NCBI GenBank assembly: GCA_018829565.1
Contig: JAHJTW010000204.1
Span: forward strand, 1-35,168
DNA: 35,168 nt
Direction of reading: 5' to 3'
Origin: a bacterium
GTDB lineage: Bacteria; Krumholzibacteriota; Krumholzibacteriia; LZORAL124-64-63
Shown here: piece by piece, positions 1-35,168 of the stretch
How the letters are laid out: every line of letters starts with the position of its first letter
How positions within the stretch are numbered: position 1 is the first letter of the stretch
Made by a program: the position numbers and the translations under genes
Notes under the pieces: generated by a model
Seen by the model: only the letters and a program-made list of their open reading frames with translations
Told to the model about the DNA's origin: nothing
Databases searched by the model: none

Positions 1-621
1 CGCCAGTTCGAAGAATCCCATGATCGTGAAGTACAGCACCCCGGCAGCGATGGCGATCTCCGGGCGCTGTTCCCACTCGCCGCTTCCGCGTCCGGGATAC
101 ACCGCGTCCAGGATCGAGGGATCCAGGCCGCCCCTTGGTACGGGAATGAACAGGGTCAGGAACACCGACACGAGGTAGGCCACCACCCCCACTCCCGACC
201 GCACCAGCAGCATGACCTTACCCTCCTGCGAGGCCGCCATGACGGTCATGAACCTGCCGGCCATCAGGACCCCGTAGATCTTCATGACCGCCCACGACCC
301 CACCGCGACCGAGAAACCCAGGGCGAACAGACCGTACATCACGACCAGCCCCAGGAAGATGAGGACCTTGCGAACCACGGGAACGTCTCCCACGGCAAGC
401 GCGCCCATGAATCCACCCGAATGCAGGACCACGAACTCCAGGACCATGATCCCCACGGCCATGGGAACCCAGGCCCCGTCATCCACGGAGATCGGATCCA
501 CCCACACCCTCACCAGGGTGACCACCAGCAGGAAGGAAGGGACGGCCGAAGCCAGGCAGGCCATCCGGGACCAGGTCGTGCGTAGACCGGGCCAGGGGGG
601 TGACGCCGAATCGGAGGGCAT
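1..621 (-). CDS. Multi-pass membrane protein, C-terminus outside window
   Basis: An open frame on the minus strand runs from an ATG at 621 to the window edge without a stop, giving 207 residues of a longer protein. A GGAG lies about nine bases before the ATG. The translation shows about five hydrophobic segments: near residues 18-40 (SAVPSFLLVVTLV), 48-72 (VPMAVGIMVLEFVVLHSGG), 82-107 (VLIFLGLVVMYGLFALGF), 125-150 (VGVVAYLVSVFLTLFIPV) and 190-207 (IAIAAGVLYFTIMGFFELA). Short basic loops such as GRFM and VRK separate them. I do not recognise the family and assign no function; only the inner-membrane location is supported. The gene lies downstream of the secreted-protein gene at 808-1443 on the same strand, with about 190 bases and a hairpin between them, so co-transcription is doubtful. 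Confidence 0.72.
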   Translation of the reverse strand, partial: MPSDSASPPWPGLRTTWSRMACLASAVPSFLLVVTLVRVWVDPISVDDGAWVPMAVGIMVLEFVVLHSGGFMGALAVGDVPVVRKVLIFLGLVVMYGLFALGFSVAVGSWAVMKIYGVLMAGRFMTVMAASQEGKVMLLVRSGVGVVAYLVSVFLTLFIPVPRGGLDPSILDAVYPGRGSGEWEQRPEIAIAAGVLYFTIMGFFELA

Positions 622-738
622 GCGGGAACTCCGGGATCAGGGGTGAATTCCGTTCATCATCCCGACATTGAAGCATCCCTGCCCCTGGTCAGGCAAGATC
701 CGGCTGTTGGATTGACTCGATGGAGACCGACAGTTGAC

Positions 739-769
739 GCCCGCATCCTGGTCAGCACCGGATACGGGC
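739..769 (-). terminator. Terminator-like hairpin after the 808-1443 gene
   Basis: Arms 739-748 and 760-769 pair over ten positions with one mismatch around an 11-base loop, about 40 bases beyond the stop of the minus-strand gene ending at 808. No T-run follows on the minus strand, so a role in termination or mRNA stability is only inferred. Confidence 0.35.
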
Positions 770-807
770 GCCATGCCTGCCAGGGAATTCCGGTGTCCGG
801 ACCGGAC

Positions 808-1443
808 CTACCGGAACAACCCCTTCACGTTTCCCCATGACGTTTTCAAATCGGGTATCGCGGGATCATCGGTCACCGTCAGGGTGAAACCGGCCGATTC
901 GCTGACCGATCCCTCCTCCTCGAGGGCGACGCCCAAGGCCGCGTAGACCTCGAGAACGTAATACACACCGGGCTCGATGGATCCCGCCAGGTCGAAAGGC
1001 CCAGGGGTCACGATATCCAGGAACGACCCGGACCGGCGGAGGTACAGGGTGGCCCCGCCCGCAAGGGATCCCCGAAGGGAATAGAACGACGGTTCGGTGA
1101 CGGTGAAGTGGACAGCCAGGTAAGAAGATGTCTCGATGAACGGTCCGGTGCCCTGACCGACCAGTTCCACCAGGGCGCTGAGATCCCCTTCCACCACCAG
1201 GGTGTTCCCCGCCGCCTGGATGGCACTGTTCTGATGGGCGTAGCCGGTCGCGATCTGGGTCACGCTGACATCGCTGACCCAGGGACCGGTTTCGAAGAAT
1301 TCTCCGTGGTCATACCCACCTAGCGACGTGTCCAGGCATTCGGTGAACCGCTGCGTGAATTCCAGGGATACCTGGGCCGATGTCGTGGCAGCCGACAGGG
1401 CCAGGCTCAGGATGCAGAGAACGACCATTATCGAGCGAGTCAT
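808..1443 (-). CDS. Small secreted protein with C-terminal WGxVKxLFR motif
   Basis: This 211-residue protein starts at the ATG at 1443, preceded by GGAAGGGGG. An upstream in-frame ATG at 1512 is rejected because it would put a non-hydrophobic leader before the signal peptide. Residues 1-23 form a clear signal peptide (hydrophobic core VVLCILSLALSA, cleavage likely after TSA). The mature part is acidic and rich in predicted beta strand, with one cysteine. I recognise no catalytic motif or family; the central part (about 120-195) resembles a beta-sandwich of the pre-peptidase or adhesin type, which is weak inference. The last residues, TSWGNVKGLFR, closely match the end of the unrelated secreted protein at 13885-14667, so the tail may be a sorting or anchoring signal. 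It probably acts outside the cytoplasm. Confidence 0.75.
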   Translation of the reverse strand: MTRSIMVVLCILSLALSAATTSAQVSLEFTQRFTECLDTSLGGYDHGEFFETGPWVSDVSVTQIATGYAHQNSAIQAAGNTLVVEGDLSALVELVGQGTGPFIETSSYLAVHFTVTEPSFYSLRGSLAGGATLYLRRSGSFLDIVTPGPFDLAGSIEPGVYYVLEVYAALGVALEEEGSVSESAGFTLTVTDDPAIPDLKTSWGNVKGLFR

Positions 1444-1547
1444 GAGGGTCCCCCTTCCGAGATGCTGGTGAGGCGAATGTATGAGGTTAAGTAATTGACA
1501 ACCAGCAGTCAACGATCCCGCCTGCGCCCGCTCGATCCCCTACGGAA

Positions 1548-1579
1548 CCGGCCGCCGCACCCGCAGGTCCGGCGGCCGG
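1548..1579 (-). terminator. Strong GC hairpin after the subtilase gene
   Basis: Arms CCGGCCGCCG (1548-1557) and CGGCGGCCGG (1570-1579) are perfect complements around a 12-base loop, starting 20 bases beyond the stop of the subtilase that ends at 1599. No U-tract follows on the minus strand, so it may be a Rho-assisted or processing-type end rather than a classical intrinsic terminator. Confidence 0.5.
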
Positions 1580-1598
1580 AATCGTGGCATCGCTGCAG

Positions 1599-4500
1599 TT
1601 ACTTGACGAGGGTCATGCGCCGCACCGACTCGAAGTCGTCCGCCCGCATGCGGTAGAAGTAGACGCCGCCGGCCACGGGCCGGCCGGCCTGGTCGTCGCC
1701 GCGCCAGACGGCCTCGTGCCGTCCGGCTTCCATCCGGACACCGTCCAGCAGGGTGCGCACCAGCTTGCCGCGCATGTCGTAGACTTCGAGCCGGACCGCC
1801 GCGGTGCGGGGCAGATCGAAGGCCAGGGTCGTCATGGGGTTGAAGGGGTTGGGCACCGCGCCCGACAGGGCGAAGGCCGCCGGGGTCCGGTCACCGTCCT
1901 GCCTGGCGGGGTCGCCGAGCAGGTCCCATCCCTTCAGATCCCAGCCCGAGACGGGGGCGCCGGCCGACTTGGCCACCAGCTTCATGAATCCGAACCCGTC
2001 GGCGTCGATGACCTGGGCCTGGGAATACCCCACGCCCACCTGGTAGGTGTAGTCGCCCGCCGGTGCGGCCGCGGGAACCGCCTGGGTCAGACCCGACCGA
2101 CCGACCGTCCCGCCGGCCGGGAAGAGCTGGTTGTCCAGGCGGGTGAGCAGCATGGTCGTGCCGTTGGGCAGGACCGCCTGCACACCCACGCTGGCGGTGA
2201 TGTCGGCTGCGGTGGTGTTGGTGATCTCCACATCGTAGGTGAACGTCCCCCCCGTGGCCGGAATGGTGACCGGCGCGCCCTGCGGAGTCACGGTGACCAC
2301 CAGGGCGGTCGAGCCGGTCAGATCCAGGTGGGCGGGGATCACGACCTGCGGGCTGCCCGCATCGTTGCTGAAGACGACGATCTCGGCGTCGTAGGCCGGA
2401 GCTTCGAGGTCCGCCGCGGAGAACGAAGCAATCAGATCCATGGATTCGCCGGCGGCGAGGCTGCCCGCTGCCGGGCTGACCGTGATCCACTGGGGCACGG
2501 CCTGGATCTTGATCGCCAGGCCATCGTGGACGTAGGCCGTGTTGAAGGCGACCTGCAGGCCGTCCGTCCCGTCGGCGTTCTGGATGCCCACGGTGCAACC
2601 GTCCGAGGGCGTGCCCATGGTCAGGTACTGGTAGACGATCTTGCCGCTGGGATACAGCAGGGCCTGGAAGGTGTAAGGACCGCCCCCTCCGTAGTGGGGC
2701 ACGGCGTCGTACTGGACGATCACCCGGCCGCCGTCGTTGTGGGCCAGGATCCGGGCGCCGGTCACGGTGAGGTCGTCCCAGAAGGGGGCGATGAGGTTGC
2801 CCGGAGCCCCCGCGTTGGGGATCGCCTGGTTGGAGTATGCCGTCGAAGAGCTGGTGAAGCTCAGCCAGCCGTTGCTGCAGACCCTGAACTGGTCGAAGAC
2901 GTTCCCGTAGAAGGGGAAGTCGAAGCCCAGGGGGAAGGGGCCGGCGTTGACGTCGTCGCCGGAGGTGATCACCGGCGTGCCCACGGCCGAGATGTCCACC
3001 CAGTCGAACACGGGGCCGCCGGGTTCGTCGCTGTCGGTCCAGCGGTAGCCGAACAGGTCCGGTCCGCCCGAACCGGTGATCACGGCCTCGCCCCGGCGGG
3101 CGTCCTTCTGACCCTTGGCCAGGTAGACGAAGTCGTGGACGACCGGCGCGGCCGACTTGTCCAGCAGCAAGGGGTCGGGGATGGCGAAGTCGAGGACGCC
3201 CTCGCCCGTGTTGGTGATGGTGAGGGTCTGCTGGGAGCTGCCGCCGAGGGGCAGGGTCTCGCTCAGGGATCCCGGGGAAACGGCGATGGCCGGAGGGCCG
3301 AGGGTCTCGACCATGGCCAGGTTGGACACCGGGCCCATGTTGCCGTAGTCGTCCAGCGCGCGGACCGCCACGTAATAGGTGCTGCTGAAGTCCAGGCCGC
3401 CCAGGCGCAGGGACTCCGCGCCGCCGGCCGGCTGGGGCGCGGGCTCGCCGTCCACCGGCAGGGCCAGATCCCAGGGAACCATCGAGGAGGAGTAGCGCAT
3501 CTCGTAGGACGCGGCCGTGCCCGTGTCGCCGTCGTCGCCGGTGGCGGTCCAGGTCAGTTCGGCCCAGCTGCTCCCCTGCGCCCCGGCCGCCAGGTCGGTG
3601 ATCATCCCGGGAGCCGTGGTGTCGGGATCGGAGATGGCCATGTGCAGGTTGAGCCGGCCACCGGTGAGGCAGCGGTTCTGGAGCTGAGGCAGGACGTCCA
3701 CCGAACTGTAGATGATGTTGATGGCGTCCTCCACGCCCAGGTTGGGGAACCGCCCCTTCAGCATGGCGAAGGCGCCGGCCACGTGCGGGGTGGCCATGGA
3801 GGTGCCCGAGTAGACGGAGTAGGTGTTGCCCGGGGTGGTGCTGAGGATCTCGACGCCGGGAGCGGCCAGGTCGACCGAGGTCACCCCGTAGTTGGAGAAG
3901 GAAGCCAGCTGGTCGTTGTGGTCGGTGGCGGCCACCGAGACCACGTTGGGCACGTCGTAGCCCTGGGGATAGTAAGTGTTGAGATCGGTGTTGCTGCCGT
4001 TGTTGCCGGCCGCCGCCACGAAGATGATCCCGTTGTCGTAGGCTTCCTGGATGGCCAGCTCGAGGGCTTCCGAGTAGCCGCCCCCGCCCCAGCTGTTGCT
4101 CATGACGTCGGCGCCCATCTGAGTGGCGTACTGGATGCAGGAGATCGCGTCCGCCGTCGAACCGGACCCGAACGAGGACAGGAACTTCAGGGCCATGATC
4201 GACACGGTCCAGTTGACTCCCGCGACGCCGACGCCGTTGTCGCCGACCCCTCCGATGGTCCCGGAGCAGTGGGTCCCGTGGCCGTTGTCGTCCATGGGGT
4301 TGGCGTCGCCGTTGACGTAGTCGTAGCCGACGATGTCGTCCACCCAGCCGTTGCCGTCGTCGTCGATGCCGTTGCCGACGATCTCGCCCTGGTTGATCCA
4401 CATGTTGGCTGTCAGGTCGGGATGGTTGTAGTCCACACCCGTGTCGATCACGGCCACGATCACGTCGCTCGATCCCGTGAAGGTCGACCAGGCCTCGACG

Positions 4501-4901
4501 GCACTGATGTCCGCCCCCGGCGTCCCCCCGGTCTGTCCGGTGTTCTGCAGGCCGTAGAGCTCGGGAAAGCGCGGATCGTTCGGAACGGTGAACATGGTGA
4601 GCTCGTAATTCGGCTCGATGAAATCGAGGGCGGGATGCCCGGCGAATCGGCCGACCGCCTCCTCGACCGTGATCCCATCCAACCGGACGAGCTCGACGCC
4701 CAGACCCTGGTAGGTGCGGGCGACCGATCCGCCCAGATCGCCCATGACCTGGGACCGGGAAACCGCCGCGGTCCCGGGCTTGAACTTGAGCAGGACTTCT
4801 CCGCCCTTGTACGGGTGATCGATCGCCTGGGCGGAGGCGATCGAGGCGAAGGCCACCAGGACCAGGGATATGGCAACGAGACGACGGGCCAAGGCGTGCA
4901 T
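1599..4901 (-). CDS. Secreted subtilisin-like serine protease (S8) with FlgD-Ig C-terminal domain
   Basis: This 1100-residue secreted protease starts at an ATG preceded by GGAGG. Residues 1-24 are a signal peptide (cleavage near ASA|QA). Residues about 30-105 form a fervidolysin-like propeptide (GEVLLKFKPGTA). The S8 domain, about 115-420, carries the full catalytic set: Asp153 (VIVAVIDTGVDYNHPDL), His208 (NGHGTHCSGT), oxyanion Asn300 (AAAGNNGS) and Ser368 (SGTSMATPHVAGA). A fibronectin III-like segment follows (about 430-530), then an Ig-like module starting PPAIAVSPGSLSETL, a nidogen-like beta domain with PFPLGFDFPFYGNVFDQF, and further beta-rich modules. Residues about 1010-1100 match FlgD-Ig/type IX-like sorting domains (VPNPFNPMTTLAFDL ... 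TLVK). The family hydrolyses extracellular proteins; the substrate is unknown. It is transcribed alone, divergently from the glycan operon. The long frames on the opposite strand are coding shadows. Confidence 0.95.
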   Translation of the reverse strand: MHALARRLVAISLVLVAFASIASAQAIDHPYKGGEVLLKFKPGTAAVSRSQVMGDLGGSVARTYQGLGVELVRLDGITVEEAVGRFAGHPALDFIEPNYELTMFTVPNDPRFPELYGLQNTGQTGGTPGADISAVEAWSTFTGSSDVIVAVIDTGVDYNHPDLTANMWINQGEIVGNGIDDDGNGWVDDIVGYDYVNGDANPMDDNGHGTHCSGTIGGVGDNGVGVAGVNWTVSIMALKFLSSFGSGSTADAISCIQYATQMGADVMSNSWGGGGYSEALELAIQEAYDNGIIFVAAAGNNGSNTDLNTYYPQGYDVPNVVSVAATDHNDQLASFSNYGVTSVDLAAPGVEILSTTPGNTYSVYSGTSMATPHVAGAFAMLKGRFPNLGVEDAINIIYSSVDVLPQLQNRCLTGGRLNLHMAISDPDTTAPGMITDLAAGAQGSSWAELTWTATGDDGDTGTAASYEMRYSSSMVPWDLALPVDGEPAPQPAGGAESLRLGGLDFSSTYYVAVRALDDYGNMGPVSNLAMVETLGPPAIAVSPGSLSETLPLGGSSQQTLTITNTGEGVLDFAIPDPLLLDKSAAPVVHDFVYLAKGQKDARRGEAVITGSGGPDLFGYRWTDSDEPGGPVFDWVDISAVGTPVITSGDDVNAGPFPLGFDFPFYGNVFDQFRVCSNGWLSFTSSSTAYSNQAIPNAGAPGNLIAPFWDDLTVTGARILAHNDGGRVIVQYDAVPHYGGGGPYTFQALLYPSGKIVYQYLTMGTPSDGCTVGIQNADGTDGLQVAFNTAYVHDGLAIKIQAVPQWITVSPAAGSLAAGESMDLIASFSAADLEAPAYDAEIVVFSNDAGSPQVVIPAHLDLTGSTALVVTVTPQGAPVTIPATGGTFTYDVEITNTTAADITASVGVQAVLPNGTTMLLTRLDNQLFPAGGTVGRSGLTQAVPAAAPAGDYTYQVGVGYSQAQVIDADGFGFMKLVAKSAGAPVSGWDLKGWDLLGDPARQDGDRTPAAFALSGAVPNPFNPMTTLAFDLPRTAAVRLEVYDMRGKLVRTLLDGVRMEAGRHEAVWRGDDQAGRPVAGGVYFYRMRADDFESVRRMTLVK

Positions 4902-4960
4902 GGCGGACCTCCGATATGGTCGGATGAAAGGGCGTTGGGCAAGGGAAACGGGTCAGGAAG

Positions 4961-4990
4961 ACCCTATCATGTTCCACAATCATTCGTCAA
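4961..4990 (-). promoter_or_regulatory. Candidate promoter of the subtilase gene
   Basis: On the minus strand, TTGACG (4985-4990) is followed after 18 bases by TAGGGT (4961-4966), about 60 bases before the ATG at 4901. The -35 box is five of six; the -10 box fits only the TAGNNT pattern also seen at other promoters here. An AT-rich tract (about 4985-5075) separates it from the divergent glycan promoter. Confidence 0.45.
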
Positions 4991-5074
4991 AAGAAAACCC
5001 ATGAACTTGATGTTTAAAATTCGTAGTTATTTGATCTGAAATTTTTTGATAAAAAATTATGACCATATTTCCAT

Positions 5075-5103
5075 TTGACCCTCCGAATCCGATGCGCTAG
5101 CCT
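5075..5103 (+). promoter_or_regulatory. Candidate promoter of the glycan operon
   Basis: TTGACC (5075-5080), a 17-base spacer and TAGCCT (5098-5103) lie about 60 bases before the ATG at 5162 and just downstream of an AT-rich block. The element shares TGACC-N8-CCGAT-N2-GCTAGC with the region upstream of the C69 dipeptidase at 34464-34490, which supports a real promoter class in this genome. Confidence 0.5.
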
Positions 5104-5161
5104 ACCAGGGGCCAATCGCGGGGGGAACATTCTCTTTATCATTTTCCATCCGGAGTCATAC

Positions 5162-6391
5162 ATGCGCCTCGGAATCGTCGTCACCGAATTCCCCAAGACC
5201 ACCGAGACCTTCATCCTCCGTGACATCATGGAATTCTCCCGCAACGGACACGAACTGCGGGTCTACCACATGTCGCCGTTCCGCAAGAAGGAGGTGCTGC
5301 ACGAGTTCGCCCGGCCCATCCTCCAGTGGACCCGTTCCTTCCCCTTCCTGCTCGGCCGCAAGCCCTTCGGCGCCCTGATGCGGGCGGTGTTCCTGCACCC
5401 GGTGAAGTTCTTCACCATCCTGGGGCAGATCCTGTGGGGGTTCCGGACCAGCCCCGTCTACCTGGCCAAGTCCATCGCCTTCCTGCCCAAGTTCCTGGCC
5501 TGCGCCGAGGACCTGAAGGAATGGGGAGCCGAGCACGTCCACGGGGAGTTCGCCACCCACCCCGGGACCTGCTGCTGGATCGCCGGGCGCATGACCGGGT
5601 TGCCTTACAGCGTCAGTTGCCGCGCCCACGACATCTTCATCACGCAGGCCATGCTGGACCGGAAGCTGGGCGAGGCCGCCTTCATCCGCACCATCAGCGA
5701 GTTCAACGTGAAGTTCCTGAAGGAGCGCGTGCCGGCCCTGGCCGGGCGGGACATGGCGGTCATCCATTCCAGCCTGCACATCGAACGCATCGTCCCTGAG
5801 GCTTATCCCCCCGCGGGGCCCTTCACCGTGCTGTACGTGGGGTCGCTGGAGTTCCGCAAGGGGATCAACTTCCTGCTGGAGGCGCTGCACGAGGTCGGGC
5901 CCGAACTGGGCGACTGGCGGGCCATCGTCATCGGGGAGGGGCCGGAACACGCGAGGATGGAGGCCCTGTCCGCCCGCCTGGGCCTGACCGACCGGGTCGG
6001 CTTCATCGGAGCCCAGTCCCACGAGTCGGTCGCCCGGCACTACGCGGGCGCCCACGTGGTGGTCACGCCCAGCATCATCGGCCCCGGCGGCCGCACCGAG
6101 GGCATCCCCAACGTGGTCATCGAGACCCTGGCCCACGAGCGTCCCAGCATCACCACCCGGGTCTCGGGAATCCCCGAACTGGTCGAAAACGGGGTCACCG
6201 GGTATCTTGTCGAACCCGAGGACTCGGGCGCCATCGCCGCGGCCCTGCGCGACATCCACCGCGACCCCGCCGCCGCCCACGCCCTGGCCCGCAACGGCCG
6301 CCGCCGGGTGGAGGCCGAGTTCGACATCGTCAAGAACGCCAAGAGGCAGCTGGAGCTCTTCGCCGCGCACAGCACGAACCGTCAAGGGTGA
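5162..6391 (+). CDS. Glycosyltransferase family 4 (GT-B fold)
   Basis: The 409-residue protein starts at the ATG at 5162, behind CGGAGT. A longer frame exists upstream, but the GT4 N-terminus begins here with MRLGIVVTEFPKTTETF, the usual opening of WcaL/AmsK-like exopolysaccharide glycosyltransferases. The N-terminal Rossmann-like half includes HGEFATHPG (about 143-151) and CRAHDIF (about 167-173). The C-terminal donor-binding half has LYVGSLEFRKGINFLLEAL (about 224-242) and the diagnostic EGIPNVVIETLA with the E-x7-E arrangement, then SGIPELVENGVTGYLV (about 338-353). The family transfers a nucleotide-activated sugar to a lipid-linked or growing glycan at the cytoplasmic membrane face; the sugar cannot be read from sequence. 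It is the first gene of a tight four-gene operon, three bases before the GT2 gene. Confidence 0.92.
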   Translation: MRLGIVVTEFPKTTETFILRDIMEFSRNGHELRVYHMSPFRKKEVLHEFARPILQWTRSFPFLLGRKPFGALMRAVFLHPVKFFTILGQILWGFRTSPVYLAKSIAFLPKFLACAEDLKEWGAEHVHGEFATHPGTCCWIAGRMTGLPYSVSCRAHDIFITQAMLDRKLGEAAFIRTISEFNVKFLKERVPALAGRDMAVIHSSLHIERIVPEAYPPAGPFTVLYVGSLEFRKGINFLLEALHEVGPELGDWRAIVIGEGPEHARMEALSARLGLTDRVGFIGAQSHESVARHYAGAHVVVTPSIIGPGGRTEGIPNVVIETLAHERPSITTRVSGIPELVENGVTGYLVEPEDSGAIAAALRDIHRDPAAAHALARNGRRRVEAEFDIVKNAKRQLELFAAHSTNRQG

Positions 6392-6394
6392 TGC

Positions 6395-7591
6395 ATGGTC
6401 TTTCCGGTCGTTTTCTGGGTGTGCCTGGCGGTGGGTTTCTACTGCTACGCGGGGTATCCCCTGCTCCTGGCCGCCATCGCCGCGATGAAGCGGCCAGACC
6501 GTGAGCCCGGGGACGCCGGGACCGCCCCCACCGTCACCCTGCTCATCTCCGCCCTCAACGAAGAGGACGTCATCGCCCGCAAGCTGGAGAACAGCCTGCA
6601 ACTGGCCGTCCCCGGACCCTTGCTGCAGATCCTGGTCGCCACCGACGGTTCGGACGACCGCACGGCCGCCATCGTCGAGTCCTTCGCCGACAGGGGGATC
6701 GAGCTCTCCCACCACCCGGAGCGCCGGGGCAAGATGGCTGCCATCAACCGGGCCATGCCCCAGGTCCGTGGGGAGATCGTCGTCTTCTCCGACGCCAACA
6801 ACATGTTCGAGCCCGACGCCCTGGTGGAGCTGGTGAAGCCGTTCGCCGATGCGACCGTCGGCGCCGCCACCGGCTCCAAGCGGATCATCGTCGGGGACGG
6901 TCCCCTGGGCGAATCGGAAGGGCTGTACTGGCGCTACGAGGCGGCCATCATGAAGAACGAGACCAGGCTGGGATCGTGCACCGCCGCCATCGGCGAGATG
7001 CTGGCCGTGCGCCGCGACCTCTACGAGGCCCCGCCCGACCGCATCATCAACGACGACTTCTTCATGATCATGCGGATGCTCCGGCGGGGACACCGGGTCG
7101 TCCACGTCCATTCGGCCCGGTCCTTCGAGCGGGTGTCCGCCTCGGCCCAGGCCGAGATCGCACGGCGCATCAGGATGGCGGCCGGGCGCTACCAGGCCCT
7201 GAGCCTGTCGCCCCACCTGCTCTCCTGGAAGCAACCGCTGATCGCCTGGCAGGTGATCTCCCACAAGTTCCTGCGCCTGTTCATCCCCTTCGCCATGCTG
7301 GGCGCCCTGGTTTCGGTCGTGGCCGCCGCCGTCCTTCCCCAGGTCCGGGGTGGATCCCCCTTCTGGGGATTGAATCCGCCCTGGGTATGGGCCTTCCTGA
7401 TCCTGCACGTGGGATTCTACGGGGCCGCCCTGCTGGGGCGGGTCCTGCCCGGGAAGGGCAAGCTGGGCAAGCTGCTCTACCTGCCCACCTTCCTGGTGAA
7501 CAGCAACACCGCCATCCTCCTGGGCTTCTTCCGCTTCGCCTCGGGCAAGCAGACCGTGATCTGGGACCGGGTGGAGCGTCAGGCGCCGTGA
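6395..7591 (+). CDS. Membrane glycosyltransferase family 2
   Basis: This 398-residue GT2 enzyme begins at the ATG at 6395 behind AAGGGTGAT, three bases after the GT4 stop. An N-terminal membrane helix (residues 2-30) leads into the GT-A domain: TLLISALNEEDVIARKL (about 48-64), ATDGSDDRT (about 84-92), RRGKMAAINRAM, the divalent-metal motif FSDANN (about 130-135), NDDFFM, and a degenerate QxxRW-like RMAAGRYQAL. Three further hydrophobic segments lie at about 290-390 (FIPFAMLGALVSVVAAAVL, WAFLILHVGFYGAALL, FLVNSNTAILLGFFRF). The plan matches processive or polyprenol-linked GT2 enzymes that build exopolysaccharide or O-antigen-like glycans at the inner membrane. Donor and acceptor are unknown. 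It is translationally close to the genes on both sides. Confidence 0.92.
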   Translation: MVFPVVFWVCLAVGFYCYAGYPLLLAAIAAMKRPDREPGDAGTAPTVTLLISALNEEDVIARKLENSLQLAVPGPLLQILVATDGSDDRTAAIVESFADRGIELSHHPERRGKMAAINRAMPQVRGEIVVFSDANNMFEPDALVELVKPFADATVGAATGSKRIIVGDGPLGESEGLYWRYEAAIMKNETRLGSCTAAIGEMLAVRRDLYEAPPDRIINDDFFMIMRMLRRGHRVVHVHSARSFERVSASAQAEIARRIRMAAGRYQALSLSPHLLSWKQPLIAWQVISHKFLRLFIPFAMLGALVSVVAAAVLPQVRGGSPFWGLNPPWVWAFLILHVGFYGAALLGRVLPGKGKLGKLLYLPTFLVNSNTAILLGFFRFASGKQTVIWDRVERQAP

Positions 7592-7609
7592 AGCGGCGGA
7601 GGATACGGC

Positions 7610-8509
7610 ATGGCTGACCGGCCCACACCCATCTTCGTCGTGGGATTGCAACGGTCGGGCACCACCTGGGTGGCCAACTGCCTCGGCGGCCATCCGGACA
7701 TCGCCGTGGTCGAGGCCGAGGACCATCACGGCATCCACGAGAGCATCTTCTTCTCCCATTTCGCCCGCGCTTACGGCGACCTCGCGAATGATGCGGCCTA
7801 CGCCCGGTTCCTCGAGGGTTTCCTGACCTCCGACTACTTCCTGCTGTCGGGCGTCGACCGGGGGGATTTCGAGGCCGTCCGGCACCGCAGCTACGCCGAG
7901 GCCTTCGGCTACCTCATGGATCGCGTGGCCCGGGACCGGGGCTGCCGCTACTGGCTGGAGAAGAGCCCCGACCACACCCCCTTCGTGGCGGACATCCGCC
8001 GCGCCTTCCCCGCCGCGCGCTTCGTCTGCGTCGTGAGGAACCCGCGGGGACTCGTGCGGTCGCGTCTGCACGCCTACGGCCGACGTCCAGCCCGGGGCCT
8101 CAAGCGCATGGCCCAGGTGGTCAAGGGCGGGGTCGCGGTCTCCTTCTACCAGAGATTGCTGGCCGATTTCTGCCGGAAGGACGATCTTGCCCTGCTGGTC
8201 CGGTACGACGACCTGGTCGCCGGCACCGAGCAGGGACTGCGCGGGATCACCGGATTCATCGGGTGCGGGTTCGACGAGGGGGTCCTCCAGGAGCGGTTTT
8301 CGCCCAACACCAGCTTCTCCGGCCCCGGCAAGAGCGCCAGGCCCGGTCTCGGGGCGGCCGACCGGTTCCTGCTCGCCCTGGCGCTGGGTCTGACCGGCCT
8401 GGTTCCCCTGGCCCTTCTGAGGCGTATCCAAGCCTGGAAGGCCGGACGCACCGGCGTGCGCTGGCCCGACTGGTGCTGGAAGCGGCGGGACGGATTCAAC
8501 CCCGATTGA
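7610..8509 (+). CDS. PAPS-dependent sulfotransferase
   Basis: The 299-residue protein starts at an ATG behind GGAGGATACGGC. The 5'-phosphosulfate loop is near-perfect at residues 9-22 (VVGLQRSGTTWVAN), and the 3'-phosphate motif follows as FVCVVRNPRGLVRSRL (about 139-154), with Arg and Ser in the expected places. A conserved LVRYDDLVAGTEQGL (about 199-213) is typical of the Sulfotransfer_1/3 families. These enzymes transfer sulfate from 3'-phosphoadenylylsulfate to a hydroxyl or amine. Sitting between two glycosyltransferases and a flippase, the likely acceptor is the glycan or its lipid-linked precursor, which is inference from context. The C-terminus is basic (RRIQAWKAGRTGVRWPDWCWKRR). No PAPS synthesis genes are in the window, so PAPS must be supplied from elsewhere. 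Confidence 0.9.
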   Translation: MADRPTPIFVVGLQRSGTTWVANCLGGHPDIAVVEAEDHHGIHESIFFSHFARAYGDLANDAAYARFLEGFLTSDYFLLSGVDRGDFEAVRHRSYAEAFGYLMDRVARDRGCRYWLEKSPDHTPFVADIRRAFPAARFVCVVRNPRGLVRSRLHAYGRRPARGLKRMAQVVKGGVAVSFYQRLLADFCRKDDLALLVRYDDLVAGTEQGLRGITGFIGCGFDEGVLQERFSPNTSFSGPGKSARPGLGAADRFLLALALGLTGLVPLALLRRIQAWKAGRTGVRWPDWCWKRRDGFNPD

Positions 8510-8520
8510 AAGCGGAGGAC

Positions 8521-10098
8521 ATGGCGGCGAAAAGGTCCCAGCGCAAGAACGTGATCGCCATCCTGGGGGTGGCACTCACCAGGAGCATGGGCATGATCCT
8601 CGCCATGGGTGTCTCGGCCCTGATGGCCAATCGCTTCGGCGCGGGCCTGACGACCGACGGGTTCTTCTTCGCCCGCCGCCTGGCCATGGGGTTCTCCGAA
8701 TCGGCCCAGCGGGTGACCAACACGGTCCTGATCCCCGGTCTGGCCGCCAAGCTGAACGACCTCGACACGTCCCAGGCTCCGCAGGCCTGGAGGCGGTACC
8801 TGGGACGGGTCCTGCTGTTCGGACTGCCTGCCACCGCCCTGGCGGCCGTGCTGGCGCCGCAGATCGTGGGCATCACCGGCCCAGGGTTCACTCCCGAGGG
8901 CACCGAACTGGCCTCCCATCTGCTGCGGATCCTCCTGTTCATCATCCCCTTGACGATCTTCAAGGCCGTCAGCGGCAGCCTGCTCAATGCCGGCCGGGTC
9001 TTCGCCGCACCGGCCACCCTGGCCCTGCTCTCGCGCTTCCTGGTGGTCATCGCCCTGCTGTTCTTCGTGCCGCCCTGGAGCGTGGACCACCTGGCCTGGA
9101 CCATGCTCACGGGTGCGGCCATCGCCGCCATCATCCTGACGGCCATCGCCCGCGACCAACTCCCGCTGATGCTGGCCGCCGAGAAGAAGATCGAGACCGA
9201 GGTCAAGGGCGAGCCGGCCCGCCTGTTCTGGCCCGGCTTCCTCATCTTCTTCACCAGCCAGGCCTTCATCTGGCTCGAGTTCGGGTACGCCTCGACCCTG
9301 GGCAGCGGCGCGATCTCGGAGATGGAGTACGGGTACCGCATCCTGGCCATCCTGCCGGGGGTCGTCTCGGCCAGCATGACCACCGTCATGTACACCGAGT
9401 TCTCCCACCTGGCGGCCCAGGGCCAGAAGCAGGAGATGTACCGGACCCTGGCCCAGGTCACCCGCGGCGGGCTGTTCTTCATCACGCCGCTGATCGCGTT
9501 CCTGGCCTTCCAGGGGGAGAACATCGCCGGCGTCCTGCTCAACCACGGAGCGTTCCAGGATTCTTCGACCGGAGTCATCGGGGACGTGATGATGATGATG
9601 GCCTTCTCGGCGGTGGGTCTCTACTTCTCCCGGATCTACGTGTTCGGGCTCTACGCCGACGAGTCGGCGCCCGTCCTGCGCATGGTCCTGATCATCGTGG
9701 GAGTGACCCTGGCCACCCGGCTGCTGTTCATCAACCTGCTCATCGGGTCCATGGGTGTGGCCGGCATCGCCCTGGCCCGCAGCATCTCGACCCTTTGCCG
9801 CGTCCTGACGGTCTACCTGCTGCTGTACCTGCACTGGGGGAAGTTCATCCAGCGCCGGGACCTGGCGGCCATGGCCGGCATCCTGCTGTTCTCCGCGGCG
9901 GCCATGGGTTCGACCGCCCTGCTGGACGATTGGCTGGGGTTCACCCCGGACAAGAGCTTCATCGTCCGGCTGATCGGGCTCGGCGTGGTCGGGGTCGTGG
10001 GATTCGTCATCTACTTCGGGCTGGCGTACGCGTTCCGCCTCCCGGAAATCAAGCAGGTCCGCCGGTTCCTCCGCAAGAAGGTGCCCGGCCTGGGCTGA
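8521..10098 (+). CDS. MurJ/Wzx-type lipid-linked glycan flippase
   Basis: The 525-residue integral membrane protein starts at the ATG at 8521, behind GCGGAGGAC and 11 bases after the sulfotransferase stop. The frame is open further upstream, but that part is a shadow of the sulfotransferase. It has about 13-14 hydrophobic segments and opens with NVIAILGVALTRSMGMILAM then ANRFGAGLTTDGFFFARRL, the MVF/MurJ layout in the MOP flippase superfamily; ITPLIAFLAF and VMMMMAFSAVGLYFSRIYVFG occur near residues 320-380. Members flip polyprenyl-diphosphate-linked glycans across the inner membrane. Housekeeping MurJ and Wzx-like paralogues cannot be separated from sequence alone, but placement after glycan-building genes favours a dedicated flippase. 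The stop lies in a palindrome shared with the convergent gene. Confidence 0.88.
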   Translation: MAAKRSQRKNVIAILGVALTRSMGMILAMGVSALMANRFGAGLTTDGFFFARRLAMGFSESAQRVTNTVLIPGLAAKLNDLDTSQAPQAWRRYLGRVLLFGLPATALAAVLAPQIVGITGPGFTPEGTELASHLLRILLFIIPLTIFKAVSGSLLNAGRVFAAPATLALLSRFLVVIALLFFVPPWSVDHLAWTMLTGAAIAAIILTAIARDQLPLMLAAEKKIETEVKGEPARLFWPGFLIFFTSQAFIWLEFGYASTLGSGAISEMEYGYRILAILPGVVSASMTTVMYTEFSHLAAQGQKQEMYRTLAQVTRGGLFFITPLIAFLAFQGENIAGVLLNHGAFQDSSTGVIGDVMMMMAFSAVGLYFSRIYVFGLYADESAPVLRMVLIIVGVTLATRLLFINLLIGSMGVAGIALARSISTLCRVLTVYLLLYLHWGKFIQRRDLAAMAGILLFSAAAMGSTALLDDWLGFTPDKSFIVRLIGLGVVGVVGFVIYFGLAYAFRLPEIKQVRRFLRKKVPGLG

Positions 10099-10107
10099 CC
10101 GGACCGG

Positions 10108-11685
10108 TCATTTCTCCTGCTCGCCGGGCAGGGCTTGGACGGCAGGATCGCTCTGCGGGGGGTCGCCGGGCCTGAAATCGCCCGCCGGCAGGATTTCGCT
10201 GACGATCACCGGCAGGCCGGTCAGGGCGACGACCCCATCGTCGGGGATCCGCTCGAAGACGAAGGCGCCCCGAGCCGCGTCGACCACCCTCATCAGCAGG
10301 TCCGGGTGCTCCAGCGGCGAAAGTTCCAGCACCCCCGAACCTCCCGGGGCCCAGGCGACGATGATGTCCGGCCGGCCGTGGGACTCGATGAGGTAAGTCC
10401 CCTCCTCCAGCTTCACCACCCCCTTCAGGTCGGCAAGGATCGATCCCAGCAGGCAGTAGGCCCAGTAACCGCCCTTGGGCTGGAACTCCTGGTCGAAGAG
10501 AGGGACCTCGGTGTTGCCGTAAGTCGTACCCCCTCCCACCACGAACTCCCGCTCCACCATCCCGAACCAGAGGATGAAACGCACCCCCCTGGCCAGGGCG
10601 TCGAGATTCATGTCCAGGGCCGCCAGGAAGTGGCTGTCCGGGGTGACGCTGTCCTCGTAGGCCAGGTTCGGTCCCCCGCATTCCGCCGACACCAGCCCGG
10701 CCCCGGGCGCCGCCAGACGCACGCGTTCGATCCGGTGCTGGTTGAATTCCACAGGGCCGTAGAGGTGCATGTCGGCGACGTCGTAGCGGGCCTCGGCCAG
10801 CACCCGCTCCCGGACGGCCACGCTTTCCAGGATCGTGGGCGACTGGGCGCGCAGGCTGTCGAGGAAGACGATGTTGTCCGGAGAATAGGCGATCCGGGCG
10901 ACGTAACTTGCCATGCCGGAACTGAGAACCATGGCGTCCAGGGCGCCGGCGGGAATACCCCCGAGGATGACCGTCGCCCCGGGCCAGGCGGCCTTGGTCG
11001 CGGCATGGGAGGCGTTGAGGGTAGCGATCAGCTGGTCGATGTCCCCCGCCCATCCCCCGGTGGTGTGGTTCAGGGAGGGCCACTCGTTGATGAACTGGTA
11101 ATAGTCCACCGGGCGCAGCATTCCCGGAGCGTCCCCGACGCCGTCATGGTCGTACCGTTCGACGCAGGCGGAGACGAAATCCGCCCAGTCGGCCATGTCG
11201 GCGGGCACCCGGTTGGGCGAGGTGAACTCCGAGGGGAGGGTGCCCCATTCGGCATCGGTGGCGAAGGTCAGGAAGGCGTTCGCCCCTGATTCCTGGAGGT
11301 GCTGGATCTTGTTGTCCAGCCCGTCCCAGGCGAACTGGCCCCGGACGGGTTCCCGCTCGGCCCAGCTGACGTCCATGCGGACGATCCCCATCCCGCACTC
11401 CAGCACGGCATCGGCGACGGCGGGATCCGGCGCCGGGAAAGCCACCCCGAGTCGCGGATTGGGAACGATGTGGAGATTGCCCAGCAGCAGCCGACCATCC
11501 ACCTGGGCGGATTGCGGCAGCCATTCCAGGTGGATGGTTTTCCGGGGAGGTTCGTCGGCGAGGATGTCGGCGTTCCCCAAGGGGCCCGCGGACCACACCG
11601 CCGACCCGGGACAGCAGACCAGGAACAGACTCAACAGAAAGGGTACGACCCCGGGCAGGCCCTGGAATGGATGACGGTGGTCCAT
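10108..11685 (-). CDS. Secreted clan GH-A-like glycoside hydrolase, copy 1
   Basis: The 525-residue protein starts at the ATG at 11685 behind GGGGAGA. Residues about 14-33 form a signal peptide (VPFLLSLFLVCCPGSAVWSA). The mature protein looks like a TIM barrel: CGMGIVRMDVSWAEREP (97-113) resembles the second-strand region of GH-A enzymes, FINEWPS holds a candidate acid/base Glu201 after Asn200, and LVSAECGGPN gives a candidate nucleophile Glu335, 134 residues later. The C-terminal 120 residues look like a beta-sandwich. It is a clear paralogue of the gene at 11891-13450 with the same motifs and spacing. Clan GH-A enzymes cleave beta-glycosidic bonds by retention; the exact family and substrate are not assigned. 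It converges with the glycan operon, nine bases away. Confidence 0.78.
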   Translation of the reverse strand: MDHRHPFQGLPGVVPFLLSLFLVCCPGSAVWSAGPLGNADILADEPPRKTIHLEWLPQSAQVDGRLLLGNLHIVPNPRLGVAFPAPDPAVADAVLECGMGIVRMDVSWAEREPVRGQFAWDGLDNKIQHLQESGANAFLTFATDAEWGTLPSEFTSPNRVPADMADWADFVSACVERYDHDGVGDAPGMLRPVDYYQFINEWPSLNHTTGGWAGDIDQLIATLNASHAATKAAWPGATVILGGIPAGALDAMVLSSGMASYVARIAYSPDNIVFLDSLRAQSPTILESVAVRERVLAEARYDVADMHLYGPVEFNQHRIERVRLAAPGAGLVSAECGGPNLAYEDSVTPDSHFLAALDMNLDALARGVRFILWFGMVEREFVVGGGTTYGNTEVPLFDQEFQPKGGYWAYCLLGSILADLKGVVKLEEGTYLIESHGRPDIIVAWAPGGSGVLELSPLEHPDLLMRVVDAARGAFVFERIPDDGVVALTGLPVIVSEILPAGDFRPGDPPQSDPAVQALPGEQEK

Positions 11686-11717
11686 GTTCTCCCCGGTTTC
11701 TCTGGTGTCTGCCGTTC

Positions 11718-11745
11718 AAGCTATGCCCAATCCCGCAATAGCCAA
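11718..11745 (-). promoter_or_regulatory. Weak candidate promoter of glycosidase copy 1
   Basis: On the minus strand TTGGCT (11740-11745), a 16-base spacer and TAGCTT (11718-11723) lie 33 bases before the ATG at 11685. The match is modest, but with the terminator at 11838-11870 just upstream, the copy-1 gene needs its own promoter in this gap. Confidence 0.3.
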
Positions 11746-11837
11746 GGGTGATCCCTGGAGATTCATCCCGAAAAAGATCCTTCGATTCGATAAATCGATG
11801 GCATCCAACGGGCTGCTCGATGATGGATCAGGACCTT

Positions 11838-11870
11838 AAAAAACGGGACGGGGATGCGCTCCCCGCCCCG
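11838..11870 (-). terminator. Intrinsic terminator of glycosidase copy 2
   Basis: On the minus strand the arms 11860-11870 and 11844-11854 pair over eleven positions with one mismatch around a five-base loop and are followed directly by TTTTTT (11838-11843). This is the best Rho-independent terminator in the window. It lies 20 bases past the stop at 11891 and separates the two paralogous glycosidases transcriptionally. Confidence 0.85.
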
Positions 11871-11890
11871 ACCCTTTCCGGACAGCCCGC

Positions 11891-13450
11891 TCAGAACAGG
11901 ATGGGATGCTCGAAGTCGTCCAGGTGCGGCTGCAGCTGGGCTCCGAAATTCCCGGCCGGCAGCTCCTCGCTGACGATCACCGGCAGCGGTCCCAGCTCGA
12001 TGACGCCGTTCCCCGGGACCACCTCGACGTCGAAGGTCCCGTACTGGGCGTCCACCACGCGCATGAACATGTCGGGGTGGATGGTGTCGGGCAGCTGGAG
12101 CAGCTGGGTGTCGTTCTTCGACCAGGCCACGTAGACGTCCGGCCGGCCGGCCCGTTCGACCCTGAAGATGCCTTCACGCACCTTGGTGACGGTTTCCATG
12201 TCCGACAACACCGAGGCGAGCAGATAGTAGGCCCAGTAGCCTCCCTTGGGCTGGCGGTTCACGTCGAACAGCTGCAGCTGGGAGTTGCCGTAGGTCATGG
12301 TGCCCTCGCCCTCGATGTATTCACGCTCGAGCATCATGTACCACAGGATGAAGTCCACGCCGCGCGACAGGGCGTGGAGGTTCATCTCCAGCGCGGCCAG
12401 GAAGTGGTCCTCGTGGGTGATGTCGGCGTCGTAGGCCAGGTTCGGCCCGCCGCATTCGCCCGAGATCATCCCTGCCGACCCGATCAGCGGCTGCAGGCGA
12501 TTGATCCTGTACTCGTTGAACTGGACCGGCCCGTAAAGGTGCATGTCGACGACGTCGTAACGGGTCTGGGTCAGCACCCGCTCCCGCAACGCGACGCTCT
12601 CGAGGACCGAGGGATCCTGGGCGGATTGGAGGTCCAGGGTGAAGGAGGTGGTCGGTGTCCAGGCCGCGCGGGCGATGTAGTCGGCGATGCCCGAACTGAG
12701 GACCATGGAGTCCAGTCCGCCCACGGGGATGCCTCCGAGGACCACCTTGGCCTCCGGAAAGGCGCTCTTGACCGCATCATGGGATGCGTTGAGCGTGGCG
12801 ATCAACTGGGCCTCGTCGCCGCACCAGCCGCCGGCCTTGTTGTTCTCCGAGGGCCATTCGTTTATGAACTGGTAGTGGACCACCGGACGTTCGAGACCGT
12901 TGAGGTCGTCCACACCGTCTCCGTCGTAGCGCTCGGCGCAGGACCGCACGAAATCCTCCCAGTCCGCCAGGTTTGCCGGGACCCTGTTGGCGGCCGTCAG
13001 GCCGGAAGGCAGGGTGGCCCATGCCGCGTCGGTGGCGAAGGTCAGGAAGACGTCGATGCCCCGCCCCTGAAGGTGGCGGATCTTGTAATCCAGCCCGCCC
13101 CACTCGAACTGGTCCTGGGCGGGTTCCCGTTCGCTCCAGTTGACGTCGATCCGCGCCATGCCCATGCCGCAGGCGCTCATGGCGTCGTAGATCTCCAGGT
13201 GGGATCCGGGGAACGCCAACCCCAGGTGGGGGTTGGGCGCGATGATCAGGTCGCTCAGGTAGAGGCCGGCCTCCAGGACCTGGGCCTGGACTCCCCAGTC
13301 AAGGCGGACCACCTGAAGAGGGGTGGAATCCCCGGATCCGGCGTACTGTGCCCCGGCAGTGAGGGGAAGGAAGCCGACCAGGACCGACACGAGCCCCGCG
13401 AAGACCAGGGATCCTGGCAGTTTGTTCGGGATTTGTATGCGTCGAGGCAT
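11891..13450 (-). CDS. Secreted clan GH-A-like glycoside hydrolase, copy 2
   Basis: The 519-residue protein starts at the ATG at 13450 behind AAGGAT. A signal peptide covers residues 1-34 (LVFAGLVSVLVGFLPLTAGA, cleavage before QY). The core repeats copy 1 almost motif for motif: CGMGMARIDVNWSEREP (94-110), FINEWPS with Asn197-Glu198, and MISGECGGPNLAY with Glu332, again 134 residues apart. Shared blocks GVDFILWYMMLEREY and QPKGGYWAYYLLASVLSD run toward a beta-rich C-terminal part. By eye the two copies are roughly half identical, so the duplication is not recent. The acid/base and nucleophile roles are inferred from clan GH-A. It has its own terminator and a 434-base upstream region. A glycan substrate is likely; a role in processing the neighbouring glycan is speculative. 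Confidence 0.78.
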   Translation of the reverse strand: MPRRIQIPNKLPGSLVFAGLVSVLVGFLPLTAGAQYAGSGDSTPLQVVRLDWGVQAQVLEAGLYLSDLIIAPNPHLGLAFPGSHLEIYDAMSACGMGMARIDVNWSEREPAQDQFEWGGLDYKIRHLQGRGIDVFLTFATDAAWATLPSGLTAANRVPANLADWEDFVRSCAERYDGDGVDDLNGLERPVVHYQFINEWPSENNKAGGWCGDEAQLIATLNASHDAVKSAFPEAKVVLGGIPVGGLDSMVLSSGIADYIARAAWTPTTSFTLDLQSAQDPSVLESVALRERVLTQTRYDVVDMHLYGPVQFNEYRINRLQPLIGSAGMISGECGGPNLAYDADITHEDHFLAALEMNLHALSRGVDFILWYMMLEREYIEGEGTMTYGNSQLQLFDVNRQPKGGYWAYYLLASVLSDMETVTKVREGIFRVERAGRPDVYVAWSKNDTQLLQLPDTIHPDMFMRVVDAQYGTFDVEVVPGNGVIELGPLPVIVSEELPAGNFGAQLQPHLDDFEHPILF

Positions 13451-13884
13451 GGTTCATCCTTGGTTCAAGGGTGGAAAACGGCAGAACCATGGAAATTTTT
13501 GCAAATCATGAGCCATTTTTTCCCACAAGGGGGGGCGGGATCGGGCAGATTGCCTAACAACCAGTTTCCCAGGCAACTGCGGCCTCATACCAGACCAGGG
13601 GCTCCCGGATCCTGATAATCCCTCTCAATGGGACTTCATGACACCGGGCAGAAATATGGAGTTGACCACCTTCCTGAGGGTTTTTTGCACGGTGGTGCGG
13701 CGGATCGGCTGTGCGGCGCCTGAACCTTTCCTGCTCGGGGATTCGAACGACCGGCGTGAGGCCCGCCGGGGGGCAAGGCTGCTGGCGACGACCAGGTTTT
13801 GATTTTATTATTTCGTTCCGCCCGCTCATCAGGACCCCGGACATCCCTCCGCCGGGCGGACCATTCAGGGAAGGGAGGGTTCCC
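13451..13884 (+). other. 434-base divergent intergenic region
   Basis: This gap separates the divergent glycosidase copy 2 and the secreted protein at 13885. It contains T-rich runs (13497-13523, 13680-13686, 13796-13815) in GC-rich surroundings and an inverted repeat TTGCCT/AGGCAA (13551-13577) that could be an operator of the minus-strand gene. I see no convincing -35/-10 pair, RNA gene or conserved reading frame. A TTCGAA at 13742 is only superficially tRNA-like. Confidence 0.4.
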
Positions 13885-14667
13885 ATGAAATTCTTCGTCA
13901 CAGCCGTCACGTTCCTCTGCCTCGCCGCCCCGCCCGCCGCCGCCGATCTGGTCCTGAACCAGGAGGATGTCACCTGGACCACCGAGGCGGGCATCGTCAC
14001 CTTCCTGATGCATTTCCAGAACACCGGGACCGAACCCAGCGAACCCGCTTCGGGCGAGATCCATGCCCAGCCCTTTGGGGCCTTCGTCCCCAGCATCCAG
14101 CCCATCGGCACCTTCGACATCCCGCCCATTCCGCCCGACAGCTTCTTCGACGTCACCTTCGAGATCCCCTACGACGCGCTGCCGCCGAGCGCCACCGAAC
14201 TCCTGCCCTGGGCCAAGGGAGAGATGGACGAGTACTGCTCCAGGGACTGGCACTGGGACGGCAACGTCGACGTCTTCTGGTTCCTGCCTGTCGGCGGGGG
14301 CAACACCCAGGCCCACCACGGCACCCTGCAGGTCTGTCCGGGATCTGGAGGATCCTTCATTCACGTTGTCACCAATTGCGCCGGCTGGGCGACCTGGACC
14401 ATCACCGGCATCTGCCAGGGCTTCACCTACATGCTGGTGAACGAGGACCTGACCCCCGCTCCCAACCCGGTTCCGCCGGGGTGGACGGGGCACATCGGCG
14501 TCTCCGCCCTGAACGGATCCTCGCTGGGGGTCACCTGTTGCTTCCGGGTGAACTTCAACTGCGGCGGGATCGTGGTGCCGGTGAACCTCTGTGTGGCGAC
14601 CTGTGATTGCGGGCCCATTCCCAACGACATCCGGCCATGGGGCACCATCAAGGCCCTGTTCAAGTAG
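13885..14667 (+). CDS. Cysteine-rich secreted protein with C-terminal WGxIKxLFK motif
   Basis: The 260-residue protein starts at the ATG at 13885, behind GGGAGGG; the frame is open further upstream but without signal peptide or ribosome site. Residues 1-20 are a signal peptide (FVTAVTFLCLAAPPAAA). The mature protein starts DLVLNQEDVTWTTEAG and is beta-rich, with an opening block like CARDB or alpha-macroglobulin-type Ig modules (ITF...FQNTGTEPSEPASG-like spacing). Ten cysteines lie in its second half, including VTCCF and LCVATCDC; an even number suggests disulfides after export. I recognise no enzyme motif. It ends RPWGTIKALFK, matching the tail of the unrelated protein at 808-1443. It is probably extracellular or surface-held. 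It appears monocistronic, with a hairpin after the stop. Confidence 0.78.
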   Translation: MKFFVTAVTFLCLAAPPAAADLVLNQEDVTWTTEAGIVTFLMHFQNTGTEPSEPASGEIHAQPFGAFVPSIQPIGTFDIPPIPPDSFFDVTFEIPYDALPPSATELLPWAKGEMDEYCSRDWHWDGNVDVFWFLPVGGGNTQAHHGTLQVCPGSGGSFIHVVTNCAGWATWTITGICQGFTYMLVNEDLTPAPNPVPPGWTGHIGVSALNGSSLGVTCCFRVNFNCGGIVVPVNLCVATCDCGPIPNDIRPWGTIKALFK

Positions 14668-14693
14668 AACGGATTGCGCATTTCTGGTGGAAA

Positions 14694-14720
14694 GGGCGGT
14701 CGAACCGGGGTCGGCCGCCC
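14694..14720 (+). terminator. Terminator-like hairpin after the cysteine-rich protein gene
   Basis: GGGCGGTCGA (14694-14703) pairs with TCGGCCGCCC (14711-14720) over ten positions, one of them G-T, around a seven-base loop, starting 27 bases after the stop. Only a weakly T-rich stretch (GTTCACTGCTGT) follows. Confidence 0.5.
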
Positions 14721-14795
14721 GTTCACTGCTGTCCAAAACCTGAAACCCCAAAGACATCTGCTCCCAGGGTGGCCCACCGGGCGGGGTCTGGAACG

Positions 14796-14914
14796 GATCG
14801 TTCACCCATTCCCCCAAATCCCGGTAGCGAACGTGGGGTCGGAACCCTGAAGCGGAGTGGCTCGATCATGTGATCGTCTTCAACCAGGATCACCTGCGCC
14901 GCAGCCTGACGGAG
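14796..14914 (+). pseudogene. Decayed fragment of a DDE integrase/transposase
   Basis: Two adjacent frames join into one piece of an integrase core domain. Codons from 14796 read DRSPIPPNPGSERGVGTLKR, and after a one-base deletion at 14855 the next frame reads EWLDHVIVFNQDHLRRSLTE, up to 14914. Together they follow the C-terminal signature of rve-type integrases of IS3/IS481-like elements: RSP, then ER-x-[IV]-G-[ST]-[IL]-[RK]-R-E, then LDHVIV-x-N-x-x-HLRR. The catalytic Asp residues would lie upstream and are not recognisable, and the usual YY-x-x-x-R-x-H block is missing downstream, so only about 40 codons survive. I see no terminal inverted repeats or target duplication. It is a mutational remnant of an old insertion. 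Confidence 0.7.
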
Positions 14915-15143
14915 AACCCCCGGCTGCCGGCGACCGGGCCAAGATCACGCCCTTTCGGCGCAGATGGGGTTTTGACCTGGGACACCTCAATCTGAAAACC
15001 TATTTGGGACAGGTCTGGCCGCCGGTTTTGATAATCAATTCCCAAATCCAATTGAAAAAGTTGTAATATTTTCAAGTTGGCCCAAATGGATGCTGCGTTG
15101 GCAAGGATCACCACAGGGCTCAGCCATTCCGGGGGGAATCATC

Positions 15144-18100
15144 ATGAAAACCACGAAATTCTGCAGCAGGGGCGCGCTCATCCTTGCTGCTGCGGTCTGC
15201 GGCCTCCTCGCCTGGACCACCGCCGTCGCCGCCGAATTCCACGACTACCCTTGCGAACCCGATCTTATCGAGATCATGTTCATCCAGGAATCCATGGTGC
15301 GTCTGATCGGCGGCTGGCCCGAGGACTTCTCCGGTTTGAACGCCACCGAAGGCGTCGACGTGGTCCTGGCCGCCGCCGGCGGCGGCGAGTGGATGCGCCT
15401 GACGGACGTGCCCGAGGCCGTCCTGGACGACCTGGCCTTCAATGCCGAGCTGAACCTCGGCGAGCCGGTCTACAACCTGAACAACATCTACCGCATCCGG
15501 CTGTTCAGCGGCATCGATCCGCGGCTGGTCGCTTTCGATCTGGAGAACCTGCCAGGGGTCCACCTGGCCTATCCGGTGTCCCTGCCGCCCGAACTTCCGG
15601 TGCCCGGCGATTTCTCGTCCAGCCAGAACTACCTCGACCCTGCTGCAAGCACTCCGACCGGTGTCGACGCCCGGTATGCCTGGACCCAGACCGGCGGCAC
15701 GGGCTCAGGGGTGACCATCTGCGATCTGGAATACAGCTGGAACTACAATCACAGCGACCTGACCAAGGCCGCAGGTTCCCAGATCAACCTGAATACGGCC
15801 GACCCGTTCAGCAACACGGATCACGGCACGGCCGTGATCGGCGAGCTCGTTTCCGACAGCAACGGCTGGGGGACGACCGGAGTATCCCACGGCGCCAACC
15901 TCATGACCTGCGGCACCTATTACGGGCTCCCCTCACCCACCTGGAACATCGCCGGGGCCATCGCCATCGCAGCCACGAACCTGACTTACGGCGACGTGAT
16001 GCTCCTGGAGCAGCAATGGGACTACACGGGCAACAGCGGTTACGTGCCGGTGGAATGGTATCCTCATACGACGCCGGCATCCCAGAGCCTCACGGCCGTC
16101 TATGCCGCCATTCAGAACGCCGTCGGGAACGGCATCAGCGTGGTCGAAGCCGGAGGTAACGGGGGCATCGACACCGATACGATGACCTGGTACGGCGACT
16201 CGGGCGCCGTGATCGTCGGAGCGGGCGGCGCCTATGCCGGAGGCACCTACCCCAACGGTGACCTGCAGAAGCTCTGGTTCTCGAGTTACGGGTCCCGGTT
16301 CGACGTCCACGCCTGGGGCGAGAACGTGGTGACCACCGGCTACGGTGATTATTACAGTGCCGAGGGCACCAATCTCTGGTACACGAGCACCTTCAGCGGC
16401 ACGTCCAGCGCCTCCCCCATCGTCGCCGGCGCCATCGCCTGCCTCAACGGGTGGTACGCGGCCAACGTTTCCAGCACGCCTCTTGCGCCGGGGACCATCC
16501 GGACCACACTCAAGGCCACCGGGACGGCGCAGGTCACGCCCCCGGCCGGGAACATCGGCCCGCGGCCCGATCTGTACGCCGCCATCCAGTCCCTGATCGT
16601 CGTCCCGCCAGCCAGCTGGACCGACGTGACCGCCGGCCCCCTGGGCGACACCGGGTTCGGCAAGAGCGTCGCCTGGGGCGATTACGACAACGACGGGGAT
16701 GACGACCTTTACATCACCAACACCCAGAGCCAGAACCGCGTCCTGCGCAACGACGGGCCGCTGGGCTTCGCCGACGTCACCACCCCCATCGAGGCCAACT
16801 TCCTGTTCGCCGGCGCGGCCGAGTGGGGCGACTTCGACAACGACGGCGATCTGGACCTCTACTGCGGCAACTGGGGAGCGATGAATCGCCTGTACCGCAA
16901 CGACGGCCCGCTGGGTTTCTTCAACGCCACCATGCCGCCGGTGGACGACATCCAGGACGGCTCCGGCGTCGCCTGGGTCGACTTCGACAACGACGCCTTC
17001 CTCGACCTCCACGTCTCGACCATGCACCTGGCCACCGACCGGCTGTTCCAGCAGCTGCCCGGCGGCATGGGGACGTTCATCGACGCCACCATCCCCCCCA
17101 TCGACAACCCCCTGGACTCGCACGACGCGGCCTGGAGCGACTTCGACAACGACGGCGACCTGGACTGCTACGCGGTGAACCTGAACGGCCCGAACGAGAT
17201 GTTCATGAACTTCGGCAACGGGGTGTTCATGCCGTTCGCCGACCCCGCCATCAGGGATCCCGGCCAGGGCAGCGGGGCCTGCTGGGGCGACTTCGACAAT
17301 GACGGGCGGCAGGACCTCTACCTGACCAACCAGACTTCCGGGAACCGACTGTATCGCAATACGGGACTGCTCTTCGTCGACGTGACCAACGGTCCCCTGG
17401 CTGACCCGATGGGCATGGGGATGGGAGCCTCCTGGGCCGATTACGACAACGACGGCGACCTCGATCTCTACCTGGCCAACCAGAACGGCGCCAACAAGCT
17501 GCTCCGCAACGACGGCAACTTCCTGTTCAGCGACGACACCAACGGCCCCCTCGGCGACATCGGCTCCGGCCAGGGCACCGCCTGGGCGGACTACGACAAC
17601 GACGGCGATCTGGACATCTACCTGATGAACGCCGGATCGGCCAACAAGCTGTTCCGCAACGACATCAACAACGGAAATCACTGGGTACAGTTCGAATTGC
17701 ACGGGTTCAACTGCAACGCCGCGGCCATCGGCGCGAAGGTGAAGATCGTCAGCGCCGGACAGGCCCAGCACCGCGAGCTGGGAACCGCGGCCGGTTACTG
17801 CTCGCAGAACTCGTTCAGGGTGCACTTCGGGCTGGGACCCAATGTCGTGGTCGATACCCTTGTCATCGACTGGCCAGGCTACGGCAAGGAGACCTTCCTG
17901 GCCCTGGCGGGCGACAACCGGTACTCCATCCACCAGAACCCCGCCTCGGCCGCGCCCGGACCGGCGGGGGCGGCGACCACCCGCCTGCATCCCGGATCGC
18001 CCAACCCGTTCAATCCGTCCACCACCATCAAGTTCGAACTGCGCGGGACCGGACCGATTAGCCTGGAGATCTACGACGTGGCGGGCCGCTGCCTGAAGAC

Positions 18101-18251
18101 CTTGGCTTCCGGGGAGATGTCCGCCGGCTCCCACAGCGTCGTCTGGCGCGGCGACGACCGGGATGGACGCACCCTGCCCTCGGGCGTCTACTTCGCCCGT
18201 CTGCAGGCCGACGGGACGACCCGGACCACCAAGCTGCTGATGATGAAATAG
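15144..18251 (+). CDS. Secreted subtilase fused to FG-GAP/UnbV-like repeats and a FlgD-Ig domain
   Basis: The 1035-residue protein starts at the ATG at 15144 behind CCGGGGGGAATC; residues 1-30 are a signal peptide (ILAAAVCGLLAWTTAVAA). The S8 domain (about 175-490) has Asp194 (TICDLEYSW), His227 (TDHGTAVIGE), oxyanion Asn339 (VEAGGNGG) and Ser421 (FSGTSSASPIVAGA); the motifs are divergent from the subtilase at 1599-4901. Residues about 505-850 hold seven repeats with a W-x-D-[FY]-DNDG-x-x-D-L-Y core, the calcium-binding FG-GAP/VCBS type. A UnbV/ASPIC-like segment follows (HWVQFELHGFNCNAAAIGAK ... LVIDWPG, about 850-935), and residues about 955-1035 form a FlgD-Ig/type IX-like domain ending LLMMK. 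A protease carrying a beta-propeller is expected to act extracellularly or at the surface; the target is unknown. Confidence 0.93.
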   Translation: MKTTKFCSRGALILAAAVCGLLAWTTAVAAEFHDYPCEPDLIEIMFIQESMVRLIGGWPEDFSGLNATEGVDVVLAAAGGGEWMRLTDVPEAVLDDLAFNAELNLGEPVYNLNNIYRIRLFSGIDPRLVAFDLENLPGVHLAYPVSLPPELPVPGDFSSSQNYLDPAASTPTGVDARYAWTQTGGTGSGVTICDLEYSWNYNHSDLTKAAGSQINLNTADPFSNTDHGTAVIGELVSDSNGWGTTGVSHGANLMTCGTYYGLPSPTWNIAGAIAIAATNLTYGDVMLLEQQWDYTGNSGYVPVEWYPHTTPASQSLTAVYAAIQNAVGNGISVVEAGGNGGIDTDTMTWYGDSGAVIVGAGGAYAGGTYPNGDLQKLWFSSYGSRFDVHAWGENVVTTGYGDYYSAEGTNLWYTSTFSGTSSASPIVAGAIACLNGWYAANVSSTPLAPGTIRTTLKATGTAQVTPPAGNIGPRPDLYAAIQSLIVVPPASWTDVTAGPLGDTGFGKSVAWGDYDNDGDDDLYITNTQSQNRVLRNDGPLGFADVTTPIEANFLFAGAAEWGDFDNDGDLDLYCGNWGAMNRLYRNDGPLGFFNATMPPVDDIQDGSGVAWVDFDNDAFLDLHVSTMHLATDRLFQQLPGGMGTFIDATIPPIDNPLDSHDAAWSDFDNDGDLDCYAVNLNGPNEMFMNFGNGVFMPFADPAIRDPGQGSGACWGDFDNDGRQDLYLTNQTSGNRLYRNTGLLFVDVTNGPLADPMGMGMGASWADYDNDGDLDLYLANQNGANKLLRNDGNFLFSDDTNGPLGDIGSGQGTAWADYDNDGDLDIYLMNAGSANKLFRNDINNGNHWVQFELHGFNCNAAAIGAKVKIVSAGQAQHRELGTAAGYCSQNSFRVHFGLGPNVVVDTLVIDWPGYGKETFLALAGDNRYSIHQNPASAAPGPAGAATTRLHPGSPNPFNPSTTIKFELRGTGPISLEIYDVAGRCLKTLASGEMSAGSHSVVWRGDDRDGRTLPSGVYFARLQADGTTRTTKLLMMK
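16672..17625 (+). repeat. Seven FG-GAP/VCBS-type coding repeats
   Basis: Seven in-frame repeats encode variants of W-[GASV]-D-[YF]-D-N-D-G-D-x-D-[LIC]-Y, beginning near 16672, 16825, 16975, 17134, 17284, 17434 and 17584, about 150 bases apart. The DxDxDG pattern is a calcium loop. The third copy (DFDNDAFLDL) lost the glycine. Seven copies fit a single seven-bladed propeller. Confidence 0.8.
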
Positions 18252-18265
18252 GATCCCCCCTGGAT

Positions 18266-18293
18266 GCGGCCGCCCCTCCCGGGGGGCGGCCGC
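18266..18293 (+). terminator. Terminator-like hairpin after the second subtilase
   Basis: GCGGCCGCCCC (18266-18276) and GGGGCGGCCGC (18283-18293) form a perfect 11-pair stem with a six-base loop, 15 bases after the stop. It lacks a U-run but is very stable, and it lies before the sucA promoter. Confidence 0.6.
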
Positions 18294-18380
18294 CTGCGTC
18301 GGCAGGTCCGGGGGCCGGCCGGCGTAGCGGGTTCTCCGGAATCCCTTATCATTTAGACGGAAAATCATTCGCAGTTGGCC

Positions 18381-18409
18381 TTGCGAATACTTGATCAAAA
18401 TTGTATTAT
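18381..18409 (+). promoter_or_regulatory. Sigma70-type promoter of the sucA-sucB-lpdA operon
   Basis: TTGCGA (18381-18386), a 17-base spacer and TATTAT (18404-18409; five of six to TATAAT) lie about 65 bases before the sucA start, in an AT-rich pocket just after the previous gene's hairpin. It is one of the two best consensus promoters in the window. Confidence 0.65.
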
Positions 18410-18475
18410 TTTAGGCCAGAGGACGGTGGCCGCGGTCGCCGTCCATTTCCATGGAACCCCACCCGGGACATGACG

Positions 18476-21310
18476 ATGGCCACGGACAAGCCCAGAGATC
18501 CCAATACCTTGAGCCTCTACTACGCCGACCGGCTCTACCGGAGCTGGCAGGAGGACCCGGCCAGCGTGCCGGTCCACTGGCGCAGTTTCTTCGCCGCCCA
18601 GGAGGCGGCCGGCTCCGCCGTCGACGAGGCGGGCACCCGCAGCCTGGCCGCAGCCAGCGCCACGGACCTGACCAAGCAGAGCCTCGTGGGCCAGCTCATC
18701 CGCAACTTCCGGGTGAGGGGTCACCGCATCGCCAGGGTCAATCCCCTGTCCGAACCCGAGGAGACCCCGGTCGAGCTGACCCTCGACTACTACGGGTTCA
18801 CGGAGGCGGACCTGGACTCCGTCTTCTCTGCGGGGACCTTCAGCCCCGGCGACATGCTGCCGTTGAGGGAGATCCACCAAGGGCTGCTGGACACCTACGC
18901 CCGGTCCATCGGCGTGCAGTTCATGCACATCGACGACCTCGGCCGGCGCGAGTGGCTGCAGGAGCGGATGGAAAGCACCCGCAACCGCCTGGACCTGCCG
19001 CACCAGGACCAGCAGCGCATCCTGCAGCGCCTGGTCGACGCGGAGATCTTCGAGGATTTCATCCAGAACAAGTACCTCGGCGCCAAGCGGTTCTCCCTCG
19101 AGGGCGCCGAGAGCCTCATCCCCCTGCTGGACCTGGCCATCGAGCACGCGGCCACCCAGCGGATCGACAAGATGGTCATCGGCATGGCCCACCGCGGACG
19201 CCTGAACGTCCTGGCCAACATCCTGGAAAAGAGCCCGCGGCGCATCTTCCAGGAGTTCGAGGACGCCGACGCCGAGACCTTCCTGGGCCACGGGGACGTC
19301 AAGTACCACCTGGGCCACCACTCAGACTGGAAGGCCCAGAACGGCAAGGTCGTCCACCTGTCGCTCTGCTTCAATCCCAGCCACCTGGAGTTCGTCAACC
19401 CCGTCGCCCTGGGCCGGGTCCGCGCCCGCCAGGAACGCATCGGCGACGCCGGACACGACCACAGCATGGCCGTGCTCATCCACGGGGACGCCTCCTTCAT
19501 CGGGCAGGGCGTCATCCAGGAGACCCTGAACCTCTCGGAGCTGAGGGGCTACCGCAGCGGCGGCGCCCTGCACATCGTGATCAACAACCAGGTCGGCTTC
19601 ACCACCGATCCCCATGACGCCCGCTCCTCGCGATACTGCACCGACGTCGCCAGGATGCTCCAGGTGCCCATCTTCCACGTGAACGGCGAGGATCCCGAGG
19701 CGGTGGCCCAGGTGGTCCGCCTGGCGCTCGACTACCGCCGCGAATACCGCCGCGACGTGATCATCGACCTGTACTGTTACCGCCGGCGCGGTCACAACGA
19801 GACCGACGAGCCTGCTTTCACGCAGCCGCAGATGTACGCGAAGATCCGCCGGATGTCCTCGGTGAGGCAGGGCTACCTCAAGCGCCTGACGGCCATCGGC
19901 AAGGTGACCCCCCAGCTGGCCGAGGACCTGGTGCAGGCCCGCAAGCAACGCCTGCAGGAGATCCTCGACGAGGTCAGGGAAAAGGAACCGGCGATCGCGC
20001 TCGAACGCACCCGCGTGCTGGGGCCGGTGTGGAAGGAGTACCAGGGCGGACCCGAGCCCGGCGGCCCCCCGGTCATCACCGGAGTGACCCACGAACAGGC
20101 CGTTTCCGTGCTCGAGGGCACGGCGCGGCTGCCCGAGGGCTTCACGCCCCATCCCAAGATCAAGCGTCTGCTGGAGCAGCGGCTGGCCATGGCCCGGGGG
20201 GACGAACCCCTGGACTGGGCGGCCGCCGAGGCCCTGGCCTTCGGCACCCTCGCCTGCGAGGGGCACCCCGTCCGCCTGAGCGGCCAGGACAGCCAGCGGG
20301 GCACCTTCAGCCACCGGCACAGCGTCCTGCACGACTTCGAGACCGGCGCCGAGCACATGCCGCTGGCTCACCTGCAGGACGGCCAGGCCAAGGTGACGAT
20401 CCTCAACAGCCCCCTTTCGGAGGTCGGGGTGCTGGCCTTCGAGTACGGTTTCAGCCTGACCTACCCGGAGGCGCTGGTGGCCTGGGAAGCCCAGTTCGGC
20501 GACTTCTGCAACGTCGCCCAGCCGATCATCGACCAGTTCATCGCCAGCGGCGAGAGCAAGTGGGGGATGCTGTCCGGGCTGGTGATGGTCCTGCCCCACG
20601 GGTTCGAAGGCATGGGCCCCGAGCACAGCAGCGCCCGGCTGGAACGCTTCATGAGCCTTGCGGCCGAGGACAACCTGCAGATCGTCAATCCCACCACTCC
20701 GGCCCAGCTCTTCCACGTGCTGCGGCGCCAGGTGTGGCGGCACTGGCGCAAGCCCCTGGTGATCCTGTCGCCCAAGAGCCTGCTGCGCCACAAGGATTGC
20801 GTCTCGCCCCTGGGCGAGTTCACCGAGGGTTTCTTCCATCCGCTGCTCGAGGATCCGGCCGCGCCCGATCCGCAGGGCGTCTCGCGCATCCTGGTGTGCA
20901 GCGGCAAGATCTACTACGACCTGATCGCCGAGCGCGAACGCCTGGACCGCCGGGACGTCGCCATCCTGCGGCTGGAACAGCCCTATCCCCTGCCCGCCAG
21001 CGCCCTGGTGGGCGCCGTGGACCGCTATCCCGACGGCACCCCCCTGCTGTGGGTCCAGGAGGAGCCGGCGAACATGGGCGTCTGGCCCTACCTGCGCTAC
21101 CGTTTCGGCGAGAAGCTGCTCGGAAGGCCCCTGCTGGGCGCCTGCCGCCCGGAAGCCGCCAGCCCGGCCACCGGATCGGCGGCCAGCCACAAGCTCGAAC
21201 TCTGCATCCTTCTCGACCGGATCTTCGGGTCGCTGGCCGGCGCCTCCGGCCAGATCACCGGCGCCTGGAGCGCCTACCAAGGAGCGAACAACGCATGTCG
21301 GTCGAAGTGA
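18476..21310 (+). CDS. sucA: 2-oxoglutarate dehydrogenase E1 component
   Basis: The 944-residue protein catalyses thiamine-diphosphate-dependent decarboxylation of 2-oxoglutarate and passes the succinyl group to the lipoyl arm of SucB, in the TCA cycle. Residues about 12-40 (LSLYYADRLYRSWQEDP) are the E1 N-terminal segment. Then come MAHRGRLNVLANI (about 237-249), the TPP/metal motif GDASFIGQG (about 337-345) through NNQVGFTTDP, RRRGHNETDEPAFTQP, and the C-terminal transketolase-like part with QDSQRGTFSHRHSVLHD (about 603-619) and LPHGFEGMGPEHSSARLERF. Length is close to the 933 residues of E. coli SucA, with no fused E2 domain as in actinobacterial Kgd. I prefer the ATG at 18476 because GGGA is seven bases away; the ATG at 18470 is possible. 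The stop overlaps sucB by 16 bases. Confidence 0.97.
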   Translation: MATDKPRDPNTLSLYYADRLYRSWQEDPASVPVHWRSFFAAQEAAGSAVDEAGTRSLAAASATDLTKQSLVGQLIRNFRVRGHRIARVNPLSEPEETPVELTLDYYGFTEADLDSVFSAGTFSPGDMLPLREIHQGLLDTYARSIGVQFMHIDDLGRREWLQERMESTRNRLDLPHQDQQRILQRLVDAEIFEDFIQNKYLGAKRFSLEGAESLIPLLDLAIEHAATQRIDKMVIGMAHRGRLNVLANILEKSPRRIFQEFEDADAETFLGHGDVKYHLGHHSDWKAQNGKVVHLSLCFNPSHLEFVNPVALGRVRARQERIGDAGHDHSMAVLIHGDASFIGQGVIQETLNLSELRGYRSGGALHIVINNQVGFTTDPHDARSSRYCTDVARMLQVPIFHVNGEDPEAVAQVVRLALDYRREYRRDVIIDLYCYRRRGHNETDEPAFTQPQMYAKIRRMSSVRQGYLKRLTAIGKVTPQLAEDLVQARKQRLQEILDEVREKEPAIALERTRVLGPVWKEYQGGPEPGGPPVITGVTHEQAVSVLEGTARLPEGFTPHPKIKRLLEQRLAMARGDEPLDWAAAEALAFGTLACEGHPVRLSGQDSQRGTFSHRHSVLHDFETGAEHMPLAHLQDGQAKVTILNSPLSEVGVLAFEYGFSLTYPEALVAWEAQFGDFCNVAQPIIDQFIASGESKWGMLSGLVMVLPHGFEGMGPEHSSARLERFMSLAAEDNLQIVNPTTPAQLFHVLRRQVWRHWRKPLVILSPKSLLRHKDCVSPLGEFTEGFFHPLLEDPAAPDPQGVSRILVCSGKIYYDLIAERERLDRRDVAILRLEQPYPLPASALVGAVDRYPDGTPLLWVQEEPANMGVWPYLRYRFGEKLLGRPLLGACRPEAASPATGSAASHKLELCILLDRIFGSLAGASGQITGAWSAYQGANNACRSK

Positions 21311-22536
21311 CCGTTCCCGCCCTGGGGGAATCCATCACCGAAGTCCAGGTCGCGGCCTGGCTGAAGCAGCCCGGCGACCAGGTGGCCCTCGACGAGCCCC
21401 TGGTGGAGATCGAATCGGACAAGGCGACCGTCGAGGTCCCCGCCCCCGTGGCCGGCGTGCTGGGAGAGATCCTCAAGCAGCCGGGCGAGATGGCCGTCGT
21501 CGGCGAGATCCTGGCGCGCATCGAGGAGGGCGCCGGGGCGAAACCGGCCGAGTCCACGGACAAACCGAAGGAACCCGCCGCCGCGGACGCCCCGGACGCC
21601 CCGGACACCCCGGTCATGCCTGCGGCCAGGCGCGTGCTGGCCGAGAAGGGCGCCGATCCCGCCGACGTGAAGGGCACCGGGCCCGGTGGACGCGTCCTGA
21701 AGGAGGACGCCCTGGCCCACGAGTCGGCGGAGCCCAGCGAGCCCGCCGCAGCCGACGCGCCCGCCGCAGCAAAAAACGGGGATTCGTCCCCGTCGCGGCC
21801 CGACCCGGCTCCCGCTCCCGCGGCGGCTGCCGGCGGCCGGACTGTGCGCGAGGTGCCCATGAGCATGATCCGGCGGAAGATCGCCGAGCGGCTGGTCCAG
21901 TCGCAGCAGCAGGGCGCCCTGCTGACGACCTTCAACGAGATCGACATGTCGCGGGTCATCGCCCTGCGCAAGGAACACCAGGAGGCCTTCACCGCCAGGT
22001 ACGGCGTGAAGCTGGGATTCATGAGCTTCTTCGTGCGCGCGGCCGTCGAGGCCCTGCAGCTCGTGCCCGAGCTCAACGCCCAGATCCACGAGCAGATCAT
22101 CCACTACCACGACTACCAGGACATCGGGGTGGCCGTCGGCGGCGGCAAGGGGCTGGTCGTGCCGGTGCTGCGCAACGCCGAGAGCATGGACTTCGGGACC
22201 ATCGAGCAGACCATCGCCGATTTCGGAGCCCGCGCCGCTGCGAACAAGCTGGACCTGACCGAGCTGGAGGGCGGCACCTTCACCATCAGCAACGGCGGGG
22301 TCTACGGGTCGCTGATGTCCACGCCGATCATCAACCCGCCCCAGAGCGGGGTGCTCGGGCTGCACGCCATCCAGGACCGGCCGGTCGCCGTGGACGGCCA
22401 GGTGGTCATCAAGCCCATGATGTACGTGGCCATGACCTACGACCACCGGATCGTGGACGGCCGGGAGGCCGTCATGTTCCTCAAGCACGTCAAGCACTGC
22501 GTCGAGCAGCCCGAGCGGCTGCTGCTGAAGGTCTGA
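21295..22536 (+). CDS. sucB: Dihydrolipoyllysine succinyltransferase, E2 of 2-oxoglutarate dehydrogenase
   Basis: The 413-residue E2 starts at the ATG at 21295, inside the end of sucA, behind AAGGAG. Residues 1-76 are a lipoyl domain with the lipoylated Lys43 in EIESDKATVEVP. An Ala/Pro/Asp-rich linker follows, then a peripheral-subunit-binding domain at about 104-140 (VMPAARRVLAEKGADP, GTGPGGRVLKEDAL), a second flexible linker, and the acyltransferase core from about 180, with ISNGGVYGSLMSTPIINPPQ and the catalytic YDHRIVDG (His384, Asp388). It moves the succinyl group from E1 to CoA. The GSLMSTPIINPPQ substrate-channel sequence and the adjacent sucA favour SucB over a pyruvate or branched-chain E2. 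It is translationally coupled to sucA and followed two bases later by lpdA. Confidence 0.97.
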   Translation: MSVEVTVPALGESITEVQVAAWLKQPGDQVALDEPLVEIESDKATVEVPAPVAGVLGEILKQPGEMAVVGEILARIEEGAGAKPAESTDKPKEPAAADAPDAPDTPVMPAARRVLAEKGADPADVKGTGPGGRVLKEDALAHESAEPSEPAAADAPAAAKNGDSSPSRPDPAPAPAAAAGGRTVREVPMSMIRRKIAERLVQSQQQGALLTTFNEIDMSRVIALRKEHQEAFTARYGVKLGFMSFFVRAAVEALQLVPELNAQIHEQIIHYHDYQDIGVAVGGGKGLVVPVLRNAESMDFGTIEQTIADFGARAAANKLDLTELEGGTFTISNGGVYGSLMSTPIINPPQSGVLGLHAIQDRPVAVDGQVVIKPMMYVAMTYDHRIVDGREAVMFLKHVKHCVEQPERLLLKV

Positions 22537-22538
22537 GC

Positions 22539-23948
22539 ATGAGCGGAAACGATGCCTTCGATCTGGTCGTCATCGGTGCGGGGCCCGGCGGGTACGCCGC
22601 CGCCCTGCGCGCGGCCCAGCTTGGCCTGAAGACGGCCTGCATCGAGAAGGAGAAGCGCCTGGGGGGCACCTGCCTGCGGATAGGCTGCATCCCCAGCAAG
22701 GCCCTGCTCGAATCCAGCCACAAGTTCACCGAGACCGCCGGCGGCCTGGCGGAACACGGCATCAAGGTCAAGGACCCCGGGCTGGACCTGGCGGCCATGC
22801 ACCGGCGCAAGGACGGCATCGTCGAGCAGCTGACCGGCGGGATCGACGGCTTGTTCAAGCAGCACAAGGTCTCCCGGTATGTGGGGACGGGGCGGCTGGA
22901 CGGGCCCGGCCGGGTGGTCGTCGCCGCGGCTGACGGTGGGGAAACCGCCCTGAAGGCGAAGTCCGTCATCCTGGCCACCGGCAGCCAGCCTGCCGATCTG
23001 ACCGGGGTGAAGCGGGACGGCCGCATCGTCGGCGACTCGACCACCGCCCTGGCCTACGCCGAGGTGCCCAAGCACCTGGTGGTGATCGGGGCAGGATACA
23101 TCGGCCTGGAACTGGGATCGGTCTGGAAGCGGCTGGGCGCCAAGGTCACCGTGGTCGAGTACCTCGACCGCATCCTGCCCGGCACCGACGGGGAGATCGC
23201 CCGCGAAGCCCTGCGCATCTTCAAGAAGCAGGGGCTGGAATTCGTCCTGGGCGCCCGGGTGACCGGGGCGAAGGTCGGGGGCCCGGGCGAGGGGTCCTAC
23301 GCCACCGTCACCATCGAGGGTCGCGACCCCCTGGAGGCCGATCGGGTCCTGGTGGCCGTGGGTCGCCGTCCGTTCACGTCGGACCTCGGCCTGGAAACCG
23401 TGGGCGTCACCCCCGACGACCGGGGTTTCCTGACCGTCGATGCGGATTTCCAGACCACGGCTCCCGGGGTTTACGCCCTCGGGGACGTCATCGGGGGCCC
23501 CCTGCTCGCCCACAAGGCCACCGACGAGGGCGTGGCCTGCGCCGAACGGCTGGCCGGCCATGCTGGTTATGTCGACCGGTCGATCATCCCTGGGGTGTGT
23601 TATACCGAACCGGAGATCGCCACAGTCGGCCGCACCGAAGAGCAATTGCGCGAGGCGGGCGTGAAGTTCCGGAAGGGCGTCTACCCCTTCCGGGCCAACG
23701 GCCGGGCCCTGGCCCTGGGGCACATCGACGGACGGGTGAAGATCCTGGCCGATGCCGGCACCGACCGCCTGCTGGGCGTGCACATCATCGGTCCTCGCGC
23801 CGGGGACCTCATCGCCGAGGCCACCGCCGCCATGGCCTACGGCGCTTCGAGCGAGGATCTGGCCCTCGTCTGCCACGCCCATCCGACCCTGTCGGAGGTC
23901 GTGAAGGAAGCCGCCCTGGCGACCTTCGACCGTCCCCTGCACGGCTGA
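22539..23948 (+). CDS. lpdA: Dihydrolipoamide dehydrogenase (E3)
   Basis: The 469-residue flavoprotein reoxidises the E2 dihydrolipoyl group with FAD and NAD+. The FAD-binding VVIGAGPGGYAAALRAAQLG lies at residues 10-29, and the redox disulfide is Cys45/Cys50 in GGTCLRIGCIPSK. The NAD-binding fold is VVIGAGYIGLELGSVWKRLG (about 184-203); the second FAD motif is TTAPGVYALGDVIGGPLLAH (about 307-326). The C-terminal dimer domain ends with the catalytic His448-Glu453 pair in HAHPTLSEVVKEA. It begins two bases after the sucB stop, completing an E1-E2-E3 operon; it may also serve other 2-oxoacid complexes or glycine cleavage. Length and motifs are canonical. The stop lies 13 bases from the convergent ADP-ribosylglycohydrolase stop. 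Confidence 0.98.
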   Translation: MSGNDAFDLVVIGAGPGGYAAALRAAQLGLKTACIEKEKRLGGTCLRIGCIPSKALLESSHKFTETAGGLAEHGIKVKDPGLDLAAMHRRKDGIVEQLTGGIDGLFKQHKVSRYVGTGRLDGPGRVVVAAADGGETALKAKSVILATGSQPADLTGVKRDGRIVGDSTTALAYAEVPKHLVVIGAGYIGLELGSVWKRLGAKVTVVEYLDRILPGTDGEIAREALRIFKKQGLEFVLGARVTGAKVGGPGEGSYATVTIEGRDPLEADRVLVAVGRRPFTSDLGLETVGVTPDDRGFLTVDADFQTTAPGVYALGDVIGGPLLAHKATDEGVACAERLAGHAGYVDRSIIPGVCYTEPEIATVGRTEEQLREAGVKFRKGVYPFRANGRALALGHIDGRVKILADAGTDRLLGVHIIGPRAGDLIAEATAAMAYGASSEDLALVCHAHPTLSEVVKEAALATFDRPLHG

Positions 23949-23961
23949 AGGCCGCCCCGGT

Positions 23962-24981
23962 TCATCGCGGCAGCGGCGGAGGCGCCAGCAACCCCTCCGC
24001 CCATTCCTCGGGCCAGACCTGGAATCCGCCGGCGGCTCCGAGCAGCGCCCCGAGGACCACGCCGCGGTAGCAATTGTCCCCTCCCGCCATGGTGTTGGCG
24101 ATCAGCCCGGCCCGGGGATCCTCGTGGTATTTCCAGGCGAGATAGACGGCGGCCGGGACCGCATGCCCCACGTAGCACGCCGGTGACAGACGGCGACCGA
24201 TGACCTCCAGATCATCCCGATCCTCCCGGACGAGCAGGTCCTTGCCGGGAAGGAACAGTCCATCCCTGGCCCGCGCCGCCGACACGGACTCCCGCAACGA
24301 TCGGCCCTCGAGGACGGGCAACAGGATTCCGGCCACCGCTTCCAGGGCGGCGGCCATCATGGGTCCGGCATGCGTCAACTGCAGGTGTTCCCGGGCCAGG
24401 CTCAGGGCCCTCGCCGCATCCTTCGAATGCCAGATCAGGACCCCCAGCGCCCCGGCCAGGCCCCCCACGTGTTTCTCGACGGGAGCGCAGCGATCCAGCG
24501 GCAACCCCCGGGCCCGGCGCTGGAAGAACCCCCGGACCCATTCCTCGACGTAGGTGTCCCGATGGCTGCCCGGGGTGCGCAGGTATTCCACCATGTCCTC
24601 CAGATAGCGGTCCGGATCATAGGCCTCACCGGCGGCCAGCCTGGTCAACAGGCGGTGCAGCAGCTTCAGGTTGAGGGTGTTTTCCCCGGCCTCGAGGAAC
24701 TGGTGGTAGTGCACGCCCCGCCGACCCCAGTACCGTGCCTGGTCGTGCAGGATGTCCGCATCCGGACCCGGAACCCGGTATTCCGAGCGATGGAGGATGC
24801 TGTCGGGATGGGGGTTGTGCGGCTCCAGGAATCGGTCCACCAGCCCGTAATCCCTGCTCAACGCGGCCCGGTCGTAATACCAGTGCACCGGCATGGCCAG
24901 GGCGTCGGCGATGAACATGCCCAGCAGGGCCCCGGCAGGCCGGTTCACGGCATGGCTTCGCGTCCCGTCATTCATCCGCAT
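23962..24981 (-). CDS. ADP-ribosylglycohydrolase family protein with divergent metal-site motifs
   Basis: The 339-residue all-alpha protein starts at the ATG at 24981, with AGGAG 11 bases upstream; the ATG at 24975 is an alternative. It opens PAGALLGMFIADALAMPVHW (15-34), the DraG/ADP_ribosyl_GH pattern, and ends with NTMAGGDNCYRGVVLGALLG (296-315), where the family's usual GGD-x-D-T is GGDNCY. The usual first-metal [ST]-D-D-T motif appears as AGENTLNL (98-105). The second acidic residues of both metal sites are therefore replaced. Classical members use two Mg2+ ions to remove ADP-ribose from proteins or small molecules. With these changes the catalytic chemistry could differ, or this may be a subfamily with its own ligands. 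It is convergent with lpdA and cytoplasmic (no signal peptide). Confidence 0.82.
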   Translation of the reverse strand: MRMNDGTRSHAVNRPAGALLGMFIADALAMPVHWYYDRAALSRDYGLVDRFLEPHNPHPDSILHRSEYRVPGPDADILHDQARYWGRRGVHYHQFLEAGENTLNLKLLHRLLTRLAAGEAYDPDRYLEDMVEYLRTPGSHRDTYVEEWVRGFFQRRARGLPLDRCAPVEKHVGGLAGALGVLIWHSKDAARALSLAREHLQLTHAGPMMAAALEAVAGILLPVLEGRSLRESVSAARARDGLFLPGKDLLVREDRDDLEVIGRRLSPACYVGHAVPAAVYLAWKYHEDPRAGLIANTMAGGDNCYRGVVLGALLGAAGGFQVWPEEWAEGLLAPPPLPR

Positions 24982-25003
24982 GATCTTGCCTGCTCCTTTT
25001 GGA

Positions 25004-25033
25004 AGAGCCCGGGACCGTGAGGCCCCGGGCTCT
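25004..25033 (-). terminator. Hairpin after the DUF4397 lipoprotein gene
   Basis: Arms AGAGCCCGGG (25004-25013) and CCCGGGCTCT (25024-25033) are perfectly complementary around a ten-base loop. The hairpin sits between the DUF4397 stop (25076) and the ribosome-binding site of the downstream ADP-ribosylglycohydrolase. No T-run follows on the minus strand, so partial read-through is possible. Confidence 0.5.
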
Positions 25034-25075
25034 GGTGACGGTTTCGGCGCTCCCCTTGTCCGACAACGGTTGTGC

Positions 25076-26509
25076 CTAGTTGGGGAGAACCTCCACCGCC
25101 TGCCAGGGGAACAGGGTGGCGTCCACGAGGATCAACCGGAATCCTTCGCCCGGCTCGGACAGCGACCCTGCCGCCACCGCGAAGGCCTTCAGGCCGGAGA
25201 CCAGGTTCAGGTCGAAGGAAGCGACCACGGGGTCGATGGTCCCGGCTCCGGTCACGCCGATGGTGAGGCTGCCGGGGTCCAGGGCCGTGCCGATGGGCGA
25301 GGACGATTCACCGAAGTCCAGGCCGCTGAACGGGTCGACCGGAGTGAAGGTCATCCCGTCATAGACCCCGACATCCACCGCGGGAGCGTCCGGGCTTGCG
25401 TGCACGACCCTGACCAGGGGATTCATGGTGTCGGCGAAGTACTCCTGGAGGGGCAGGATGGTGAATTCCTTCAGGGGATTGCTGCCGTACCCCGAAGCCA
25501 CCACCAGGTAGCGTTCGCCGGCCATCAGGTCGGGGGTTACCACCGTGCTCACCAGGGCGCCGCCCATGGAAAGGGAGACGTCCAGGGAGTAGATCGCGGG
25601 GGGCACCTGAACCGCCGGGGAGAGTTCGCCGAAGGACAATTCGCCCACCAGCTCGGCGTCGGTGCCCCCTACGTTGACGTCCACCGCCTGCGCATCCGGC
25701 GAGGCGTGCAGGACGAACAACACGGGATCCTGCTTGATCAGGCCGATGGTGCCGCCGGGGCCCACGGCCAGCAAGCCGAACCCGGACTCGTCACGCGGCA
25801 GCTCGCCGAGCAGACCGGTGGCGACGAGGAAGATCTCACCTTCCGGCAGTGCCGGGGTGGTCAGGCTGGTCACCTTGGCCAGAGGCGACGCCGACCAGAT
25901 CCCGACCGCCAGAGAGGTGCCCGCCGGCAGGGCCACGCCCTCGACTCCGGTGTCGGCAAAGCGGCCCAGGGAAGCGATTTCCGGTGTTCCGTCGTTGCCC
26001 ACGTCGACGGCCACGGCGGGGGCGTCGGCCGATCCGTGCACGATGCGCACGGCGGCGTTGCCCGCACCGGGGTCCGTGAAGGACTCGGGGAACAGCAGGA
26101 TCCGGAAAGCCTCGTCGGGGTCGTTGCTCGACAGCAAGCCCGCGGCCACGGCGGTGATCTTCGCATCGGCCGGCACCTCGATCTCTCCCGTCTCGAAGGC
26201 CGGTTCACTGGCTGCGGAGGCGCCCGCAGCCCTCAGCTGGATGTTGTAGGTTCCCGGATCGAGCTCGAGGTACTGGCTCGTCGCGGTGTAGGGGACGTTG
26301 GCCAGCAGGGGCGCGGCGACCCCCTCGGCGTAGACGTCAACCGGGCCGGCGTCGGGCGAAGCATGGACCACCCGCAGTAGCGCTCCGTCACCGAGCGCCG
26401 GACCGGTCAAGTTGGAAGTGTTCTCGTCGTCGTCGGAGCAGCCGGCCGCCATCAGGGCGAAGGCCAGCAGGACGGAAAGTCCCAGCAGCTTGAGGATGTT
26501 GTTGTTCAC
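25076..26509 (-). CDS. DUF4397-repeat lipoprotein
   Basis: The 477-residue lipoprotein starts at a GTG (26509) behind GGGAGAGAACC. A lipobox LMAAGC puts the lipidated cysteine at residue 24, and +2 Ser predicts outer-membrane delivery. The mature protein holds four DUF4397-type units, each opening with a variant of [LV]-x-V-[VL]-H-[AG]-S-x-D-A-x-x-V-x-V: RVVHASPDAGPVDVY (about 46-60), RIVHGSADAPAVAVDV, FVLHASPDAQAVDVNV and RVVHASPDAPAVDVGV. DUF4397 domains are beta-sandwiches of unknown function on surface proteins. The gene follows the fasciclin gene on the same strand, 93 bases downstream, with a hairpin between them, and the two share a 12-base leader (AGGGAGAGAACC). Joint control from the fasciclin promoter is likely but unproven. 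An adhesion or matrix role is guesswork. Confidence 0.9.
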   Translation of the reverse strand: MNNNILKLLGLSVLLAFALMAAGCSDDDENTSNLTGPALGDGALLRVVHASPDAGPVDVYAEGVAAPLLANVPYTATSQYLELDPGTYNIQLRAAGASAASEPAFETGEIEVPADAKITAVAAGLLSSNDPDEAFRILLFPESFTDPGAGNAAVRIVHGSADAPAVAVDVGNDGTPEIASLGRFADTGVEGVALPAGTSLAVGIWSASPLAKVTSLTTPALPEGEIFLVATGLLGELPRDESGFGLLAVGPGGTIGLIKQDPVLFVLHASPDAQAVDVNVGGTDAELVGELSFGELSPAVQVPPAIYSLDVSLSMGGALVSTVVTPDLMAGERYLVVASGYGSNPLKEFTILPLQEYFADTMNPLVRVVHASPDAPAVDVGVYDGMTFTPVDPFSGLDFGESSSPIGTALDPGSLTIGVTGAGTIDPVVASFDLNLVSGLKAFAVAAGSLSEPGEGFRLILVDATLFPWQAVEVLPN

Positions 26510-26527
26510 GGTTCTCTCCCTTTTTCC

Positions 26528-26551
26528 GCCCGGCGCCCGTGGACGCCGGGC
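26528..26551 (-). terminator. Hairpin between fasciclin and DUF4397 genes
   Basis: GCCCGGCG (26528-26535) pairs perfectly with CGCCGGGC (26544-26551) around an eight-base loop, 19 bases before the DUF4397 start. It could attenuate read-through from the fasciclin gene or stabilise an mRNA end. No T-run follows. Confidence 0.4.
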
Positions 26552-26602
26552 CGTTTATCAAAACCGGGACTTCCCGGATGTGTCCTCAGTCGGATCCGAT
26601 GC

Positions 26603-27142
26603 CTACAGGTTCTCGGGAATCAGCACGGTGTCGATCACGTGGATCACGCCGTTGGCGGCCCGGACATCGGCCTTGATCACGTTGGAGCCGTTGATCTTCA
26701 CGCCGTCCCTGGCGTCGATGGCCACGCGGGCCCCGTTGAGGGTCTCGGCGCCCTCCAGCTTCACCACGTCCGCGGCCATCACGCTGCCGCTGACCACGTG
26801 GTACAGCAGGACCTTCTTCAGGGCCTCGGGATTGGCCAGCAGGCTCTCGACCGTGCCCTCGGGCAGCTTGGCGAAGGCCTCGTCGGTGGGCGCGAACACA
26901 GTGAAGGGGCCATCGCCGGCCAGGGCCTCCTCCAGCCCGGCGGCCTTGACCGCTGCGACCAGGGTGGTGAACCCGGCCTCTTCGGCCAGGGGCAGGATGG
27001 CCTTGGCGCCGGCCGCCGGCGCTTCCACGGAAGCCTGGGTGGCCTTGGCGTCCCCGCTGCCGCAGTTGCCGGCCAGGGCCAGGGCGGGGATCATGGTCAG
27101 GACGAGCACGGTGGCCGGAAGCAGGTTTTCTCTGGTCTTCAT
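26603..27142 (-). CDS. Secreted fasciclin-domain protein
   Basis: The 179-residue protein starts at the ATG at 27142 behind GGGAGAGAACC; the frame is open upstream to 27199 without a ribosome site. Residues 1-24 are a signal peptide ([17 protein letters not shown]). Cys27 follows but the context LAGNC is not a lipobox. A single fasciclin (FAS1/beta-Ig-h3) domain fills residues about 52-179: [19 protein letters not shown], the H1 box [23 protein letters not shown], and the closing H2-like [13 protein letters not shown]. Single-domain FAS1 proteins are secreted and linked to adhesion or ligand binding. It is preceded by the strongest consensus promoter in the window, whose -35 lies within the putative binding sites of the neighbouring CarH-like regulator, so light- or B12-dependent control is inferred. 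Confidence 0.94.
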
Positions 27143-27238
27143 GGTTCTCTCCCTCGTTATCGATGTCCAGGCCCCCAGGGGCCGTTTCGGCGGATTCATC
27201 TATGGTCAAACCGGCTTTCGTTTCGGTCCGGTCTGAGC

Positions 27239-27267
27239 ATGATAATCAAACGTACATCTTTTGTCAA
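27239..27267 (-). promoter_or_regulatory. Near-consensus promoter of the fasciclin gene
   Basis: On the minus strand TTGACA (27262-27267) is followed after exactly 17 bases by TATCAT (27239-27244). The predicted start lies about 90 bases before the fasciclin ATG. A promoter this strong usually needs a repressor, and the ACAT repeat array overlaps its -35 box. Confidence 0.75.
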
Positions 27268-27299
27268 CATTTTTCCTATACATTTTTTATACATTTTTT
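27251..27299 (-). repeat. Array of ACATTTTT-type repeats, putative CarH-like operator
   Basis: On the plus strand four units with an ACAT core start at 27254, 27267, 27280 and 27291 (spacings 13, 13 and 11). The last two are perfect 11-base tandem copies, TATACATTTTT (27277-27287 and 27288-27298). On the transcribed minus strand they read AAAAATGTATA. The second unit contains the -35 TTGACA. CarH/LitR operators are known as short direct repeats around a TnnACA or TATACA core overlapping a -35 element (from memory), so this is the likely site for the regulator at 27345-28292. Confidence 0.6.
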
Positions 27300-27344
27300 C
27301 CTGGCAGCCAAAACCGCTGGACACGGTCCAGGGGAGAAGAGGGC

Positions 27345-28292
27345 CTAGTGGGATAGAATGTGGTTCAGGGCGAGATCGAAGTCCCCGGGCCCGTCCACCC
27401 GGATGGCCCCGGCCTTGTCGAGGATCTCCTGGTAGCTCCCGGCCGCCCGTCCCCCCACGATGACGGGGAAGTCCGGGTCCAGCAGGCGCCGCAGCAGGAG
27501 GATCTGCTCGCCGATTCCCGCATCGCCCGGGGGATAGACGATGCTGAGGAACAGGGCCCGCGCGGTCCGGAGCCGGATCCCGCCCGCGATCTCCTCGGCC
27601 GGCAGGTTGGGCCCCATGTACAGCACGTCCCAGCCCACCTCCAGGGCGTGGGAGGTGGCCAGCAGCGCGCCCATTTCGTGGAGGTCCCCGCTGGGAGTGG
27701 CGACGGCCAGCAACGGGCTTCCGTCGGCCACGGTCTGGCGGGCGTTGAGGGAGGACAGGAAGGTCTTCACGATGGCCGTGGCCATGTGCTCCTGGGCCAC
27801 CCGGAGGGTCCCCTCCCGCCAGCGCTCACCGATCTGGATCATCAGGGGCTGGATCAGCCCCCTTCGCAGGACGGGAATGGCCAGGTCGACCGACGCCCGC
27901 TCCAGGACCGATTCCAGGCGGTGTTGGTCCATGGCCTGGACGGCGTCCAGGGCCTCGGATAGGTAGGTCCGGGGATCGGCGGTCCCGGTCCGGCCGGAGG
28001 GAGCGGGGGCCGGCGCGGGGGCGGCCTCCGCCGCCAGCGTCCTCAACTCGGCCGGAGGACGTCCCACCACATCGCCGATCCGGTAACCGTTGTCCGTCAG
28101 GATCCGCAGCAAGGTCAGGCGCTCGACGTCCTCGTCGGTGTAAAGCCGCCGGCCGGTATCGGTGCGGCTCGGCTCAACCACCTGGTATCGCCGTTCCCAG
28201 GCCCGGAGCAGGAGCTGGGTCAATCCCGTCCTTCGGGAAACGACCGCGATGCTGTGTCGCGGAGTGGTTCTGCTGGCGTCCGGCTGCGGCAT
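27345..28292 (-). CDS. MerR-type transcription factor with cobalamin-binding photosensor domain (CarH/LitR-like)
   Basis: The 315-residue protein is best started at the ATG at 28292 (GAAGGGG six bases upstream); an ATG at 28352 would add 20 residues without a ribosome site. Residues 13-75 are a MerR winged helix (IAVVSRRTGL, LRAWERRYQVVEPSRT, GRRLYTDEDVERL). After an Ala/Pro linker, a four-helix cap domain carries the W-x9-EH signature (Trp158, Glu168, His169) typical of adenosylcobalamin photoreceptors of the CarH class. The Rossmann B12 domain has the cobalt-ligand motif DLHEMG (His205) and YMGPNLPAEEI. Known CarH proteins repress DNA in the dark as AdoCbl-bound tetramers and release it on light. 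The neighbours SRPBCC and DUF523-DUF1722 are usual LitR-cluster companions. Likely targets are its own divergent promoter region and the fasciclin promoter. Confidence 0.88.
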   Translation of the reverse strand: MPQPDASRTTPRHSIAVVSRRTGLTQLLLRAWERRYQVVEPSRTDTGRRLYTDEDVERLTLLRILTDNGYRIGDVVGRPPAELRTLAAEAAPAPAPAPSGRTGTADPRTYLSEALDAVQAMDQHRLESVLERASVDLAIPVLRRGLIQPLMIQIGERWREGTLRVAQEHMATAIVKTFLSSLNARQTVADGSPLLAVATPSGDLHEMGALLATSHALEVGWDVLYMGPNLPAEEIAGGIRLRTARALFLSIVYPPGDAGIGEQILLLRRLLDPDFPVIVGGRAAGSYQEILDKAGAIRVDGPGDFDLALNHILSH

Positions 28293-28323
28293 GGTTACCC
28301 CTTCGGGATGGCAGGTTTCTGGC

Positions 28324-28359
28324 TGGACACAACCTAGAATCGTGTATAACATTTGTCCA
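28324..28359. promoter_or_regulatory. Overlapping divergent promoters between regulator and SRPBCC genes
   Basis: For the regulator (minus), TGGACA (28354-28359), 17 bases, TAGGTT (28331-28336). For the SRPBCC gene (plus), TGGACA (28324-28329), 15 bases, TATAAC (28345-28350). The two would occupy the same DNA, so polymerase binding would be mutually exclusive. A GTATAACATTTG resembles one unit of the operator array at 27251-27299. The short plus-strand spacer makes that half uncertain. Confidence 0.35.
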
Positions 28360-28409
28360 GGAAAAATTCAGACATTGTCACATCTTGCCCGGACGAAGGG
28401 ATCCTGAAA

Positions 28410-28886
28410 GTGGAAATCCGGAATCTGGTCGTGGAACAGCTCGTCCCCCGCCCCCGCGACGAGGTCTTCGCTTTCTTCGACCGCCCCGAGAACCTCGTCC
28501 GCATCACTCCCCGGTGGCTGGATTTCCGGATCCTGACGCCCCAGCCCCTCACCATGAAGGAAGGGGCCGTCATCGACTACCTGATCCGGCTGGGTCCCCT
28601 GCCGACCCGCTGGCGATCGATCATCTCGGTCTACGATCCGCCCCATCGATTCGTGGACGAACAGCTCATGGGGCCTTACAGTTTCTGGCACCACTCTCAC
28701 GAGTTCGCCCAGACTTCCGGGGGCACCCTGATCCGCGACCACGTGAGGTATCTCCTGCCCTTCGGCATCCTGGGGGACGTCGCCCACGCCCTGATCGTCA
28801 AGCGGCAACTCGAGGGGATCTTCGCCCACCGCCGGCAGGTGATCGACAGGATGTTCGGCCCGACCATCGAGGAGGAGCGGCCATGA
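28410..28886 (+). CDS. SRPBCC (START/Bet v 1-like) ligand-binding protein
   Basis: I start this 158-residue protein at the GTG at 28410, with AAGGG nine bases before; a TTG at 28353 is in frame but overlaps the promoter region. The protein opens with beta strand IRNLVVEQLVPRPRDEVFAF, followed by FDRPENLVRITP, the helix-grip start seen in polyketide cyclase/SRPBCC proteins, then LTMKEGAVIDYLIRL, RWRSIISVYDPPHRFVDEQL and GGTLIRDHVRYLLPFG, and a long C-terminal helix (about 125-150). The fold binds hydrophobic ligands; the ligand is not known. Such genes often sit beside LitR-type regulators and photolyases. It overlaps the next gene by four bases (ATGA), so the two are translationally coupled. 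Confidence 0.85.
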   Translation: MEIRNLVVEQLVPRPRDEVFAFFDRPENLVRITPRWLDFRILTPQPLTMKEGAVIDYLIRLGPLPTRWRSIISVYDPPHRFVDEQLMGPYSFWHHSHEFAQTSGGTLIRDHVRYLLPFGILGDVAHALIVKRQLEGIFAHRRQVIDRMFGPTIEEERP

Positions 28887-29836
28887 CGACGAGTGAGATC
28901 CGGATCGGCGTCAGCAGCTGCCTGCTCGGGCAGGAAGTCCGGTACGACGGCGGGCACAAGCACTACAGGTACGCCACCGACGTGCTGGCCGAGTACTTCA
29001 CCCTGGTGCCCGTGTGCCCCGAGGTCGAGGTGGGGATGGCCATCCCCCGCGAGACCGTCCGCCTGCAGGGCGACCCCGCGGCGCCGCGCATGGTGGCCCC
29101 CAGATCGGGCGAGGACTGGACCGACCGCATGAACGCCTGGTCCCGCAAGCGCACCCGGGAACTCGCCGCCGAGGATCTGTGCGGCTACCTCTTCAAGAAG
29201 AATTCGCCCTCCTGCGGGGTGTTCCGCCTGAAGGTCTACCAGGACAAGGGGATGCCCGACCACGGGGGCCGCGGCCTGTTCGCCGCCGCCTTCATCGCCG
29301 CCAATCCCCTGCTTCCGGTCGAGGAGGAGGGCCGCCTGAGCGACCCCCACCTGCGCGAGAACTTCATCGAAAGGGTGTTCGCCTACCATCGCCTGAAGGC
29401 CCTGTTCACGGGCCGCTGGAAGCGGGGCGACGTCGTGGCCTTCCACAGCAGGGAGAAGTACCTGCTCATGGCCCACAGCCCGCGGCACTACAAGGAACTG
29501 GGGCAACTGGTGGCCGCGGTGGCGGACCACGGGCCGGCCGCCTTCCGCGACCGGTACATGGAGCTGTTCATGCAGGGCCTGGAAGTCAAGGCCACCACCC
29601 GCAGGCACGTCAACGCGCTGCTGCACGTGGCGGGACATCTGCGGGGGACCATCTCGGACCCCGAGCAGAAGCGGGTGATCGCGGTCATCGAGGAATACGG
29701 CAAGGGCCTGGTGCCGCTGGTGGTCCCCATGACCCTGCTGAAGCATTACATCGAACTGCACGACCTGCCTTACGTGGGGGCCCAATCCTATCTCGCCCCT
29801 CACCCCAAGGAGCTCATGCTGCGCAACCACGTGTAG
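28883..29836 (+). CDS. DUF523-DUF1722 fusion protein (YbgA-like C-terminus)
   Basis: The 317-residue protein begins in the ATGA overlap with the SRPBCC gene, behind GGAGGAG. Residues about 6-150 are DUF523: IGVSSCLLGQEVRYDGGHK, VPVCPEVEVGM, GYLFKKNSPSCGVFRLKVY, with conserved cysteines at about 12, 49, 103 and 114 that may bind a metal or an iron-sulfur cluster. Residues about 190-310 are DUF1722: FHSREKYLLMAHSPRHYKEL, VNALLHVAGHLRG, TLLKHYIELHDLPYVGAQSY. This fusion is common next to photolyases and light-responsive MerR regulators and is thought to belong to light/UV stress responses. The reaction is unknown. No photolyase gene follows here. The ribosome site, length and domain order are normal. 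Confidence 0.92.
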   Translation: MTTSEIRIGVSSCLLGQEVRYDGGHKHYRYATDVLAEYFTLVPVCPEVEVGMAIPRETVRLQGDPAAPRMVAPRSGEDWTDRMNAWSRKRTRELAAEDLCGYLFKKNSPSCGVFRLKVYQDKGMPDHGGRGLFAAAFIAANPLLPVEEEGRLSDPHLRENFIERVFAYHRLKALFTGRWKRGDVVAFHSREKYLLMAHSPRHYKELGQLVAAVADHGPAAFRDRYMELFMQGLEVKATTRRHVNALLHVAGHLRGTISDPEQKRVIAVIEEYGKGLVPLVVPMTLLKHYIELHDLPYVGAQSYLAPHPKELMLRNHV

Positions 29837-29840
29837 CGGC

Positions 29841-29869
29841 TTGCCGGAAGCCCGCCGGTGGTCTAGTCT
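29841..29869 (+). promoter_or_regulatory. Candidate promoter of the short membrane-protein gene
   Basis: TTGCCG (29841-29846), a 17-base spacer and TAGTCT (29864-29869) lie 60 bases before the ATG at 29929, immediately after the DUF523-DUF1722 stop. It follows the TTG...TAGNNT pattern of other candidates here. Confidence 0.4.
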
Positions 29870-29928
29870 GCCCGCGTGAGGGGCGGGGCGGTTCCCGGGC
29901 GCAGTCCACCTTCTTGCGAGGTTCCGTC

Positions 29929-30255
29929 ATGGATTTCCTGTTCGACCTCTGGCTGCCGATCGTCGTTTCGGCCGTCCTGGTCTTCATCACCAGTTCGATC
30001 TTCCACATGGCCCTGCCCATCCACAAGAGCGACTACCGGAAGGTGGGGGACGAGGCGGCGTTCCTGGCCGCGATGCGCGCCGCCGGCGTGGGCCCCGGCC
30101 ACTACATGTTCCCCATGTGCTCGTCCATGAAGGACATGAACTCTCCGGAGATGGCCGAGAAGTACCGTCAGGGGCCGGTGGGGTTCATGACCATCCTGCC
30201 CAGCGCCCCGGTGGCCCTGGGCAAGAGCCCTGGCCACGTCTCGGTATGGCACTGA
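29929..30255 (+). pseudogene. Short membrane protein, probably C-terminally truncated
   Basis: A 108-residue frame starts at the ATG at 29929 behind GAGG. It has one N-terminal membrane helix (LPIVVSAVLVFITSSIFHMAL), then SDYRKVGDEAAFLAAMRAAG, PGHYMFPMCSSMKDMNSPEM and GPVGFMTILPSAPVALGKS. I recall this arrangement from a widespread family of small hypothetical proteins of about 150-160 residues in which the GP-x-GK block is followed by two or three further helices. Here translation ends after eleven unlike residues (PGHVSVWH). No helix-coding continuation is visible in the other frames of 30230-30385, so the end seems lost by deletion or rearrangement rather than by a single frameshift. It may be a dead gene or a shortened functional one. 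Function unknown. Confidence 0.6.
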
Positions 30256-30385
30256 TACCGTCTGGGTGGGGATGGATGCTCATCAAGACTCCATCACCGC
30301 CGCCATCCTTTTCGGAGATGACACCAGGCCCCAGGTCGAACGCTTGCCCGGCGACCGGTAGAAGAAACCTGAAGAGAGACGCGGA

Positions 30386-32200
30386 CTATTTCAACAGAGT
30401 CATCTTACCGGTGGAACCACGGCCATTCGCCATTTCCAATCGGAAGCAATAATGACCCGATGGCAGTGGCCTGCCCCGATCATCCGAGCCGTCCCAGATG
30501 ACCCTTTTTTCACCCTCGTCGAAAACTCCTTCATAAAGGAGGGCCACCCGGCGGCCGTCAAGGTCGAACACGGACAACCGTCCCCAGGAGATTGCATCTA
30601 TATCGAACCGGATCGTTGTCCTGGAATTGAAGGGGTTCGGATAGGAGTCCGCCGGAACGGCGGTGATTACGGGGTTATCAGCCTCCCCGCTCGGACTGTG
30701 GGGCCCAGGGGCCAGCGCACCCGTACCGCTCAATCGGAGGAAACCACCCTCGGCCTTTTCGCCCTGGATCATCCTTCCCGCCGGGATCGAACCAGCGGGA
30801 GCCGGACCTATGAGGTACAGGCACCAGGCATCGACACCCCCGGGATCGGGCAGGAGGATGGACTTCCCCGAGAAACCAGCCATCGGCTGCCAAACCGGTT
30901 CGCCCGCAGCCTCGAACCGGACCAGCACGGCATCCCATCCGGAGGACGAGGAGACCACCACCGCCCCACAATCCTCCCCTTCATCAGGCCTGCAAATCTC
31001 TCCTTCCACCGAAACGTCGAACTGGTCCACATCCCACGCCTTTCCGCCGCTCAAGTTGAAGGCGGTGTGGAATATTGCGACTTCGCTCAGGCTGATACAG
31101 CCCAGGCTGTCAGGCTGGAAGTTGGCGCAAGGCTCATATCCTTCGTCTCCAATGCATTCTCCCCAGTGGGTTGAAAGAAGTCCGACATCGCTGAGGCTGA
31201 CTATTCCGTCCCCGTTGAGGTCGACATCGCTCGTGGAAGTCAGCCAGGAGTATGGTGGCAGGTCCTCCCACGTCGGGACCCCGTATTTCAGGACCTGGAC
31301 CTGGAGGTCGACCCGTCCCTGGCCGCATCCTTGAACCGGAAAACGGAATTCGCCGACATGACCGTTGTCATCGGTAAGGTCCACCACCGAAGTCACCTGA
31401 CCCCCGGGGATCACACCCTGACCTGGATTCCAAAGGCGGATCCGGTCCCCCTGCCAGGTGCCCCCCATCCCCTGGAAATCCACCCGGGCAAGGAATTCGG
31501 GGTTGTTCGGCAGAACGTGGTCCGGCGTCTGGGGAAAGCAATACCACCCCAGTCCGCCGGGATCGACCCAAGTGGGTGTAGCTTCCTGATCCGGTTCGAA
31601 TTCCAGAGTCTGCTGGGGCAGAGCCGGAGCCCTCGGGCTGAAACGGCAATCGTAACTCGAGATCGTACCCTGGGCCTGGGGGCTGAAGGTATGGAAGGGT
31701 TTCTGGAACCAGATGGTCCCCGAATGTGCGAGGTTGAATTCATCCGGATAGAATTCCCAGTAACCCCCGGGGGTCGACACCCCGACCTGGATCCCCTCTA
31801 CTATGACCTCAGCCTCCGCCCCCTGGCCGACATAAGTATTCAGCCAGCCCGATACTCGGGGGTACACGAGAAAATCGCCGCCCTGCACATCCTCGAAAAC
31901 GTTCTTGAATTCGATCGAGCCCGGATAACATAGCGATTCCGAAGGATAAACAAGGACGGTCGCGCCCAGGGGAACATCATCGAAGGACCAGAACCCGAAA
32001 TCGTCGGTTCTGACTTCCACGGTGGGCGACACTCCGACCCTGACTGTCAACTTCAGGCGACTGATGGGCTGGTTGTAAACCGAAAAGGCCATCCCGCTGA
32101 CGGTGCAGCGGATATCCGTTCCTCCTGCAGGACCAATGGCCACGGTTTGCAGAAGGGTACAGAGCGCGATTGCCATGATTCCCGGGAACTTGCGAGCCAT
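30386..32200 (-). CDS. Secreted protein with dockerin-like repeats and FlgD-Ig C-terminal domain
   Basis: The 604-residue protein starts at the ATG at 32200 behind GGGGGGAAGATC; residues 1-27 are a signal peptide (IMAIALCTLLQTVAIGPAGG). Residues about 30-120 resemble a carboxypeptidase-regulatory-like beta-sandwich (VSGMAFSVYNQPISRLKLTV ... TDDFGFWSFDDVPLG), with a second such unit at about 115-165. Residues about 325-382 form a dockerin-type calcium region: DVDLNGDGIVSLSDVGLLST, then a degenerate second half DSLGCISLSEVAIFHTAF. The last 87 residues are a FlgD-Ig/type IX-like domain (DSYPNPFNSRTTIRFDI ... TLLK). No enzyme domain is visible. Dockerins bind cohesins in cellulosomes, but in this kind of bacterium they are usually generic surface modules. 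It follows the YCF48-like gene on the same strand, 117 bases away. Confidence 0.88.
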   Translation of the reverse strand: MARKFPGIMAIALCTLLQTVAIGPAGGTDIRCTVSGMAFSVYNQPISRLKLTVRVGVSPTVEVRTDDFGFWSFDDVPLGATVLVYPSESLCYPGSIEFKNVFEDVQGGDFLVYPRVSGWLNTYVGQGAEAEVIVEGIQVGVSTPGGYWEFYPDEFNLAHSGTIWFQKPFHTFSPQAQGTISSYDCRFSPRAPALPQQTLEFEPDQEATPTWVDPGGLGWYCFPQTPDHVLPNNPEFLARVDFQGMGGTWQGDRIRLWNPGQGVIPGGQVTSVVDLTDDNGHVGEFRFPVQGCGQGRVDLQVQVLKYGVPTWEDLPPYSWLTSTSDVDLNGDGIVSLSDVGLLSTHWGECIGDEGYEPCANFQPDSLGCISLSEVAIFHTAFNLSGGKAWDVDQFDVSVEGEICRPDEGEDCGAVVVSSSSGWDAVLVRFEAAGEPVWQPMAGFSGKSILLPDPGGVDAWCLYLIGPAPAGSIPAGRMIQGEKAEGGFLRLSGTGALAPGPHSPSGEADNPVITAVPADSYPNPFNSRTTIRFDIDAISWGRLSVFDLDGRRVALLYEGVFDEGEKRVIWDGSDDRGRPLPSGHYCFRLEMANGRGSTGKMTLLK

Positions 32201-32274
32201 GATCTTCCCCCCATGTCGTTCGTGAAAACCGGCAGCGGGATCGCCTGATCAGCCAGACGGCGCTCCCTCGAATT

Positions 32275-32298
32275 TGCGGGCGATTATGCGGGCGATTA
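32275..32298 (-). repeat. Perfect 12-base tandem repeat upstream of the dockerin-like gene
   Basis: TGCGGGCGATTA occurs twice in direct tandem (32275-32286 and 32287-32298), 75 bases before the ATG at 32200 and just beyond the stop of the YCF48-like gene. It may be an operator or promoter part or a replication-slippage duplication; no full -35/-10 pair fits it cleanly. Confidence 0.6.
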
Positions 32299-32317
32299 TT
32301 CAAAAGGGCTGAAGGAA

Positions 32318-34153
32318 CTAAAAATGCAGACTGATAATCGTATGATTGAACCCGACAGCCTCCACCATGCCCCCTGACAGGGGCGCCAACCCCAGCAGAT
32401 GGTTCGAGGTGCCCAGTGGCACCCACCGCCAGGAATCGGTACCCGGGTCCCTGACCATGACGGCCCCCGAATCCCCGACGATCCAGCCCCGACCATCCGG
32501 CGTGAATCCGATGTCGAACAGTTCAGAGGTCGTCCCGGTGGGCAATCGATTCCAGGTTTCCCCACTGTCCCCGGTTTCCAGGATGAGGCCCCTGAATCCC
32601 ACCGCGATGCCGGATGAACCATCCAGGAAGCAGACCCCGTTGAGTCGTTCCTGGACGCCGCTGGGCCGTTGGTCCCAGGTCAATCCCCCGTCACTGGTCC
32701 GGATGATGAGTCCCAGGTCGCCGACGGCGATGCCCGTCATTTCGTCGGCAAAGGCAATGGCATTCAGGATCCTCGTGGTCGGACTGGGACGGGGAAACCA
32801 ATCCTCCCCCCCGTTTTCCGTCCGGAGTATGGCCCCCCCAGCTCCAACGATGGTCATCCGTCCCTCATTCCTGATCGCGATACCCCGCAGGTCGGCTACC
32901 GTACCGCTCGGTCGCACCATCCATTTCTCACCCCGGAGCGCTTGCAGTATCGTCCCCCCCCTTCCCACCGCGATGAGGTTCCCGGCGCTCGATACCCTGA
33001 CGCAATGGAGGTCATTGCCGGTGACGGGGTCCTGGACCTCCCACCTTGACCCATCTTCCAGCGAACGCATGACCATGCCGCAGTCACCGACCGCTATCCC
33101 CTCGTTGTCGGGACCGAAGTCGATGTCGTTCAGGGAACGGGTTACGTACGGGATGCAAGTGCGCCAGTTGCTGCCATGGCCGGAACCAGCCAGGACGCCG
33201 AACCCCGCAACGAAGAACTGGCCATCGCCAAGGGCGGAAGCGCCAGCCAGCGGTTGGTCGGAAATGCGGAGGGGCGGCCCCCACGTGATCCCTCCGTCAA
33301 CGGTCACCATCCCCATTCCCCCACTCCCGACGGCCAGGCCTGAGCCATCCCCGGCGATGGATAGGCAAAAGAAGTCCCCCCCGAACCCCGACCCTACCGG
33401 TTTCCAGGTCACCCCAGCATCGTCGGTGCGCAGGATGAGACCCGCCCTCCCGGCCACGATCCAGTCTCTTTCCCCCATCATCTGGACTCCGAACAGATCC
33501 GCGGTCGTCCAGCAGTCCACCGCCTCCCAACCCTGGCCGCCGTCCCTGGTGACCAGCAGGGTCCCCTCCGTTCCTGCAGCTAGGCCCAGATTTCGCCCCA
33601 GGAAGGCCACGGCATCGAGATCGTTCGCCACCGTTCCGGTTTTCTCGATCCAGTGGCGTCCCCCGTCTTCGGTCACCAGGATGGCCCCCTGGTTTCCAAC
33701 CACCACGCCCCGATCGGGGTCCGCCTGGTGCACGGCGGCAAGGCTTGCACGGGTCGGGGACAATTGGGCCCGCCAGGTCGAGCCCCCGTCATCGGTGCGG
33801 AGGATGGTCCCCTCATCCCCGACCGCCACCGCGACCCGTTCATCGACAAGATGAATGCCCCAGAGGATCTCTTGGGTGCCCCCATCCTGGAGTTGCCAGG
33901 TCACACCCCCGTCTACGGTGTGGACGATCGCTCCGAAATGCCCGACCGCCGTCCCGCACAGGGGACTCGCAAAGGACACCCTGAGGAGAGCGTTGCCTTG
34001 GGGCAGGGGGTTCAACCAGGTCCAGGGTCCGGCCGGGTGATCGGTCGGCCCCGGGTCGGCGGGGGCCAACACATCATTCCCACAACCGATTACCAGCATG
34101 GCCGTCACAAGGGTCCATGCGCCGAGAACACCGATTCTTCCGAAGGGGCGCAT
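32318..34153 (-). CDS. YCF48-like beta-propeller lipoprotein
   Basis: The 611-residue lipoprotein is started at the ATG at 34153 (GGAGG six bases upstream); the adjacent GTG at 34156 is too close to the ribosome site. A lipobox LVIGC puts the lipidated cysteine at residue 24. The rest is about 13 copies of a 40-45-residue unit with the core G-x-x-G-x-[IL]-x-x-T-x-DGG-x-TW, for example GDEGTILRTDDGGSTW, GNQGAILVTEDGGRHW and GDLGLIIRTSDGGLTW; the seventh, eighth, ninth and thirteenth copies are degenerate. This is the BNR/Asp-box type of YCF48/Hcf136 photosystem assembly factors, but there is no link to photosynthesis here. Thirteen units fit two fused propellers of six or seven blades. It probably lies on the periplasmic or outer face of the outer membrane. 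Ligand unknown. Confidence 0.9.
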   Translation of the reverse strand: MRPFGRIGVLGAWTLVTAMLVIGCGNDVLAPADPGPTDHPAGPWTWLNPLPQGNALLRVSFASPLCGTAVGHFGAIVHTVDGGVTWQLQDGGTQEILWGIHLVDERVAVAVGDEGTILRTDDGGSTWRAQLSPTRASLAAVHQADPDRGVVVGNQGAILVTEDGGRHWIEKTGTVANDLDAVAFLGRNLGLAAGTEGTLLVTRDGGQGWEAVDCWTTADLFGVQMMGERDWIVAGRAGLILRTDDAGVTWKPVGSGFGGDFFCLSIAGDGSGLAVGSGGMGMVTVDGGITWGPPLRISDQPLAGASALGDGQFFVAGFGVLAGSGHGSNWRTCIPYVTRSLNDIDFGPDNEGIAVGDCGMVMRSLEDGSRWEVQDPVTGNDLHCVRVSSAGNLIAVGRGGTILQALRGEKWMVRPSGTVADLRGIAIRNEGRMTIVGAGGAILRTENGGEDWFPRPSPTTRILNAIAFADEMTGIAVGDLGLIIRTSDGGLTWDQRPSGVQERLNGVCFLDGSSGIAVGFRGLILETGDSGETWNRLPTGTTSELFDIGFTPDGRGWIVGDSGAVMVRDPGTDSWRWVPLGTSNHLLGLAPLSGGMVEAVGFNHTIISLHF

Positions 34154-34328
34154 CACGGACCTCCGCCGGGTTCGCCTGGGTTTGTCGCAATCGTGCTCGA
34201 CGGACGGGAGAAAGGACCCGTTCCCGGATCGGGGTCTGGACGGCAGGCATGGATAGGGAGAGACAACAGGGCGATTGAATAGGGAACCGGATGGAACGAA
34301 TACCCGCTCACAAATGACCTCTAGGAAT

Positions 34329-34356
34329 CCAATGGGAATTTGAGAAAACCCATTGG
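34329..34356 (-). repeat. Inverted repeat in the probable leader of the YCF48-like gene
   Basis: CCAATGGG (34329-34336) and CCCATTGG (34349-34356) are perfect inverted copies around a 12-base AT-rich loop, just downstream of the predicted minus-strand start. It could be a two-fold operator or a 5'-leader hairpin. Confidence 0.5.
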
Positions 34357-34377
34357 GAACCCTTCATATCGGTATCG

Positions 34378-34407
34378 ACTTTAGCTTATTTGAACTCATG
34401 CCGTCAA
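34378..34407 (-). promoter_or_regulatory. Candidate promoter of the YCF48-like gene
   Basis: On the minus strand TTGACG (34402-34407), an 18-base spacer and TAAAGT (34378-34383) lie in an AT-rich block. The resulting leader would be about 220 bases and would contain the inverted repeat at 34329-34356. Confidence 0.45.
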
Positions 34408-34462
34408 CGACAATTTACGAGTTTTTCGATCCTGTCCTCGGGGAGGTCATCGGTCCTTGTCA

Positions 34463-34491
34463 ATGACCGGCTTCCTCCGATAGGCTAGCAT
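34463..34491 (+). promoter_or_regulatory. Candidate promoter of the C69 dipeptidase gene
   Basis: ATGACC (34463-34468), 17 bases, TAGCAT (34486-34491), about 110 bases before the ATG at 34601. An overlapping alternative is TTGTCA (34457-34462), 18 bases, TAGGCT (34481-34486). The element shares TGACC-N8-CCGAT-N2-GCTAGC with the glycan operon promoter. Confidence 0.45.
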
Positions 34492-34600
34492 GGCGAATGT
34501 CAAGACCCGTCGTGCCGCCGGGCCCAACCCGTGAATCGATGGATCGTCCAGCCCGTTCCAGGCCGGAATCAGGCCATTGGCTTCAACAAGGGGTCATCCC

Positions 34601-35168
34601 ATGACGCGCATCCGGATCGGCGCCGTTTCCCTGGCTGTCCTTGCCGTCTGCCTGGCAGGCGGAAGCGCCGCCTGCACCAACTTCGTCGCCACCCCCGGCG
34701 CCACCGCCGACGGGTCGGTCTTCGTGACCTACACCTGCGACGGGGAGTTCCATCCCCGCCTCGAGTTCATCCCCGCGGCCGACCACGAGCCGGGCGCCAT
34801 GCAGGAGGTGCGCCACTGGAACGGCGAGCTGCGCGGAGAGATCCCCTATCCCGCGCACACCTACGCCGTGGTGAACCTGATGAACGACCGGCAGGTCTCC
34901 CTCGCGGAGACCACAACCGGCGGACGCGAGGAGCTGATCAACCCCGACGGCATGCTTCACTACTGGCAGCTGATGCGCCTGGCCCTGCAGCGGGCGGGCA
35001 CCGCCCGGGAATGCGTCGAGGTGATGGGCCGGCTGGTGGGCGAGTTCGGCTACCGCAGCAGCGGCGAGTCCTACTGCATCGGGGACCCTAACGAGGCCTG
35101 GATCATGGAGATGGTCGGACCGGGCCCCGGCGGCGAGGGCGCGCACTGGGTGGCCCTGCGCGTGCCCG
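34601..35168 (+). CDS. Secreted C69-family dipeptidase, 3' end outside window
   Basis: 189 residues are visible before the window ends. The ATG at 34601 has AAGGGG upstream. Residues 1-24 are a signal peptide (VSLAVLAVCLAGGSAA), placing Cys25 at the new N-terminus in CTNFVATPGATADGSV, the N-terminal-nucleophile motif of peptidase family C69 (PepD-type dipeptidases, Ntn-hydrolase fold). Removal of the leader would expose the catalytic cysteine, as the family requires. Later blocks fit: HTYAVVNLMNDRQVSLAETT (about 86-105), ELINPDGMLHYWQLMRLAL and SGESYCIGDPNEAWIMEMVG. The family hydrolyses a broad range of dipeptides; the exported form would act in the periplasm or outside. About half to two-thirds of a typical protein is missing. 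Confidence 0.92.
   Translation, partial: MTRIRIGAVSLAVLAVCLAGGSAACTNFVATPGATADGSVFVTYTCDGEFHPRLEFIPAADHEPGAMQEVRHWNGELRGEIPYPAHTYAVVNLMNDRQVSLAETTTGGREELINPDGMLHYWQLMRLALQRAGTARECVEVMGRLVGEFGYRSSGESYCIGDPNEAWIMEMVGPGPGGEGAHWVALRVP

Follow-up and report, generated by a model that had tools for sequence, protein, structure and literature searches.

A candidate CarH-type, light-derepressed regulon of fasciclin, DUF4397, and RudS genes rather than carotenoid genes

CarH is a known switch for carotenoid genes and an optogenetic tool. In the contig analysed here (the window, 35,168 nt), a gene for a MerR protein with cobalamin-binding domains adjoins a fasciclin gene, and the region between them (27239–27299) contains short repeats overlapping a promoter. 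The question is whether these repeats form an operator for the neighbouring regulator, and if so what is controlled and by what signal. The 11-mer ATACATTTTTT is present twice, identical and in tandem (27278–27288 and 27289–27299, plus strand), and ACAT cores start at 27254, 27267, 27280, and 27291, with spacings of 13, 13, and 11 bp rather than uniformly 11. On the minus strand, from 27293 to 27239, the region reads TGTATA-AAAAA-TGTATA-GGAAAAATG-TTGACA-AAAGA-TGTACG-TTTGAT-TATCAT. The fasciclin promoter within it, TTGACA (27267–27262), 17 bp, and TATCAT (27244–27239), has 11 of 12 consensus bases and is close to the sigma-70 consensus; apart from it, the promoter scan found one promoter-like site in 26400–28700, with 0.2 expected from shuffles. 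The repeats, the promoter, and the gene order described in the original prediction are thus all present in the sequence. The region is just 21% GC in a window of 66% GC, so chance had to be ruled out as the source of the repeats by comparing relatives.

The regulator (27345–28292, minus strand, 315 aa; MerR_1, B12-binding_2, and B12-binding in Pfam) combines an HTH (PF13411, E=3e-16), a four-helix B12-binding_2 domain, and a Rossmann B12-binding domain. Its best solved relative is Thermus thermophilus CarH (TtCarH; 5c8d, E=2.7e-24), an unambiguous match with which its HTH motif, LRAWERRY..RTDTGRRLY, aligns. The AdoCbl-contact motif Wx9EH is intact (residues 158–169) and kept in nearly all relatives. 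A regular expression for the B12 motif (D/ExHx2G-x41-SxT/V-x22-27-GG) matches as DxHxxG-x41-SxV-x27-GG, with exact spacing, at residues 203–281, and all four motifs of the light-response signature (GxxW, EH, GxxH, and GxxxP) are found. The AdoCbl and light motifs are largely conserved in the clade, and the genome encodes an ATP:cobalamin adenosyltransferase. The protein's residues include every sequence mark published for AdoCbl photoreceptors; that it binds B12 and responds to light is inferred. The earlier description of a cobalamin-binding MerR protein beside the fasciclin promoter is supported by these marks and by the Pfam matches to B12 domains. The features of CarH and class I LitR proteins that are met are the MerR HTH, the four-helix AdoCbl domain, the B12 motif, the light signature, and the operator. 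The His132 equivalent, a residue not universal in the group, is instead Arg, at a position that varies across the clade and among photoreceptors. Nor does the protein lack a Rossmann domain as class II LitR does (PF02310 is present). In two genomes outside the class, G246 and G247 (L166, L167, L174–L177), there are three regulator paralogues each, some with EQ or ER for EH.

The regulator's own promoter has a second putative operator, TGGACA-AATGT-TATACA, two 11-bp TnnACA repeats at 28343–28359 (minus strand) that are kept in nearly all relatives. The first repeat is also the merR -35, with a -10 of TAGGTT at 28336–28331, and nowhere else does the genome match TNGACAN5TNTACA exactly. Across the class the merR promoter has the form TNGACA-N5-TNNACA with the first repeat as -35, as TGGACA-N5-TATACA in the family and TTGACA-N5-TGGACA or TAGACA further out. 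In both unit and 11-bp period, these TnnACA repeats match published CarH operators (nnnnTnnACAn; PMC9304148). Tandem 11-bp repeats overlapping a -35 are therefore found at both the merR (TGGACA-N5-TATACA) and fasciclin (TTGACA-N5-TGTACG) promoters. The merR operator also overlaps the -10 of a divergent plus-strand promoter (TGGACA-N17-TAACAT, 28324–28352, from the promoter scan), so that one site could control both directions. Downstream of the latter are genes for an SRPBCC/Polyketide_cyc protein (28410–28886, plus strand, PF03364) and a RudS-type protein (28883–29836, plus strand), in which TudS/DUF523 and DUF1722 (PF04463 and PF08349) are fused in one protein, the membership feature of RudS. 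The regulatory unit proposed earlier holds on its fasciclin side, but was too small, since merR and the divergent SRPBCC-RudS operon share this second operator. RudS is followed by a 107-aa ORF (29932–30255, plus strand) whose N-terminus is membrane-like and which matches no Pfam family.

On the fasciclin side, the putative targets are a 179-aa fasciclin-domain protein (26603–27142, minus strand; PF02469, E=9e-40), whose N-terminus resembles a signal peptide, and after it a DUF4397 protein with three repeats (25076–26509, minus strand; PF14344, E=3e-50), whose N-terminus resembles a lipoprotein signal (MAAGC). Their adjacency is kept in relatives. Elsewhere in the window, two adjacent, visibly similar secreted proteins (10108–11685 and 11891–13450, minus strand) appear to be a tandem duplication. 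An output other than carotenoid genes had been predicted, and this agrees with the genome, 89% complete, in which no match to the SQS_PSY (phytoene/squalene synthase) family was detectable; carotenoid-gene control, typical of CarH though not defining, is accordingly not met. Fasciclin is a member of the singlet-oxygen/photo-oxidative regulon in Rhodobacter sphaeroides (PMC7074977), and an Azospirillum fasciclin reportedly acts in photo-oxidative stress and flocculation (cited in PMC10949492). RudS fusions are tRNA 4-thiouridine desulfidases, which strip 4-thiouridine from tRNA, and occur in LitR-controlled light operons (PMC11417400). Among relatives, a DNA photolyase and a DUF2867-containing SDR adjoin the regulator in one member of the class (L125:3047-6096, G046). 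A gene of the CbiX (cobalt chelatase) family is transcribed divergently from the regulator in L128 (7827–8387), with a repeat pair ahead of it, and lies directly 3' of fasciclin in L131 (5359–6431), possibly a link to cobalamin supply.

Light as the signal is an inference. The regulator might bind the operator as a repressor responsive to B12 or oxidative stress, with cobalamin availability or redox/oxygen as its signal. This is unlikely. The Arg at position 132, and the variability of that position across the clade, leave room for it: in TtCarH, His132 forms the bis-His light state, and light leaves an H132A variant mostly tetrameric (PMC10442372). The two CbiX genes beside the regulator or fasciclin hint at a cobalamin connection, and CarH integrates both light and oxygen (PMC10442372). 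However, the confirmed photoreceptor CtMerR likewise carries Arg in place of His132 and still responds to light, with a different photoproduct (PMC11796333). Against a non-light signal are the presence of all four published light-signature motifs and the light or near-UV functions of the neighbours. These are RudS here and in relatives, and in one genome (L123:7614-11118, G050) a photolyase with a DUF2867 SDR after it, transcribed away from the regulator and preceded by a TTGACA-N5-TAGACA pair.

The repeats themselves could be compared in relatives, with regulator orthologues in 23 of the 80 class genomes. Ten family members have a fasciclin-type gene directly 3' of the regulator (in L015/G023 with only a partial fasciclin match), often with DUF4397 behind it. 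Ten related promoters were set against that of the window, giving 11 promoters downstream of a regulator (10 fasciclin-type, one DUF4397) in an alignment anchored on the -35. The consensus is TGTAYA-N5/6-TGTAYA-N8/9-TTGACA-N5-TATACA-N5/6-TAnnnT, with 14–15 bp from the second TGTAYA half-site to TTGACA in the 11 aligned promoters. The upstream pair scored 102/110, compared with 58.4 +/- 3.7 in dinucleotide shuffles, and the spacer site 40/55, compared with 16.5 +/- 3.7; neither score was reached in 2000 shuffles. Identity in the flanks is near random at 22–34% (about 25% away from the promoter). The nine perfect TGTANA-N5/6-TGTANA pairs in the window and 20 related neighbourhoods are all in fasciclin or merR promoter regions. 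Lack of conservation of the repeats in relatives keeping both genes had been set beforehand as a result that would refute the original prediction, and the footprint survived this test. It was not seen in G052/L025, G049, or G045 and is thus weaker in some members, and the G040/L020 promoter has no spacer site. In two family members (L117:4986-5170 and L118:2590-2770), fasciclin and a DUF2867-SDR are divergent around a common TGTATA-N5-TGTACA pair.

The alignment also changes how the site is best read. Four ACAT repeats had been proposed as the operator. The two upstream cores are conserved; the third (27267) is not, the conserved element at that position being the -35, and the fourth falls within the spacer half-site, so the register was partly wrong. 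A one-register ACAT array at 13, 13, and 11 bp was therefore rejected, the ACAT at 27267 being incidental. Instead, the predicted fasciclin operator is a set of two reverse-oriented and two forward half-sites, all on the minus strand. These are r1, TGTATA at 27288–27293 (TATACA, that is TnnACA, on the plus strand), at a fixed distance from the -35 that is kept in relatives; r2, TGTATA at 27277–27282, 11 bp from r1 and also conserved; f1, the -35 TTGACA itself (27262–27267), which doubles as a TnnACA site; and f2, TGTACG at 27251–27256, which lies 11 bp beyond f1 within the spacer and is TATACA in relatives. The -10, TATCAT (27239–27244, promoter scan), follows. Read forward, the upstream pair would fall 3–4 bp out of the 11-bp register set by the -35 in all relatives, and it is therefore taken as reverse-oriented. 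Because TGTACA is palindromic, half-site orientation is only inferred and cannot be proved from sequence. If the inferred orientations are correct, the reverse-then-forward order points to two bound pairs arranged back to back.

UP elements are typically AT-rich sequence upstream of the -35, and in a 21% GC region within a 66% GC window the repeats might be no more than such an element or A-tract promoter, giving strong constitutive fasciclin expression, with TGTATA arising from composition. This is very improbable. Relatives keep the G of TGTA and the 11-bp period at a fixed distance where the surrounding A/T tracts vary, the shuffles that never attained the footprint score were of the same AT-rich 40-mers, and the forward pair is common to merR promoters. 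The pair is also missing upstream of fasciclin in regulator-less genomes and of the source genome's second, unlinked fasciclin gene; with no operator seen upstream, the latter was rejected as a target.

Within the 4.39-Mb source genome, the single match to ATGTAYN5ATGTAY is the TGTATA pair of the fasciclin promoter. In 38 family genomes there are 12 exact matches to TKGACAN5TATACA, nine of them at a merR or fasciclin promoter in a genome with the regulator; the other three are in genomes without the regulator, and a reversed control also gives three. Of 19 genomes with the regulator, 15 have a repeat pair scoring at least 7/8 upstream of fasciclin, in some cases with regulator and fasciclin unlinked; none of eight regulator-less ones does (Fisher P = 0.0002). 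Two of the 19 scores come from other extractions (G028 from the -35-anchored alignment, G021 from its linked fasciclin), and random 220-bp windows from the same neighbourhoods score at least 7/8 in 7.7% of cases. A wider, genome-wide regulon found no support: allowing one mismatch, TNGACAN5TNTACA gives 21 matches and its reversed control 34, so that a site carries meaning only if it is exact or supported by its locus. The sole photolyase found in the source genome was considered as a target and rejected, with no such repeats in its upstream region. Recognition by some other transcription factor rather than the adjacent MerR protein is the least probable alternative of all, for although there are no binding data for the regulator and the upstream pair runs opposite to the known CarH arrays, the half-site is that published for CarH/LitR (TnnACA; T(G/A)TACA..TGTA(C/T)A in class II LitR, PMC9758184), occurs at the regulator's own promoter, and tracks the regulator's presence.

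The arrangement is not confined to the class. In a second class (L028, L170, and L172) and in a Gemmatimonadaceae contig (L039), the regulator gene and fasciclin, or an operon that includes fasciclin, are transcribed divergently, and the promoters between them carry TnnACA repeat pairs. This recurrence of both linkage and repeats implies that the linkage is old or has been repeatedly selected. In L039 (5700–6000), a gene for a short protein, DUF378-like by eye, stands between the divergent operator and fasciclin.

In the absence of binding, spectroscopic, or expression data, the reading considered probable is that a non-carotenoid regulon (fasciclin, DUF4397, and RudS) is under CarH-type control and derepressed by light. 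The operators, promoters, their conservation, the dependence of the motif on regulator presence, and the photoreceptor residues were observed directly. In the proposed mechanism, the MerR protein at 27345–28292 would be both repressor and photoreceptor. In the dark, AdoCbl-loaded regulator would occupy two operators, the four-half-site array over the fasciclin promoter (27251–27293) and the two-repeat site at the merR promoter (28343–28359) overlapping the divergent SRPBCC-RudS promoter, covering the -35 elements and so excluding RNA polymerase. Light would cleave the Co-C bond and the regulator would release the DNA, allowing expression of fasciclin and DUF4397, merR, and SRPBCC and RudS, a response to light or near-UV without carotenoid genes. 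Binding by the regulator, AdoCbl as ligand, light as signal, and dark repression are inferences only, as is a surface or aggregation role for the output.

The closest known systems are the CarH class I LitR proteins of T. thermophilus, Bacillus megaterium, and Myxococcales, with the same domain order, Wx9EH, and B12 motif, 11-bp TnnACA repeats with the -35 as one of them, and an operator at the regulator's own promoter. Differences are the Arg in place of the His132 of TtCarH, shared along with the light-signature motifs by the SignatureFinder photoreceptor CtMerR; the fasciclin/DUF4397 and RudS targets in place of carotenoid genes; and the additional reverse TGTAYA pair 14–15 bp upstream of the -35 pair, opposite in orientation to the one-directional direct repeats of published CarH arrays. 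Class II LitR systems (Pseudomonas putida PplR1 and P. mendocina PmlR2) are similar in having TGTAYA/TRTACA half-sites in both orientations at promoters and a regulon of RudS and photolyase rather than carotenoid genes. However, they lack the Rossmann B12 domain, where both B12 domains are intact here; PmlR2 answers to a short LOV protein; and their sites are T(G/A)TACA-N12-TGTA(C/T)A rather than r-11-r-(14/15)-f-11-f. Fasciclin is also under a light/singlet-oxygen response in the RpoE-ChrR regulons of R. sphaeroides (RSP_1409) and Azospirillum brasilense, but through an ECF sigma factor rather than a direct B12-type repressor. No co-mention of fasciclin with a LitR photoreceptor was found in the literature searched, and those of fasciclin with CarH were in plant or animal papers only.

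The broader proposal, somewhat favoured but held less firmly, is of a cross-phylum clade of CarH-type B12 photoreceptors whose core output is a fasciclin surface module plus RudS rather than carotenoid genes, acting through a divergent two-pair operator (reverse TGTAYA and forward TnnACA) undescribed for CarH. To our knowledge, the bacteria concerned are not known for light responses. The operator, with two pairs in opposite orientation, is defined well enough to be directly testable. If the proposal is correct, a CarH-type circuit on fasciclin, beside a tRNA 4-thiouridine desulfidase, would widen the purpose of B12 photoreception, and B12 would let light act directly as a switch for bacterial surface or aggregation proteins.
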